54,129 nt of DNA, from positions 1 through 54,129 of the forward strand of contig NZ_JAKGCV010000007.1 in NCBI RefSeq assembly GCF_021556455.1, written 5' to 3'. The first letter of the stretch is position 1. Each line of letters opens with the position of its first letter. Made by a program: the position numbers and the translations under genes. The DNA is from Streptomyces fuscigenes (GTDB lineage: Bacteria; Actinomycetota; Actinomycetes; Streptomycetales; Streptomycetaceae). Positions 1 through 54,129 of the stretch are shown here, one piece after another. The notes under the pieces were generated by a model. The model had not been told where the DNA came from, searched no databases, and worked only from the letters and a program-made list of their open reading frames with translations.

Positions 1-160
1 CGCGCGGTCACCTTCGGAGACACGACGCGCGTTCCTACGGAACGCCAGCGATGCCACCGCGCTTCGCGCGATCGGTCGGCCTGCGGCCTCCCTTGGCTGG
101 TCACCTTCGGTGACCTCGGACCTTCGGTCCGGGCCCGGCCTTCGGCCGGTCCTGCTGGCT
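1..160. repeat. Telomere-like tandem hairpins, left end
   Basis: Six perfect hairpins follow each other, each with a three-base loop: 30-44 (arms CGTTCC, loop TAC), 58-70 (CGCGC, TTC), 78-88 (GGCC, TGC), 99-115 (GGTCACC, TTC), 118-130 (GGACC, TTC) and 135-149 (CCGGCC, TTC). Closely packed palindromes with three-base loops are the known architecture of Streptomyces linear replicon ends, where the 3' overhang folds for end patching. I infer that this is at or very near a telomere. The first bases do not match the common chromosomal telomere that I remember, so this would be an atypical type. Confidence 0.7.
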
Positions 161-886
161 GGCTACGAGGAGCGGGGACCTCGTTTCGGGGAAATCCCCT
201 GGTCTTACGTGGTTCTGATGGGGCGTCTCCGTTGTCCTGGTGCTTGATGCCGGGCCGGCCTCTCTCCTCCTCGTCCCTGCATCACTACATTATGTACCCG
301 CCCCCACCGCACGAAAAACCCCGCCACGACACACCGAACTGACGAACCATCACCACAACACACCAACAACCACCCCCCTAACTGGTCTATACTACTAATT
401 CCCATAAACACTCCCTAACCCTGCAAAAATTCCCCAAATATGCATGAATAGCAATACCCTGCCAGCACCCCAAAACAGCCTTTCCTTTTCCCCCGTAGAG
501 GCGGGCACCGATACACAAGCGCTCTAAAATGGGTCTACCGAAATAGCGGCGGCCCGTAGGGGCGGTTCCTTTCTGCCGATCTTCGGCTTCCGGTCTGAGA
601 CGTAGCGCCGGACCAAACTCGACCTTGGACATCTGCGGCATGACCAGGACCTTTCGCCAGGAGCACCTCGATGCTGTCCTGGCAAGTGCCCCAGTGACGT
701 CGAAACTCCTACCGCCTCGCCACCACCCGACCCGGGCCGAAGCCACGGCCAGCTGTGGGAGCTCCTGCTCTCGCCTCCACGGATAGCGGGTCAGCGCGGA
801 ATCGCCTGTCACCCGTGCGGGGCACCAAGGCCGAATAGGCTGCCCCAGCACACCGAGCACCTGATGGCAGACGGCAGAGGTACCAC
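161..886. other. Subtelomeric gene-free stretch with G-poor strand
   Basis: No convincing gene is visible. The plus strand from about 295 to 485 is strikingly poor in G and rich in A and C, and locally much more AT-rich than the rest of the window (for example around 395-455). Open frames on the minus strand here lack a good ribosome site and have atypical composition, so I leave them out. The stretch may be a spacer, a promoter region (TATACT at 388-393) or the site of a non-coding transcript. Confidence 0.4.
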
Positions 887-1744
887 ATGCAACTGACAGA
901 GCACGAGCTAACCAACCCTTGGGAAGGCGTCCTGATTACTCCACTGGCTGGCTCTGACGTCGGCGTTCTGGTCTTGGCGGGCTCCAGCGGACGCATCGAA
1001 CGTGAGAGAGCACGCATCCTTGCCGAGCATGGCATTGCGACCTTGGCGATCCGCTGGTTCGGTGGGCCCGGACAGTCTCCGGGAATCTGCGAAGTCCCCT
1101 TGGAAACCTTCATCAACGCCATCGATCTTCTCCGCTCCAGTGGGGCGCGCCGCATCGGCATCCTCGGCGTCTCCAAAGGGGCTGAAGCAGCTCTGCTCAC
1201 CGCAGTGCACGACCCGCGCGTGGACCTGGTGATTGCGCTGTCGCCGACCTCGCGGGTCTGGTGCAACGTCGGACCAGGCCGCGACGGCAAACGGCTGCCT
1301 TACCGATCGTCCTGGACGTGGCGGGAGCAGCCACTTCCCTTCGTACCGATGGACGATACCTGGCCGGCCACACAACCGAATGGCGGTCCGGTGGCGATCC
1401 GCGGATGGTACGAACTCAGCGAGACGACCTTCAACCATCTGGTTCCTTCGGCGGAGATACCTGTTGAGAAGGCCCAGGCTGATCTGCTGCTTGTCGCGGG
1501 AGGCGACGACGCGATGTGGCCGTCCCTGCCCTTCGCCGAACAGTTGGCGCAACGTCGGCGTTCGGCCGACGTCCAGGTGGAGCTGATCACTCGCCATGAT
1601 GCTGGCCACCGACCACGACTTCCGGGTGAAAGCCCGGTGTCGGCCTCCCCGCACTTCCAATACGGCGGCACACCCGAAGCTGACGCACTCCTGGGCGCGG
1701 CTGCCTGGCGACACATTCTCGACGCGCTTGGCAGCGGAGGCTGA
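887..1744 (+). CDS. Alpha/beta hydrolase, BAAT C-terminal-domain-like
   Basis: The 285-residue protein has an alpha/beta-hydrolase fold. The nucleophile elbow is GVSKGAE with Ser96. The acid is probably in GGDDAMWP (about 205-212), and the histidine is in HDAGH near residue 240. Ser within G-x-S-K-G-x-E is characteristic of the acyl-CoA thioesterase/BAAT C-terminal domain, which cleaves or transfers acyl groups from CoA thioesters or related esters. The N-terminal BAAT domain is absent, as in many bacterial homologues. There is no signal peptide, so it should be cytoplasmic. The ATG is preceded by a modest AGAGG. The gene stands alone and ends at a strong hairpin. The substrate cannot be inferred. 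Confidence 0.72.
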   Translation: MQLTEHELTNPWEGVLITPLAGSDVGVLVLAGSSGRIERERARILAEHGIATLAIRWFGGPGQSPGICEVPLETFINAIDLLRSSGARRIGILGVSKGAEAALLTAVHDPRVDLVIALSPTSRVWCNVGPGRDGKRLPYRSSWTWREQPLPFVPMDDTWPATQPNGGPVAIRGWYELSETTFNHLVPSAEIPVEKAQADLLLVAGGDDAMWPSLPFAEQLAQRRRSADVQVELITRHDAGHRPRLPGESPVSASPHFQYGGTPEADALLGAAAWRHILDALGSGG

Positions 1745-1788
1745 CAGACGGGCCTCTTTGCCGTTCTGACGCCGGACGGTCCGGGCTC

Positions 1789-1822
1789 GACGGCCCGCCG
1801 CCTTGAGGGGCGGCGGGCCGTC
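1789..1822 (+). terminator. Intrinsic-type terminator hairpin
   Basis: A perfect 14-bp inverted repeat (1789-1802 and 1809-1822) with a six-base loop lies 45 bases after the hydrolase stop. There is no long T-tract, which is usual for Streptomyces terminators. Confidence 0.7.
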
Positions 1823-2176
1823 ACATGCACTGACGTCATTTCACGCGAACATGCATGAGGCCCGCACCGGCACTCGCTGCCCAAACGGCTGGACAAACGC
1901 TGCTACTGAAAGGGAACGAAGCCACTGTGGCCATAGGCCGTTCAGGGGCCGGTTTCCGGTGAACGCGCCAAAGGCGCACGGCGTTTCGGCCGCTAAGGCC
2001 CGCTAGGGAAGTGTGCGGCGTGCCGTGTGGCGCCCTGGGCCACGCCCGGGAGAAAAGGCTCTGAGGGCCCTCTCGCCGCCTTTGCTGCGCCTCGGCGGTC
2101 CTGCTGCGCCCTGGAACGCGAGAAGGCCCCTAGTCGCCTGGTACGACGTCCGGGGGCCTTCGGCGGGGTGTGGGGG
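1823..2176. other. Intergenic region with a weak hairpin
   Basis: I see no gene here. An 8-bp inverted repeat (2123-2130 and 2153-2160, arms AAGGCCCC) just past the end of the leftward terminal-protein-like gene could be its terminator, but the 22-base loop makes it weak. Confidence 0.35.
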
Positions 2177-2794
2177 TCAGGCGCCAATGCTGATGCTCGA
2201 TACGTAGGCGTAGGCGGCGTACATGGAGTCGAGGTCTTGGATGACGTCGAGCCAGATGTCGTCCATAGCGTCCACGTCGCCGTCCGCGTAGGCGGCCACG
2301 ACGTCGTCCCAGATGTAGCGGCCTTGGATGCTGCGGACCTGGTCGACGTTGTGGCGTGCGCGTCCGCCGGTGCCGGGGCCGGCCGAGTAGCCGCCCAGGA
2401 CGTGGGACTGGTCGACGGGGTAGATCTCGATGCGTCGGCCTTGGCCATCGTTGTTGAGTAGGCGTACGAGGGCGCCGGAGCGGATCAGGTTCGCGCGGCG
2501 TCGCTCCTGGTATGCCTTCTCCACGGCGTCGCGCTTGGCCGCGCTGGGGTGTCTGCCGGCCTTCCAGGAGCGCAGCAGGCGGGGGCTGACGCCGTGCTCT
2601 TGCAGTGCCTTTTTCCCGGCGGGGCTGGAGAGGTAGCGCAGGCGGGCGTTGAGGCCGCGGTGGGTGGTGATGGGTGAGGTGATGCCGCCTTCTCGGACGA
2701 GGCGGTCGACTTCGGCCATGAGGGCTTCGGCGCCTTTCTTGCCCTGGGCGCCGAATTGCTGCCATGCGGGCCACAGTTCGGATGCTCTGGCCAT
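2177..2794 (-). CDS. Candidate telomere terminal protein (Tpg/Tpc-like)
   Basis: The 205-residue protein is close in length to the Streptomyces terminal protein Tpg (about 185). It has a basic N-terminal two thirds, an HTH at about 60-98 (HGVSPRLLRSWKAGRHPS) resembling the Tpg motif region, and an acidic, aromatic C-terminus from about 160. That layout is what I remember of Tpg. Terminal proteins bind the telomere and carry the hydroxyl that primes end patching. Its ATG overlaps the stop of the polymerase-like gene upstream (TAATG), so the two are translated together, as in tap-tpg operons. Position 2 kb from the left hairpins supports the role. Overall sequence identity to Tpg is low by eye, so it could instead be an unrelated small DNA-binding protein. 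Confidence 0.5.
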   Translation of the reverse strand: MARASELWPAWQQFGAQGKKGAEALMAEVDRLVREGGITSPITTHRGLNARLRYLSSPAGKKALQEHGVSPRLLRSWKAGRHPSAAKRDAVEKAYQERRRANLIRSGALVRLLNNDGQGRRIEIYPVDQSHVLGGYSAGPGTGGRARHNVDQVRSIQGRYIWDDVVAAYADGDVDAMDDIWLDVIQDLDSMYAAYAYVSSISIGA

Positions 2795-4200
2795 TACTGG
2801 TCGCCTCCGAGCGTGTATGTGCGCTTCTGTTTCACCTGGGACAGGTCGCGGCCTTCCCCGAACACCTGGCGCCAGTCACCGGCGACGTGCAATTCGTCGG
2901 TGCCGGACATTTCGATGACTGTCAGTCCGGACGCGTGTGCCTTCTGTGCTTTGCGCCAGAGGTTCGCGAATGCTTGCGCTCGGATAATGTGCATCCAGTC
3001 GGGCCGTCGAATCTCGCGGTTGGCGCTGGATTCTCCGATGGTGGACACGAACTTAGAATACATGAACTTCACGTATTCCGTGGTGAGTTCGTCGTCTTTC
3101 GCGATGGCTTCCTTGCGTACTTCCACCAGGGCGCGGCGCATTTTCTCGAGCAGCCCTTCGGTGCTGCCAGACGTCAGCGACTCGTGAATGGTGGGCGCCT
3201 TGCACAGGCCGTTTTTCGCGCAGTCGAGGAGGAGGCGAAGCGTGGGTTCTGCGATCCACAGGTCGCCTGGGACCTTCCGGGCGCCGAGCGGATTGGGGAG
3301 GTCGGAGGTCGTCCACTGGGGCGGGGTGATGCGGTGGATGCCCGAGCGTCGGGGGTCGAGGGCGGCCTCGTCACCGGGCGAGGGCACCAGCCGGCCGATC
3401 GGGAGATGGGTCTTGAGCGCGGCGAGGTAGGCGGCGTTCATGTCCAGGGCGGTGACGTCCAGGCGCATGAGGCCCGCGCCGGCGGCGCGGTGCAGCTCGC
3501 TCGCGCGCCACTTCGGCCGGCCTTCCCACACCTCGTCGGCGCCCTTCTGGCTCTTCTTCTTCAACAGGTCGGCGGTCGGAGGGAACTCCGTGTGCTCGTA
3601 GCGGCCGCCGACGCGGGAGAACTTGAACAGGGCCATCACGTCCGGAATCGCGCTCCTGGTGAGCGCCGCCTTCGCTGTCTCCAGGTCGCCCTGGTGCTCC
3701 GTCAGGGTCCGCGTGACCGTCGCCCGGATCTCGTCCGCGAGGGGGGCGGAGGGGGACGTGCGCCGCCGAGGCGCCGGGGCCGGGGCCGGGGCCGGGGCCG
3801 GCGGTTGCTCGGGCGACGGTTCGGGCTGCGCCGGCGCGAGGGGCGCCGGCACGCGCTCCGCGGGCGGCGCAGCGGGCACGGCGGGCGGGGGTGTGACGGG
3901 TGCGGGGCTGCCGACGGTGGGCACGGGAGCCGGCGGTGTCTGCCGTCCGCCCCGACTGTGCAACGCGGGGGCGAGCCTCTCGGCCGCGTGCGTCGGCCCC
4001 GCCAGCAGATCCAGCGGGAGCATCCCGTAGTGCGCGGCCAGCAAGTCGACGTCATCGAGGGACCAGGAGCGTTGCCCCTTCTGCTTGCGGGACACCTGGC
4101 CCTGAGTCTGCCCGATACCCGCAGCAAGGTCCGACTGCCGCTCACCGGTCTGCGCCATCAAGGCGGCCACGGTGAGCCGCAGCAGATCTTGAGTACTCAT
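2794..4200 (-). CDS. HTH protein with family-B-polymerase-like motifs (Tap/Tac-like candidate)
   Basis: The 468-residue protein has three parts. Residues 8-66 are an XRE-type HTH (SDLAAGIGQTQGQVSRKQKG). Residues 85-150 are a Pro/Ala-rich linker. The C-terminal domain (150-468) contains three segments in the order of DNA polymerase motifs A, B and C: LDMNAAYLAAL (252-262, like Dx2SLYP), EYVKFMYSKFVSTIG (375-389, like Kx3NSxYG) and MSGTDELHV (431-439, like YxDTDS). I infer a priming or patching polymerase for the plasmid ends, acting with the overlapping terminal-protein-like product. In-frame starts at 4212 and 4206 are alternatives. A 35-bp palindrome begins 18 bases upstream, suggesting autoregulation by its own HTH. 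No strong ribosome site is seen, so the mRNA may be leaderless. Confidence 0.5.
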   Translation of the reverse strand: MSTQDLLRLTVAALMAQTGERQSDLAAGIGQTQGQVSRKQKGQRSWSLDDVDLLAAHYGMLPLDLLAGPTHAAERLAPALHSRGGRQTPPAPVPTVGSPAPVTPPPAVPAAPPAERVPAPLAPAQPEPSPEQPPAPAPAPAPAPRRRTSPSAPLADEIRATVTRTLTEHQGDLETAKAALTRSAIPDVMALFKFSRVGGRYEHTEFPPTADLLKKKSQKGADEVWEGRPKWRASELHRAAGAGLMRLDVTALDMNAAYLAALKTHLPIGRLVPSPGDEAALDPRRSGIHRITPPQWTTSDLPNPLGARKVPGDLWIAEPTLRLLLDCAKNGLCKAPTIHESLTSGSTEGLLEKMRRALVEVRKEAIAKDDELTTEYVKFMYSKFVSTIGESSANREIRRPDWMHIIRAQAFANLWRKAQKAHASGLTVIEMSGTDELHVAGDWRQVFGEGRDLSQVKQKRTYTLGGDQ

Positions 4201-4217
4201 CACCATGACCACAAACT

Positions 4218-4252
4218 AGCATGCAGAATGCCAATCTGGCATTCTGCATGCT
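4218..4252. promoter_or_regulatory. 35-bp perfect palindromic operator
   Basis: Arms of 16 bp (4218-4233 and 4237-4252) match perfectly around the three-base spacer ATC. The core is ATGCAGAATGCCA on each side. It lies between the leftward polymerase-like gene, which encodes an HTH, and the rightward small gene at 4339. It is therefore placed to control both. I infer an operator bound by the XRE domain of the 4200-2794 product. Confidence 0.65.
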
Positions 4253-4338
4253 GTTTGAGTCTGCGGTTTCCACCCCCCGCGCGCCGCTTGGCCGGGAGGA
4301 CGCGGCGGCTCGGGGGCCAGGGGTGCAGGCTGGGGAGC

Positions 4339-4551
4339 ATGGCAGATGTTCCGATCGTCGTGCACCGGCCGTCGGCCACCGGCGGCCGGCGCGTCACCAT
4401 CCGCGACCGCATCGTCGGTCTCGCGCACTCCGACCACGACCTGATCGTCTTCCTCGAAGCCGCGGGCCTACTGGACCCTGAGGGCCTGCTGGACGATCCC
4501 GCGTGGGTCGAATGGCGCGGCGCCCGCCCCCACCACTGGGAAGCCGCCTGA
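4339..4551 (+). CDS. Small conserved Streptomyces protein, 70 aa
   Basis: The product is acidic towards its C-terminus and has no cysteine or membrane segment. The central part (RVTIRDRIVGLAHSDHDLI) and the ending (DPAWVEWRGARPHHWEAA) resemble short hypothetical proteins I recall from Streptomyces genomes and plasmids, but no function is known. The ATG follows a good GGGGAG. The gene diverges from the telomere-like operon across the 35-bp palindrome and ends at a strong bidirectional hairpin. It could be a small DNA- or protein-binding accessory factor; I cannot say more. Confidence 0.7.
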   Translation: MADVPIVVHRPSATGGRRVTIRDRIVGLAHSDHDLIVFLEAAGLLDPEGLLDDPAWVEWRGARPHHWEAA

Positions 4552-4558
4552 GGCGAAC

Positions 4559-4604
4559 ACACGGGCAGGGCCCGGAGCCAGGCGGCTCCGGGCCCTGCCC
4601 GTGT
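4559..4604. terminator. Bidirectional terminator, 21-bp stem
   Basis: Perfect 21-bp arms (4559-4579 and 4584-4604) with a four-base loop sit between convergent small genes. This is the strongest simple hairpin seen in the window. Confidence 0.85.
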
Positions 4605-4615
4605 ACGGAGGGGGG

Positions 4616-4786
4616 TCAGATGGCGTTCGGGTCCTCGCCCACCAGCCGTGACAACAGGCCGACGATCTCTGCATGGTTGCGGTCGATCTTGGACTCCAGG
4701 GCAGCGAGCCGGTCCTCGATGAGGGCGAGGCGGGTGGCGGCCGACCCGGCTTCCACCCGGAGGTGAAGGACATCGGACTTGATCAC
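4616..4786 (-). CDS. Small coiled-coil-like protein, 56 aa
   Basis: From a GTG at 4786 the frame gives a 56-residue peptide with heptad-like hydrophobic spacing (LALIEDRLAALESKIDRNH) and the ending LLSRLVGEDPNAI. It probably forms a coiled coil. The natural start is uncertain. In another frame, an ATG near 4874 begins with MPDDPIAQSGAVAAIGRGD; shifting frame near 4825 would join it smoothly to the helical part (reading LARVDAALSVIKSDV). The gene may thus be frameshifted or contain a sequencing error. It converges on the 4559-4604 hairpin. Confidence 0.45.
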   Translation of the reverse strand: MIKSDVLHLRVEAGSAATRLALIEDRLAALESKIDRNHAEIVGLLSRLVGEDPNAI

Positions 4787-5012
4787 GGACAGGGCCGCGT
4801 CGACCCGGGCGAGTTGTCATCGCCGCGACCGATCGCGGCGACGGCCCCGCTCTGGGCGATGGGGTCGTCTGGCATCAGGTGATCCGTTCATGAGGCGAGC
4901 CGCGCTGGGCGCGGACGACCAGGGTGGCAGGTCCACTGCCGCGGCGTCCGTCTGGGGGACCACGTGCCCGTCGCCCGCCGGTGCCAGCGCGCAGCCGCTC
5001 TAGCGTGCCGGT

Positions 5013-5576
5013 ATGGACGAGAGCCCGATGCCCGAGCCGCTGCGCCACATGATCCACCAGCTGGTCGCCGAAGCGGTGCTGAAGTGCGAGGAAGTGCTGC
5101 GCTACACCCAGCCCGACCTGGTACACGACTGGGAGCGGATGACGCTGTACCGAGCCACGGACGCCGCGGACTCCCTCGACAAGGCCTCCCTGCTGATCGC
5201 GGCCTACTGCCAGCGCGACGGCATGAGCCAGGACAGAATCAACTGGTACCTCCAGACCGACCAGCAGCGCAGCCGCGCCGCCGGACCCGGCTCCTCGGAG
5301 CAGCAGCTACTCGCCGGCCTCCTGGGCGAGCCCGCCCCCAGCGAGGCCGACGACGAGAACGGGATGGACTACTCCTGGGGACAGCGGACTGCCGAACAAG
5401 CCCGCACGCCCGAGAGCGACCCCATGCTGCTCCTCACGCAAGCCTGCCTGCACGGCCTCTCCACGCGCCTGAGCGACGACGTCGACGCCCTCGACACCTA
5501 CCTGCCCACTCAGACCGCCACCACGGCCCGCAACGTCGCCGCGGCCCTGCACGCACCCCAACCCGCCGCCGGATGA
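5013..5576 (+). CDS. Hypothetical protein, 187 aa
   Basis: I do not recognise the family. The protein is mostly helical and acidic, with no signal peptide, membrane segment or catalytic motif. There is a segment rich in polar residues around 85-130 and a helical C-terminus. The ATG at 5013 has no ribosome site, but TAGCGT (5001-5006) sits at the right distance for a -10 box of a leaderless transcript, which is common in Streptomyces. It converges on the double-HTH regulator gene, with a small hairpin (5627-5646) between them. Confidence 0.6.
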   Translation: MDESPMPEPLRHMIHQLVAEAVLKCEEVLRYTQPDLVHDWERMTLYRATDAADSLDKASLLIAAYCQRDGMSQDRINWYLQTDQQRSRAAGPGSSEQQLLAGLLGEPAPSEADDENGMDYSWGQRTAEQARTPESDPMLLLTQACLHGLSTRLSDDVDALDTYLPTQTATTARNVAAALHAPQPAAG

Positions 5577-5684
5577 ACAGCACCCGATTCCCGCGTGGGA
5601 CTTCCGGCACCCGCGCGTAAGACCATCCGGGGTCGACGGGCCCCGGGGCGTGGTCCTCATGCTCGCTGACCAGTGATGCGGTGA

Positions 5685-6776
5685 CTATGTGGCAACAGGC
5701 GAAGTTTTGGACCAGAGTGCGTTCGCTATGCGGGGTGCGGGGATGCGGGGGTAGAGGGCGCCGTATCGGTTGCGGTGGCGGCGGGTGAGGGTGAGGCCTT
5801 CGGTGGTCACTATGACGTGTTGGATGTCGTCGGCTCGTCGTTCGTGGTCTACGAGGACGAGTCCTCGCGCGATGAGCCCTTCGTAGGGGTCATCGCTTTC
5901 GTACCAGAATGGATCGGTTTGAGCGGCTGAGATCGTGTTCTTGGGCATCACGAGGGTGGCGAGGGTGCGCCACTCCTGGCTCGTGAGCGCTTCGGCGAGA
6001 AAGCGTGCGAGCGTCGATGCGGCGGTTGCGGGTGCCGTGTCCAGGCGCGCTCGGAGGTCTTCACGCTCTGTGGCTGCCGCGTTTGCCTGGCGCTCGCTTT
6101 GGGCGTATGCCGCTTCGACTTCGAGCGCGGCGAAGCGCCTGACCATGCTTCGGTACAGGCTCAGTTCGAGGTTGACGAGCCGGCACACCACGCTGACGGG
6201 CCGTCGCAGCAGTGCGGCGACGGCTATCAGGTCGTCCTCGTCAGGGTTGACGACGGCGAGGCGGTGGCGTTCTCGGCCTCGCTGAAAGAGGTGGCCGAGA
6301 TGGTCGGCGATCGCGTCCCGGCGGGAGGCTGCTGCGGGGTGGTTGTTGAGGGCTCGGTGCACCATGCGAAGGGGGACGTGGAGCTGGTCTGCGAGCCTCA
6401 GGAGCAGGGTGCCGTCCCGGGCGGGGAGTACGGCCTGCGTTTCGAGGGCGCGGTAGGCGGTACGGCTGATCTTGAGTTGAGTTGCGAGGTCGGCGGCGGT
6501 GAGTCCTGCGTAGGAGCGGAGGTCTTTGATCTGGGTCAGGTGGTTTCCTCCGGGCTCGTAGAGCTCGCGGGGGTGGACGCCGAAGATGCGGGCCAGTTCC
6601 AGGATCCTAGGGCGTTCGGGTACGGAGGCTCCCGACTCGTAGGCGAGGATCCTGGACTTCGACGTCTTGAGTGCGCGGGCGAGGTCGGCGGCGCTGAGCT
6701 TGTGGCCGTCGACCTCTTTGTTCTGCCGTAGAGAGCGCAGGATCTCGGCGTCGAACTTCGCTGTTCCGCGGGCCAT
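5685..6776 (-). CDS. Transcriptional regulator with two tandem XRE domains
   Basis: The 363-residue protein has two HTH_XRE units: residues about 22-66 (LSAADLARALKTSKSRILAY) and about 82-130 (LTAADLATQLKISRTAYRAL). A longer helical region follows, perhaps for dimerisation, and then a short beta-rich C-terminus containing a winged-helix-like LIARGLVLVDHERRAD. Two HTH domains in one chain suggest binding of a long or asymmetric operator. The ATG at 6776 is chosen because AAGGAGG stands just upstream; a longer open frame exists but has no such site. Direct repeats GGTACCG(T/G)TAAGGG upstream are candidate binding sites. The target genes are unknown. Confidence 0.7.
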   Translation of the reverse strand: MARGTAKFDAEILRSLRQNKEVDGHKLSAADLARALKTSKSRILAYESGASVPERPRILELARIFGVHPRELYEPGGNHLTQIKDLRSYAGLTAADLATQLKISRTAYRALETQAVLPARDGTLLLRLADQLHVPLRMVHRALNNHPAAASRRDAIADHLGHLFQRGRERHRLAVVNPDEDDLIAVAALLRRPVSVVCRLVNLELSLYRSMVRRFAALEVEAAYAQSERQANAAATEREDLRARLDTAPATAASTLARFLAEALTSQEWRTLATLVMPKNTISAAQTDPFWYESDDPYEGLIARGLVLVDHERRADDIQHVIVTTEGLTLTRRHRNRYGALYPRIPAPRIANALWSKTSPVAT

Positions 6777-7109
6777 CCCGGACCTCCTTGCAATTGCGTC
6801 CCGTACGCGAAGGGTACCGTTAAGGGTCACGGGTCGTCGTTCGTGACCTAGTCGAGAGCGCTGACAGCATGTCAAATATCGGCATCTACGCGCGGTGGTG
6901 GTACCGGTAAGGGGTAAAACGTGTTCCACTGGGCGTGCATAAGCGGCAGGGTCAGTGCGACAGCGTGATGCTGTGACTCGTGGGTAACCCTCACAGGAGC
7001 ACGTGCGTCCACTTTTTAAAAACGACGCAACCCGCGTCCAGGAGTGGAATCTAGAACGCGGGCCACGTCTGCCGGCATCGGCATCAGGCGGCGGGTGAGG
7101 TTGCCTTCC
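6777..7109. promoter_or_regulatory. Regulator upstream region with two GGTACCG repeats
   Basis: No gene is seen. Two direct repeats, GGTACCGTTAAGGG at 6813-6826 and GGTACCGGTAAGGG at 6900-6913, differ at one position and are 87 bases apart. They lie upstream of the double-HTH regulator and could be its operators. A short AT-rich run (ACTTTTTAAAAACG, near 7010-7023) is also present. Confidence 0.45.
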
Positions 7110-7334
7110 TCATCCGCCGTTGCCGTGGATCAGGACGAGGATCGCAGTGACGAGAGGGAGAACCTCCGTCGCCAGCTTGACCCATGTCTGCCACGTCACG
7201 CCGTCCGGCTCCTCCGGGTCGTGCGAGTCCGGGAGCTCAACGGGCCGGTTCGGCTTCTCCAGGAGATCGTCCTGGTCCTGCGAACCGGGAGCCCCATCGC
7301 TCCGTTCCTGCGGCGACCTTTCAGAGTCGGCCAT
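7110..7334 (-). CDS. Small tail-anchored membrane protein, 74 aa
   Basis: The start at 7334 follows GGAAGGAG. Residues 1-45 are very polar (Ser, Asp, Glu, Pro). Then comes WQTWVKLATEVLPLVTAILVLI, a single C-terminal membrane helix, and the chain ends HGNGG. This is the topology of a tail-anchored protein with the acidic part in the cytoplasm. I do not recognise the family. It stands alone, reading left. Confidence 0.55.
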   Translation of the reverse strand: MADSERSPQERSDGAPGSQDQDDLLEKPNRPVELPDSHDPEEPDGVTWQTWVKLATEVLPLVTAILVLIHGNGG

Positions 7335-8045
7335 GCTGCCGAACTCCTTCCTCGAGGGGTGACCGGGTCTGTTGACCCGGCCCGGGTGGTAGTGCCCGCG
7401 CGGAGCCCTCCAACCGACCTCTGGAAAGAGTTGAGATGAGACTACCGGGTCAACGCTGCGGCGAATGTCGCTCGAATGGGATCGCAACTGCCATCCTTGC
7501 GAGCGGTCTAGACAACACGTCAGCTCTGCGGCCTTCCCGGAGGCGTTGAAACCGCCTGGTCCGAGGGGGCATTGGCGAATTGTCACGCTCCGTGAGACGT
7601 AAGGGCAGAGGAACACCCCGAAGGACCAAAAGGGATAATTCGGAAGTAAAAAAAGTTGGCCCGTCTTAGCGGAATGTGATCAACCGGACACGCGAATGGT
7701 CGTCTGGCCCCGCCACGCCGACCCGTACGAGGTAGCGGGCAGATCCGCAGCCTCGGGCAGGCCGAGGCGGCCCTCGGCCCCGAGACTTCCGGAAGCAGCA
7801 CTGCAGGCTGCCCACGGCGAGCTTCCCCGCTCCCCGGCACCACCACAGACACACCCGCCCCGTGCGCATGCCGCTGACCACGAGACCACAGGCGGCCAGC
7901 GGGCCGCCGGCTTCCTGATGGGGCGCCAGGCTTTCGCAGGTCAAGGCCTGTTCAGGTTGGCGCGGCCGAGCTGAATTTCGTCTTTCCTCAGGGCAGTCTG
8001 AATGAACGCTCACCCGGCTCCACCAGCACCCAGCACAATGCGTGC
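7335..8045. other. Gene-free stretch of about 700 bases
   Basis: Open frames on both strands overlap without ribosome sites or typical codon choice, and I see no gene I can support. The part from 7600 to 7680 is less GC-rich. A CACAAT box at about 8033-8038 probably serves as the -10 of the next gene, whose ATG at 8046 suits a leaderless mRNA. Confidence 0.4.
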
Positions 8046-8519
8046 ATGACTCATCACCCAAGCGCAAACGAGGTGGAGGGCTCCGGACGTCAGAGGCGTC
8101 CACCGTGGCCCCGTTGGGCCACCGCCCTCACCATCACTCTGCTCGGCCTATACGCCATTGCCATGGCGGTGGTGCTGGACGTCACCGTCTATCCGTCCCT
8201 GCACCACGACCACGGGCTTGGCTCACTGGAGGCTGCGGGGGTTCCCTTGTTCTGTGTGGTCGCGCTCGGGGTGGCCGGCGCCTTCCTGGAGCTGATGCCA
8301 TCCAATCCGTGGGCATGGGCGCTGCTCGCGGTAGCCGTGGGCACCGTGGGCTACTTCAACTACCTCATGTTCGACCAGCCCGTAAAAGGCGACGCGTGGC
8401 TCGGCCTGGTGCTCGTGACAGTCGTTGAGCTGGCACCGTGGGCTGCGCTGTGCTCCGTCTGGATCCGCCTCAGCACCGGTATGACGGGGGCAGAGGTCAT
8501 GGGCCGCCGGCGCGCGTGA
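8046..8519 (+). CDS. Polytopic membrane protein, four helices
   Basis: The 157-residue protein has a short basic N-terminus and four predicted membrane helices: about 27-50, 62-86, 89-110 and 119-142. No known transporter or enzyme motif is visible. Lengths and spacing resemble small uncharacterised actinobacterial membrane proteins. The likely start is the ATG at 8046, with a -10-like box seven bases upstream. A perfect 24-bp palindrome lies 48 bases after the stop. Confidence 0.6.
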   Translation: MTHHPSANEVEGSGRQRRPPWPRWATALTITLLGLYAIAMAVVLDVTVYPSLHHDHGLGSLEAAGVPLFCVVALGVAGAFLELMPSNPWAWALLAVAVGTVGYFNYLMFDQPVKGDAWLGLVLVTVVELAPWAALCSVWIRLSTGMTGAEVMGRRRA

Positions 8520-8566
8520 AGTGCCGCAGCGGCGGGCGGTCTGGCCCGCCTCCCACCCGCCTCCGG

Positions 8567-8590
8567 CCTCGCGCGCACGTGCGCGCGAGG
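8567..8590. repeat. Perfect 24-bp palindrome
   Basis: The 12-bp arms CCTCGCGCGCAC and GTGCGCGCGAGG meet without a spacer. It lies between the membrane protein gene and a doubtful small frame. A spacer-free palindrome suits an operator or cruciform better than a terminator. A smaller palindrome, ATCACGTGAT, follows at 8600-8609. Confidence 0.6.
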
Positions 8591-8604
8591 CATACGATGA
8601 TCAC

Positions 8605-8838
8605 GTGATTGCACGACGTGCCCTAGGCTCCGGTCCTGCGAACTCTCCGCACGGCGTCCGCGCCCCCGAGGCCGACCTCCGCAACACGCTGCCCGGGGTG
8701 CGCCTGCCCGACCTGAACGAACTGCGCGCCCGCGGCGTCCTCGCCACACCCCCGGCACTGCCCGCTCCCGGCCCCCGGCGCGCCCTGGGAACGGGCGGTC
8801 ACCAGCCAAGCAGGCCCGGCGCCGGCGCTCCCGCCTGA
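8605..8838 (+). CDS. Doubtful small Pro/Ala-rich protein
   Basis: A GTG at 8605 opens a 77-residue frame rich in Pro, Ala, Gly and Arg, containing LRNTLPGVRLPDLNELRARGV. TACGAT at 8592-8597 would fit a leaderless start. There is no recognisable domain, and the composition is also what chance frames show in this GC-rich DNA. I keep it only as a possibility. Confidence 0.25.
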   Translation: MIARRALGSGPANSPHGVRAPEADLRNTLPGVRLPDLNELRARGVLATPPALPAPGPRRALGTGGHQPSRPGAGAPA

Positions 8839-8985
8839 ACCATTCCCGGGAGCCGGCGGATCCCGAGCCGGACTTCCCGGCAGGGTGCCTGAGGGAAGTA
8901 GTCGGCGTCGGCAGTACGTCCTCGCAACTCCCTGGACCCGCACGTCAACCCGGGCGGGCCGCCCTGGAACGAGCAGTGCCCGAGG

Positions 8986-9062
8986 CAAGTTGTAGGGCAA
9001 CTTGAAGAGCAAGTTGAAGGGCCACTTGAACGGCAACTTGTAGGGCCAGTTGTAGGGCAAGT
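8986..9062. repeat. Tandem 12-bp repeat array
   Basis: Six consecutive 12-bp units start at 8986, 8998, 9010, 9022, 9034 and 9046, with a partial seventh at 9058. The consensus is C(A/C)A(G/C)TTG(T/A)A(G/C)(A/G)G. Each unit holds the near-palindrome CAASTTG. On the minus strand the array could encode a tetrapeptide repeat of the type L/W-P-Y/F-N/K. It sits about 95 bases upstream of a secreted-protein gene, so it may be regulatory. Confidence 0.8.
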
Positions 9063-9157
9063 CAGCGCCGGCCCACCGTGCGGCGCTCGCGGCCGACCGG
9101 TCGTCCCCCTGCGGGTGATGTCCCGTGTCCCCCCGCCCACCCAGGGGTTGACCCGAT

Positions 9158-9568
9158 ATGAGACGAACGATCATCACCGCACTGCTGGCCGCCGCGGCGA
9201 TCCTCCCGGCCTTGGCGGCGCCGGCTTCCGCTGCCGGGTGCCGGATCGCCGGCGACCGGCTGTGCGTTCAGGCCGCCGGACACCCCGGGGCCCTGGTGGA
9301 GCTCCACGTCCGGCGCCAGGCCGGCCACGACCACGTCCTGGGCGCGGCCTACATCCCCGAGCGCGGCTCGGTGTGGCTGGAGATCCGCCACGGCGGGCGC
9401 GCCAGCCGCGCCGGCAGCTACCACGTGCGCCCCGGGTCGACCATGGACGCGAAGCGGCCCGCGCTCCAGTCGACGACCGGCGGATGGCGCTACGACGGAC
9501 CCGGCTACTCCGCCCGCGCCTGCGCCACCAGCCCCGGCACCAAGACCGTCTGCACCGCCTGGCACTAA
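9158..9568 (+). CDS. Small secreted protein with signal peptide
   Basis: The 136-residue precursor begins with two arginines, then a hydrophobic run (IITALLAAAAILPALAA) and a signal peptidase I site after ASA (about residue 25). The mature part of about 110 residues carries four cysteines (CRI, RLCV, ACAT, TVCTA) that probably form two disulfides. It has a beta-strand pattern with RGSVWLEIRHGG. I do not recognise the family. A GGGGTT stands upstream of the ATG. A short hairpin follows the stop. Confidence 0.65.
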   Translation: MRRTIITALLAAAAILPALAAPASAAGCRIAGDRLCVQAAGHPGALVELHVRRQAGHDHVLGAAYIPERGSVWLEIRHGGRASRAGSYHVRPGSTMDAKRPALQSTTGGWRYDGPGYSARACATSPGTKTVCTAWH

Positions 9569-9588
9569 CCTCCCCGGCCCCGGCCTCT

Positions 9589-9608
9589 ACCCGCCCCTTG
9601 GGGCGGGT
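9589..9608. terminator. Terminator hairpin
   Basis: ACCCGCCCC (9589-9597) and GGGGCGGGT (9600-9608) form a nine-base-pair inverted repeat between the rightward secreted-protein gene and the end of the leftward ligase gene. It could serve both. Confidence 0.6.
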
Positions 9609-9672
9609 GCCGGGCATGGAGCGGCCGGGGGCCGTCGGCGGGGAAGGAGGCCCGACACCCGCCGGCGGCCTC

Positions 9673-10665
9673 TCACAGTGTCTCCGGGTCCATGTCGGTG
9701 CGCAGCCGTAGGAAGCGCACGGGGTGACGGTGGCGCCCCGGTCCCCCGCCGCGTGCCGGGTCGACGGCGCTGTCGGTGCGGAACTCGACCGCATGCTCGG
9801 GCTCGACCGGCGTGAACTCCAGCGGCTCCCGCGAGCCCCACGACGCGCTGAACCTGACGTCCTGCCAGGGATGCCCGGGCCCGGCCGGCGTGAGCAGCGC
9901 ACCGAGCAGGGCACGGTCGGTCGCGGCGAGCGGTGTCGTGCGAGCGACCAGGCACAGACGCCCACCCGGGCCGTGTCGGCCGAGAAGCAGCGTCGTCGGC
10001 GCGCTCGGGCGGCCGGTGACACCGGCGACGAGCGCTTCGGTGGTGTCGTAGGCGCGGACCTTCGACCAAGCGCCGGTCCGCTCGCCCGGCCGGTACACGC
10101 CGCCCACGGTCTTGATCATGACCCCCTCGATACCGACCGACGCATAGACCGGCTCCAGCCAGCCGGCCGCCTGCTCCCGGTCGTGGGTGCACGAGATGAG
10201 CGTCCACGGCGCCCGCAGGGCCCGGCGGGCGAACAGCTCGACCAGCAGCTCCCACCGCTCGGCCTGCAGGCGGCCCAGGAGGCTGCGGCCGCGGTGCTCC
10301 AGGACGTCGAAGACCACCACATGGGCGGGGTGCGCGACGGCGGCCGCGGTCGTGGTCCGGCCGCGGCGGCGGGCGCGCTGCTGCAACGCCCCGAAGTCCA
10401 GGCGCCCCTCGGGGCCGAGGACGACGAGTTCGCCGTCCAAGACGACGTCCTCCCCCGCGAACTGGACGCCGCCGGCGGCGACGTCCACGAACGCGCCCGT
10501 CAGGTCCGCGCCCCGCCGCGACTGAAGGTAGACGGCGCCGTCGCGGACGAACACGATCACCCTGAAACCGTCCAGCTTCGGCTGATACAACATCGGCGCC
10601 CGACCCGCCGGCGGCAGGGCGGGCATCGGACGGGCGAGCATCGGCGCGATCGGCGGAGACAGCAC
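9673..10665 (-). CDS. ATP-dependent DNA ligase
   Basis: This 330-residue enzyme seals nicks using ATP. Motif I is QPKLDGFR, with the adenylated Lys30. EDVVLDGELVVL gives motif III-like residues, EGVMIK is motif IV and WSKVRAYDT is motif V. A C-terminal OB-fold region follows. Size and motifs match the short LigC/LigD-ligase-domain type used in bacterial end joining; there is no polymerase or nuclease domain attached and no Ku gene in the window. It stands alone. On a linear replicon it could help repair ends, but that is inference. No strong ribosome site precedes the ATG at 10665. Confidence 0.88.
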   Translation of the reverse strand: MLSPPIAPMLARPMPALPPAGRAPMLYQPKLDGFRVIVFVRDGAVYLQSRRGADLTGAFVDVAAGGVQFAGEDVVLDGELVVLGPEGRLDFGALQQRARRRGRTTTAAAVAHPAHVVVFDVLEHRGRSLLGRLQAERWELLVELFARRALRAPWTLISCTHDREQAAGWLEPVYASVGIEGVMIKTVGGVYRPGERTGAWSKVRAYDTTEALVAGVTGRPSAPTTLLLGRHGPGGRLCLVARTTPLAATDRALLGALLTPAGPGHPWQDVRFSASWGSREPLEFTPVEPEHAVEFRTDSAVDPARGGGPGRHRHPVRFLRLRTDMDPETL

Positions 10666-10743
10666 CCTGTCACCCTTCCCGCCCGGTCGCGCCCGTCCCG
10701 CCGGCGGCCGCCGTATAGGTGACCTGCGGCTCGCAACAGCGTG

Positions 10744-11430
10744 TCAGCGTTCGATGTCGCCGCTGTCCGCGATCTGGCGGGCGAGGTCGCGCATCTTGAT
10801 GTTGCGCTCCTGGGAGAGGGTCCGCAGCGTGTCGAAGGCCTTCGCCTCGGTGAGGTGGAAGCGCTCCATGATGATGCCCATGGCCGCGCCGATGGTGTTG
10901 CGGCTGTCCATAGCCTGCTGGAATTGCTGGGTCGTGCGGGCCCCGGCTAGGGCTACCGCCGCGTGGGAGGCCAGGGCCCAGCCCGCGGTCTCGCTGTCGT
11001 CGGTGAAGGCACCCGGCCGGTGCGAGTACAGGTTGAGCGAGCCCAGCTGCTGCTCCTCGGTGTAGAGCAGGAAGCCCATCATGCTGCCGATGCCGAGATC
11101 ACGGGCGCGAGGCGCGAAGCGCGGCCACCGGCCGGAGCCCTCGGCGAAATCGGCCAGGCGGTAGACCGGTTCCCCATTGCGGCTGGCGTCGAAGCAGGGG
11201 CCCTCCTGCACGGCCTCCTGGAGCATGTCGGACTGCACCACCAGCACATTGGTCGGAGCGTGGCTGTGCACGCGCTGGCCATTCAAGACGAGGACACCGG
11301 CCGCCTCACAGCCCTCCACCAACGCGGCCGCGGACGTCGTGATGCACTCCAGCGTCCCCTCCACGGAATCCTGCGCGAGTAGCTCCCGAGACATCGACGC
11401 CAGCCGCAACGCGTAGTCCTGCCAATCCAT
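10744..11430 (-). CDS. GAF-ANTAR RNA-binding regulator
   Basis: The 228-residue protein has a GAF domain at about 15-155 (sensing, with GSMMGFLLYTEEQQLGSLNLYS) and an ANTAR domain at about 165-225 (AMDSRNTIGAAMGIIMERFH, then LTEAKAFDTLRTLSQERNIK). ANTAR domains bind paired stem-loops in leader RNAs and prevent termination. The GAF domain probably gates dimerisation through a ligand or redox signal. The start at 11430 begins MDWQDYALRL. Such proteins are common in Streptomyces as stand-alone regulators. Its RNA target is not apparent here. Confidence 0.85.
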   Translation of the reverse strand: MDWQDYALRLASMSRELLAQDSVEGTLECITTSAAALVEGCEAAGVLVLNGQRVHSHAPTNVLVVQSDMLQEAVQEGPCFDASRNGEPVYRLADFAEGSGRWPRFAPRARDLGIGSMMGFLLYTEEQQLGSLNLYSHRPGAFTDDSETAGWALASHAAVALAGARTTQQFQQAMDSRNTIGAAMGIIMERFHLTEAKAFDTLRTLSQERNIKMRDLARQIADSGDIER

Positions 11431-11717
11431 ACGTGAACCCCGTTTCCTGCGGCGTACTCGTTCGCTGTCGCTCACCGCGAGCCTACCCAGGCCACGATCG
11501 TCCCCAGGGGCACCGGGCTGGCCATCCCAGGCCCTTGTCCGCGCCCGCTCCCACACAGGTCGTGCCGGAAGTGCACAGCATGATGTAGTAGCCCTGCCAG
11601 TCCGTGCGCGTCCCGCGCGCACGCGCTACCCACGCGCCCCGAGCGCCCGCCCCACCAAATGAGTGACGTAGCGTCAGATACAGAGCGGGACAGGGCCGGC
11701 CCGCGTTACGAACAGGC

Positions 11718-12380
11718 ATGACCACCACCCTGCGGGCCCTCGGCCTCGCCCTGCTGACCGCCCTGCCCCTCATCGCCGCGGCGCCAGCCCGCGCGAACAT
11801 GCCGGCCCCCACCACCATGCCGGTCGCCGACGGCATCCACGCCCTGACCGTCGCGCCCGAAGCGCGCGCCGGCTACGAGCGCGCGAAGTTCAAGCACTGG
11901 ATCGACGCGGACAAGGACGGCTGCAACACCCGGGCCGAGGTCCTCATCGAGGAAGCCGTCACCGCTCCGTCGGTCGGGCCCGGTTGCAAGATCACCGGCG
12001 GAGCCTGGCGCTCGTATTACGACGACACCACTGTCACGGCTGCGTCCGGTCTCGACATCGACCACATGGTGCCCCTCGCCGAAGCATGGGACTCCGGTGC
12101 CTCCGACTGGACTCCGGCCCGCCGCGAGGCCTACGCCAACGACCTCACCTCCCCCCGCTCCCTGGTCGCCGTCACCGCGAAGTCCAACCGCAGCAAGAGC
12201 GACCAGGACCCGGCCGAGTGGATGCCGCCTGCCGCGGACGCGCAGTGCCACTACCTCTCCGACTGGGTCTCCACGAAACTGCGCTGGCGCCTGGCCGCCG
12301 ACCCGACCGAACTCGCCGCCCTGGAACAGGACGCCGCCGACTGTGACGACACCCGCGTCACCTACGACCCGGCGCCGTAG
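11718..12380 (+). CDS. Secreted HNH endonuclease (DUF1524-like)
   Basis: The 220-residue precursor has a signal peptide (LALLTALPLIAAAPARA, cleavage about residue 27). The mature domain contains LDIDHMVPLAEAWDSG (112-127), the beta-beta-alpha metal motif of HNH nucleases with the DH dyad. It also has RREAYANDL and SNRSKSDQDPAEW, which are conserved in secreted GmrSD-C-terminal/DUF1524 proteins of Streptomyces. Cysteines at about 69, 90, 176 and near the end suggest disulfides. The role may be extracellular DNA degradation for nutrient use or competition. A small palindrome TGACGTAGCGTCA lies at 11664-11676, upstream of the start. Confidence 0.83.
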   Translation: MTTTLRALGLALLTALPLIAAAPARANMPAPTTMPVADGIHALTVAPEARAGYERAKFKHWIDADKDGCNTRAEVLIEEAVTAPSVGPGCKITGGAWRSYYDDTTVTAASGLDIDHMVPLAEAWDSGASDWTPARREAYANDLTSPRSLVAVTAKSNRSKSDQDPAEWMPPAADAQCHYLSDWVSTKLRWRLAADPTELAALEQDAADCDDTRVTYDPAP

Positions 12381-12557
12381 CAGGCTGCGGCGACGGCCGG
12401 CGCCCACTCTTTCGCCGGCAGGGCCGGCGTGCGCGCTACGAATGCGGCCGAGTGGGTGTATCCCCCTGTCCCTGCGGCTGTCGGGACGCCGGGTCGCGTC
12501 GTTGCCCTTAGCGTCGGCACGGTGTGAGCGCGGCGTGCAGCCGCCCGGCAGAGGGGA

Positions 12558-13478
12558 GTGGACGTGGCTGTTCAGGGTGTGCGGCGGCGTGGTTGTGCTG
12601 AGGGGCTCGGCGGTGAAGTCTTGGCCGAGTTCCTCGGCACGCTGGTACTGATCCTGCTGGGTTGCGGATCGGTGGCCGTAGCCGTTGTGGGCCTGCCGAC
12701 GTCGGGTCGGCAAGCCGAGCCGTTCGGCTCCGGCAACTGGTTGATCATCTCGTGGGGCTGGGGGCTCGCCGTGATGGTCGGGGCGTATATCGCAGGCGGT
12801 GTCACGGGGGCGCACCTCAATCCAGCGGTGACCCTGGCGTTCGCGGTTCGCCGGGCGCTCGCCTGGCGCAGGGTGCTGCCGTACTGGGGCGCCCAGTTGG
12901 CGGGCGCGTTCGTCGGGGCCGCGCTCGTGTACGCCACTTACCACTGGGCGATCGACGCCTTCAACCTCACGGCGGGCACCGGGCGGCAGCAGTCCATCAA
13001 CACTTTCTCGATCTTCGCGACGTTCCCGGCCCAGTTCTTCGGCGACTCGTGGTGGGGACCGCTCCTCGATCAGATCGTCGGCACCGGGGTCCTTGTCGTG
13101 GCCATCTGTGCGCTCGTTGACAAGAAGAACCTGGCACCCGGGTCCCACCTCGGGCCGTTCCTGATCGGCCTGGTGGTCTTTGCCATTGGTCTTACCTTCG
13201 GGACGAATGCGGGCTACGCGATCAATCCGGCCCGTGACTTCGGCCCTCGCCTGTTCACCTTCTTCGAGGGGTGGGGCACGCTCGCGCTGCCGGGTACGTT
13301 CAAGTGGTTCAGCGGCTACTGGTGGATTCCGATCGCGGGCCCCCTCATCGGCGGCATCGTCGGCTCCCAGGTCTACGACCGGCTCATCGCCCCGGTCGTC
13401 CGGGCCCGCAGCGGCCCGGCCCAGCACGGACACGTCCAGGCCACAGACGGACACGAGGGTGCCGGAGCGCCGGGATAG
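12558..13478 (+). CDS. Aquaporin/glycerol-facilitator family channel
   Basis: The 306-residue protein has six membrane helices and the two half-helix signatures HLNPAVT (residues 87-93) and GYAINPARDFGPR (219-231). The Asp after NPAR is typical of the glycerol-conducting GlpF branch. It should pass glycerol or other small neutral solutes through the cytoplasmic membrane. The first 20 residues are a cytoplasmic lead. GTG at 12558 is adjacent to GAGGGG; GTG at 12564 has better spacing and may be the true start. No glycerol kinase gene is nearby, so its partner is probably elsewhere. Confidence 0.9.
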   Translation: MDVAVQGVRRRGCAEGLGGEVLAEFLGTLVLILLGCGSVAVAVVGLPTSGRQAEPFGSGNWLIISWGWGLAVMVGAYIAGGVTGAHLNPAVTLAFAVRRALAWRRVLPYWGAQLAGAFVGAALVYATYHWAIDAFNLTAGTGRQQSINTFSIFATFPAQFFGDSWWGPLLDQIVGTGVLVVAICALVDKKNLAPGSHLGPFLIGLVVFAIGLTFGTNAGYAINPARDFGPRLFTFFEGWGTLALPGTFKWFSGYWWIPIAGPLIGGIVGSQVYDRLIAPVVRARSGPAQHGHVQATDGHEGAGAPG

Positions 13479-13618
13479 AGACCGCGTGCAGACCGCACAA
13501 TCTCCCCATAAAGTATTGGAAGCCGACAAAGTACTTGCCGAGCCTCCGCCGCAGCGTGGGCCGCACCACGGAGTCGATGGTCCGCCGCGGGTCGAGGCCC
13601 AGCGGAAAGGCGGGCATC

Positions 13619-14494
13619 ATGCCGTTTTCGCAGCCGACTCAAGGCTTCCGCCTGCACTACGAGCGCTCGGGTGAAGGGACCCCCGTCCTGCTCGTGCACG
13701 GCAATCCGGGAGATCACAAGGAGTACGAACGAGTCATTCCGCTCCTAGGCGACGACGTCGATGTCGTGACCCCGGACTTGCGCGGGTACGGGAAGTCCGA
13801 CAAGCACCTCGACAATGTGGGCAACGCCTACTCCCTCACCGGCCAGGTGGACGGGGTGATCGCGCTCCTGGAGGAACTCGGCATCAGCAATGCCGTGCTG
13901 TGCGGGTACGACGTGGGCAGCTTCACCGTCCAGACCATCGCCATGAAGCGCCCCGACCTCGCACGCTCCCTGGTCATCGCACCGCCCACCCTGGGCGTCG
14001 GGCGCCGGATCCTGGAAGAGAAGGCCGTCAACGCCTTCCTTCACGCGATCATGTACAAGACGCGGCTGGTGGAGGACCTGATCGACGGCAAGCCCGAAGC
14101 CGTCCGCGCGGCACTGCGCGAGAACCTGGAGAGCTGGTCGCCCCCGGGCTCGCCGGCACCCGCGGCCCTCCTGGACCACCTGACCGACAACCACTCCGCG
14201 CCCGGGGCGTTCGTGGCCAGCGCCATGTGGTTCCGCTACCCAGAGGGCAACCCCATCACGTTCTACGCCAACGAGACCAAGCCGGCGCCCGGTGACCGGT
14301 TCTCCAAGAACATCACCATCCTGTGGCCGGACAGCGACGCGCTGTTCCCCACCGAGTGGAGCGACACGCTGGGCGACTACTACAGCGACTTCGACCTGCA
14401 CTTCATGAAGAACACCGGGCACTTCAGCCCGGTCGACGACCCGGAGACGTGGGCCGAGCACATCCGCAAGCACGTGAAGGCCGCCACAGCGTAA
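13619..14494 (+). CDS. Alpha/beta hydrolase, epoxide hydrolase/dehalogenase type
   Basis: The 291-residue enzyme has the oxyanion motif HGNPG (27-31), a nucleophile elbow with Asp98 in CGYDVGS, and a C-terminal His in KNTGHFSP. Asp as nucleophile marks the epoxide hydrolase and haloalkane or haloacetate dehalogenase branch. The cap domain spans about 130-220. The start at 13619 follows GGAAAGG; an in-frame ATG at 13577 is less likely. It lies 74 bases before a second enzyme of the same superfamily, probably in one transcript. The substrate is unknown. Confidence 0.82.
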   Translation: MPFSQPTQGFRLHYERSGEGTPVLLVHGNPGDHKEYERVIPLLGDDVDVVTPDLRGYGKSDKHLDNVGNAYSLTGQVDGVIALLEELGISNAVLCGYDVGSFTVQTIAMKRPDLARSLVIAPPTLGVGRRILEEKAVNAFLHAIMYKTRLVEDLIDGKPEAVRAALRENLESWSPPGSPAPAALLDHLTDNHSAPGAFVASAMWFRYPEGNPITFYANETKPAPGDRFSKNITILWPDSDALFPTEWSDTLGDYYSDFDLHFMKNTGHFSPVDDPETWAEHIRKHVKAATA

Positions 14495-14568
14495 GGCCAC
14501 ACGGCACCTCGCGTGATGCCGCCCACTGCACGCGGTGGGCGGCAGCCGCCCGTCGCAGGAGTTGCACG

Positions 14569-15471
14569 ATGCCTGACCTCCACCATGGGATGTTCCACCG
14601 CGAGGGCCTGCGAATCCACTACGTGAGCGCCGGCACTGCGCCCGTCGACGGCGGGCGCGACCGAACGCTCCTGCTCGTGCACGGCTGGCCCCAGACATGG
14701 TGGGAATGGCGCCACATCATGGAGCCGCTGCGCTCCGACGGCTGGTTCGTCGTGGCTCCCGACGTCCGCGGGGCCGGCGGTTCTTCGAAGCCCGCAGGCG
14801 GCTACGACAAGCAGACCATGGCAGGCGACCTGAGGGCTCTGCTGCACCATCTCGGAGTGCGCAACCCGATCACCGTCCTGAGCCACGACCTGGGAATGCT
14901 GGTCGGCTACGCCTATGCCTCGCTGTGGCCCGAGGAAGTCGAGCGCCTCATGGTCTCCGAGGCCCCCATCCCGGGCACCAACGGGTATGAGAGCGCGGTG
15001 GCGACGAGCACGTACAGCCAGAACAGGATCTGGCACTTCCACCTGCACGGCGCCGCCGACAACGCCGCCGACATGCTCATCGCCGGCCACGAGTTCGACT
15101 ACCTGCGCTCGTTCTACGTCAGGCTGAGCGCGAACCCCGACGCGATCTCCCTGGCGGACGCCGAACGCTACGTCGCCGACTACACGCAGCCCGGGGCCAT
15201 GCGCGCCGGCCTCGAACTGTTCAGGGCCTTCGAGAAGGACGCGCAGGACAACCGGCGCGTCCTCGCGCAGAAGGGCAAGCTGAAAATGCCCGTCCTCGCA
15301 CTCGGAGGGACGGCCAGCTTCTTTCTGCCCATCGCCGAGAAGATGCTCCTCGAGGTCGCCGACGACGTCACCGTCCGGCCGATCGAGGACTCCGGCCACT
15401 GGCTGGCCGAGGAACAACCGGAAAAGCTCCTCCAGGCCCTACGCGCATGGTTCGACGAAACCGGCGCCTGA
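14569..15471 (+). CDS. Epoxide hydrolase-type alpha/beta hydrolase
   Basis: The 300-residue enzyme has HGWPQTWWEW (38-47, oxyanion hole), nucleophile Asp107 in SHDLGM, and His in EDSGHWLAEEQPE near the end. This set is the signature of microsomal/soluble epoxide hydrolase-like proteins in actinobacteria. GCAGGAG stands eight bases before the ATG. It follows another Asp-type hydrolase and converges on an XRE regulator. The two enzymes are clearly diverged from each other, so they are not a recent duplication. They may act in turn on one xenobiotic or secondary metabolite, which is inference. Confidence 0.84.
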   Translation: MPDLHHGMFHREGLRIHYVSAGTAPVDGGRDRTLLLVHGWPQTWWEWRHIMEPLRSDGWFVVAPDVRGAGGSSKPAGGYDKQTMAGDLRALLHHLGVRNPITVLSHDLGMLVGYAYASLWPEEVERLMVSEAPIPGTNGYESAVATSTYSQNRIWHFHLHGAADNAADMLIAGHEFDYLRSFYVRLSANPDAISLADAERYVADYTQPGAMRAGLELFRAFEKDAQDNRRVLAQKGKLKMPVLALGGTASFFLPIAEKMLLEVADDVTVRPIEDSGHWLAEEQPEKLLQALRAWFDETGA

Positions 15472-15498
15472 TCTGCTCGCCACCGCGCCGCGGCTGGT

Positions 15499-16368
15499 TC
15501 AGGCGCGGTGCGAGGGTGTGGTGTCGGGGGCGGGTGAGTTCCAGGACCCGAGCAGGCTCAGCGCCTCCTCGCTCGGGGAGCCCGGCTCCACGTTGTACAC
15601 GTACAGGGTCTGCTCGGCGTCCCCGGGGACGGGGAAGGACTCGAAGTCGAAGTGCAGGTCACCGACCACGGGGTGGTGGTGGACCTTTCGGCCGTGCGTG
15701 CAGCGCAGCACCCGGTGGTCGTTCCACCACGTCGTGAACTCCGGTGAACGCAGTGTGAGCTCACCAACCAGGTCGGCGAGCTGCCGGTCGTGCGGACGGC
15801 GCCCTGCCTCCAGACGCAAGATCGCCACGGTCTCGGCGGCGATGCGCTCCCAATCACCCACGCTCTCGCGCGCGGAGGGGTCCAGCAGGTAGTAGCGCGC
15901 CAGGTTGCGGGCCGGCGCGGGCAGCGCGTCGAAGTCCGTCAGGACGGCCCGGGCGAGCCGGTTCGAGGCCAGGACGTCGGTGCGCCGGCCCAGGACGTAC
16001 GCCGGCACGTGCTCCAGCGTCTGCAGCATGAGGTGGAGGCCGGGCCGTACGCGCTGCGGCGCGGCCGGCGCGCGACGCCCGCCGGCCCTCGGCCGGGCCA
16101 GCAGGTCCCGCAAGTGCTCGCTCTCGGCCGTGTCCAGCCGCAGGGCGCGGCACAGCGCGTCGAGGACCTCCGGCGAGGGGTTGCCCGCGCGGCCCTGTTC
16201 GAGGCGCGTGTAGTACTCGGTGCTCATCCCCGCCAGGCGGGCGACCTCGTCGCGGCGCAGCCCCGGAACCCTGCGGGTGCGGCCGTCGTCCGGCAGTCCG
16301 GCCTGGTCCGTGCTCAGGCGGCCGCGCCGCGTGCGCAGGAAGTCGGCGAGCTCGCTTCGGCTGTCCAT
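15499..16368 (-). CDS. XRE regulator with MmyB-like ligand-binding domain
   Basis: The 289-residue protein has an N-terminal HTH (about 33-90: VPGLRRDEVARLAGMSTEYY, then LEQGRAGNPSPEVLDALC). A C-terminal domain (about 105-285) of the MmyB type contains NRLARAVLTDF, RNLARYYLLDP and HHHPVVGDLHFDFESF. This family is abundant in Streptomyces and often controls an adjacent oxidoreductase, with a small molecule bound in the C-terminal domain. Here the divergent neighbour is an SDR gene (16536), which fits that rule. Start chosen at 16368 (MDSRSELADFL). Confidence 0.85.
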   Translation of the reverse strand: MDSRSELADFLRTRRGRLSTDQAGLPDDGRTRRVPGLRRDEVARLAGMSTEYYTRLEQGRAGNPSPEVLDALCRALRLDTAESEHLRDLLARPRAGGRRAPAAPQRVRPGLHLMLQTLEHVPAYVLGRRTDVLASNRLARAVLTDFDALPAPARNLARYYLLDPSARESVGDWERIAAETVAILRLEAGRRPHDRQLADLVGELTLRSPEFTTWWNDHRVLRCTHGRKVHHHPVVGDLHFDFESFPVPGDAEQTLYVYNVEPGSPSEEALSLLGSWNSPAPDTTPSHRA

Positions 16369-16535
16369 ACCCCCAGTGTCGCGCCACACGCGTGCGGCAC
16401 TTCGCGCTGCGGGTGGCCCTGCCGGTACCAGTCACCGCAGTGCCCTATCGGGGCCCTTTTCCGCAGGTCAGGCGGTGTTCTTCTGGATGAGCGGCACCGG
16501 GCCGCCACTGCACACGCATCGGAAGGTACATCGCA

Positions 16536-17312
16536 ATGAGCCTGCTGACTCCCCTGGCCCCCCTCACCGGCCGCGTCGCCGTCGTCACCGGCGCATCCAG
16601 CGGCATCGGAGAAGCCACCGCCGAGCACCTCGCCGCACTCGGCGCGAAGGTCGCCGTGATCGCCCGGCGCGAGGACCGGCTCACCGACTTGGTCCGGCGC
16701 ATCGAGAAGAACGGCGGCACCGCGCTCGCGCTCGCCGTGGACGTGACCGACGCGCAGGCCGTACGCGCCGCGGCCGACCGGGTCGCCGCCGCGTTCGACG
16801 GCGCCGACATCCTGTTCAACAACGCCGGGGTGATGCTCCCCGCCCCGATCGAGGAGCTGGCCACCAACCAGTGGCAGCACCAGATCGACCTGAACATCAC
16901 CGGCCTGATGAACACCATCGGCGCGTTCGTCCCTCAGCTCGTCCAGGCCGCCGCCGAGCGCGGCGTCGGCGACCTGATCAACACCTCCTCGATCACCGCA
17001 CAGAACATCTTCCCGAACTTCGCCGTCTACTCCGGGACCAAGGCGTACGTCACGCACCTCTCCCGGCACCTGCGCGCCGAACTGGGCGCGAAGAACGTCC
17101 GCGTCTCCGCGATCGAACCGGGCATCGTCGGCACGGAACTCCAGAGCCACGTCACGTTCTCCGCCGCACGCGAGTGGCTGGAGGGATCCAAGGACACGAT
17201 GGAGTGGCTGACCTCCGAGGACGTCGCCCACACCGTCGGCTTCCTCGCCTCCCAGCCGCCGCGGGTCAACCTCCAGCAGGTCACGATCATGCCCACAGGA
17301 CAGCCGAGCTGA
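16536..17312 (+). CDS. Short-chain dehydrogenase/reductase
   Basis: The 258-residue classical SDR has the cofactor loop TGASSGIG (18-25), NNAG in LFNNAGVM, catalytic Ser in TSSIT and the YSGTK tyrosine-lysine pair. Arg44-Arg45 after the second strand (VIARRED) suggests preference for NADP(H). It reduces or oxidises a carbonyl/alcohol substrate that cannot be named. GGAAGG lies eight bases before the ATG. It diverges from the MmyB-like XRE regulator, the usual partner arrangement, and ends at a strong hairpin. Confidence 0.9.
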   Translation: MSLLTPLAPLTGRVAVVTGASSGIGEATAEHLAALGAKVAVIARREDRLTDLVRRIEKNGGTALALAVDVTDAQAVRAAADRVAAAFDGADILFNNAGVMLPAPIEELATNQWQHQIDLNITGLMNTIGAFVPQLVQAAAERGVGDLINTSSITAQNIFPNFAVYSGTKAYVTHLSRHLRAELGAKNVRVSAIEPGIVGTELQSHVTFSAAREWLEGSKDTMEWLTSEDVAHTVGFLASQPPRVNLQQVTIMPTGQPS

Positions 17313-17334
17313 CCGCAATCCACCACGGCAGACA

Positions 17335-17358
17335 GGCCCGGCCCCCCGGGGCCGGGCC
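17335..17358 (+). terminator. Terminator after the SDR gene
   Basis: GGCCCGGCCCC (17335-17345) pairs with GGGGCCGGGCC (17348-17358), an 11-bp inverted repeat 22 bases after the stop. Confidence 0.7.
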
Positions 17359-17589
17359 AAGTGGCCGCCATCGTCGACGCCCAACTCCGCCCTCTCGTTT
17401 CCGTCACCAGTCCACCGCGCAGACAACCCACGACGCGACCATCAACGGGTGCTCTCAGGCGTAGGTTGCAGGGTCCGCGATCGTGCCACTCACTGTCGTC
17501 CACCTGCCGGCCCCGGTGGTTCATCCGTTGCGGTGGCCCGGCCGTGCGCCGGCACCAGCGCAGCGGACCCGGGCGGCACAGTGGGCACC

Positions 17590-18096
17590 ATGCGCTCCAT
17601 GATCGCCGCAAAGGCTCCTGCGGCCGGGCTGCTCGCCGCGGCCCTGGTGACCGGCTGCACCACTGTGCAGCCCGCGGCGCCCCGGGCCACGCCCGCCTCC
17701 GCTGCGGCCGGGGTCCGGGCGGCTGCCGCGTTCGTCTCCACCCGGCCGGCTCCCCCCACTCAGGCAGCAGGAGTCTCCCGCCTCACCACCATGGGCAAGC
17801 CAGCGCCCCACCAGGAGCACCACGCCGCCGTCCACCGGCCGCACCAGCGGGTCGCCGCAGCGGATCGGCACGTACGGCAGCTCACCGGCGCGGCCGGTGG
17901 CCGGCACTACCGGTGGAGGCCGCGACCGGCGCTCCAGCGTCCGCACCACCGTGCCCGCCCGCGCTGGGCGCCCGCACCCGTCCGCATCTCGCGGCGCCGC
18001 ACGGCACCGACCTCCCAGATGCGGAATCTGTGCGCCCGAGCCGACCACGTCATCCCGCAGGCGGCATCCCTGTGCCACAGCGCCTACGGCCGCTGA
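17590..18096 (+). CDS. Small basic lipoprotein
   Basis: The 168-residue precursor begins with a hydrophobic segment ending in the lipobox LVTGC, so it should be lipidated and anchored outside the membrane. The mature part is low-complexity and rich in Pro, Ala, Arg and His. It ends CARADHVIPQAASLCHSAYGR-like: a C...C...YG pattern I recall from small secreted Streptomyces proteins of unknown role. An upstream GTG at 17581 is an alternative start. No catalytic motif is seen. Confidence 0.5.
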   Translation: MRSMIAAKAPAAGLLAAALVTGCTTVQPAAPRATPASAAAGVRAAAAFVSTRPAPPTQAAGVSRLTTMGKPAPHQEHHAAVHRPHQRVAAADRHVRQLTGAAGGRHYRWRPRPALQRPHHRARPRWAPAPVRISRRRTAPTSQMRNLCARADHVIPQAASLCHSAYGR

Positions 18097-18142
18097 ACGC
18101 CGCGAGTGGCCGACTCGCGCCCATCGCACCTGATTCGAACGT

Positions 18143-18325
18143 ATGCGCGATAATGCGGGTATGGAGACTGCCGCCCCTCGCAGACCGGTCGCCCCGGCGT
18201 GCCCGTCCGAGCAGGTGGGCCCGTGTGCCCGCTGCCACCAGCCCACTCACCGCTACGGCCACGGTGGCAACCCGCTCTGTCCGACCTGCCGCGCCCGCCG
18301 GGAAGCCGACCCGGACCATTGGTGA
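18143..18325 (+). CDS. Small zinc-ribbon-like protein
   Basis: The 60-residue product (or 54 from ATG 18161) carries CARC and, after 14 residues, CPTC, a treble or ribbon-type set of two Cys-x2-Cys knuckles, with histidines between. It probably binds one zinc ion. The short basic tail RARREADPDHW may touch nucleic acid. The gene lies between a lipoprotein and a DUF6233-like gene, all rightward. No further role can be given. Confidence 0.5.
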   Translation: MRDNAGMETAAPRRPVAPACPSEQVGPCARCHQPTHRYGHGGNPLCPTCRARREADPDHW

Positions 18326-18356
18326 TGCGAGCCGCTCCGGCCGCCAAGGCGGCCCC

Positions 18357-18701
18357 GTGAGCCCGGACCCGGCAGATTCGTCGCGGATGGAGCTCCTTCA
18401 GTTCCTGCGCCGCTTCCTTCTCCAGGACCTCGCGCGCATCGACGTGTGGATCCAGCAGGAGACGCTCCACGCGGAGAGTCGGCGCGGCCAGCAGATACAG
18501 GCGAGCCGGGCAGCGCAGCGGCCGTGGTGGGTTCATCACGACGACGGGCGGCCCATCCGGCTGCACGTGGCCAACTGCTTCTTCATCTCCCGCCACGACG
18601 GCGGCCACGCCTGCACCCGCCAGCAGGCCATCGAGGCCCTCGCGGCCGGCGCGGAACCCTGCCCCGGCTGCCGGCCCGACAGCGACCTGGGCACCGACTA
18701 G
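18357..18701 (+). CDS. DUF6233-family protein
   Basis: The 114-residue protein has the hallmarks I remember for DUF6233: an N-terminal helix (LLQDLARIDVWIQQE), a segment with RPIRLHVANCFF, and the ending EALAAGAEPCPGCRPDSDLG. Cysteines in NCF, ACTR and CPGC may bind zinc. The family is common in Streptomyces in many copies and has no assigned function. GTG at 18357 or ATG at 18387 could be the start. It overlaps the end of the convergent gene by four bases. Confidence 0.7.
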   Translation: MSPDPADSSRMELLQFLRRFLLQDLARIDVWIQQETLHAESRRGQQIQASRAAQRPWWVHHDDGRPIRLHVANCFFISRHDGGHACTRQQAIEALAAGAEPCPGCRPDSDLGTD

Positions 18702-19177
18702 GGCCGCGGGCTGCGCAGGGCGCGGGCGGCGGCCTCACAGGCACGCGCGAGCGGCTCGCGTGCCACGTCCGGCAGCCCGCCGGCCTCTGCGGTACGGCGC
18801 AGGTGCGCGAGTGCCTGCGCCCATTCCACCGCGTCCTCGGGCAGGGTGTACGGCTCGCCGCTCAACCGGGCCGCGGGCACCTCGCGCACCTCGCCCGGCT
18901 CCCGGCGCACCACCGTGCGCACGATCGTCTCCGTACGCTCCACCACCCGCACCACAGGCTCCTGGACCTGGCCGCCCTCGCCCGGCGGGCGCCCCGCACG
19001 GGCCTGCGCCGTGCGCAGCTCATAGGCGCGGGTGCGGTGAGCAGCGGTGCAGTACTTCGGCGGGCGCCCCGTGCCCTTGTAGGGCACCGGCTTCCCGCAC
19101 CACGCACACGTGCGCGCGACCAGCTGCTCGCGCACCGACCGCCGCTCCTGCCCGTCACCCACCGGATCTTTCGTCAC
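18698..19177 (-). CDS. Zinc-binding protein with CxxC...YC motif
   Basis: The 159-residue protein opens with CAWCGKPVPYKGTGRPPKYC, then AAHRTRAYELR. This short zinc element resembles the start of the regulator encoded at 48573 in this window. The middle is rich in Glu, Arg and Val and probably forms an extended helix (VVRVVERTETIVRTVVRREP). The C-terminus is an alpha-helical bundle. The likely function is DNA- or protein-binding, but I cannot name it. The start is a GTG at 19177, inside the preceding leftward gene (23-base overlap). Confidence 0.6.
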   Translation of the reverse strand: MTKDPVGDGQERRSVREQLVARTCAWCGKPVPYKGTGRPPKYCTAAHRTRAYELRTAQARAGRPPGEGGQVQEPVVRVVERTETIVRTVVRREPGEVREVPAARLSGEPYTLPEDAVEWAQALAHLRRTAEAGGLPDVAREPLARACEAAARALRSPRP

Positions 19178-19514
19178 AGACGAAACGATAGAGAACGCGA
19201 AATACAGCTCGGTCGCAGGCCCTTGAACAGGCTCTGCTCAGGGAGTCGCCTTCCCAGTCCCACTTGGCCGGCTGACCGTTGCGGGGCCCGTACATGGCCC
19301 GGCCGCCGGGCCCGTAGAGCCCGATCTCCGTGCAGAGCGCGGCGCCCTCCACAAGGGATTCGGCGTCCCAGCCCGTCACGTCGACCAGGAGGCCGTCCAG
19401 CGGGCCGCCCACCAACTCCCGGTACTCGCGCCCGGGCCGCGGGCCCGGGTCCGGGTCGTCATGATCAGCGCCGTACACCCGGCGCGGCACGAACTCGTCC
19501 ATGCCCGGCAGCAT
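19155..19514 (-). CDS. Conserved hypothetical protein, 119 aa
   Basis: The protein has an acidic start, then ELVGGPLDGLLVDVTGWD and ALCTEIGLYGPGGRAMYGPR, segments I recall from Streptomyces hypothetical proteins. From about residue 95 (SRACSRACDRAVFRVLYRFV) the composition changes, and this tail overlaps the next gene; it may result from loss of an original stop. I chose ATG 19514 because GGGGGTGG lies upstream; 19502 and 19532 are possible. No function is known. Confidence 0.5.
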   Translation of the reverse strand: MLPGMDEFVPRRVYGADHDDPDPGPRPGREYRELVGGPLDGLLVDVTGWDAESLVEGAALCTEIGLYGPGGRAMYGPRNGQPAKWDWEGDSLSRACSRACDRAVFRVLYRFVCDERSGG

Positions 19515-19562
19515 GCCAGCCACCCCCGGCAACGCCCGGCCGGCGCAGTCGCCGACCGCGAG

Positions 19563-19766
19563 TCAGGTCGCTTTGGTCGCGCGCCATACCGCCTTGAGCG
19601 TCTGAGCCTTCGCGCAGTCGATACCCGTCGCGCACGGCGTGCATTTGCGGGTGTGGCCGGTGTACGCGCGCCACGCCTCATCCACGCGCATCTGCTGTGC
19701 CTCCACCGCCTGCTGCACCGGGCCGGCATCGGCCCCGCTCCCGCTGCTTCGCCAGCTTGAGCCCAT
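19563..19766 (-). CDS. Small Cys-containing protein, 67 aa
   Basis: From ATG 19766, with GGGGAAGG upstream, the product contains VQQAVEAQQMRVDEAWRAY followed by CTPCATGIDC, a cluster of three cysteines that might bind zinc. It then ends in a basic helix (AQTLKAVWRATKAT). It belongs to the leftward row of small genes upstream of the Cys-rich protein. Nothing else is recognisable. Confidence 0.5.
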   Translation of the reverse strand: MGSSWRSSGSGADAGPVQQAVEAQQMRVDEAWRAYTGHTRKCTPCATGIDCAKAQTLKAVWRATKAT

Positions 19767-19843
19767 GTCGCTCGCCTTCCCCGTCACGCCCCGCGCCGAT
19801 CGAGAGCGCGGGGACTGCACCGGAACCGAGCGTACCGCCCACT

Positions 19844-19871
19844 ACAGCTCCATAGAGCTGTATGGAGCTGT
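19844..19871. promoter_or_regulatory. Operator-like inverted repeat upstream of small GntR gene
   Basis: The 11-bp arms ACAGCTCCATA (19844-19854) and TATGGAGCTGT (19861-19871) match perfectly around the six-base spacer GAGCTG. A further GGAGCTGT is found at 19885-19892. It lies 42 bases before the GntR start and between divergent genes. GntR-type Kor repressors of Streptomyces plasmids bind palindromes in their own promoters, so I infer autoregulation. Confidence 0.65.
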
Positions 19872-19912
19872 TCAGATCTGCGGGGAGCTGTCCCTTATGT
19901 GAGCGTGCGGCC

Positions 19913-20173
19913 ATGGACGACGAGCAGGACACCCCGGAGGGCCCATTCCGCGCTAGCTCACCCGTACCGGTGTACGCGCAGCTGGCTGACGAACTACAGC
20001 GGCAGATCGAGGCTGGCGAGCTGAGCGCCGGCGCCCGGCTGCCCGGCGAGCGCGACCTGGCCCGCACCTACCGCGTAGCCCTCGGTACCGCCCGCCGCGC
20101 CATCCAGGAACTGCGCGACCGCGGGCTGATCGTCACCACCCACGGCAAGGGAAGCTTCGTTCAGGATCGCTGA
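19913..20173 (+). CDS. Stand-alone GntR-type HTH regulator, 86 aa
   Basis: The protein is only the winged-helix DNA-binding part of GntR/HutC regulators: VYAQLADELQRQIEAGEL, then ARLPGERDLARTYRVALGTA, then AIQELRDRGLIVTTHGKGSF, ending five residues later. No effector-binding domain follows. Such short GntR proteins are usually constitutive repressors in Streptomyces mobile elements. A perfect inverted repeat upstream is the probable operator. It lies just before the parAB region and may regulate it or the divergent row of small genes. Confidence 0.75.
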   Translation: MDDEQDTPEGPFRASSPVPVYAQLADELQRQIEAGELSAGARLPGERDLARTYRVALGTARRAIQELRDRGLIVTTHGKGSFVQDR

Positions 20174-20445
20174 CGCTGAACGGCGCCTGCCTCCAGTGTT
20201 GAGCAGGGGGCTTGTGGTGCTCGCCCAAGCCGGTGGATGTTCGTGAGCCGCGGGGTTCCCAGCGCCTCGTGCTCTCCCTTGGGAGCGCCGTAGCGCCAGA
20301 TTGGGCGGTGCGGCTGCGTCCTCAATCAACTGGGCCCGGTTGCATGCCCGTTCGGCTCATGGCAGGAGCAGGCATTCGGGACACCTGTCGCAGTTGCGGA
20401 TCGATTACCTGCCATTACCCAGCCGACCTAGTAATGTTCGGCCTC

Positions 20446-21594
20446 ATGAGCATCCCAAGCCCTCGCGGAGACCGTGAGAAGCTAATCACCGCTCTTACGC
20501 CTCAGCTTCGTCGTCTGCTGAAGATCCGGGCGTTCGAGCACGGCATGGACATCCAGGACGCTGCGGAGCATGCCATCCGGGCGTGGTACGACCTGCCGAA
20601 TCCGCCCGAAGTAGCCACTGACGGAGCGAAGACCTGGGGCACGTTTCTGCCTCCCGGCGAGCCCGAAAAGTTCAAGGAAGCCTGTGCCGACCGCGGCGTG
20701 ACGTACGTTCAGGGACTCGCCCAGGCGCTCAGTCTCTGGCTGGAGGCCCATCCCTCGCCGACTGCGCCTCTGACTGCCCAGCCGGTCACGCGGGTCATAG
20801 TCGCCAACCAGAAAGGCGGCGTCGGGAAAACCTTCATCAGCAGCGGCGTCGCACAGGCCCTGGCGGAGTCAGGCAAGCGGGTCCTGATCGTCGACTACGA
20901 CCCCCAGGGCCACCTCACCTCGGAGCTCGGGTTCGAGGACTTGATGTACGAGGACGACGTGGAGACGCTCCTCATGCACATGGAGGGGACCGCGAAGGGC
21001 GACATCCACGACCTGCTCGTGGCACTGGACCATCCGCGGTTCGGCGAGCGGCTGCATCTCCTGCCGGCATCCGATGACGCGTTCCTTCGCGACGTGTCGC
21101 TGTCCAAGGTGTCCTTCAGTGAGGCTGCGCTCGAGCGAGCACTCGAACCGCTGGAAGCCGACTACGACGTCATCATCATCGACGGGCCGCCCAGCCTCGG
21201 CCTCAACATGGACACCGCGCTCTACTACGTACGCCGACGGGAGGGCGAGCTCGCCGATCGGTCGGGCGTGATCACTCCGGTGTGGGCCAACAAGGCCTCC
21301 CACCGGGCCTTCAAGCTCCTCACCAAGCAGATGAATGACCTCTGCGTGAAGGGCCGGATCAAGGTCGACTACCTGGGACTGGTCGTCAACGCCTACGACA
21401 GCCGCCGCGGAAAGCTCGTCAGCCAGAACAAGGAGCAGTGGGAGCGCAGCGCCTCTCCGGCAGTTCTCGCTGTCATCGGGGACCTCAAGGAAGGGCGCGA
21501 GGCGAGCGACGGGGAGATTCCGTTGCTGGAGTACGCCCCCGAGAGTGAGCACGCGAACGCGATGCGGGATCTGGCGAAGGAGCTGGCGGTATGA
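20446..21594 (+). CDS. parA: ParA-type partition ATPase with N-terminal extension
   Basis: The 382-residue protein has a deviant Walker A motif NQKGGVGKTF (121-130), VDYDPQGHL (Walker A-prime) and a Walker B-like DVIIIDGPPSLG. These identify a ParA/MinD ATPase that forms dimers on DNA and moves plasmid copies with ParB. The first 115 residues are extra: an RHH-like helical segment (LTPQLRRLLKIRAFEHGMDI) and a second helical part, perhaps for operator binding. ParA of the P1 type also carries an N-terminal DNA-binding region. ATG 20434 is an alternative start. The stop overlaps the ParB start (ATGA). Confidence 0.9.
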   Translation: MSIPSPRGDREKLITALTPQLRRLLKIRAFEHGMDIQDAAEHAIRAWYDLPNPPEVATDGAKTWGTFLPPGEPEKFKEACADRGVTYVQGLAQALSLWLEAHPSPTAPLTAQPVTRVIVANQKGGVGKTFISSGVAQALAESGKRVLIVDYDPQGHLTSELGFEDLMYEDDVETLLMHMEGTAKGDIHDLLVALDHPRFGERLHLLPASDDAFLRDVSLSKVSFSEAALERALEPLEADYDVIIIDGPPSLGLNMDTALYYVRRREGELADRSGVITPVWANKASHRAFKLLTKQMNDLCVKGRIKVDYLGLVVNAYDSRRGKLVSQNKEQWERSASPAVLAVIGDLKEGREASDGEIPLLEYAPESEHANAMRDLAKELAV

Positions 21595-22595
21595 GGCAGA
21601 CGAAGCCCCGTAACCAGGGTGAGCGTGTGACGCAGGGGTTCGCGATCAACCCGGAGGCAGCGGAGTCGGCTGAGCCCGCGCGCAAGGTGAGGACTCGTGC
21701 ACAGATCCTCAAGGGTGAGGGCCGGCGGCCGCCGGCCGCGGTGGATCTGGCTGCGCTGGCGCATAACCCGTTCAACCCGCGGGAAGAGCTCTCCGATGTC
21801 GAGGAGACCGCTGAATCGTTGCGGGTCAGGGGACAGGTCCAGCCGGTCACTGTGGTGCGGCGGGGCACGTTCCTGTCGGCGCACCCTGGCCAGGAGGAGC
21901 TTCTTGGTGATGCCGAGTACGTGGTCATCGACGGCAACCGTCGTCTGGCCGCCGCTCATCTCGCCGGGCTCGGAGAGCTTCGGATCGACGTCAACGATGA
22001 TCTGGCCACCAGCGCGGCAGACATCCTTGAGACAGCGTTGATCGCGAATGTGCATCGGGTGGACGTGCCGCCGATGGATCAGGCCAAGGCAATCCAGGCT
22101 CTGGTCGAAGTCCACGGCTCGCAGGGGAAGGTTGCCGTGCGGCTCGGCAAGACGCCGGCCTGGGTCTCGCAACGTTTGGCGCTGTTGGAGCTCACCCCGG
22201 AACTGCAAGAGAAGGTCGAGACGGGGGAGTTGCGGGTAGAGCCCGCGCGCCGCATCGGCCGCATGCCGAAGGAGCAGCAGGCGGTCGAGGCCGAGGTCGC
22301 CATTAACGCCGTTAAGACCCCCCGCCAGCGATCACCTCGCAAGGACCACGCCCAGGCTCAGCCGGAGCCGACCGTTAACGCCGTTAAGACCTCCGACAAC
22401 GACCCGAGCGAGAGGCCTCCCGCGAGCTCCACCGTTAACGGCGTTAACGCCGATCGAGCCGGGCGGGCCACGTCGCCTCTCACCATTCCGGATCCCTCTC
22501 CCGCGGGGATCGTGGAGGTGCTCGTCTCTTCGCTTGCCTCGGACGCTCTGCACGAGGTGGCGGAGCTTCTCGTAGCCCGGTTGCCCAGCGAGTGA
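21591..22595 (+). CDS. parB: ParB-type centromere-binding protein
   Basis: The 334-residue protein has the ParB N-terminal domain: NPFNPREEL (59-67), VIDGNRRLAAAHLAG (112-126, in place of the usual GERR box) and ALIANVHRVDVPPMDQAKAI (149-168). An HTH follows at about 180-200 (VAVRLGKTPAWVSQRLALLE). A linker (235-300) carries three repeats, INAVKT, VNAVKT and VNGVNA, encoded by palindromic DNA. The short C-terminal helix region (305-332) probably dimerises. It binds the plasmid centromere and recruits ParA. Translation is coupled to parA, and a 17-bp hairpin ends the operon. Confidence 0.9.
   Translation: MRQTKPRNQGERVTQGFAINPEAAESAEPARKVRTRAQILKGEGRRPPAAVDLAALAHNPFNPREELSDVEETAESLRVRGQVQPVTVVRRGTFLSAHPGQEELLGDAEYVVIDGNRRLAAAHLAGLGELRIDVNDDLATSAADILETALIANVHRVDVPPMDQAKAIQALVEVHGSQGKVAVRLGKTPAWVSQRLALLELTPELQEKVETGELRVEPARRIGRMPKEQQAVEAEVAINAVKTPRQRSPRKDHAQAQPEPTVNAVKTSDNDPSERPPASSTVNGVNADRAGRATSPLTIPDPSPAGIVEVLVSSLASDALHEVAELLVARLPSE
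22302..22450. repeat. Three parS-like palindromes inside parB
   Basis: Three sites share the motif: ATTAACGCCGTTAAG at 22302-22316, GTTAACGCCGTTAAG at 22374-22388 and GTTAACGGCGTTAAC at 22434-22448. The third is a perfect 15-bp palindrome and the others are near-perfect. They sit in the linker-coding part of parB and are markedly AT-rich against the local background. I infer centromere or operator sites for ParB. Confidence 0.7.
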
Positions 22596-22611
22596 CGTCG
22601 GGGGCCGACCG

Positions 22612-22655
22612 GCGCCCCTGCTGTCCCGAACCGATGTCCGGGACAGCAGGGGCGC
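22612..22655 (+). terminator. Terminator of the parAB operon
   Basis: Perfect 17-bp arms (22612-22628 and 22639-22655) with a ten-base loop start 16 bases after the parB stop. Confidence 0.82.
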
Positions 22656-22686
22656 TTCGCATGTACGGCCGTGTGACCGCAAAAAG

Positions 22687-22964
22687 GCCCCGCAGCCAGG
22701 GTCTGGCTGCGGGGCTGAAAGCGGGGGTGGTAGCTGCGGACTCCGGGCACGTGGCTGCGCGTGCCGCAGGAGGGTCGTCAGGGTCGTCTTACCTGGTCGT
22801 GACGACCCAGCGGTCGTGGGCAGGCAGCGTACGTCCGGATCGTGCATCAGCTCCCCAGTCAAGGCACTGAGGAGGTCGGTCACGTTGTTGACCGGCGCCC
22901 AGGCCCTGCCCTCGTACGCGTCGTCAGCGACGCAGCCCAGGACGTCGAAACCGACGTCGCCAGC
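22687..22964 (-). pseudogene. Possible C-terminal gene remnant with terminator
   Basis: The minus strand keeps a protein-like reading from 22964 to about 22790: DVLGCVADDAYEGRAWAPV, then TDLLSALTGELMHDPDVRC. It has no start or stop of its own, and the frame then runs on into antisense of parB. A 12-bp hairpin (22687-22698 and 22704-22715) is followed leftward by a run of T on the minus strand, so it is a leftward terminator with no intact gene before it. I infer the tail of a lost gene; this is weakly supported. Confidence 0.3.
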
Positions 22965-23082
22965 TTATCCGAACCAGGTGTCAGACCCCCAGCCTAGGGT
23001 TGAGGTGAGGAGTGCCGACAGACGGGTGAGCGGGACTCCTGGTTCGGTGCCTAGGGGCGCCCCGCAAAGAAGCTGGTGATGC

Positions 23083-24075
23083 GTGCAGATTCGCGTTGAG
23101 AAGCAGAACAACCCTGTCGCTGATGAGGTGAGCGCCCTCGTGGCGGTCACACGGCCGATCATCGCGGGGATCTATCACTCGATCGGCCAGGACATGCTCA
23201 GTGCGATCGGGAAGCGCGAGGACATAAAGCTTAAGCTCCTCGGCAAGATCAGGAGTCAGGGGGATGGGGACACCGGGATCGCGTTTGAATACGCCGTTCA
23301 CGATGCGGTAGTTAACGGGGTCCCCATCGTTGTCGAGCGGGTGGCCGATGCCCTCGGCCATTGTCGGATCAACCGAGGCGACCCGTCATCGATCTTGTTC
23401 GCCATCGAGAAGAGCGGCTCTCAGCAGCTGATCTCCACGAAGATCGACCTCGTCACGACCGAGTCGAGGGTCTTGTCCGGAGAGCGTGGGCAGCCCGTGA
23501 AGTTGAAGGGACATCTCAACCGGCTCGCCGCTGCGTTCCGGCGTCCCAGCACCCGCGCCCAGCTGCCTCAGAGCATCAGGGGCCTGTGGAAGGCTGACCT
23601 CTTCCTCGGTTCCACTGAGCCCGATCACTGGGTGGGCACCACGGTCAAGATCAACCGATCGCATCTCGAAGCAGCCAGGGGACTGCGGGTCGCCATCGTT
23701 CCCAGCAAGTCGGGATCCTCTGACGCGATCAAGAAGGACGAACAGAGGAACCTGATCGTCTGCCCGATGCCGCACGACGGCAGCTTCATGCAGGTCTTCT
23801 ATGAGGGGTGGCGGATCGTCCAGGCCCTCTGTGAAACCAACTTCAAGATGCCCAAGGAAGTGGACCTCCCCAGCCCCATCGACCGGGAGGTCGCGCGTGT
23901 CTATATCGAGCGTCGAGAATTCCCCGTCCCCGACGTTCTGGAAGCCACCAGGAAGTTCGCGCAGCCGGAGCTTCTCGTTGCCGACGAAGCGCCTGCCTCC
24001 CACGTTGCGTTCGGGGCAGACGCGCAGCCGGAAACCTCCACCATCATCACGCCGTTCCCTCGGATGAGCAGCTAG
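23083..24075 (+). CDS. Uncharacterised protein, possible nuclease-fold, 330 aa
   Basis: I do not recognise the family. The protein is of even, globular composition with no signal peptide or membrane segment. It contains GIAFEYAVHDAV (around 64-75), ISTKIDLVT (around 116-124) and HWVGTTVKIN (around 182-191). Acidic residues followed by such T-K or V-K strands recall the PD-(D/E)xK nuclease pattern, but I cannot place a full motif. It starts at GTG 23083 and stands alone. Codon use is slightly less GC-rich than its neighbours, hinting at later acquisition. It ends at a shared bidirectional hairpin. Confidence 0.55.
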   Translation: MQIRVEKQNNPVADEVSALVAVTRPIIAGIYHSIGQDMLSAIGKREDIKLKLLGKIRSQGDGDTGIAFEYAVHDAVVNGVPIVVERVADALGHCRINRGDPSSILFAIEKSGSQQLISTKIDLVTTESRVLSGERGQPVKLKGHLNRLAAAFRRPSTRAQLPQSIRGLWKADLFLGSTEPDHWVGTTVKINRSHLEAARGLRVAIVPSKSGSSDAIKKDEQRNLIVCPMPHDGSFMQVFYEGWRIVQALCETNFKMPKEVDLPSPIDREVARVYIERREFPVPDVLEATRKFAQPELLVADEAPASHVAFGADAQPETSTIITPFPRMSS

Positions 24076-24162
24076 CACCCGGCTATCCCGCGAGCCGCGT
24101 CCAGCTCGCGGGGCAGCCCAACGTCAGTTTTGTCGTCCGATTGGCGGAACGACCGGAAAGAC

Positions 24163-24203
24163 GCTGGCGGCCCCGCCCTTCCGAGAAGCGCGGGGCCGCC
24201 AGC
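24163..24203. terminator. Bidirectional terminator
   Basis: GCTGGCGGCCCCGC (24163-24176) pairs perfectly with 24190-24203 across a 13-base loop. It lies between the rightward unknown gene and the end of the leftward transfer operon. Confidence 0.8.
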
Positions 24204-24219
24204 ATGGTGTGCGTTGGGT

Positions 24220-26436
24220 TCAGAGGTCGGAGGGCAACTGCCGTCCGCTCTCTGCGTCGTAGGCAACTCCCGAGGGCGACAGGCGCACGGTCCGGACGAT
24301 GCCCGAGGATCCGTCGTGCCAGGTCTTCCCGCCGACCGCCACTTTGACGGTCACGTCCGCGAGGGGGTCGGTGACAGGGAGGGTGATTTCGAGGTCGCGG
24401 GGGTACCACCCGTCCTCCCTGACGCTGGACGCGCTCTTGTCATCCGCCTCGATGTGCAGGAACTTCGCGTTCTTGTCGAAGTAGCTCCGCAGCTCGACGG
24501 TGACCTTGTCCCGGTGAGTGCTCCACTGCGCGATGGCATAGGCGTGGACGCCATCGAGGTGAAGGGCTGCTCCAGCCCGCCCCTTGTAGGCGAGCGCCTT
24601 CTCTGCGCGCTCGTGCTTCTGCTGTTCCTCGTGTGTGTGCTGCACGATTCCGGCGGTGACGATGCTCGCAGCAGCAACCGCAGCGACGTAGGACCAGGTG
24701 CGGCGTCGGCTGGTTCGCCCTCCGGGGTCGTCGGCCGGCGGTACGGACGGCGGTGCCACGGGGGCGGGCGGCACAGGCTGTCCCGCGTACCACTGCGGTG
24801 CGTCCTGCTTCCCGGTGAACCAGTCGGCATCGGTCTTGGCCACGCCCTCTTCCTTTCTCATGTTCACGACGGTGGCACGGAGCTGCTGGGCTTGGGCGGG
24901 GTTTCCGCAGACGTCAGCCACGCGGGCACGCGTCGACAACCAGGAAGCAGCCTGCGGGGAATTGATGCCATGGGCAGCGATGTCTTCGCGCTCTCCGAGA
25001 GCCGCGAGTTCAGCTGCTTCGCTGCATCGGCCCTCCAAGGCAGCCTGCACTGCGTGCGCGTGACGAGGGTCGATGACGTTGGGCGGCATCTCCCAGTCCC
25101 ACCCGTCCTCGGGCTGGTCGGCGGGGTTGGACAGGAGCTGCTCAAGCGTCGCCGGGATCTCGTCTTCACGGGCGTCCTCGTCGCTGAGGTCCAGCGGATC
25201 GGCCTCCTGCTCGATCGCCAGCTGGTGGCTGCCCGCGTCCTCGCTCTCCTCTTGGTCCAGCACCAGAAGCTGCTGCGCGGTGCGGCGTCGGACGGAGGTG
25301 TCCGTCAGCGCGATCTCCTCGTCGTCCAGGACCGTCTGGACAACGTCGACGTGGCTCGCGCCGATCTTCCACACGGCCTGGCCCGGGTCGAGGCTGGGGA
25401 TCATGTCGATGGCCCACGCGGGCAGGCCCAACAGCGCTCCCACCAGGGCGGCTTCCTCAGGTCCTAGGCGTCCGACGTGGGCGACCTCGCAGAGTCGCGC
25501 GAGGTCCTGCGCCCGCCCTTCCCCGAGGTCGGACAGCGTGTGCATCACCGCCTCCAGCGACAGGCCGGCCTTCCGGCTGTTCTTCAGCAGGCGCTGGATC
25601 AGCTCGCTGGTGGCGGGAGACAGGAGGATCTGCCACGCCTCCTCGATGACCAGGTGGCGGTGCACGGCCGTCGACTGCGGCAGCCACACGTGCTCTGCCC
25701 AGCACGACACGGCCGCCATCAGCGACGGGATCGCCGGGCTGTTGCGGTCAAGGCCGGTGAAGTCGAAGGACAGGATGGACAGGTCGGTCTCGGGCAGGCT
25801 CGCGTCCTGCCCATCGAACAGGCCGACTAGGGAGCCCTCGGTGTAGCGGGAGAGGGCGAGCGCGGCCGGCTCGCCCCACTCGGTCACCCGAGCGGCCGGC
25901 CACCGGCCGTCCTCCGGCGCAACGAGCGCGTCCACGAGCCCGTTGAGCGACGTGGCCTTGGGATGGGCCAGGGCATGCTGGAGAGCGTGGGTGGCCTGGT
26001 GGCTGAGCGCGTCGGGCTCCACCGCAAGGATCAGCGAGCGGACCAGCTGCTCGCGCACCGCGGGCGGGAACAGCTCGGAGCAGGGGTTCAGCGTGAACGT
26101 CCCGGCCTGGACGACCCGGCCGCCGAGGGAGCGGACCAGCGGCGCCCACTCGCCGGCGTTGTCCTCGCCGAAGGAGTCGATGACGACGGCCTGGTGCTCG
26201 TGCTGGAGGATCTCGCGCCGGATGCGCGCCTTCGACGTCGTGCTTTTGCCGGAGCCGAGCCCACCCAGCGCCAGAGAGTTGGTAGAGGGCAGGAGGGCGG
26301 CGTCGGCCAGGACGGGGGAGAGGCAGAACCGGCGGCCGTCCAGCAGGGAACGGCCGATCGGGATGCCGGGGAAGCTGGTGTTGGAGGCGACAAGGGGGGC
26401 GGTGATGGCGGCGTGGCTGGAGGGCAGGCGGATCAT
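24220..26436 (-). CDS. VirB4-like conjugation ATPase with extra membrane domain
   Basis: The 738-residue protein has Walker A GGLGSGKST (58-66), Walker B HLVIEEAW (261-268) and the motor-domain arrangement of VirB4/TraC ATPases, which energise type IV secretion. It lacks the N-terminal VirB4 domain, which may be supplied by the SCO6880-like gene upstream (ATGA overlap). From residue 532 a second module begins: a Pro-rich stretch, one membrane helix (about 581-597, YVAAVAAASIVTAGIV) and an outer beta domain. AAAGGAAGAGG stands just before an in-frame GTG at 24843, so the last 207 residues may also be made separately or may be a fused former gene. It is the last gene of the transfer operon. Confidence 0.8.
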   Translation of the reverse strand: MIRLPSSHAAITAPLVASNTSFPGIPIGRSLLDGRRFCLSPVLADAALLPSTNSLALGGLGSGKSTTSKARIRREILQHEHQAVVIDSFGEDNAGEWAPLVRSLGGRVVQAGTFTLNPCSELFPPAVREQLVRSLILAVEPDALSHQATHALQHALAHPKATSLNGLVDALVAPEDGRWPAARVTEWGEPAALALSRYTEGSLVGLFDGQDASLPETDLSILSFDFTGLDRNSPAIPSLMAAVSCWAEHVWLPQSTAVHRHLVIEEAWQILLSPATSELIQRLLKNSRKAGLSLEAVMHTLSDLGEGRAQDLARLCEVAHVGRLGPEEAALVGALLGLPAWAIDMIPSLDPGQAVWKIGASHVDVVQTVLDDEEIALTDTSVRRRTAQQLLVLDQEESEDAGSHQLAIEQEADPLDLSDEDAREDEIPATLEQLLSNPADQPEDGWDWEMPPNVIDPRHAHAVQAALEGRCSEAAELAALGEREDIAAHGINSPQAASWLSTRARVADVCGNPAQAQQLRATVVNMRKEEGVAKTDADWFTGKQDAPQWYAGQPVPPAPVAPPSVPPADDPGGRTSRRRTWSYVAAVAAASIVTAGIVQHTHEEQQKHERAEKALAYKGRAGAALHLDGVHAYAIAQWSTHRDKVTVELRSYFDKNAKFLHIEADDKSASSVREDGWYPRDLEITLPVTDPLADVTVKVAVGGKTWHDGSSGIVRTVRLSPSGVAYDAESGRQLPSDL

Positions 26437-27509
26437 CAGAGGATCGCCCCTTTCCTGGTGGAGGCTCCGTGCGGGGTGGTCATCACGTGGGCGCGGTGCT
26501 GTTGGCCGGGCAGCCAGTCGAGGCGGATGCGGTGCCGGTCGGCGCTCAGCGACGCCTGCCAGCGGGCCTCGCGTACGTCTTCGGGGCTCTCGCCCCACAC
26601 CGTGAGGTAGGCGTCTAGGTCGACGAGGGCGGCGCCCTGGACCAGGGCGCCGTGCGTGGCACCGCCCGCCAGTTCCTGAGCGGCGGCCTTGACCTTGTCC
26701 GTGGTGAACGCCTCGCTCGCGGCCGACTGCCACTTCGCGGACCGGCGGGACTGCGCGGCGGGCAGCGGCCGGTAGAGGACGGCCAAGGAGCGGTCGGCGG
26801 TGTGTCCCAGCAGGAGGCGGGCCATCAGGTCGCCGCTGTCCTCGTCGGGCCACGCGGTGATCCGGGCGGTGGCCGCGTGCCGGCCGTCCTCGAGTTCGAC
26901 CCACCCGGAGCCTCGGCCGACCACGGCCGGCACCGGCTGCGGGGTCACGGGGGCGAGGCTGCCGAGGCGGGCGAACTCTCCGCGCACGGTGTCCAGGATT
27001 CGGTCCGGCTGACTCACCAGCGCCTTGGGGACGTGCACGGAGATCGTCTGTGTGTGCTCGGTGTACTCGCCGACCGTTGCGTGATGCGTGATGTGGACCT
27101 GGACACCAGCGTTGCGGGTCTGCCCACCGGCGAACGTCAGCGCCCGGGAGACCGCTTCGTGAAACGCGGTCCGGCGGTGCGCATCCTGCATGGTGCCGTG
27201 CTCGGGATACACGCCCCACGTCGCCGTCGTCCCGGCCTGGCCCGTCATGGCGTCGGGGACACCGCGCTCGCGCAGGTGCCGGTAGCCGACCGTGGCCCAC
27301 CGAGCGATCGATCGCGGCCCTGGCGCCACGTTGATCAGCGCAGCAGCGGCGCCGACCGCGCCGAACGTCCAGGCGGGCGGGGGCGAGAGGAGCGCGGACA
27401 TCAGCACGGCGCTGCCGATACCGGCGTTGGCTTTGGTGAGCAGGGATTCGGCGGGGCTCAGGCCGCGCTGCAGAGCGGGGATTCGGTAGCCGGGCGTCAG
27501 CGTGTACAC
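26436..27509 (-). CDS. SCO6880-like type IV secretion protein
   Basis: The 357-residue protein starts at GTG 27509, seven bases after GGAGG. Residues about 25-62 form two membrane helices (GSAVLMSALLSPPP and AVGAAAALINVAP), like PrgI/VirB3. A large soluble domain follows, with WGVYPEHGTMQDAHRRT, then ARITAWPDEDSGDLMARLLL and a C-terminal REARWQASLSADRHRIRLDW. This plan matches the SCO6880 family as I recall it, found beside VirB4-like ATPases in actinobacterial conjugation clusters. It probably acts as the VirB3/VirB4 N-terminal part at the membrane. Its stop overlaps the VirB4-like start. Confidence 0.7.
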   Translation of the reverse strand: MYTLTPGYRIPALQRGLSPAESLLTKANAGIGSAVLMSALLSPPPAWTFGAVGAAAALINVAPGPRSIARWATVGYRHLRERGVPDAMTGQAGTTATWGVYPEHGTMQDAHRRTAFHEAVSRALTFAGGQTRNAGVQVHITHHATVGEYTEHTQTISVHVPKALVSQPDRILDTVRGEFARLGSLAPVTPQPVPAVVGRGSGWVELEDGRHAATARITAWPDEDSGDLMARLLLGHTADRSLAVLYRPLPAAQSRRSAKWQSAASEAFTTDKVKAAAQELAGGATHGALVQGAALVDLDAYLTVWGESPEDVREARWQASLSADRHRIRLDWLPGQQHRAHVMTTPHGASTRKGAIL

Positions 27510-27600
27510 GGGTTTGCCTCCATCAGGGGTGTGGCCGGACGGGCCCCGGCCCCCGGCGGTCGCCGTGGTGGCGACCGCCGCGGGCCGGGTGCTGCCGGGA

Positions 27601-28944
27601 TTACTGGTTGCGCGGCTCCGGCGGCCTGGGCCGGGCGGCTGGCGCCTGAGCCGGTCGACTCGGTACCTGCGGAGGCTGACCGCCCGCAGCGTCCGCAGAA
27701 GCGGAAGCGGCCGTGCGGCGAGGAGTCGGGTAGCCGGCGGCCTCTCGTGCCTCGCGGCGCGCCTGGCTGATCTGCGCGCTACGCCCGGCCTCCCGCTGGG
27801 CATTCGCGATGGCCGACTCCGTCGTCAGCCGCGGCGAGCGCTCCCGCTGCTTCACGCCGTAGGCGGCGTAAAGGACTCCGCGGTCCTGGTGCATGGCCCG
27901 GCCCGGCGTCTCCACCGTCCGGTGCCCGCGCGGGCTGTTCTCCTGCTCGTAGACCTTCGGCACGCCCGCCCGCACCATGGCGTGGCCGATGGGGTTGGTG
28001 GTGTGGCGCTCCACCAGCTCCCGTATGGCGCCCGCCACGCGAGGGCCGACGTAGGGCACGCCATGGAAGATCATCCGCAGCATCAAGGCATCCGCCGCGA
28101 CAAGCAGTACGGCATCCACCACGAGCGAGCCCTGTGCCGCCTTCACGAACGGTGCGACCAGGAGCAGCGCGAACGGACAGAACATCAGCCCGAGCAGCCG
28201 CTGCGCCCACGCCCTGACGGCTGAGACATCACCACTGCGAGCCATGGACGCGAGAACGAGGGGCGCCATGCAGACGAACGCCAGGATGCCCAGGTTGCGC
28301 GTCAGGAACACCAAGGCAGCGAACGCCAAGGCCACCACGAGCGCGGAGATGATGATCAGGATCGCCAACGGGTTCTTCGCGTCCGCTCCGCTCTCCATGT
28401 CGTGGCTGATCGCGCCGAACAGGGTGGTCTCGTCGCTATCGAACGCTGCCGAGAACGCTGCGCTGATCGCCCTGTTCAGTAGCGCCACGGCGCCGGGGAC
28501 GGCGGCCATGCCGGCCACCGCCACCAGCGCGGACCCAGTCGAGGCTCCCATCTGCCGTAGCCGCGGTACACCCTGCCAGGCAGTCAGGGCGCACACCACG
28601 ATCACGCACACGAAGATCGCAACAGCCAGGTGCTGGCCAAGCTCCAGAAACGGCTTGTACAGGCCGCTGGTGGCGTCATGGGGCGCCCAACTGCGCTTGG
28701 ACGCGATCAGTGATTTCAGCGTCCCGATCAGGCTGTCGGCCAGCCTCTTGACTTCCTCGGAGGCGCTGTCGGTGATGCCGGAACCGCCCCCGCCGGCGCC
28801 CCCGGACTCGCAGAGGTCTTTGGCCGGGCCGGGGATGTCGGTGCACTTGCTGCCGCCGCCCTTGGAGCCGCTGCGGCAGTAGTCGAGCGCGAGGCCCGAC
28901 ATCTTGGCGCAGGGGTCGCTGGCGGCCTTGTCGAGGATGGCCAT
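27601..28944 (-). CDS. VirB6/TrbL-like polytopic membrane protein
   Basis: The 447-residue protein has a Gly/Ser/Cys-rich N-terminal region (1-60), then at least six membrane helices between about 105 and 320 (for example HLAVAIFVCVIVVCALTAW and ILIIISALVVALAFAALVFL). A long basic, Pro/Ala/Arg-rich cytoplasmic tail follows from about 330. Topology and place in the operon fit the VirB6/TrbL channel component of a type IV secretion-like system. GAGGA stands before the ATG. It follows the small two-helix protein by seven bases. Confidence 0.75.
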   Translation of the reverse strand: MAILDKAASDPCAKMSGLALDYCRSGSKGGGSKCTDIPGPAKDLCESGGAGGGGSGITDSASEEVKRLADSLIGTLKSLIASKRSWAPHDATSGLYKPFLELGQHLAVAIFVCVIVVCALTAWQGVPRLRQMGASTGSALVAVAGMAAVPGAVALLNRAISAAFSAAFDSDETTLFGAISHDMESGADAKNPLAILIIISALVVALAFAALVFLTRNLGILAFVCMAPLVLASMARSGDVSAVRAWAQRLLGLMFCPFALLLVAPFVKAAQGSLVVDAVLLVAADALMLRMIFHGVPYVGPRVAGAIRELVERHTTNPIGHAMVRAGVPKVYEQENSPRGHRTVETPGRAMHQDRGVLYAAYGVKQRERSPRLTTESAIANAQREAGRSAQISQARREAREAAGYPTPRRTAASASADAAGGQPPQVPSRPAQAPAARPRPPEPRNQ

Positions 28945-28951
28945 GCGGTCC

Positions 28952-29227
28952 TCAGCTCTTGGCGCTGGTGACGGTGGAGAACAGCTCGCTGCCGTAGAGG
29001 GCGAGGATCACGGCGACGAACAGCGTGCCGAGCGCCATCGAGCCCTTGCGCAGGGCGCCCTTGGGGTCGTGGGACAGTGACAGGAGCATCCGCAGGGCGA
29101 TGATCGCGATCACGGCCGCGATGCCCTTGGTGACCAGGCCCCCGCCCGTCATGCCGATGGTCTTGAAGAAGTCGCTGAATCCGCCGGACATGTCGACGGG
29201 CTTGGCGAGGGTGATGAACGCGCGCAT
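28952..29227 (-). CDS. Small two-helix membrane protein, VirB2-like position
   Basis: The 91-residue protein has two membrane helices: about 34-51 (LVTKGIAAVIAIIALRML) and about 66-84 (MALGTLFVAVILALYGSEL). They are joined by a short basic loop (SHDPKGALRK). The amphipathic N-terminus lacks a cleavable signal. Size, topology and position between the lytic transglycosylase and VirB6-like genes match VirB2/TrbC pilin-type or scaffold proteins, though sequence alone cannot prove it. AGGAGA precedes the ATG. Confidence 0.65.
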   Translation of the reverse strand: MRAFITLAKPVDMSGGFSDFFKTIGMTGGGLVTKGIAAVIAIIALRMLLSLSHDPKGALRKGSMALGTLFVAVILALYGSELFSTVTSAKS

Positions 29228-29229
29228 GG

Positions 29230-30234
29230 TCAGATCTCCTTTTGGGCGTGGGGTACGGGGCGGGCGATCGAATACAGGTCGGTCATCGAATCGAGCCGAT
29301 CAAATCGAACTTTGGTGCCGGGCTTCGGAGCGTTGATCATCCATCCGCCGCCGATGTAGATACCGACGTGGTGAATACCGCCGGGGGTCGCGCCATAGAA
29401 AACGAGATCTCCCGGACGCTGGTCTCCGGGCCTTACCGGCTCGGATGCGGTGTACTGCTCGGCTGCCGTGCGAGGCAGGTAGATCCCTGCTTTCGCGTAG
29501 GCGTAGAGCGTGAGGCCCGAGCAGTCGAATCCGACGATGCTCGCGCCGGAGTGCCCTGCGGGGGAGCAGCAGATTCCCGTGCTCGGGCCGCTCGCGTTTC
29601 CGCCACCCCACGAATACGGGGTGCCGAGCATGCCCTGCGCCGCGTCGATCGCGGTATTGGCCTGGTTTCCCGTGAGGGTCTTTCCTCCAGGTCCGGGCTG
29701 GCGGGCGAGGGCGTTGATTGTGTGGACGTAGTTCTGTGTCTGCCGGTATGGGGGCACACCGCCGTATTTGTGGACGGCGCCGGATCCTGCGTTGTAGGCG
29801 GCGAGCATGTTGCTCTGATGGTCACCGGGGACATCTTTGACGTCTTTCGCTATGTCGCAGAGGTACCCGGCCGCCGACGGGATCGCGTCCTCGGGATCCC
29901 ACACGTCCCGCTTTCCGTCGCCGTTGGCGTCGATTCCGTGGGATTCCCACGCGGCGGGCATGAATTGCGCAATACCCTCCGCGCCCGCCGATGAGTGGGC
30001 TTTCGGATTGAATCCCGATTCCTGCGTGAGGAGTGCGGCCAGCAGATTCGGGCTGACCTCGGGACACATTTTCGCGGCCTGCTCGACCAGCCCTTTGTAC
30101 TGGCTGGGGACGGCGAGGCTGAGCGCGGCGGACAGGGGGTCGTCGCCGGCGCCCTGGACGAGCGCGGCCACGATGACGGCCGCGGTCGCTCCCACGCCGA
30201 TCGTGACCGCTGTGGAGGCCTTCAAGAGCCTCAT
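29230..30234 (-). CDS. Bifunctional lytic transglycosylase-NlpC/P60 peptidase
   Basis: The 334-residue protein has an N-terminal membrane anchor (about 8-27). The SLT-type lytic transglycosylase domain spans about 45-175, with catalytic Glu72 in TQESGFNP and GIAQFMP, DPEDAIPSAAGYLC and AAYNAGSG. The NlpC/P60 domain spans about 195-330, with Cys238 in FDCSGL and His289 in HHVGIYIG. It cuts both the glycan strands and the peptides of peptidoglycan. In the transfer operon it is the VirB1-like protein that opens the cell wall for the DNA channel. GGAGGG precedes the ATG at 30234. The two catalytic domains look intact. Confidence 0.9.
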   Translation of the reverse strand: MRLLKASTAVTIGVGATAAVIVAALVQGAGDDPLSAALSLAVPSQYKGLVEQAAKMCPEVSPNLLAALLTQESGFNPKAHSSAGAEGIAQFMPAAWESHGIDANGDGKRDVWDPEDAIPSAAGYLCDIAKDVKDVPGDHQSNMLAAYNAGSGAVHKYGGVPPYRQTQNYVHTINALARQPGPGGKTLTGNQANTAIDAAQGMLGTPYSWGGGNASGPSTGICCSPAGHSGASIVGFDCSGLTLYAYAKAGIYLPRTAAEQYTASEPVRPGDQRPGDLVFYGATPGGIHHVGIYIGGGWMINAPKPGTKVRFDRLDSMTDLYSIARPVPHAQKEI

Positions 30235-30286
30235 CCCTCCTTCAGCTGGGATTCGGGTGTATGTGCAGGTCAGGAGCGTCATTGCC

Positions 30287-30392
30287 ATCTGCCAGAGATC
30301 TGCCAGAGATCTGCCGTGATCCGCCGGGCATCTGCCGGACGCGTGCCGTCCGGCGGATGCCCGGCGGATGCCTGGCAGATGGTCCGGCGGAT
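30287..30392. repeat. Phased inverted array of a 7-bp motif (candidate transfer site)
   Basis: Five direct copies of ATC(T/C)GCC start at 30287, 30298, 30309, 30319 and 30330. Four inverted copies, GGC(G/A)GAT, start at 30352, 30363, 30374 and 30386. Spacing is 10-12 bp, one helical turn, and the two halves face each other, so 30318-30340 and 30348-30370 also form a near-perfect 23-bp inverted repeat. It lies between the translocase gene and the next gene of the operon. Short repeats beside traB are the recognition sites (clt/TRS) of Streptomyces conjugation, so I infer a similar role; a terminator is the alternative. Confidence 0.7.
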
Positions 30393-30402
30393 GCAGATCG
30401 GG

Positions 30403-32049
30403 TCATGACCCGGACATAAGGGCTGCTGTGAGGTCCGTGAGCCGGTAGCCCCGCACCCCCTTGTCGTCCTTGCTCGACGCGGCGCCCAGTAGTGCCGACA
30501 GTCGTCTCCCCTGCATGACCGGCGTGGTTTCTTCGATGCCGAGAGCCGGGGCCAGCTCGGACGTGGGCATAAACTCGACGCCCTTCTGTCGCATCAAGTC
30601 GATGCCCTGCTTGAGCGGGGAAATAGGCGCTTCTTCGACCGCCTTTTGCTGTCGGCTTTCCACTTCGTCCACGACGTCCCAGACGAACTTGTCGTGGAAG
30701 TCGAAGCCGCGAAGGAGTGTCGACCGCCCGTTTGCGAACAGGACACCCTGCCCCTTGATGTCGGGGTTGAGGAGGGCGGGATTGATCGGGGCCACGGTCT
30801 CGAAGTAGGTGTCTCCGAGTGCAACTTTGGCTGTTCCTTCTGAAGCCACATACATGCACATGCGGTAGAGGAACTGGTCGCGCACCATGACTGGAATGGC
30901 GTTCTGTGCCGGCCGCTGTGTCAGCAGGATCGTGGAAATACCGGACTCCAGGCATTTTGCGACCAGGGAGCGGGTTTTTTCCGCGATGCGGCGGGTGTCT
31001 TCCTTTCCTTCGTTGGATCCGTCGTTGGCGAAGAAGTCGGCGGCTTCGTCCACGATGAAGAAGACGGGCCGGAACTTCGGTGCAGGCTGCCGGTTCTTGA
31101 TGGCTTCCTGCATTTTCGTGTAGCGCCGCTCGGAGCGCGTATTCAGCTCGTCAACGATGCTTTCGAAGACGACGGGCTGATCGGATGCTTCGTAGCGGGT
31201 GGCAATTTTCGAGAACCTGGTCAGCCCGCAGAATTTACCGTCGAGGAGATACAGGTCGAATTCGCCGTACGCGATCAGCAGACACGTGATGAGTCCGTTG
31301 ATCAGCGTGGTTTTCCCCATCTGCGTCATGCCACCGACTAGGAGCGAGGCCTTTTCGAAGGTCGGCACGCCGGCGAGTTGGCCGGTGACGTCGTGCCCGA
31401 AGGGCACGCCGGGAAATGCCGCGATCTCCGCCCTGGTGGGCGTGGGGAAGGGCTGTGTGAACGGCGGCTGGTCGAGGACCAGGAGGCGCGCGCGCCGCTC
31501 GCTGTCGCGGCTGCGATCGAGCGTCAGGTGCAGCCGGGTCACGCCGAACACGCCGGCCACCTGACCCAGGCGACGTTCGACGTCGCCGTAGGTGCGGCCG
31601 GGCGGCATGAGGAAGTCGTAGACCGTGCCGGTCTTGACCTGCTCGATGGTGACTTCGTCGGCCCTGATGACCTGGTCGCGGCCGATGGCTCCGGCCGTGA
31701 GCAGCGTCGACGTCAGCTGCGGGTGCGCCAGGTCCGGCGCGACAGCGGCCTCTCCGGCGGGGGATTCCTCCCGCAGGACCGCGGGGGCCTCCTTGCCGTC
31801 CTCGCGCGCCCACAGGCGCCGGGCGGTGTTGCGGATGCGCCAGGCCAGGTAGCCGAGGCCGACCAGCCCGCCGGCCGTCACGAGGACGGTCGCGGGCCAG
31901 GACAGACCCAACTTGTCCTTGATCGCGGCGAGGCCGCCGAACACGATCACGATGCCGCCGACGGCGCCCGCGGCCTGTCCGTACAGCTCGTCGCTGCCGG
32001 AGTGGTCATGGTCGTGGTAACGCCTGCTGCGCGAGTTGCGTTGTGCCAC
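30403..32049 (-). CDS. FtsK/SpoIIIE-type DNA translocase (TraB-like)
   Basis: The 548-residue protein has two N-terminal membrane helices (about 29-47 and 53-70), an intermediate domain, and the FtsK motor: Walker A VGGMTQMGKTTL (238-249), Walker B FFIVDEAADF (330-339) and LLTQRPAQNAIP. A C-terminal winged-helix-like domain of about 80 residues probably recognises short DNA repeats, like the gamma domain. TraB proteins of Streptomyces plasmids move double-stranded DNA from donor to recipient mycelium by this means. The start is GTG 32049. The phased repeat array lies 11 bases past its stop. Confidence 0.87.
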   Translation of the reverse strand: MAQRNSRSRRYHDHDHSGSDELYGQAAGAVGGIVIVFGGLAAIKDKLGLSWPATVLVTAGGLVGLGYLAWRIRNTARRLWAREDGKEAPAVLREESPAGEAAVAPDLAHPQLTSTLLTAGAIGRDQVIRADEVTIEQVKTGTVYDFLMPPGRTYGDVERRLGQVAGVFGVTRLHLTLDRSRDSERRARLLVLDQPPFTQPFPTPTRAEIAAFPGVPFGHDVTGQLAGVPTFEKASLLVGGMTQMGKTTLINGLITCLLIAYGEFDLYLLDGKFCGLTRFSKIATRYEASDQPVVFESIVDELNTRSERRYTKMQEAIKNRQPAPKFRPVFFIVDEAADFFANDGSNEGKEDTRRIAEKTRSLVAKCLESGISTILLTQRPAQNAIPVMVRDQFLYRMCMYVASEGTAKVALGDTYFETVAPINPALLNPDIKGQGVLFANGRSTLLRGFDFHDKFVWDVVDEVESRQQKAVEEAPISPLKQGIDLMRQKGVEFMPTSELAPALGIEETTPVMQGRRLSALLGAASSKDDKGVRGYRLTDLTAALMSGS

Positions 32050-32236
32050 GCTGCTCCTTGTCGTATCGGCCCATGCCGGTGTCGCGGCGCACCGCGCCGA
32101 CGTGGGGGTTTGGGTCCGGTTGGGCTGGGGTGCTCGCCGGGTCTGCTCCCTGCGGTCTGCGAACGCACAGTTCGCTCACCAGGTCACTCACCGGGTCTGC
32201 ACGCTCGACTGCGTGCCGCTTCCGGCAGTCGCAGCA

Positions 32237-32267
32237 AGGGCCAGCCCGCGGCGCGCGGGCTGGCCCT
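32237..32267. terminator. Hairpin between spdB-like and traB-like genes
   Basis: Perfect 14-bp arms (32237-32250 and 32254-32267) with a three-base loop lie inside the leftward operon, 34 bases after the SpdB-like stop. It could attenuate transcription into the translocase gene or mark a transcript end before a new promoter in 32050-32236. Confidence 0.7.
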
Positions 32268-32300
32268 CACTGGTGGTGCCGGACGAGATGTGACGCCTGC

Positions 32301-33476
32301 TCAGGCGTCGGCATCCTCCGAGTCGTCGTCCGTGTCCGTCTCCTCGGACGCCTGACGCGGCCCGGGGGCCTCGGGGCGGGGGGTTTCCTCCTTCGTCATC
32401 AGGCCGCCCCACACACGGCGCACACGCTCCTCGCTGCCGACGTAGCCGGCGTCGCGGAAGTCGCTCACGGCCTGGCGGTAGGAGCGCGGCGGTTCGTCGG
32501 CGTAGCGCAGGTGGCGCAGGACGACGTCCATCTGTGGATCGGTCAGCCGCTCGCCGACCACGGGAACCGGCACGCCCGCGACGGCCGCGAGCTGCTCTAC
32601 CGTGACGGTCGGGGCGGAGGAGCGTGACGGCGTCCCGCTTTCCGTCACGCCCGGCGTGCCGGGCGCCGTGCCGGAATCCGCCGCACCCGCGTTGACCTGC
32701 GTGCCGTCGCCGTGTCGGTCAGAGGCTGCCGTGCCGGAACCGTCACGGCCCGTCCCGGCGGGCAGGGCCGGTGTGACGGGCGTCCAGGTCTCCAGCTCCG
32801 GCAGCGTGATCGCCGTGACGAGATCCGGCAGCGGCTTGCCCTCGATGGCCGCCTGGGTGGCCTGAGCCTGCTCGTGCAACGCCTCGGTGGTGGCCTGGCG
32901 GGTCTTGAGGACGGACAGCCGGTAGGCCGTCTCTGCCCGAGCGACCTGCTTTTCCAGCTCGGTCGCGGCCTCCAGCAGCTCGACGCGGTGGGCGGCGTCG
33001 GCGCGCATCACCTCCAGGCGGTCTGCGACGTCCTGGCGCCGCTCATCGATCTGCGACCGGGTGTCCCCGGAGACCCTGCGCCCCAGTGAGGGAAGCACGA
33101 GCCACCAGGTGCCCTTGGACGCGGCGATCGCGACCGGCGTGAGCACGTAGGCCATGTCGAAGCCGGCCTTGTCGGCGTGCGCGATCAGCTCGAAGGTCGG
33201 GATCGCCGCGTTGAGCGCGGTCAGGGCGAGGCCGGCCCACTGCACGCGACGGACGCGCGCCTTGTCGTTGCCCGCCAGGATCTCCGTGGCCTGGAAGATC
33301 ACCCACAAGGCATCCAGCGCGCCGACCGTGGGCGCGGCCCACAGGCCGAAGTGCGGGTTGAGGATCTCGTAGCTGACCCTTACCGACAGGATGGCGATGC
33401 CTACGGTGATGAGCCCGAGGACACCGAGCACCACCCCGCGCGGGGTCCACCACGCCGTCCACTTCTTCCACTCCAT
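32301..33476 (-). CDS. SpdB-like membrane transfer protein (DUF2637-like)
   Basis: The 391-residue protein has four membrane helices in residues 1-135 (for example GVVLGVLGLITVGIAILSV and PTVGALDALWVIFQATEIL). A coiled coil follows at about 140-220 (ERRQDVADRLEVMRADAAHR), then a Gly/Thr/Ser-rich linker (225-290). An HTH-like region with a conserved tail ends the protein at about 290-360 (VTVEQLAAVAGVPVPVVGER, then YRQAVSDFRDAG). SpdB and DUF2637 proteins of Streptomyces plasmids are membrane proteins needed for spreading between mycelial compartments. The acidic C-terminus is unusual. It precedes the translocase gene. Confidence 0.75.
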   Translation of the reverse strand: MEWKKWTAWWTPRGVVLGVLGLITVGIAILSVRVSYEILNPHFGLWAAPTVGALDALWVIFQATEILAGNDKARVRRVQWAGLALTALNAAIPTFELIAHADKAGFDMAYVLTPVAIAASKGTWWLVLPSLGRRVSGDTRSQIDERRQDVADRLEVMRADAAHRVELLEAATELEKQVARAETAYRLSVLKTRQATTEALHEQAQATQAAIEGKPLPDLVTAITLPELETWTPVTPALPAGTGRDGSGTAASDRHGDGTQVNAGAADSGTAPGTPGVTESGTPSRSSAPTVTVEQLAAVAGVPVPVVGERLTDPQMDVVLRHLRYADEPPRSYRQAVSDFRDAGYVGSEERVRRVWGGLMTKEETPRPEAPGPRQASEETDTDDDSEDADA

Positions 33477-33528
33477 GCTGTTCTTCCTTCCTGCGTGAAG
33501 CCGCCCGCCGAGGAGGCGGCGGCGGTGG

Positions 33529-33962
33529 TCAGTGGCCGGTGTAGGGCAGGGCGCGGCATGTCTCGGCGTGCTTCTGCGCCCAGGCGCGGGCCGTAGCGAT
33601 CAGCGGGAGCGCATTCGGGGCGGTCTCGTCGGCGTCCGCGTCCAGCAGGAACGCCTCGCTCTTCGCAGTCTTGTGCGTGGGGTCGGTGCATCCGTGCCCC
33701 GTGCAGCGCGCGACCGCGGTGAAGGTGACCGTGTGCTCCTCGGTCCAGTTCGGAGCCCCCCCCCGGAACGCTTGCTGAAGGCGATGTGCAGCTCGGCCTC
33801 CACGACCGCGTCCGCAACCGCCTGGTAGCGGCCTACCGTCTCCCTGTCGGTGCCGTAGTGGGAGACATACCGGCTGCCGCTGGCGAGGCGCCTGCGGTGC
33901 TCACGTACCGACTCCGTGATCGTGCTGATGACGTCGGGCGCAGTGTCGATGCGAGGGAACAT
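33529..33962 (-). pseudogene. Small conserved gene interrupted by a frameshift in a G9 tract
   Basis: From ATG 33962 the frame reads FPRIDTAPDVISTITESVRE to VVEAELHIAFSKRSGGG. At the run of nine G (minus strand, 33756-33764) the frame is lost. With one more G the reading continues smoothly as APNWTEEHTVTFTAVARCTG to a natural stop at 33529, ending ALPYTGH. The restored protein has about 144 residues and a Cys pair (RCTGHGC). The run may be a slippage site that switches the gene on and off, a ribosomal frameshift or a sequencing error. It is one of the small genes of the transfer operon and of unknown function. Confidence 0.75.
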
Positions 33963-33975
33963 GGCAATCTCCTGG

Positions 33976-34167
33976 TCAGTGCTGCTGCTTGCACAGTTCG
34001 GTGAGGTAGGCGTCCTGGAGGCGCGTGAAGCGCTCCCACAGCGGCCGGCCCGTCTCGCACGGGGCGTCGGGTCGACAGGTGTCGCAGGACTCGCTGTGCG
34101 CGCGGTGGAGCTTGGCTGCCGTCATGTACCGGTCGTAGAGGTCGGTGAGGCGAGCCGGGCGGTTCAT
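33976..34167 (-). CDS. Small Cys-containing protein, 63 aa
   Basis: The protein reads from ATG 34167, which overlaps the stop of the preceding gene (ATGA). It has a helical basic start (LTDLYDRYMTAAKLHRAH), a cysteine cluster (CDTCRPDAPC) and a second helix (WERFTRLQDAYLTELCKQQ). A helix-Cys-helix plan suggests a small zinc protein. I recall such proteins from Streptomyces plasmid operons, without known function. Confidence 0.6.
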   Translation of the reverse strand: MNRPARLTDLYDRYMTAAKLHRAHSESCDTCRPDAPCETGRPLWERFTRLQDAYLTELCKQQH

Positions 34168-34358
34168 GGTTCGTCCTGTCGAGGGGGGTGGGGGTGCAGG
34201 TCGGTGACGTGGTGGCCGGCCTCCCACGCCCACGCGGCCGCCCGGGCGGCGAGCGCCAGGGCGTGACGGGTGGCGGGGTGGCGCAGGCCGTGGCGGCGGA
34301 TGGTCCGCGCCGCCCGGTGCTGGGCGGCGCGGGCCATCCGTATGAGGTGAGCGGCCAC
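34164..34358 (-). CDS. Small basic helical protein, 64 aa
   Basis: The product is very basic and rich in Ala, Arg and His (AQHRAARTIRRHGLRHPATR). One long helix, ALALAARAAAWAWEAGHH, might lie on the membrane. I chose GTG 34358 because it stands two bases after the preceding stop, suggesting translational coupling; ATG 34337 is an alternative. The stop overlaps the next start. The function is unknown. Confidence 0.5.
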   Translation of the reverse strand: MAAHLIRMARAAQHRAARTIRRHGLRHPATRHALALAARAAAWAWEAGHHVTDLHPHPPRQDEP

Positions 34359-34360
34359 GG

Positions 34361-34477
34361 TCAGCAGAAGCCGCAGCTCACGTGACCGTCGGGGTTGAGG
34401 CAGCCGCAGTTCGGGCACGCCCACGACGCCATGACACTCAGGCGCCGGAGGGCGCGACGGATCATCCGATAACGCAT
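34361..34477 (-). CDS. Tiny zinc-ribbon protein, 38 aa
   Basis: This very short gene starts at ATG 34477 after TAGGAG. The peptide has a basic helix (MIRRALRRLSVMAS) and then WACPNCGCLNPDGHVSCGFC, a zinc-ribbon with two Cys-x2-Cys knuckles of the RanBP2/zinc-ribbon kind. The coding sequence ends exactly two bases before the next start. It is almost certainly translated because of this packing and the ribosome site. It may be a nucleic-acid or protein adaptor in the transfer operon. Confidence 0.6.
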   Translation of the reverse strand: MRYRMIRRALRRLSVMASWACPNCGCLNPDGHVSCGFC

Positions 34478-34486
34478 CTTCGGCTC

Positions 34487-34627
34487 CTACCGGTTGGGGA
34501 TCTGCGCGACGGTCTGAGCGAGCGCGGCCTGTGCCTGCTGGGAGGCGGCCAGGGCCTGCGCCGCCTGCTGGCGGGCCTGCTCCATCGCCTCCGCCGCACG
34601 GCGGCGCTCGTCGTCGGCGTCGCTCAT
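34487..34627 (-). CDS. Small coiled-coil protein, 46 aa
   Basis: The peptide is almost wholly a charged and then Gln/Ala-rich helix: MSDADDERRRAAEAMEQ, then QAAQALAASQQAQAAL. A coiled coil is likely. The ATG at 34627 overlaps the stop of the preceding gene (ATGA). There is no Cys and no membrane segment. It may be a scaffold for neighbours; the function is unknown. Confidence 0.6.
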   Translation of the reverse strand: MSDADDERRRAAEAMEQARQQAAQALAASQQAQAALAQTVAQIPNR

Positions 34628-34884
34628 CGCGTCGCCTCCGCCGCCCGCTGCCGGGCCTCCATCTCCGCCCGGGTGCGCGGCACGCGCCGCTCCGGCGGGA
34701 TGCGGTCGTCCTGCTCGCGCACGATGCGCAGCAGCAGCACGCCCAGGCGCTGCTCCGGCGTCGCCACGGCGCGAGCGGTGGGGTGGGGCCGGGCGGGCGC
34801 GGGCTGGGGGGCCGGCCGGTCGTGCCGGGGCTCCGGTTCCGCAGCCGCACGCGGTACTCGTCGTGCGATGATCGTTGCTCGCAC
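34624..34884 (-). CDS. Small Pro/Arg-rich protein, 86 aa
   Basis: From GTG 34884 (AAAGGAC upstream) the protein has a Pro/Ala/Arg-rich disordered half and then a helical half with ATPEQRLGVLLLRIVREQDD and RTRAEMEARQRAAEATR. It ends in overlap with the coiled-coil gene. No motif is recognised. The helical half might bind the next product. Confidence 0.55.
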   Translation of the reverse strand: MRATIIARRVPRAAAEPEPRHDRPAPQPAPARPHPTARAVATPEQRLGVLLLRIVREQDDRIPPERRVPRTRAEMEARQRAAEATR

Positions 34885-35021
34885 AGGGGGTCCTTTCGAG
34901 GGGTGTTCCTGTGTCGCGCGCCCGGGGTAGCCGCCCCGGGCGCGCACCAACCGCTTCCTGCGGTCTCCGACGTCGCCGGCCTGCGTGGGGCTGGTCGGCG
35001 GCGAGGGGGAGCGCGGGACGC

Positions 35022-35327
35022 TCAGGCCGCAGCCTCGAAGGCCGGCGACCTCTTGGCGGGACGGACCAGGTAGTCACTGGTCGTCCACACCGAGCCGATG
35101 ACGAACGGCTGGCCATCGGCGCGCAGGACGTCACGCACGACCAGCGCCCATCGGGCGCTGCCGCGCTTGAGCATCTGTGCGGCCCGGACCGGATCGGTGA
35201 TCAGGGCCAGCACCTCGAAGGCGCCGGAAACGTTCTGGTAGACGGCTCCCGGACGGCGCGGCCCGATCTCGACGTCGATGTCGCCGGGCAGGTGCTGCGG
35301 GGCGGTGGGGGTCATGCTGACGCGCAT
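35022..35327 (-). CDS. Hypothetical protein, 101 aa
   Basis: A compact alpha/beta protein with IDVEIGPRRPGAVYQNVSGA, VLALITDPVRAAQMLKRG, and VVRDVLRADGQPFVIGSVW. It has no Cys or membrane segment. Short beta-strand spacing suggests a single small domain, perhaps OB- or SH3-like. AAAGG precedes the ATG at 35327; ATG 35315 is also possible. It is one of the first genes of the leftward operon. The family is not recognised. Confidence 0.55.
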   Translation of the reverse strand: MRVSMTPTAPQHLPGDIDVEIGPRRPGAVYQNVSGAFEVLALITDPVRAAQMLKRGSARWALVVRDVLRADGQPFVIGSVWTTSDYLVRPAKRSPAFEAAA

Positions 35328-35459
35328 GCGGGTTGCCTTTCTGCGCAGGTGACCAGCGAGCCCGGGGCAGGGTGCCCGGGGCTGTCGTGCGTGTGGCTGC
35401 GCCGAGCAGCCACGGCGGCCCCCACCGAAACCGGTGGGGCCGCTGTGGTCGCTCGGAGT

Positions 35460-35726
35460 TCAGCCGCTGACCGGCTCCGCCGGTCCACACGGGAGCGAGA
35501 TGCCGCGATCGGCGAGCGCCGCGGCGATGTACGGGAAGGCGTCAGTGGGTTCGATCGACTCACCGCGGCTGGAGTAGACGCGCCCCGCGAAGAGGCGTGC
35601 GAGTTCCTCGCGGTCCCAGCGAGTGCTGAGACCGACGTCCTTCCGCCAGACAACGTCGGTGGCGATGTGCATGAGCTGGGCATGGCGGCGTTTCGCCTGC
35701 CAGGCCTCGCGGTGTTTTCCGAACAC
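35460..35726 (-). CDS. Hypothetical protein, first gene of the transfer operon
   Basis: The 88-residue protein starts at GTG 35726, with AAGGAG spaced well upstream. It has a basic helix (KHREAWQAKRRHAQLMHI), TDVVWRKDVGLSTRWD, and FPYIAAALADRGISLP. No known domain. It is the first gene of the long leftward row that ends with the VirB4-like gene. The promoter should lie in 35727-36180, next to the GntR operator boxes. Confidence 0.6.
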   Translation of the reverse strand: MFGKHREAWQAKRRHAQLMHIATDVVWRKDVGLSTRWDREELARLFAGRVYSSRGESIEPTDAFPYIAAALADRGISLPCGPAEPVSG

Positions 35727-35791
35727 AACGGCTCCTTGGAACGGTTGAGATGACCGGGCGGGTTACCCAGGCCTGAGCGGCGCGTAGGCCG

Positions 35792-35840
35792 TGGAGCCCC
35801 GGACCGGAATCGAACCGGTCAGTACTGCTACCTACGGGGC
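35792..35840 (-). tRNA. tRNA 3'-end-like remnant (T arm, acceptor, CCA)
   Basis: On the minus strand, ACCGGTTCGATTCCGGT forms a perfect five-pair T stem with the standard TTCGATT loop. It is followed by CCGGGGC, a discriminator T and CCA ending at 35792. GCCCCGT at 35834-35840 could pair at six of seven positions as the 5' acceptor strand, but D and anticodon arms are missing between. It is thus a truncated tRNA gene or the 3' half of one, as left by tRNA-targeting integrative elements. No integrase gene is in the window. Confidence 0.45.
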
Positions 35841-36189
35841 CGCGATCTTTGCCTTGTGTCACCGCGCGCTCGCTCAAATCGCCTGTCGCCCGCGAGAGCG
35901 GGCGGTAGGGACAAGGTGCTTCGGAGAGCTGTTTCGCGCGGCAGGGCTGGCTTGTCGCAGTTGCCTGTCCCGCATCTCCGCCTGCGGGCTGGCGGTCCGC
36001 ACCCCCTGCGGACGGGGCCGGGGTGTCCAGAGGAGCCGCCTGCCTGGCCTCGGAGGGCGGGTGGTTCGGCTCATGTCGTCCCGGATTGCGCCTCTGTGGA
36101 GTTTTCAACGAGCAGTCACCGCGGAACTCCGCCGGAGGGCGTCATCCCAGGGCTCGCACGGACAAACGGGGTGCCTCTTCGACACTCCC

Positions 36190-36352
36190 ACCTCGTTAGC
36201 GAGGTCCGGCGTGATCCCCAGTAGAGCAATCCTCGTTAACGATGTCAAGTACTACGCTAACGAGGTAGTCTCTTTGCTGTGGCGCCGCCACAGACCGGGG
36301 CGCCCCTACCAGTTCCTCGGTAGTCAGCGGCCGTAGGATCGCTAGCGAGGTA
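36190..36352. promoter_or_regulatory. Four operator-like boxes upstream of the GntR/UTRA gene
   Basis: Related boxes are ACCTCGTTAGCGAGGT (36190-36205, palindromic), CCTCGTTAACG (36231-36241), CGCTAACGAGG (36255-36265, inverted) and CGCTAGCGAGG (36340-36350). The core is CCTCGTTAGCG. They lie between the leftward transfer operon and the rightward regulator gene starting at 36362. I infer binding by that regulator and control of both directions. The rest of 35841-36189 shows no gene. Confidence 0.7.
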
Positions 36353-36361
36353 GGGAGACAA

Positions 36362-37114
36362 ATGGCCAGTGATGTGGGCGAACAGCGGCCCAAGTACCAG
36401 CGGATCGCCGACGACCTGAAGGCGGCGATCGAGTCCGGCGAGTACGGGCCCGGCGACCGGCTCCCGGGGGAGAGCGCGCTCGCCACTCGGTACGAGGTCG
36501 CTGCGCTGACGGCCCGCCAGGCTCTGAAGATTTTGCGGATCGAGGGCCTGGTGGAGACGAAGAAGGGGGCCGGCGCTCGCGTCATCGAGTTCCGCCCGAT
36601 TCGACGTCACGGCATCCAGCGACTCGCACGCGAGCAGTGGGGTGCCGGCAAGTCCATCTGGTCCGCTGATGAGGAGCGCCCAGTCACAATCGATGTCCGC
36701 GTAGACACGGTGGCCGCGCCGCGACACATCGCCCGAATGCTCGACGTTGACGAGGATGAGCTTGTGTGCGCTCGGTCCCGGCGCTTCGTGCTGGACGACA
36801 GGCCCGTCATGCTCGCGACCTCGTACCTGCCACTCGACCTGGCCGAGAACACAGCGATCATGAGCGTGGACACCGGCGAGGGCGGCACATACGCCCGGCT
36901 CGCTGAGATCGGGCACGCACCTGCTCACTTCCGCGAAGAGATCCGGTGCCGGCTGCCCGTTGCCGAGGAGGCAAAGGGTCTGGCCATGCCGCTGGAGCGC
37001 CCCGTAATCAAGCTCTGTCGAAGTGCGTTCGATGCGTCGCTGCGGGCAGTCGAGGTGAACGAGATGACCATGGACACAGCGGCGTACGTGTTGGAGTACG
37101 CGTTCGATGCCTGA
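36362..37114 (+). CDS. GntR-family regulator with UTRA domain (Kor-like)
   Basis: The 250-residue protein has an N-terminal winged helix (about 12-75: RIADDLKAAIESGEYGPGDR, then GESALATRYEVAALTARQAL). A UTRA effector domain follows (about 90-245), with VTIDVRVDTVAAP, LVCARSRRFVLDDRPVMLAT and VNEMTMDTAAYVLEY. Regulators of this class, such as KorSA and TraR, repress transfer genes of Streptomyces elements and respond to an unknown ligand. GGGAGA precedes the ATG. Four CCTCGTTAGCG-type boxes upstream are the probable operators, placed to shut off the transfer operon as well. Confidence 0.82.
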   Translation: MASDVGEQRPKYQRIADDLKAAIESGEYGPGDRLPGESALATRYEVAALTARQALKILRIEGLVETKKGAGARVIEFRPIRRHGIQRLAREQWGAGKSIWSADEERPVTIDVRVDTVAAPRHIARMLDVDEDELVCARSRRFVLDDRPVMLATSYLPLDLAENTAIMSVDTGEGGTYARLAEIGHAPAHFREEIRCRLPVAEEAKGLAMPLERPVIKLCRSAFDASLRAVEVNEMTMDTAAYVLEYAFDA

Positions 37115-37296
37115 GCACCCCCGCCCGACCATCTGGGACCCCCTCGTGACTTGTCATCAGGTGGGGGCCATCACACTCGCGAATGCAAAGAAACAACATC
37201 ACAAGGGCTTGTCGAAGCTCGTGCGCAGCGCCATACACGGGTTTTCAACATCCCCATACACATGGGATTCGCGGTCCTGGATCTAGGGTCGCGGCC

Positions 37297-38334
37297 ATGA
37301 CGATGGCGGAGGGGCACAGGGTGGGCAAGCATCGATCGGGGTGGCAACCGGACAAGTTGCGCGAGCAGCGCGAGGGTCATGGGCTGACTCTGGAGCGGGC
37401 TGGCGAGCGCCTTCGCGAGGTCGCCGAGCAGGCCAGGCTGAAAGGTATTCCGGCCGCGAATCCCCAGACCTTGTGGCAGCACGAACAGGGCGAGGTCTAC
37501 CCGGGCCCGCACTACCGACGTGCCTACTGCCTCCTCTACCGGGCGACCGAGCCGGACCTCGGCTTTCGTGCCGCGCTGCCGGGGGAGGAGACATCCTTCG
37601 TGCTGACGCCGATGGACCACCGCCTCAACGGCGCCCACGTCCTTGCCGTTGAGCGAGCGATCCACCGCATCTCGCCGGGTACCGAGGATGCTGGGCACTT
37701 CGCTCTCCAGCAGCGGATCATCGACGCCTGGAAGCGCCGGCACACCGGCGGCGACCCGCACCGCCCCGTCCTGATCCTGGTGGGCGGATACGCCGGTTCC
37801 GGGAAGACCGAACTCGCCCGCTTCTTCGTCCAGCTCACGGGCTGGCCGCTGCTCGACAAGGACCCGCTGACCCGTCCGCTGGTGGAGCGTCTCCTGGTGG
37901 CGCTGGGCGGCGACCCGAACGACAGGCACACAGACCTCTACCGGGAACGCGTCCGTTCGGTGGAGTACGACTGCCTCATGCAGTCGGCCATGGCGAACAT
38001 CAAGTGCGGGATCAGTACCGTGCTCTCGGCCCCGTTCATCTCCGAGATGACCGACCCGTCCTGGATGCAGCGCCTGTCCAACCGGGCCGCGTCCATGGGT
38101 GTCGACGTCTTCCCCGTGTGGGTGCGCTGCGACGAGGAGTCGATGCGCGAATACATCACCTTCCGGTCCGCCGCTCGCGATGCGTGGAAGCTCGCGCGGT
38201 GGGACGAGTACATGGCGACCATCGACCTGGACCTGCGCCCCGCGGTCCCGCACCTGGTGGTGGACAACCGGCTGGGGACCGCGGTCACGCTCGCGGACCA
38301 GGCCCGGCAGGCGATGGGGGCGATGTACGCGTGA
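37297..38334 (+). CDS. HTH plus P-loop kinase-like ATPase (zeta-toxin/AAA33 type)
   Basis: The 345-residue protein begins with an XRE-like HTH (about 16-88: PDKLREQREGHGLTLERAGE and ANPQTLWQHEQGEVYPG). A kinase-like P-loop domain follows: Walker A GGYAGSGKTELARF (163-176), LLDKDPLTRP (185-194) and late basic residues (EEYITFRSAARDAWK-like region near 285-300). The order matches zeta-toxin/AAA_33 or nucleotide-kinase enzymes, which phosphorylate small molecules. ATG 37297 may be read leaderlessly; GTG 37321 has GGAGG upstream. It overlaps the next kinase-like gene (GTGA), so the two work together. The substrate is unknown. Confidence 0.65.
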   Translation: MTMAEGHRVGKHRSGWQPDKLREQREGHGLTLERAGERLREVAEQARLKGIPAANPQTLWQHEQGEVYPGPHYRRAYCLLYRATEPDLGFRAALPGEETSFVLTPMDHRLNGAHVLAVERAIHRISPGTEDAGHFALQQRIIDAWKRRHTGGDPHRPVLILVGGYAGSGKTELARFFVQLTGWPLLDKDPLTRPLVERLLVALGGDPNDRHTDLYRERVRSVEYDCLMQSAMANIKCGISTVLSAPFISEMTDPSWMQRLSNRAASMGVDVFPVWVRCDEESMREYITFRSAARDAWKLARWDEYMATIDLDLRPAVPHLVVDNRLGTAVTLADQARQAMGAMYA

Positions 38335-38900
38335 CAGGGCGTCAGGGCGTGGTCTTGTACGGACCGCCGGCCTCGGGCAAGGACACCGTTACTGCGGCGC
38401 TCACCGAGCTGAGCCGGCGGTACGCGCAGTTCGCGCGGCTCAAGGTGGGGACGGGCAAGTCGGCCGGCTACCGGATGGGCACGGCGGAACAGCTGCGTGC
38501 GCTGGAGTCTGCGGGCGATGTCGTCTACGCGAACGCGCGGTACGGCAACACGTACGTGATCGACCGGCCCGGCCTGGACGCGGCGTTCGCGGCGGGGGTG
38601 CCGGTGGTGCACCTCGGGCAGGTCGACGGCATCGGCGCCCTGCTCGACGGCTACTTGGCCAACTGGTCGGTGGTGCTGCTGTGGTGCCCGCGCGAGGTGA
38701 CCGAGCAGCGGTCGGCGGGGCGTGGCGACAGCGATACCGCGGCGCGCCTGGTGGCGTGGGACGCGACCCGCGAGGATCTGGATGCGCACCCGGGCAGGGC
38801 CTGGGACCTGACCGTCGACACCACGGAGGCAACCGCGCAGGAGGCGGCGCGGCTCATCGACCAGCTGCTGGCGCAGCGGGCGGGAGCCACGTCGGCATGA
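38331..38900 (+). CDS. Guanylate-kinase-like P-loop protein
   Basis: The 189-residue protein has Walker A YGPPASGKDTV (10-20), GDVVYANARYGNTYVID (62-78, like the GMP-binding Tyr region of guanylate kinase) and TEQRSAGRGDSD (a lid with two arginines). Length is right for a nucleoside monophosphate kinase. It differs from housekeeping Gmk in the Asp after the Walker lysine. Its GTG start overlaps the stop of the larger kinase-like gene. I infer phosphorylation of a nucleotide-like compound, perhaps a modified base or the product of the partner enzyme. Confidence 0.68.
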   Translation: MTGRQGVVLYGPPASGKDTVTAALTELSRRYAQFARLKVGTGKSAGYRMGTAEQLRALESAGDVVYANARYGNTYVIDRPGLDAAFAAGVPVVHLGQVDGIGALLDGYLANWSVVLLWCPREVTEQRSAGRGDSDTAARLVAWDATREDLDAHPGRAWDLTVDTTEATAQEAARLIDQLLAQRAGATSA

Positions 38901-38907
38901 GCGCGGG

Positions 38908-39753
38908 CTACGGCTGGGCGAGGCGGTCCAGAGCGTCAGCGAGCGTGAGCTCGCCGTCGTCCTTGGCGTCGTGCCACCGTGCCAGCGTGGACGCAGCCGC
39001 GCGCAGCATCTCCGGCGGAAGGCCGGCGGCCGCGAGCGTGTCGGCGGCTTCCTCCAGCTCCGGGCCCCACCGCCACGCGCGGGCCGCAGTCGTGGCGATG
39101 TACTGCGGCTCCGAGAGGTACGAGTCGGTGCGCCGGGAGGCGACCTCGATGAGCTCCTGGTCGACGCCGTGCTCGCGCGCCATGCCAACCGCGAGCGCCA
39201 CCAGGACCCGACTCGTCTTCTGGAACGACGCGTATGCGAGCTTCAGCGCGGACGCCTTCCCGATCTCCGTACCCAGCGCCACCGTGCGGACGGCGGTGCC
39301 TGCGAACAGCACCTCGATGCGCTCGGTCGCAGCGGCCGGCCCGGACAGGTACAGGGACGGTGCCTTGCCTCGCACCGGCGGGGATCCGACGACACCACCA
39401 TCCACAACGACAGCGCCAGGTTCGAGCAGCCCGGCGATCCGCTGGGCGCGCTCGGGGCTGATCGCGTTGGCTTCCACGTACACCCCGGTGAAGTCACAGT
39501 CGGCGACGTCGCGGGCGAGGTCCTCGGCTGCGGCTGGCGGGCAAAGGCTGATGACGATGTCGCTGCGCTCCAGCAGCTCAGGAAGCGCAGCCACGGGCGT
39601 CAGGCCGGCCTGCGCGGCGCGGGTCGCGGAGGCGGTGCTGCGCCCGGCTTCGCACCACAGGACCGAGGCAGCCCTGGGCGCGGCGCAGGCGGCGACGGCG
39701 GCGCCCATGCTGCCGGGGTGGAGAATGCCGACGGTCGGCTGGTCCACGGTCAC
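38908..39753 (-). CDS. NAD(P)-binding dehydrogenase, 6PGDH/DUF1932-like
   Basis: The 281-residue protein has an N-terminal Rossmann fold (VGILHPGSMGAAVA), IVISLCPPAAAEDLA, then GVYVEANAISPERAQRI and VVVDGGVVGSPPVRG. The C-terminal helical domain (from about 165) has GKASALKLAYASFQKTSRVL, with the Lys of the beta-hydroxyacid dehydrogenase family. This arrangement is the 6-phosphogluconate-dehydrogenase-like DUF1932 type. It should oxidise a hydroxyacid or reduce its keto form. GTG 39753 is chosen for its ACGGAG. It follows a HAD gene by four bases in one leftward transcript and converges on the two kinase genes. Confidence 0.75.
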   Translation of the reverse strand: MTVDQPTVGILHPGSMGAAVAACAAPRAASVLWCEAGRSTASATRAAQAGLTPVAALPELLERSDIVISLCPPAAAEDLARDVADCDFTGVYVEANAISPERAQRIAGLLEPGAVVVDGGVVGSPPVRGKAPSLYLSGPAAATERIEVLFAGTAVRTVALGTEIGKASALKLAYASFQKTSRVLVALAVGMAREHGVDQELIEVASRRTDSYLSEPQYIATTAARAWRWGPELEEAADTLAAAGLPPEMLRAAASTLARWHDAKDDGELTLADALDRLAQP

Positions 39754-39757
39754 GGTG

Positions 39758-40411
39758 CTACTCCGTCTCGTTGAGCAGGATGGTGATGGCGTCGGTGACG
39801 TCGTCGACGACGTGGTCGGCCGGGGGAAGGCCGTCTGGCCAGGGGCGGCCGCGCAGCCAGATGGTGCGCAGGCCGGCCTGGTGCCCACCGCCGGCGTCCC
39901 CGGCAGGGTTGTCGCCAACCATCCAGCCGCCAGCGGCGAGGCTCACTCCGCAGCGGCGGGCCGCAAGGTCGAAGAGGCGCCGGTCCGGTTTGCGGATCTC
40001 CAGGTCGCCCGAGACAGCGACGCCGTCGACCAGGTCCGCGAGGCCGGTCCTGGCGAGCTTGGCGCGCTGGATGTCGCCGGCCCCGTTGGTGACGATGCCG
40101 ATCGTCCAGGCGTCCGCGCGCAGGCGGGCCAGGCCCTCGATGACCTCGGGGCGACAGGTGACGGCGGCCGCCATGAGATCGACGTACTCCTGCCACAGAT
40201 CCGCGGCCGACATCTTCAGGCCGAAGGCGTCCTGGAGTCGGGCGAAATCGCTGGCGGTTGCGCGGTCGGCCAGCTCGATGCGCAGCCACCGCTCGGCAGC
40301 AGGGGAGAGTCCGCGGGAGCTGCAGAGGCGAGTGAGGGCGTCGTTGAGCGCCGACTGTCGGTCGGCCAGCGTGCCATCCAGGTCAAAGAACACGACGCGG
40401 GTCACGGGCAT
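39758..40411 (-). CDS. HAD-superfamily phosphatase
   Basis: The 217-residue protein has motif I FFDLDGTLAD (nucleophile Asp10 and Asp12), motif II GIVTNGAGD, motif III Lys in EIRKPDRRLF and motif IV GDNPAGDAGGG. The C1 cap lies between about 18 and 90, as in phosphoglycolate phosphatase and related enzymes. It removes phosphate from a small metabolite. The start at 40411 begins MPVTRVVFF; the longer upstream frame lacks a ribosome site. It is the first gene of a two-gene operon with the 6PGDH-like enzyme. Together with the convergent kinases it suggests one phosphorylated metabolite being made and removed. Confidence 0.83.
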   Translation of the reverse strand: MPVTRVVFFDLDGTLADRQSALNDALTRLCSSRGLSPAAERWLRIELADRATASDFARLQDAFGLKMSAADLWQEYVDLMAAAVTCRPEVIEGLARLRADAWTIGIVTNGAGDIQRAKLARTGLADLVDGVAVSGDLEIRKPDRRLFDLAARRCGVSLAAGGWMVGDNPAGDAGGGHQAGLRTIWLRGRPWPDGLPPADHVVDDVTDAITILLNETE

Positions 40412-40660
40412 GGACCCTACGCCGTGCCGAAGGCCGCACGTGATGGCGGGCGCTCTTGTGCGGAATCCCCGCGATGCATCTTCCCTCGAAGCCGCCGCCG
40501 CGCGATGTCGCGCCTTCGACATCTGAGGCGTGGCCAGCGTCTGTTGAAAACCGCACCTCATGCGAGCAACACGCGAGACACCCGTGGGCATGTCGAAGGT
40601 CCGGCAACCCATCCATGGTGTATCTTTCGAGCAATCAATTTTGATACCAGGGAGGTACTT

Positions 40661-40945
40661 GTGGGCGCAGACCTGATCAGCGCCGTCGATGCTCTCCTCA
40701 ATCAACGTCCAGCGCTTCCGCCACACCCTGCGCGTGGCGCACTCCGCAGGGCGGGAGGCCTGACTCAGCAGCAGGTCGCTGATGCTCTTGGGGTCAAGCG
40801 ACTAGCGGTTGCGCGCTGGGAGAGCGGCGAGAGCGAGCCGCGGGCCCCCCACCGGGAGGCTTACGCTCACCTGCTCAAGCGCCTGGCAGTAGCACATCCG
40901 ACGATAGGGCTGCAAGGCAAGGAGGCCAGTGATACCGCCACCTAG
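40661..40945 (+). CDS. XRE HTH protein resembling the N-terminus of Tap
   Basis: The 94-residue protein starts at GTG 40661, four bases after GGAGGT. It reads DLISAVDALLNQRPALPP, then LTQQQVADALGVKRLAVARW and ESGESEPRAPHREAYAHLLK. As I remember it, the Streptomyces telomere-associated protein Tap begins with the same AVDALL...LPPPAER...RREAAGLTQ...W-ESG...EPRPP...AYARLL pattern but is about 740 residues long. This protein stops after the HTH. It could be a Tap truncation kept as a regulator, or an independent small XRE regulator. A hairpin follows at 40959-40991. Confidence 0.65.
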   Translation: MGADLISAVDALLNQRPALPPHPARGALRRAGGLTQQQVADALGVKRLAVARWESGESEPRAPHREAYAHLLKRLAVAHPTIGLQGKEASDTAT

Positions 40946-40958
40946 CCGCTGAAAAGAC

Positions 40959-40991
40959 GAAGCGGCCCCGTCGCCACAACGGGACCGCTTC
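40959..40991 (+). terminator. Terminator after the small XRE gene
   Basis: GAAGCGGCCCCGT (40959-40971) pairs with ACGGGACCGCTTC (40979-40991), 12 of 13 bases, across a seven-base loop. Confidence 0.7.
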
Positions 40992-41233
40992 CTAGCAATC
41001 GACTCGCCCGCTCATCACAGCTTCGAGTCGTGTCCGGTGAGGTGACCTCGCCGGGGTGATGCCCGCAGACCTCGCGGTCTGTGTGGGTCACCTGTACCCA
41101 GGATACGGGTCTCGCCCCATCGGAGACCAGTATTGCTCTGTGTACCCGTCAGGTCACACATTCGGTCACGGCTCCCCTACTAGGGGAGATGGATCTTGCC
41201 CAGCACATACGGCGGCCCGTTCGGTGGTGCCGC

Positions 41234-42340
41234 ATGAGTACCGACGAGTTCGAATCCAGCTATCTGGAACGCGCCTGGGAGGCGCCGGAGGAAGTGATCC
41301 TGCGGCGGGAACTCGTTCGCACGCCGGGCCTCCAGCCCGAGGATCTCGGGGTCCTCGCAGAGCTCCTGCTACGTGATCCGCGTCTGCCGTCGACCATGGA
41401 CGCCATCCGCACAGACCTTCAGGCACGCGGCTGGAAGATGGGCAAGGACCGCTACAACGCCATCGCCAAGCGCCTGACGAGCGCCGGCCACCTCGCCCGG
41501 GTCTCGGTCTTCGATGCCGCCAGCCAGCGTCCGACCTGGGTCACCAGAGTGTTCCGCAATCCGGCCAACAACACGCAGTACGTCGACCTGGGCATCACGG
41601 CGACACAGCAGGTCAACGCCGGAATGCGGGAAACCCGCGATCCCCAAAATGCCGGATCGCGGGAAACCCGCGTTTCGCCAGGTCAGAGCCGGAATGCGGG
41701 TTTCCCGCATTCCGGGGAGGAATCGCGGGAAACCCGCGATCTGGAAACCCGCGTTTCGCCAGGTCAGAGCCGGAATGCGGAAAATCCGCGATCCGGCTCC
41801 CACCCCCCACACCCCCCGGAGGAGGAGGATTCCTCCTCCCCCAACCCCCTCACCCGTCCCTCGGGATCGCTCCCGTCACAGCGGGAGGAGGGGCGCGAGT
41901 TCCCCGCAGAGGAACTCGAAGCTGCCCGCGACTTCCTCCAGGGCATGGAGCAGTGGCAGGCCGGTCTGTCGACGGCGCGGAAGTGCGCGCCCCGGTTGCT
42001 GCGTGCGATGCGGACGCAGGGCTGGCCGACGCTGAGCGGAATGGACGATGCGCAGCGCCGGGCGCTGGAAGCCGACATCTTCAAAAACACCCGGGGCGCC
42101 ACGTCGTGGGTGAAGTGTCTGCCCGGGTGGGTTGATGACCTGCGCCGCTACCGCAAGCCTGCTCCGGCCGCCGCTGAGGCCGCGGGCCCGTCGACGCGGG
42201 AGCGTGCTGCGCTGCGGGCCGCGTGCCCGGCCTGCGACCAGCTCGGCTGGGTGCTCGATGACGACGACGACAAGCCGAACCGCCGGTGCTCCCACCCGGG
42301 CGTCACGATCGAGGCCGCGATGCGTGGGGGGCAGCGATGA
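41234..42340 (+). CDS. Rep1-like replication initiator with internal iterons
   Basis: The 368-residue protein has an N-terminal winged-helix region (about 15-95: PEDLGVLAELLLRDPRLPST and KDRYNAIAKRLTSAGHLARV). A repeat-rich linker (about 132-190) follows, with the repeated peptide RETRVSPGQSRNAG. The C-terminal part has CPACDQLGW and RRCSHPG, a likely zinc site. Translation of the DnaB-like gene is coupled by ATGA. In pSLA2-type linear plasmids, rep1 encodes a DNA-binding protein, contains the origin iterons and precedes a helicase gene; this locus has the same plan. ATG 41189 is a possible earlier start. Confidence 0.72.
   Translation: MSTDEFESSYLERAWEAPEEVILRRELVRTPGLQPEDLGVLAELLLRDPRLPSTMDAIRTDLQARGWKMGKDRYNAIAKRLTSAGHLARVSVFDAASQRPTWVTRVFRNPANNTQYVDLGITATQQVNAGMRETRDPQNAGSRETRVSPGQSRNAGFPHSGEESRETRDLETRVSPGQSRNAENPRSGSHPPHPPEEEDSSSPNPLTRPSGSLPSQREEGREFPAEELEAARDFLQGMEQWQAGLSTARKCAPRLLRAMRTQGWPTLSGMDDAQRRALEADIFKNTRGATSWVKCLPGWVDDLRRYRKPAPAAAEAAGPSTRERAALRAACPACDQLGWVLDDDDDKPNRRCSHPGVTIEAAMRGGQR
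41626..41789. repeat. Origin iterons within the Rep1-like gene
   Basis: The palindrome GCGGGAAACCCGC occurs at 41626-41638, 41659-41671 and 41725-41737, with GCGGGTTTCCCGC at 41696-41708 and the variant GCGGAAAATCCGC at 41777-41789. A half site lies at 41743-41752. A 38-base direct repeat (41662-41699 and 41743-41780) embeds them at a period of 81. I infer the replication origin, bound by the gene's own product, as known for pSLA2. Confidence 0.75.
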
Positions 42341-43722
42341 GCGCGGACACGCTCGGCATCTCGGAGCAGCAGCTCTCGGAGGCGCCGGAGGCGGTGAGCG
42401 TCAGCGCGGAGGCCGCGGTGCTCGGCGCCTGCCTGATGGCCACGCCGGCCTACGACCCGATCCCCGGCGCCGCGCGGGTCCTCGCGGATCCGGGGGACTG
42501 GTACAGCCCGCAGCACGAGGCGATCTGGCGGGCGATCGTGGCGCTGCACGCCCGCTCGAAACCGACCGGCGTGCCGATGGTGGAGGCGGAGCTGCGCCGG
42601 GCCGGCGACCTCGCGCGGGCGGGCGGGGCCGCGCAGCTGTCGCTGATCGCGGCGCAGGCCTGCGTGGCGGCGGAGGTGGAGTACTACGCGGACATCGTCC
42701 ACGGCTATGCCCGCCTGCGCCGCTACCAGCAGGCCCTGGTGCGCGGGATGCAGACGGCCCGTCAGAGCGACCCGGAGGGCGTGGGCGAGGCGATCGCCGC
42801 GCACCAGGCCGAACTCGAGCACCTGGCCGCCGACCAAACCGGCGACGAGGGACTGTTCGGCCGGTTCGCGGACGGCCTCCAGGACCACCTCGACAGCCTG
42901 GAGACCACGGTTGCGGCCGCCGCGATCACCGGGCTGACCGACCTGGACGCCGTGCTGAAGATGCGTCCGGGCAACGTGATCGTGGTGGCCGGCCGCCCCG
43001 CGATGGGCAAGTCCGCCGCGACGCTGGGCATCGCGCTCGCCAACGCGGCATCGGGCCGGCCGACGCTGGTCCACAGCCTGGAGATGGGCCGCTCCGAGGT
43101 CACCAACCGGGTCCTGTCCAGCCGCGCCCGCGTCGCCCTGCACCACCTCACCGAGGGCGGAGAGGCGGTGACCGAGGACGACTGGACCCGCATCGCCCGG
43201 CGCCTGCCCGACCTCGAAGCGCTGCCGCTGTGGATGGACTACACCCCCCGCGTCACCCCGGGCCTGGTCCGCACCCGCATCAAGGCGATCATGCGGCAGA
43301 CCGGGCAGGCCCCGCTCGTGGTCATCGACTACGTCCAGCTGATGTACACCGACCGGCGCGAGCCGCGGCAGTCCACCTACGACCGCGTCAGCGAAGTCAG
43401 CCGCGAAATCAAGATCCTCGCGGAGGAGACCGGCGCCGTGATCATCTGCTGCGCGCAGCTCAACCGCGGCTCCGAGCACCGCGAGGGCAAGGTCCCCCAG
43501 ACCTCGGACCTGCGTGACTCGGGCCAGTTGGAGCAGGACGCGAGCGGGATCATCCTGCTGCACCGCGAGGACGCCTACACCCCCGAGAGCCCCCGCGCCG
43601 GGGAGAGCGACCTGATCCTGAGCAAGAACCGCAACGGGCCCACCTGCACCATCACCGTCGCCCACCAGTTCCACTACTCACGCCTGCGCGACATGACCGC
43701 CGAAGACGAACCCAACTGGTAG
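42337..43722 (+). CDS. DnaB-like replicative helicase (Rep2-like)
   Basis: The 461-residue protein has a DnaB N-terminal domain (about 22-115: AEAAVLGACLMATPAYD, WYSPQHEAIWRAI). The RecA-type motor follows: Walker A AGRPAMGKSAATL (218-230), PTLVHSLEMGRSEV, Walker B PLVVIDYVQLM, then LAEETGAVIICCAQLNRG and DLRDSGQLEQDASGIILLHR. It unwinds the plasmid at the origin. It overlaps the Rep1-like gene, as expected for loading by its initiator. Length is normal for DnaB. A short hairpin (43729-43751) follows. Confidence 0.9.
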   Translation: MSADTLGISEQQLSEAPEAVSVSAEAAVLGACLMATPAYDPIPGAARVLADPGDWYSPQHEAIWRAIVALHARSKPTGVPMVEAELRRAGDLARAGGAAQLSLIAAQACVAAEVEYYADIVHGYARLRRYQQALVRGMQTARQSDPEGVGEAIAAHQAELEHLAADQTGDEGLFGRFADGLQDHLDSLETTVAAAAITGLTDLDAVLKMRPGNVIVVAGRPAMGKSAATLGIALANAASGRPTLVHSLEMGRSEVTNRVLSSRARVALHHLTEGGEAVTEDDWTRIARRLPDLEALPLWMDYTPRVTPGLVRTRIKAIMRQTGQAPLVVIDYVQLMYTDRREPRQSTYDRVSEVSREIKILAEETGAVIICCAQLNRGSEHREGKVPQTSDLRDSGQLEQDASGIILLHREDAYTPESPRAGESDLILSKNRNGPTCTITVAHQFHYSRLRDMTAEDEPNW

Positions 43723-43728
43723 CGGCGG

Positions 43729-43751
43729 GCGGGGCATCGCCCTCGCCCCGC
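43729..43751 (+). terminator. Hairpin after the helicase gene
   Basis: GCGGGGC (43729-43735) pairs with GCCCCGC (43745-43751) over a nine-base loop, seven bases past the stop. Confidence 0.5.
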
Positions 43752-43884
43752 ACCAAGCCGCCTGCGCGCCCCGTACGCCGACGATCACCCGCCCCGGTGC
43801 CCCTTTCCTCATCCGGGGCGGAGATCGGCGCTCTACGACCCGCACAGACGATCAAGCTCGGATTCCTCGACTGGAGCCACGTTC

Positions 43885-44332
43885 GTGGGCATCATCCGCG
43901 ACAGCCTCGACGCGGCCGCCGCACGCACCTCGACCCGGCCGGCGCCAAAGTCGCCCGGCGCAGATGCGTTTCCTCGTGCGCCAGGCCGGCCGCACGCGCC
44001 CGGTCGCGCAGCTGCTGGGGATCTCCCAGCGCACGCTGGAGCGCTACGTGCGCGACCAGATCCGCCGGCCCCGCCCCGAGTTGGCCGACTGGCTTGCGGG
44101 CGAGGTCCGCGGTCGGTGGCCGCCGCGGGTGCGGGCCCGCGCCAGTCGGCAGGCCGCGACGTCGACCGGCAACGTCGTCACGGCCCGGGCGCGGTTCGGC
44201 TACAGCGCCCCGATTGGCACCAGCGACGACCCGCGCCAGCGCACCTGCGGACCAGGAACGCGGGATCGAACGCGAGTGGGCAGGGCTCCTCCAACGCCGG
44301 GGAGGCCTGCTGAGGTACCCCTGGCCGGATAG
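43885..44332 (+). pseudogene. tpg: Frameshifted, truncated terminal protein gene (tpg)
   Basis: From GTG 43885 the frame reads MGIIRDSLDAAAARTSTRP and then APKSPGA, like the Tpg start. Near 43960 the frame breaks: an apparent loss of two bases moves it to QMRFLVRQAGRTRPVAQLLG, GISQRTLERYVRDQIRRPRP, VRARASRQAATSTG and ARARFGYSAPIGTSDD, which match the conserved HTH and core of Tpg very well from memory. After about 44240 the similarity ends, and the C-terminal acidic region is missing. Tpg caps the 5' ends of Streptomyces linear replicons. This copy is probably dead, unless the break is a sequencing error plus a true truncation. Confidence 0.8.
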
Positions 44333-44447
44333 CCGAGCTGTCAGGCGTTTGACGGCATGCCGGTCGGGGGTGTCTCAGCAGGGGTTGCGCTCCTGGTGGC
44401 TGGCACGGCAGCCGAGGTCTTTTTGTCAGGTACTGAACGCCTCTCCC

Positions 44448-47400
44448 TCAGGGATGAGGGACGCCTGCGGCCTCAATGGCTGTCTCCAACTTCTCCAGCA
44501 ACGGCCTAAGAGCGACCGAGTCCAGGGCCAGGCTCACTTCGATGTCCCGAAGATCATTCAGGGCTTCCCGAATTCTAGGAATCCTTGGACCGCTTACAAG
44601 GAACTGCTGAAGTTCCTCAGCGGCCCTTTGCCAGTCAGACGCCCCGCAGCGCATTACGAGCAGGTTTCCCTTGGCATCGGTTACCGAGTAGGCGCCTGAT
44701 GTGATGTTAGCTTCAAAATATTCTGTAGCTATCTGCCAATGCTCCTCTGCCCCGGCTCGACTGAGGACGTGCATCGCGATCGCGATGTGGTAGTGGCACC
44801 AGGCCAGGTCAGGGTTGAATTTCACTGCTCGAAGCAGATCGATAAGGGCATCCTCGTAGCGTCCGATTTCCCGGTAGAGCACGCCGCGGTTCGCAAGTGC
44901 CAATTCCTGATTGGGGTTGAGTTCGATGGCGCGGGTGAGGTCGGTTAGAGCATCCTCGTAATTTCCCGTGAGATGATGAGTTTCACCCCGAGTGGCGAAG
45001 AACCAGCCTTCATCGGGCTTGAGTTCGATGGCGCGGGTGAGGTCGGTTAGAGCATCCTCGTAATTTCCCGTGAGATGATGAGTTTCACCCCGAATGGCGA
45101 AGAACCAGCCTTCATCGGGCTTGAGTTCGATGGCGCGATCGAGGTCGGTGAGAGCATCGCTGTAATCGTTCATCTGGCGGTACGTTAGACCGCGGTCGGC
45201 GATGTTCAATGCGTCATTGGGGTTGAGTTCGATGGCGCGATCGAGGTCGGTGAGAGCATCGCCGTAACGGCCCATCGCGTGATAGGTGTGACCGCGGCTT
45301 GCAACGATCCACGCCGATTCCTGGTTGAGTTCGATGGCGCGGCTGAGGTCGGTGAGGGCATCGTCGTAGCGCCCCATCGAGTGGTAGGTCTGGCCGCGAT
45401 AGGCGAGGGCTGATTCCTGGTTGAGTTCGATGGCGCGGGTGAGGTCGGTGAGGGCATCGTCGTAGCGCTCCATCGAGTGGTGGACCTCACCACGGATTGC
45501 GAGAGCCCATCCATTGTCGGCGTTGAGTTCGATGGCGCGGGTGAGGTCGGTGAGAGCATCTTCGTTACGGTTCATCGTGCGGTAGATATGACCGCGGGCA
45601 GTGAGGTTTCCAACGTGGTCGGGGTTGAGCTCGATGGCGCGGGTCAGATCGATGGCGGCGTCCCCATAGCGCCCGCCCCCAATGTGAAATGCGGCACGGT
45701 TTGCAATGATCCAGACTTCGGTGGGGTCGAGTTCGACGGCCCGGTTGAAGTCGGCGAGCGCTGCGTCGTCGTCCTCAAGGGCCTCGTGGATCAGCGCGCG
45801 GCAGAGCAGGTACTCGCTCTCGGTGGGCGCCAACTCGAGGGTTTGGTTGAGGTTGGTGAGCGCTTCGGCATGGCGCCCTGTGAGGCGGTAAGTCTCTCCG
45901 CGGCCGTAGTGGGCGCGTGCCAGGTCGGGGGTCAGGTCGAGAGCCGCTGCGTAGTCGGTAAGGGCTTGGTCGTATGCGCCAGCGAGGCGGTAGTCGCGGC
46001 CACGTAGGGCGTGTGCCAGGGCGCGTGTAGCAGGGGCGAGTTCCGGCGCACCGAGGAGGCAGCCCAGGACGGCGATGGTGCCCGCTTCTTGTTCGGCGGC
46101 CTGCTGCACGCGTGGCCCCCACCGGAGCAAGAGCGGGTCATCTGTGTCTCGGCCAGCCAGCATGAGGGTCTGCGCCCATCGGCGCACGACGGCGATGTCC
46201 TGATCGCAGGCGTCAACGAGGTCTGCCAACGCCTCGGGCCATGCCCGGAGCGGATCAGCGCACAGCATGTGGTACGTCTCGTTAAGACGTGATTCCAGCC
46301 AGTCGGTGTCGGTCTCGTGACCATCGAGGGCTACCTCGCGGGTCTCACGCCGACGACGGTAGGTAGCGGCTAGGTGCTCGTGCTGCTGGCGCCAGCGGGT
46401 GGCGGAGCGGGTGCGCTGCAGGCGCAGCATGGGAGCGCGGACGACGTCGTGGTAGCGGGCACGCCCTACCTGGCCACTGACGAAAGCAAGCCCGCACAAC
46501 CACGCGTATGCGTCGGCGGCCCCTTCGGGCGCGGTGGCACGGTAGATGTCTTCGTCAAGTTGCAGGGGGAGGGCACAGGCGAGCGCGGAATCGCGCAGGG
46601 CGGTGTCGGTGATCCACTTGAGGAAGCGGTCCACCGCGGTCTCGGAGGGGTCCGAGACATCGTCGGCACTCTGGGGGCGGGCCTGGGCGAGGAGGTCGAC
46701 CAGGACCGGCAGTCGCCCAGTCAGCTCCAGTACGAGTTCGACGATCGGCTCGTTGGTGACGCTGTGGCGGGCCAGCAGTTCGCGGGCCTCCTCCTTGCTG
46801 AACACGTCCAGCGGCACGTCTTGAATTACAGCTCGGCTGTCGGCCCATACGGCGGGATCGAGGCGTCCCTGCCCCGACAGCACTGCGATGATATTGGCCT
46901 CCAGCTCTCCATACCTGTCTGTCGTGAGGACGTCCCGTAGCCATTCGCCGATCACCGGACTCGTTACCTCGAACACGTCGATGAACAGCACTACCCACGT
47001 CCGGCGCTCCGCCACTTTGCCGAGGTCGTCTAGGAAGGTTGGAGTGAGGACCTGAAGCGGAGAGACGACCAGCTTGGCATCGTCGTGACTGCGAAAGCGT
47101 GCCCCGGCCAGACTCCACGCCCGGTCGGTGAGCTGCGCCAGGTTCTGTCTGTCCATGGCGCCCGCCACCGGCCCCATGCCCGGAACCATCCCCAGGCCGG
47201 CCAGACCGGCCGCGGCCACAGCTGTGCTTACCGCCGAGGGCGGCCGACTGCCGGAGCCGGTAGCAGCGGGCGTCGCCGGCGCCGGCGCGCTCTCGGCCTC
47301 GTGCCGGCGCTGGCGATACGTCGCCAGCAATTCATCGAACCGCTTCAGCGCGGCACCTTGGCGCTGCAACTGGGCGCTGATCGTCTCCATCGCCTCGATG

Positions 47401-47654
47401 ACGCTGTGTACGTCGTCATCGATGTAGACGGTGGCCGCTTGCTGGGCGCGCGCGGCAGCTTCCCACTGCCGCACCAGGGTCGTTTTGCCGACCCCAGCAT
47501 TGCCGTGCACATGGAAAAAATAGTGACAGTCCTCGGCCTGCGGGTCGCGGGCCAGATTGTCCCGGAAGGCGGTCAGCTGACTGGACCGCCCGACGAACCG
47601 GTTCGCGCGCTGCCGCCGATTCAGCTCCTGCCGCGACAAACCCCGCCTAGCCAT
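44448..47654 (-). CDS. Large P-loop NTPase with C-terminal TPR array
   Basis: The 1068-residue protein has three parts. First comes an NTPase domain: NRFVGRSSQLTAF (18-30), Walker A GNAGVGKTTLV (51-61), and Walker B RTWVVLFIDVFEVT. Second is a helical middle with winged-helix-like segments to about 540. Third are about 12-13 TPR units of 34 residues (about 545-1005), such as YEDALTDLTRAIELKPDE. This plan is that of STAND NTPases, which sense a trigger through repeats and then oligomerise; several act in phage defence or regulation. No effector domain is apparent at the N-terminus. Two TPR units are almost identical in DNA, showing recent expansion. Start at 47654 after GGGGGAGAAGG. Confidence 0.8.
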   Translation of the reverse strand: MARRGLSRQELNRRQRANRFVGRSSQLTAFRDNLARDPQAEDCHYFFHVHGNAGVGKTTLVRQWEAAARAQQAATVYIDDDVHSVIEAMETISAQLQRQGAALKRFDELLATYRQRRHEAESAPAPATPAATGSGSRPPSAVSTAVAAAGLAGLGMVPGMGPVAGAMDRQNLAQLTDRAWSLAGARFRSHDDAKLVVSPLQVLTPTFLDDLGKVAERRTWVVLFIDVFEVTSPVIGEWLRDVLTTDRYGELEANIIAVLSGQGRLDPAVWADSRAVIQDVPLDVFSKEEARELLARHSVTNEPIVELVLELTGRLPVLVDLLAQARPQSADDVSDPSETAVDRFLKWITDTALRDSALACALPLQLDEDIYRATAPEGAADAYAWLCGLAFVSGQVGRARYHDVVRAPMLRLQRTRSATRWRQQHEHLAATYRRRRETREVALDGHETDTDWLESRLNETYHMLCADPLRAWPEALADLVDACDQDIAVVRRWAQTLMLAGRDTDDPLLLRWGPRVQQAAEQEAGTIAVLGCLLGAPELAPATRALAHALRGRDYRLAGAYDQALTDYAAALDLTPDLARAHYGRGETYRLTGRHAEALTNLNQTLELAPTESEYLLCRALIHEALEDDDAALADFNRAVELDPTEVWIIANRAAFHIGGGRYGDAAIDLTRAIELNPDHVGNLTARGHIYRTMNRNEDALTDLTRAIELNADNGWALAIRGEVHHSMERYDDALTDLTRAIELNQESALAYRGQTYHSMGRYDDALTDLSRAIELNQESAWIVASRGHTYHAMGRYGDALTDLDRAIELNPNDALNIADRGLTYRQMNDYSDALTDLDRAIELKPDEGWFFAIRGETHHLTGNYEDALTDLTRAIELKPDEGWFFATRGETHHLTGNYEDALTDLTRAIELNPNQELALANRGVLYREIGRYEDALIDLLRAVKFNPDLAWCHYHIAIAMHVLSRAGAEEHWQIATEYFEANITSGAYSVTDAKGNLLVMRCGASDWQRAAEELQQFLVSGPRIPRIREALNDLRDIEVSLALDSVALRPLLEKLETAIEAAGVPHP
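44919..45122. repeat. Recent 102-bp tandem duplication of a TPR unit block
   Basis: Bases 44919-45020 and 45021-45122 are nearly identical; a single difference, in ATGGCG/GTGGCG within the second half, is visible. Each encodes one TPR unit (GWFFA(I/T)RGETHHLTGN). Exact period 102 keeps the frame, so the array can grow or shrink by recombination. Confidence 0.85.
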
Positions 47655-48094
47655 CCTTCTCCCCCTCAGCTGCGGACCATGCACGCTGCCTACGAGCGCG
47701 CACCCATCTTCGCCCCCGGGATCGCCTGGCGTGAAGTGTCAGTGGATTTGGGTCAGGAGAAGCCCGGCGAACGGCTCACTGAAGCAGCACGGGTGCCACG
47801 GCTCGCTCAGTGAGCCCACGTCCTCAAGCCGGCGCTCTCCGAGGCTTTCCCCTCATCGCGTCTGCCTCGAGAGTCGGCGTACCAGGCAGGGAGTTTTCAG
47901 CCCCCTACCAACTGCCGAGGTGGTTACGGTCCAGTTCGGGAAAATACGGTCGGATTTCCGCATCGGGCAGGCATGCGACACGCCGTTTTGGCAAATTATG
48001 CCCGATTTCGCGCCCGGCAATTGCCGCATTACGGCTCCCGGGGCTCGTTGATCGCTTTTTGGCGGAACACAGCCCGTAAGACTATGGTCACGAC
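47655..48094. other. Gene-free stretch upstream of the NTPase gene
   Basis: No gene is supported. The part from 47920 to 48050 is less GC-rich and holds TACGG-type short repeats (TTACGGTCC, ATACGGTCG, TTACGGCTC). It probably carries the leftward promoter of the NTPase gene. Confidence 0.35.
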
Positions 48095-48141
48095 AGCGTG
48101 AACTCCTGAGGGGGTGCGACCCCGTTGATGGAGTTCACGCT
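48095..48141. promoter_or_regulatory. Nested hairpin upstream of a small basic gene
   Basis: Outer arms AGCGTGAACTCC (48095-48106) and 48130-48141 pair perfectly over 12 bp. Inside, GGGGT (48111-48115) pairs with ACCCC (48119-48123) around GCG. It ends 31 bases before the start codon at 48173. It may be an operator, or an RNA hairpin in the leader that controls translation or termination. Confidence 0.6.
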
Positions 48142-48172
48142 GCCCAGATGACACAATCCAAAGGAGTGTGCT

Positions 48173-48430
48173 ATGACACGATCCTCGAATCGCAACAGGA
48201 GCAAACCCCCACGTCGGGGGCCGTTCCACGGTCTAGACCCTAACAGCCGTGACGGAAATACCCAACGTCACGGACGACCGGTTCACGCATCGTTTGTCGC
48301 CATCCCCGTATGGCCGGTGATCCTCATCTCCCGGCCGCAGAGGTGGGTGCGCAAGGTCCTCGTCTCGCTCGCAGCTGCAGGCTCTACGGCCATCGCCCGA
48401 GTGATGTGGCATTACGCGGTCGAGCACTGA
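48173..48430 (+). CDS. Small basic protein with hydrophobic segment, 85 aa
   Basis: The ATG follows AAAGGAG, a strong ribosome site. The N-terminal 35 residues are basic and polar (RNRSKPPRRGPFHGL). Then comes ASFVAIPVWPVILIS, basic RPQRWVRK, and VLVSLAAAGSTAIARVMW. It may sit on or in the membrane with two short hydrophobic stretches. The gene lies between a nested hairpin and a terminator. No family is recognised. Confidence 0.55.
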   Translation: MTRSSNRNRSKPPRRGPFHGLDPNSRDGNTQRHGRPVHASFVAIPVWPVILISRPQRWVRKVLVSLAAAGSTAIARVMWHYAVEH

Positions 48431-48443
48431 CCATGTCTGGCTG

Positions 48444-48478
48444 CCGTGCCGGGCGGAGCCCGGTTTCGCCCGGCACGG
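48444..48478 (+). terminator. Terminator after the small basic gene
   Basis: CCGTGCCGGGCG (48444-48455) pairs perfectly with 48467-48478 across an 11-base loop, 13 bases after the stop. Confidence 0.72.
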
Positions 48479-48572
48479 TTCCTGGACATTTCACGCCCTC
48501 ACGAAAAGGGCAGAATTCACCGCTGGTGTGACGCAAGCCCGGCAAGCGGGCTGTTAGAAAAGGCGCCCTTCG

Positions 48573-49655
48573 ATGACTGTGACGCACAACGCACCCGATC
48601 CACTCTGCGGGTACTGCAACAACCCCATCGACGATCAACGTGGCCGAGGCCGCCCTGCTCGGTACTGCGGTCAGGCCTGTAGGCAGGCCGCTTATCGAGC
48701 CCGGATGAAGAACAAAGGCGAGAGCGCGGCCGGACCGTCGGAGGAACAGCTCCAAGTCCTTGAACTTGCCCGCAACACGCAGGAGGAACTGCGGCATCTC
48801 GCGCGTCTGCTCCTCAACCCGGTCGCAGCCCAGGAGGTCCTCGAGTACGCCGTTCTCATCCAACAGCGCACAGAGACGATCACCTCAGGCGTCGTGCTGT
48901 TGGCCCGGCAGCGCCACCTCACCTGGGAAGCGGTGGCAACGACGATGGGCTTGAGCTCCGAGACGGTCAGGCGCTCCTACCGTGAAGAGGTCTGCCGTAA
49001 GCGCTTGGGCCAACGGGTTCTGCCGCCGGCGACCCGGGTGGCCGCCCCAAGCAGAACCCTGTCCGGAGACCGTGCGCGCCGCCAGGCAGACACCCAGCCA
49101 CCAGGAAGGCTGCGGTCCCAAGGCGCGCTGGCTCCTGTCCTCTCGCACATGCAGAAAGCCAGCGGCCTACCCCTTCGTCAGCTCGGCCTGCGAGCGCGGG
49201 TCTCCGCCAGCTACCTCTCCCGGGTCCTGAGCGGCGAGAAATGGCCCACGTGGGAGCTCACCGAGCGCATCGCCGTCGCGCTAGGAGCAGACACCGACGC
49301 GCTCTATAAGGTGTGGGCGGACCACAAAAAGCACGACAGGGCTTCATCGCCAGGACGCCAAACGAGCATGCCTCAGCCTCGACCCTCGGCGCGGCTACCA
49401 TCGGGAACCTCTCTCGCTGCCGGACTCCGCACGTTGTATAAGAGCGCCGGTTGCCCGTCGTTGCGGGGTCTGGCGGAAGCAACAGACGGTGCGCTGACCG
49501 CAGATGAAATCGGGGCTCTTCTGCGAGGGAAGACGTCGATCACCTGGCAGCAGGCAGTGAGGCTGGTGCGCGCTCTCGGCGGCGAACCGGACTTCTTCCA
49601 ACACCACTGGGAACACGACACGGGCCAGCGAGTCCCCCTCTACCCCTTCGTGTAA
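48573..49655 (+). CDS. Zinc-finger plus XRE-type HTH regulator
   Basis: The 360-residue protein begins with CGYCNNPIDDQRGRGRPARY, then CGQACRQAAYRARM, a small zinc element like the one in the 19177-18698 product. A helical region with HLTWEAVATTMGLSSETVRR (about 115-135, an HTH) follows. Next is an XRE HTH (about 195-245: LPLRQLGLRARVSASYLSRV, LSGEKWPTWELTERIAVALG). A second XRE-like unit lies at about 285-345 (SLRGLAEATDGALTADEIGA). Multiple DNA-binding units point to a transcription regulator of unknown target. It starts at ATG 48573 and stands alone. Confidence 0.72.
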   Translation: MTVTHNAPDPLCGYCNNPIDDQRGRGRPARYCGQACRQAAYRARMKNKGESAAGPSEEQLQVLELARNTQEELRHLARLLLNPVAAQEVLEYAVLIQQRTETITSGVVLLARQRHLTWEAVATTMGLSSETVRRSYREEVCRKRLGQRVLPPATRVAAPSRTLSGDRARRQADTQPPGRLRSQGALAPVLSHMQKASGLPLRQLGLRARVSASYLSRVLSGEKWPTWELTERIAVALGADTDALYKVWADHKKHDRASSPGRQTSMPQPRPSARLPSGTSLAAGLRTLYKSAGCPSLRGLAEATDGALTADEIGALLRGKTSITWQQAVRLVRALGGEPDFFQHHWEHDTGQRVPLYPFV

Positions 49656-49830
49656 CCACCCGTGCTGGGCAAACCGAGACAGGACGAGGTGAACGTTAGG
49701 CCGAGCCCGACTGGCCCGCGCCGCCCGATCCGGCCAGCCGGTCGGCTGCGCACGGCGACCATGTCTGGCCTGTCCGTGTCCGGCGCCTGCCTGGGCCCGG
49801 CATGGCCAGGCTGGCCGCCTAAGGCGGGCT

Positions 49831-50571
49831 CTACGGCCAGAAGAGCTTCACCGAGTCGGGATCAACCCGCTGGGTGCCGATCTTGGGCTCCGTGACCTCG
49901 TAGCCGAGGACGCGAAGGATCTCGGCCGCAGCCTCAGGATGGTCTCGTACTGCGGACTTGAGCTGCACGATTCGCCACTCCTGCAAGCGTTCGTTGATCA
50001 CCGCTTGCCAGCCTGGAGCCGTGTCGATGGCGAGCTCGCGCTTCAAGAACATCAGTACGTCCTCCAGGGCCGGCCGCATTCTGTGGCCTCCCACGGGAAG
50101 GTGCATCTCGGACAGCCGTGGGAGCTTGTCGTGCTTCATCCCTCGCTTCGGGCGACCCGCGTCTGCCAGTCGCAGCAGGTAGGCCATCTCGTCGCGATGG
50201 GCGTGAACCTGGATGTGGGCCCCGGGCGGTTCCTTGCTGCTTCTGACGTACTCGAAGCGGACCAAGGGATCGGCGATACCCCGATAGAAGACGTGAATGT
50301 CTGCTTTGTCGGTCGCGAGGAAGGTACTTGACCCGTCCCAGCAGCAGTAATACCGGGCCAACAGCTCCAGGCGTGGCTCGCCGTTGATGCTGACGGGGAT
50401 GTTGGCCTCGACTTCGTTCTCGTTGAGTGGGGATACTCGAACTCTTGAGCCAACGTTGACGGCATGGAAACGCGGGGCGCCCTCACCAAGGACACCCCGC
50501 GTTAACGATGTCAATTTGTCGGCGAACTCTCTCGCCAAGTCATGCGGCGTAGCCACCGCTTCAGCAGTCAC
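49831..50571 (-). CDS. Uncharacterised protein, second gene of an overlapping pair
   Basis: The 246-residue protein has no known domain that I can identify. It has a helical N-terminus (LAREFADKLTSLTRG), a beta-rich middle (RFHAVNVGSRVRVSPLNENE, then VSINGEPRLELLARYY), HIQVHAHRDEMAYLLRL, EMHLPVGGHRMRPALEDVL, and a helical end with EILRVLGYEVTEPK. Several His residues in HVFYRG, HIQVHAH and MHLP might form an active site. Its GTG start overlaps the end of a 61-residue gene by 11 bases. That layout, a tiny gene ahead of a larger one, recalls antitoxin-toxin operons, but this is unproved. It has slightly lower GC than its neighbours. Confidence 0.6.
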   Translation of the reverse strand: MTAEAVATPHDLAREFADKLTSLTRGVLGEGAPRFHAVNVGSRVRVSPLNENEVEANIPVSINGEPRLELLARYYCCWDGSSTFLATDKADIHVFYRGIADPLVRFEYVRSSKEPPGAHIQVHAHRDEMAYLLRLADAGRPKRGMKHDKLPRLSEMHLPVGGHRMRPALEDVLMFLKRELAIDTAPGWQAVINERLQEWRIVQLKSAVRDHPEAAAEILRVLGYEVTEPKIGTQRVDPDSVKLFWP

Positions 50572-50746
50572 CTTCGAGAAGGTAGTCCAGCCCCTCGATG
50601 GTGTGCCACACCATCAGCTGCTCCATGCTGAGGCTGTAGACCGCGGCACGGTCGCGTAGTTCCTCGTAGGTCATGTGCTGCTCGTCCAGCAGCTGCTGGC
50701 GCTGAGCTAACACTTCCTCGCGCGTTCTGTGAATCACCGTAGGCAT
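50561..50746 (-). CDS. Small helical protein, first gene of an overlapping pair
   Basis: The 61-residue protein starts at ATG 50746 after GGGGAGAG. It has TREEVLAQRQQLLDEQHMTY, then EELRDRAAVYSLSMEQLMVW, and ends TIEGLDYLLEGDC. It is acidic and fully helical, of a size typical for antitoxins or small adaptors. The gene overlaps the next by 11 bases. The family is unknown to me. Confidence 0.58.
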   Translation of the reverse strand: MPTVIHRTREEVLAQRQQLLDEQHMTYEELRDRAAVYSLSMEQLMVWHTIEGLDYLLEGDC

Positions 50747-51510
50747 ATCGCCACTCTCCCCAGATTCGATGCCCGTAGTGAAGCAGGTCGGACTGACAAC
50801 CATGCCGCACCCCCCGTGAACTGGTCAGCCAGTCACTTGACTTCCCTCGTTCTGTACCCAGATGGGGGATCGGCCTACCGGCTAGTTGCCATCATCGGCG
50901 TCGGGTACGCCGACAGCATCCAACCGGCCATCACTCAGCGGCCTGACCGACCCGGCCCGATCGGGACGCTGCAGCTGCACCCGTGTCGCGGACCGCACCC
51001 GCTCGCGGCCTCGGTCGTCCGATCCGGTGATCCTGCCCGCCTTGGCACCACCCGCTGGTATGCCGGACCGCCCCGTGGCGTCCCCGCCGCGGCTGTGCCG
51101 TCTGCCGGTGTGTAGGCCGGTCCGTGGTGCCCGAGGTCGTCCGGAGAAACGACCGCCATGTCTCGTGGCTCGGCACCTCTGGTCTCGACCCCGGGGCGGC
51201 CACCGGAGGTCTCGCCGCCCCAAGGCCGACCTAGAGCACGACGTCCGCCACCTGGTAATCGCGGACGTCCTCGCGGTACGGCGCCAGTGGTCGGCGGCTG
51301 CGGACCCTTCAGGCGGTCCATCGGCGCGACGCGTCGCCGCTACCGGGCGCCGATCCCTTGCGCCTGCTTGATCACGGCCATTCTTGTACGCCTTTTCCGC
51401 CGTGTCACTGAAAGTCGCCCCGCGAAGGACGGCTCGGCCGCCACCATCCGGAAGCGCACGTTGAGGGATTGGCCTGCTGCGGTTGGCACCGACTGGGAAG
51501 TGGGGGAGTG
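50747..51510. other. Gene-free stretch
   Basis: About 760 bases have no gene that I can support. Several overlapping open frames are seen, but none has a ribosome site or family resemblance. The last 40 bases carry GGGGGAG for the nuclease gene. Part of it may hold remnants of lost genes. Confidence 0.35.
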
Positions 51511-52200
51511 ATGGCGGGACGTCGACGGCGTTGGCGTATGAAGAAGCGGACGCGCCGGCAGGTCCAGGGGTGGGCTGTGCCGGTCGCCGTGGTCCTCGTC
51601 GTGGTCCTGGTCCAGCATTGGGCGGTGGTGTGGCCCGTGCTGGTGGGCGTGCTGGGCCTTGTCGGGGTGACGGCGGTCTGCTGGGTGCTGCTTGGGGCGC
51701 ACCGTCGCGCGGTCGGCCAGGATCGCGTGTGGCGGGCTCAGGAGGAGGCCAGGGCGCGTGAGCTGTCGATGGCTGAGGTCGATGGGCTGTCGTGGCAGGA
51801 CTTCGAGCGCTACGTCGCCGGCCTGTGCCGGCGCGACGGCTGCACGAGGGTCATGGTCAGCGGTAAGAGCGGTGACCTGGGCGCGGACGTGGTCGGCTAC
51901 CTGGCTGATGGCCGCAAGATCGTCGTCCAGTGCAAGAAGTACGCGCCGCACCGGAGCGTCCCTTCCCACGACATGCAGAAGTTCGTCGGTACGGCGCGCC
52001 TGGAGCACGGCGCCGATGTCGCCTTGCTCGTCACCACCAGCCGAGCGTTCACCAAGGCCGCACTCGGACTGGCGCTGCGCCACGACATCGTGGCCCTCCA
52101 CCGCGACCTGCTGGGCTCCTGGGTCAAGGGCGCGCACCTGGAAACCCTGATCCCGCTCAACGGCCGCGGCGACGGCACCAGGCGGCGCCCCACAGCCTGA
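51511..52200 (+). CDS. Membrane-anchored Mrr-type restriction endonuclease
   Basis: The 229-residue protein has a basic start, two membrane helices (about 22-40 and 43-61), and an Mrr_cat domain (about 92-215). The domain has LSWQDFERYVAGLCRRDG, catalytic Asp126 in SGDLGADVVGY and the paired VVQCKKY (Lys142), the PD-(D/E)xK pattern with Gln in place of the acid that is usual in Mrr. It could cut modified or foreign DNA at the membrane. GGGGGAG is well spaced before the ATG. No methyltransferase gene lies nearby, as expected for modification-dependent nucleases. Confidence 0.86.
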   Translation: MAGRRRRWRMKKRTRRQVQGWAVPVAVVLVVVLVQHWAVVWPVLVGVLGLVGVTAVCWVLLGAHRRAVGQDRVWRAQEEARARELSMAEVDGLSWQDFERYVAGLCRRDGCTRVMVSGKSGDLGADVVGYLADGRKIVVQCKKYAPHRSVPSHDMQKFVGTARLEHGADVALLVTTSRAFTKAALGLALRHDIVALHRDLLGSWVKGAHLETLIPLNGRGDGTRRRPTA

Positions 52201-52243
52201 CGGGGTCGGCTTGCCGAGTAGCGTTCTGCCCGCCGCCGGCGGG

Positions 52244-52453
52244 CTAGGAGCTGGCGTGGGTGATGCTGCTGGCCAGTTGGCCGATCATCTGCCCCAGACT
52301 GTGCCCGAAGGGCGTGGGAGCGATGAGAACCCCCAGGACCAAGACGATCACCACGGTCATCTTCTCGTCCAGTCGGCTACGCGCTTGGGTGCGCCGCCGC
52401 AGTCGCATCACGACGATGAAGGCCAGTAGTACGGCCACGTTGATGGTCAGCAC
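52244..52453 (-). CDS. Small membrane protein, 69 aa
   Basis: From GTG 52453 the product has one helix at about 2-16 (LTINVAVLLAFIVVM), a basic loop (RLRRRTQARSRLDEK) and a second at about 32-47 (MTVVIVLVLGVLIAP). The C-terminus is polar (HSLGQMIGQLASSI). Two-helix hairpin topology is clear. The family is unknown. It converges on the Mrr-type gene. Confidence 0.5.
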   Translation of the reverse strand: MLTINVAVLLAFIVVMRLRRRTQARSRLDEKMTVVIVLVLGVLIAPTPFGHSLGQMIGQLASSITHASS

Positions 52454-52829
52454 CCGGCTGTCGCCCTCTCCCGCTTGCAGTCACCGATGTACGGTCCCGC
52501 CACCAGCGTGAAGAGCAGCGCCCCAGGGCGGCCAGAGGACGTGTCGACGTGGCGGCTTTGCTCGCAACTCTGACTGGATAGGCGCTCTTTACCGCAGTCG
52601 CAGTGACGGGGCTGAGGATCGCGCGAAGGAGCACAGCCGGCCATAGCAGTGGCCGGCACCCTCAGTCCGCCCACGGGCGGGTGACACGGGTGCCGGCCGA
52701 CCCAAGACACCACCCCGAGGGGCGCGTGCTCATCTCGCAGGTTACCCGACCCTCTGGCCGGTAGGAAAACCTGTAGTGTTGTTTTCTCGACACGTCTTCC
52801 GGTGAAGTGCCGGACGCGGGAGGCCTTGA
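52454..52829. other. Intergenic region upstream of the right-end HTH gene
   Basis: No gene is seen. TTGTTTTCTC at about 52781-52790 and GGGAGG at 52818-52823 belong to the start of the next gene. An inverted repeat GCCGGC...GCCGGC (around 52632-52654) is weak. Confidence 0.35.
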
Positions 52830-53840
52830 ATGATCCGTGCTGGACGCCGGCACCTGGTGCGCACCCTGGCTGACATCGCAGCGCAGCAGGGCATCGCCCT
52901 GCAAACCCTGCTCAACACCCGCCAGCACCAGGCGGACGGCTTCCCCGCGCCGTTGAACGCGGGCCGCACCCGGCTCTACGACGGCGAGCAGATCGACGCC
53001 TTCCTCGCCGGCCGGCTGCTCCCGCCCTTGCCGGCGCGCGATGACGAGGAGGATCTCCTGGACCGCCAGGAGGCCGCCGCGCTGCGCGGGGTGGAGCCGT
53101 ACCAGTGGGACACCCGCAAGAAGGACCCGGCCGTGGCCGAGCACCTGGCCCTGGTCCACGGTGTCGAGCACTGGCCCCGCCACGTCGTACGCGACCACAC
53201 CCCCACACCGCGACGGCACGGAGCCGGCGGGGGCGGGGGCGGCCGCCCCACCGGCGCCGGCGACCAGGTCCCGCGCGACCAACTCCTCGCGCGGGTCGCC
53301 CAGCTCCTGGACGACGACCCCGAACTGACCGCGGCCGGCGTCACCGACCAGCTGGGCGTGCACCGCAACACCGCCCAGAGCGCGCTGACCCAGCTCCGTG
53401 CGGACCGCATGGCCGACCGCATGCAGCAGCGCGGGCTCAACGCCGCGCAGGCCGCCACCGAACTCGGCTACTCGCCTGGCCTGACCCGGCGCGCCGCTGT
53501 GCGCGCCGAGGCGGTCCTGCGGGGCCGCCAGGCGCTGCCCTACCTCGCGGACGTCGCCAAGGCGCTGCACGCACGCGGTTGGACGACCTCGGAGGCGGCT
53601 CCGGTCGTGCAGCACCCGGATAACGTCTGCGTAGCCGCTGTGACGCTGGACGCACCCGCGGCGCCGGCCCCGGCCCTGGTCTGGTCTGAGCTGCACGGCT
53701 GGCGCACCGCGACCTCCCGCCGCCACCCCCTCGGACGGGGCGCACCATGGCCGCCGCCCGGAGGCGGCGTGCGCCACCTCGCCACCGGCACCACCCCCGC
53801 CCCCGACACCCTCCTCCAGGCACTGACGACCACCAACTGA
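52830..53840 (+). CDS. HTH DNA-binding protein with DUF6292-like C-terminus
   Basis: The 336-residue protein has an N-terminal HTH-like segment (RTLADIAAQQGIALQTLLNT) and a second unit with AEHLALVHGVEHWPRHVVRD. A Gly-rich linker precedes a further HTH (AGVTDQLGVHRNTAQSALTQ, about 170-190). Another helix pair (QAATELGYSPGLTRRAAVRA) follows, and a C-terminal part with HGWRTATSRRHPLGRGAPWP and VRHLATGTTPAPDTL that recalls DUF6292. Several DNA-binding units within 300 bases of the right end suggest a role at the telomere or as a regulator. GGGAGG stands six bases before the ATG. A hairpin terminator follows. Confidence 0.6.
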   Translation: MIRAGRRHLVRTLADIAAQQGIALQTLLNTRQHQADGFPAPLNAGRTRLYDGEQIDAFLAGRLLPPLPARDDEEDLLDRQEAAALRGVEPYQWDTRKKDPAVAEHLALVHGVEHWPRHVVRDHTPTPRRHGAGGGGGGRPTGAGDQVPRDQLLARVAQLLDDDPELTAAGVTDQLGVHRNTAQSALTQLRADRMADRMQQRGLNAAQAATELGYSPGLTRRAAVRAEAVLRGRQALPYLADVAKALHARGWTTSEAAPVVQHPDNVCVAAVTLDAPAAPAPALVWSELHGWRTATSRRHPLGRGAPWPPPGGGVRHLATGTTPAPDTLLQALTTTN

Positions 53841-53868
53841 CCCCACCCGCCCCACCGCGCACCGCCCG

Positions 53869-53896
53869 GGCCCCCAGGAACCCCCTGGGGGCCTTT
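53869..53896 (+). terminator. Rho-independent terminator
   Basis: GGCCCCCAGG (53869-53878) pairs with CCTGGGGGCC (53884-53893) and is followed by TTT. Confidence 0.8.
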
Positions 53897-54129
53897 GCCA
53901 TGCCCGCACCAACACCGCCCGACCTTGCGACCCGCAGGGGCGCAGCGCAGGCCCTCGCAGGGCGCAGCGAGGGCGACGAACCGATCACCGGGCGGACGCG
54001 GCAGCGGAACGGCCCGGCGCGGGTCGCGGCCCGGCCGACGTGAAAAACCCCATCAGCGGGGAGCAGCAGGCCGGGGCCCGGCCGCCGCGCCGCCCGGGGC
54101 GTGCCCGGGGTGCTGCGCACCCCGGACCG
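53897..54129. repeat. Right-end region with telomere-like hairpins
   Basis: No gene is seen. Hairpins are CCCTCGC with its complement (53952-53958 and 53967-53973, eight-base loop), GGCCGG around GGC (54069-54083) and a 9-bp stem CCGGGGTGC with loop TGC (54105-54125). The last type, stem plus loop TGC, is found in Streptomyces telomeres. The region is not an inverted copy of the left end. Confidence 0.55.

Follow-up and report, generated by a model that had tools for sequence, protein, structure and literature searches.

The closest described systems to the locus reported here are the pairs that patch the ends of Streptomyces linear replicons: the archetypal Tap/Tpg, Tac/Tpc of SCP1, and GtpB/GtpA of Streptomyces griseus 13350, the last of which is reportedly the subject of a 2008 paper. 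Tac/Tpc and GtpB/GtpA are compared here by their descriptions. Within the portions of a 2015 study drawn on here, the purified pairs Tap plus Tpg and Tac plus Tpc carry out the first nucleotide additions in vitro, and Tap and Tac are denied a polymerase motif and called a new class (PMC4513846). Family B polymerases are typically absent from Actinobacteria according to the cited part of a 2026 survey (PMC12926913). For telomeres of the Sg2247 class, known telomere proteins were not found in what we cite of a 2021 paper, and the albus genome paper assumed a telomere pair yet to be identified (PMC3937824). The original prediction for the present locus named Tap/Tpg and Tac/Tpc as known systems and omitted GtpB/GtpA, which the consulted section of PMC7205883 describes.

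The DNA that we analysed, hereafter the window, is an entire contig of 54,129 bases (C775) from a draft Streptomyces genome of 811 contigs. As originally predicted, two overlapping genes lie about 2 kb from a hairpin-rich end. These genes, P0002 and P0001, share a single base within the sequence TAATG, 2.2 kb from the left end of the window, and the predicted frames follow the order of archetypal Tap/Tpg, in which a tap-like gene is upstream of a tpg-like gene, with a 1-nt overlap. Translation of P0002 may start at an ATG some codons downstream of the called start. The operon and its upstream flank comprise the following features:

2177 to 2794, minus strand: P0001, terminal-protein candidate of 205 aa (hhalign to Tpg; AlphaFold2 pLDDT 88.7; helix-turn-helix, HTH, at residues 36-106)
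2794 to 4212, minus strand: P0002, telomere-associated polymerase candidate of 472 aa (AlphaFold2 pLDDT 85.1; Foldseek and VIA to phi29 polymerase; profile homology to Tap)
4218 to 4252, no strand: perfect 16-bp inverted repeat, its arms exact reverse complements, directly upstream of the operon

The inverted repeat is near-identical upstream of the closest relative, L019, and shorter repeats are found in more distant relatives. It is a candidate operator for the P0002 HTH; when 120 stretches of 130 bases were drawn at random from the window, 3 scored as high.

The left end of the window contains one further feature:

1 to 180, no strand: Sg2247-like telomere with terminal palindromes; stems of the 3' overhang strand closed by GAA, GTA and GCA triloops

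The very tips of the linear plasmids NZ_CP109086 and NZ_CP108380 align with window positions 15-249 and 16-249; positions 15-160 match NZ_CP109451 at 4 nt from its tip, and positions 101-176 match CP108176 no further than 160 nt from its tip. No other plasmid records are matched by the window end, each of the four is matched in two places, and the four best plasmid homologues of P0002 reside on the same records. Bases 1-30 of the window are identical to the end of pSCAT, read from its second base, at 26 of 30 positions, with no other place in the window scoring above 20; the alignment is lost over bases 31-60 (7/30). pSCAT is among the Sg2247-type telomeres in the cited part of PMC8743542, which gives GGA, GAA and GTA as the commonest loops of that class. 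As single-stranded DNA, the window end folds at -51.6 kcal/mol (z -2.73), equalled by 1 of 200 shuffles, and the stems of the 3' strand are capped by GAA, GTA and one GCA. The predicted hairpin-rich end is, by its matches to linear-plasmid tips and its folding, a real telomere like those of the Sg2247 class. It differs from the archetypal telomere, for which our probe starts with palindrome I, CCCGCGGAGCGGG. No terminal inverted repeat was found between the two ends of the window, so that its right end probably marks a break in the draft assembly.

The only Pfam match in P0002 is a weak XRE-type HTH (HTH_26, E 5.5e-4, 20.6 bits against a cut-off of 22). We collected relatives from GTDB genomes (278 confirmed, of which the best 80 were kept) and from plasmids, and built an AlphaFold2 model of P0002 from 80 sequences, with a mean pLDDT of 85.1 and 302 of 472 residues at 90 or above. 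The parts of the protein are assigned as follows:

3988 to 4197, minus strand: XRE HTH, P0002 residues 6-75 (Pfam HTH_26 E 5.5e-4; VIA Z 9-10 to the HTHs of XRE-type proteins)
2797 to 3747, minus strand: predicted phi29-like polymerase domain, residues 156-472 (VIA Z 18.3 to 2pyj_B)
3415 to 3447, minus strand: motif A, LDMNAAYLAAL, residues 256-266, with catalytic-Asp candidate D257
3034 to 3075, minus strand: motif-B-like stretch YVKFMYSKFVSTIG, residues 380-393, with K382, Y385, K387 and G393 invariant (87/87) and a spacing unlike that of phi29 motif B
2884 to 2910, minus strand: motif C, MSGTDELHV, residues 435-443, with catalytic-Asp candidate D439; G437 replaces the first Asp

A Foldseek search of the model against the PDB gave nine hits with E < 0.001, all of them phi29 DNA polymerase (E 2.7e-7 to 2.7e-6). 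By VIA, model residues 177-470 match 2pyj_B with a Z of 18.3 over 261 residues (rmsd 3.7, 17% identity), further phi29 entries score about 17, and the remaining listed family-B polymerases 9-11; residues 3-78 match XRE-type HTH domains (Z 9-10). The polymerase-like character proposed from sequence was thus borne out by structure prediction, with phi29 DNA polymerase the closest fold. Because the phi29 Z-scores stand well above those of other family-B enzymes, the nearest structural relatives of the modelled domain appear to be the protein-primed branch. Palm and fingers are predicted to be present; the model has no 3'-5' exonuclease domain, the region before the polymerase domain consisting only of the HTH and a Pro-rich linker modelled with low confidence.

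We then compared the motifs with those of phi29 polymerase (sequence taken from EU771092). The motif A region reads FDVNSLYPAQMYSRLLPYG in phi29 and LDMNAAYLAALKTHLPIG in P0002, and motif C reads YCDTDSIHLTG and MSGTDELHVAG, respectively, with D, N, Y, L, P and G of motif A and T, D, H and G of motif C at the same spacing in both proteins. Across an alignment of 87 sequences (P0002 included), in which conservation is partly by construction as relatives were fetched with PDWMH[IN]I and [EA]YVK[SAF]MYS and rows were picked for TDELH, residues D257, N259, L270, P271, G273, K382, G393, T438 and D439 are invariant, as are Y385, K387 and H442 (87/87), and residue 262 is Y in 77 and F in 10. Residue 437, the position of the first motif-C Asp of phi29, is G in 87/87. 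TDELH is present in all 80 fetched loci, and L007, the sole hit above 100 bits that departs from it, retains its T, D, E and H residues. Family-B motifs A, B and C had all been proposed in P0002. All three sequences are present at the residues given above, and their conservation speaks against a chance occurrence. Motifs A and C hold up, with phi29 spacing and with D257, N259 and D439 in 87/87, apart from the Gly at the first motif-C Asp; motif B does not, being a loose match in which K and G are 11 residues apart compared with 8 in phi29. Because of this difference in spacing, motif B is left uncounted as evidence.

Searches based on sequence did not recover the relationship to polymerases. 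A family profile found no polymerase match among PDB sequences (hmmsearch), and in Pfam a polymerase family was absent both from the P0002 result and from the listed families of 80 members (25 of 57 listed); Pfam on 8 Tap sequences and a PHROGs search were negative or weak for a polymerase link. Against 32 phi29-like polymerases, hhalign gave P 0.8 for the P0002 family and P 0.24 for Tap. The pairwise score of P0002 with phi29 was reached by 12/500 shuffles with BLOSUM45 and 88/500 with BLOSUM62, and the scores of consensus sequences by 148/1000 (P0002 family) and 695/1000 (Tap). As sequence-only methods miss the link, we base the fold assignment on the AlphaFold2 model together with the motif constellation, from which the C-terminal domain of P0002 is predicted to be polymerase-like, with the phi29 fold closest.

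A relationship to Tap was detected by profile comparison. The NCBIfam model of Tap (NF047542, curated cut-off 600 bits) gave no match to P0002 at E up to 1. Using hhalign, the P0002-family domain aligned with 8 Tap sequences at Prob 72.7 (P 3.2e-5) and with 30 Tap sequences at Prob 95.7 (P 1.1e-8 over 215 columns; global P 7e-10), the reversed-profile control giving P 0.33. By these alignments the P0002 domain and archetypal Tap are homologous, distantly. ALDMNAAY of P0002 is paired with GIDVNMAF of Tap, and RPDWMH with RPTWRP, and the aligned motif-A Asp is retained in 28/30 Tap sequences. A second near-invariant Asp of Tap (SDC-x-VY, 29/30) lies just past the aligned part, at approximately the place of motif C, and is not aligned residue for residue. 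Tap also has an extra conserved region of about 200 residues between its HTH and the homologous domain.

This kinship bears on whether P0002 is an active enzyme. We regard it as unlikely that P0002 is a telomere-binding HTH protein whose dead polymerase-like domain positions the terminal protein while another polymerase primes. The loss of the first motif-C Asp throughout the alignment would suit such a protein, as would the need for DinB1 or DinB2 in linear replication in vivo, which is stated in the consulted part of PMC4513846; the same part reports, however, that the homologue Tap suffices for priming in vitro. D257 and D439 are moreover invariant, and PolB_SITDG, a family-B group described in the cited portion of PMC7544198, also has its first motif-C Asp replaced, in that case by a hydrophobic residue.

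The partner was likewise said to resemble a terminal protein, and P0001 is indeed, by profile alignment, a distant homologue of Tpg (hhalign Prob 91, P 1.1e-6, 129 columns). In fold searches with the P0001 model (pLDDT 88.7), similarity to known folds was confined to the HTH (residues 36-106) and was weak there (Z 6.7); the structure searches reported no PDB fold beyond the HTH, and no resemblance to the phi29 terminal protein. In Streptomyces lividans Tpg, DNA is attached at T114, according to the part of PMC3572947 cited here. S130, in the P0001 loop corresponding to the T114 region, is a tentative candidate for the priming residue: S or T occupies this position in 59/66 terminal proteins and neither does in 7/66, and in 6/66 the loop is entirely without S or T. 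Residue 190 is S or T in 66/66 and Y195 is present in 66/66, making S190 and Y195 the best conserved hydroxyls near the C-terminus; Y54 and Y95 are also better conserved than S130.

The two genes tend to occur together. The terminal-protein gene is directly downstream in 68/80 loci. Of these, 64 satisfy the distance rule, and 4 have a frame that starts further upstream, one such frame being truncated where its contig stops. L097 has the gene at a distance of 3.4 kb, and in 11/80 loci none was found nearby.

To relate the family to telomere type, we used the plasmid records of PLSDB. Our family lists hold 108 distinct records, listed among the 159, 161 and 263 matched by three protein searches. 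The pSCAT end matched 44 records (with a match no longer than 60 nt in 30 of them), 32 within 300 nt of the tip and 12 internal, the latter being set aside. Among the 108 listed family-gene records were 22 of the 32 tip-matched records and 0/12 of the internal ones; in the other 10/32 records with an Sg2247-like tip, the family gene is absent among the matches listed. The archetypal probe, the right end of pSHJG1 (L136), gave 119 records, of which 60 were listed, 56 being terminal and 4 dropped, and the family gene occurs in 0/56 of these archetypal-tip records among the matches listed. Two records of the pSHJG1 type, each having both kinds of end, were assigned to the archetypal group only, and "no archetypal tip" here means none among the matches listed. 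On this basis the family gene accompanies 22/30 Sg2247-like tips without a listed archetypal tip compared with 0/56 archetypal tips (listed records only; Fisher p 3e-14, a value that overstates independence as the records are related to each other). Full-length Tap over the cut-off was found in 0/7 records, comprising six family-holding records and pSHJG1. Mutual exclusion with archetypal Tap at the level of genomes was not supported: Tap over the cut-off occurs in 9/18 genomes with the gene signature described below and in 89/132 others (p 0.19).

The pair had also been presented as plasmid-borne, but its occurrence is not limited to plasmids. A 23-base signature of the gene is present in 18/150 Streptomyces genomes, the source genome included (the backwards control appears among no listed matches), and lies near both ends of five replicons, namely four linear contigs of 8.5-12.1 Mb and one replicon of 338 kb, at distances of 1.4 to 14.5 kb from the tip. 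Sg2247-like sequence is found at both ends of G128, and its core at the inspected end of G025:C2 and, cut short, of G065; G049 and G068, as assembled, do not show it at their ends.

A branch 45% identical to P0002 is common, among the relatives listed, in S. anulatus, S. cyaneofuscatus and S. globisporus, which are kin of S. griseus. GtpB/GtpA may belong to the P0002/P0001 family, and, although we incline against it, the pair described here could be a version, on plasmids or chromosomes, of the S. griseus 13350 pair GtpB/GtpA, likewise the terminal-protein pair of a non-archetypal telomere; only the polymerase fold would then be new, and the mechanism proposed below would be compatible. In the cited part of PMC7205883, GtpA is a terminal protein with 18% identity to Tpg that is encoded with GtpB, which fits the distance of the P0001 family, and the telomere of SirexAA-E resembles that of GtpB-GtpA strains; a family member, L050, is located 14-24 kb from the left end of SirexAA-E. 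The RLB1-9 linear plasmid pRLB1-9.2, however, carries the pair plus an Sg2247-like tip, yet the consulted portion of PMC7205883, where the plasmid is written pRLB1-9.1, reports no Tap or Tpg homologue there.

The reading that we favour, and hold with good confidence, is that P0002/P0001 is the cognate end-patching pair of Sg2247-like telomeres, with P0002 a minimal phi29-like polymerase that works like Tap. We infer the catalysis, priming, DNA recognition and priming residue of the pair. The XRE HTH of P0002 (two HTHs in split relatives) would bind telomere DNA, and its C-terminal domain, a minimal exonuclease-less polymerase with the fold of phi29 (protein-primed family B), would start synthesis opposite the 3' overhang by joining the initial nucleotides to a P0001 hydroxyl. 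P0001 would stay covalently attached at the 5' end, and a host polymerase would fill the remaining gap. That the pair is instead an ordinary XRE regulator with a small DNA-binding protein and no telomere role, as the annotation of members as "helix-turn-helix" or "transcriptional regulator" might imply, is very improbable given the predicted polymerase fold, the Tap/Tpg homology, the association with one telomere class and the location close to replicon ends.

With respect to described systems, the P0002/P0001 pair shares with Tap/Tpg the operon order, an N-terminal HTH, a homologous domain with D-x-N and a downstream Asp, a homologous terminal protein and a position near replicon ends. It differs in the size of P0002 (472 aa compared with about 720 aa for Tap), in lacking a match to NF047542 and the extra central region of Tap, and in the telomere class. 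The pair should therefore work like Tap/Tpg and be homologous to it, yet it fails the Tap family model and accompanies another telomere class. With Tac/Tpc of SCP1 it would share the task of end patching, priming in vitro being a feature of Tac/Tpc in the cited part of PMC4513846; Tpc differs in being 259 aa long and in its reported lack of homology to Tpg, as given in the consulted part of PMC3572947. P0002 resembles phi29 polymerase in the predicted palm and fingers fold, the spacing of motifs A and C and a protein-primed role, which we infer for P0002, and differs in lacking the exonuclease domain and the first motif-C Asp and in its added HTH; P0002/P0001 would patch an end, whereas the phi29 system copies a genome. 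The original prediction of a third version of the system needs correction if taken to mean an unrelated one, as profile homology extends to both Tap and Tpg. Having its own priming polymerase does not distinguish the pair, as Tap/Tpg and Tac/Tpc already prime in vitro in the cited part of PMC4513846.

What is new is a putative telomere-priming polymerase that, in its predicted structure, is recognisable as family B. The model and motifs point to a probable active site (D257 and D439), and P0002/P0001 provides a concrete candidate for the pair assumed in PMC3937824. In the open-access literature, closed journals aside, we found nothing else on Tap as a family-B enzyme or on the proteins of Sg2247 ends. 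The result for P0002 suggests something of the nature of the Tap/Tac class. We consider it likely, with some reserve, that archetypal Tap and the other Tap-type enzymes descend from a phi29-like ancestor and are protein-primed family-B polymerases that have diverged strongly, with the exonuclease shed or degraded and an HTH for reading telomeres acquired. P0002 would then be the minimal form, in which this origin becomes visible, and the missing Sg2247-type enzyme. If the proposed role of the pair is right, phi29-like phages and bacterial linear chromosomes handle the end problem by related enzymes, and if the larger claim is true, the linear chromosomes of Streptomyces would be maintained by a domesticated phage- or plasmid-type replicase.

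Some relatives of the window's telomere-associated polymerase candidate, P0002, differ in operon architecture. At L006:2995-4832 and in many relatives (approximately 50% identity), the operon comprises three genes, since a separate, small overlapping gene encodes the XRE HTH; in addition to a CxxC..H stretch, the polymerase gene has a second HTH, of the Tap type. A nearby terminal-protein gene was not detected in 11 of the 80 loci holding a polymerase-type gene (L040, L041, L042, L043, L045, L046, L051, L052, L055, L064 and L074).

The Sg2247-like telomere core lies 0.7 to 20 kb inward of the record end in 12 plasmid records, as exemplified by NZ_CP108874 (922-971), and the P0002-family matches listed include none on any of these 12. 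Such internal cores possibly represent fused or extended ends.

Within the window, a short frame at 40667-40918 (+) encodes a Tap-type HTH alone (77 bits in a profile search, Tap profile positions 11-94), and comparable short matches are found in NZ_CP109086 (74845-75198) and NZ_CP102517 (50273-50584). The window also contains other plasmid-type genes:

20212-21594, ParA-like ATPase
30403-32049, FtsK/SpoIIIE protein
36362-37114, GntR regulator
37183-38334, AAA protein (zeta-toxin match, below threshold)
44448-47684, AAA/TPR protein

Among the matches listed, 10 of 40 P0002-type matches on plasmid records (H3, H5, H8-H10, H12, H13, H15, H16 and H40; see also locus L008:1300-2742) are covered by a gene labelled 'acyltransferase', a name that appears to be an annotation error.
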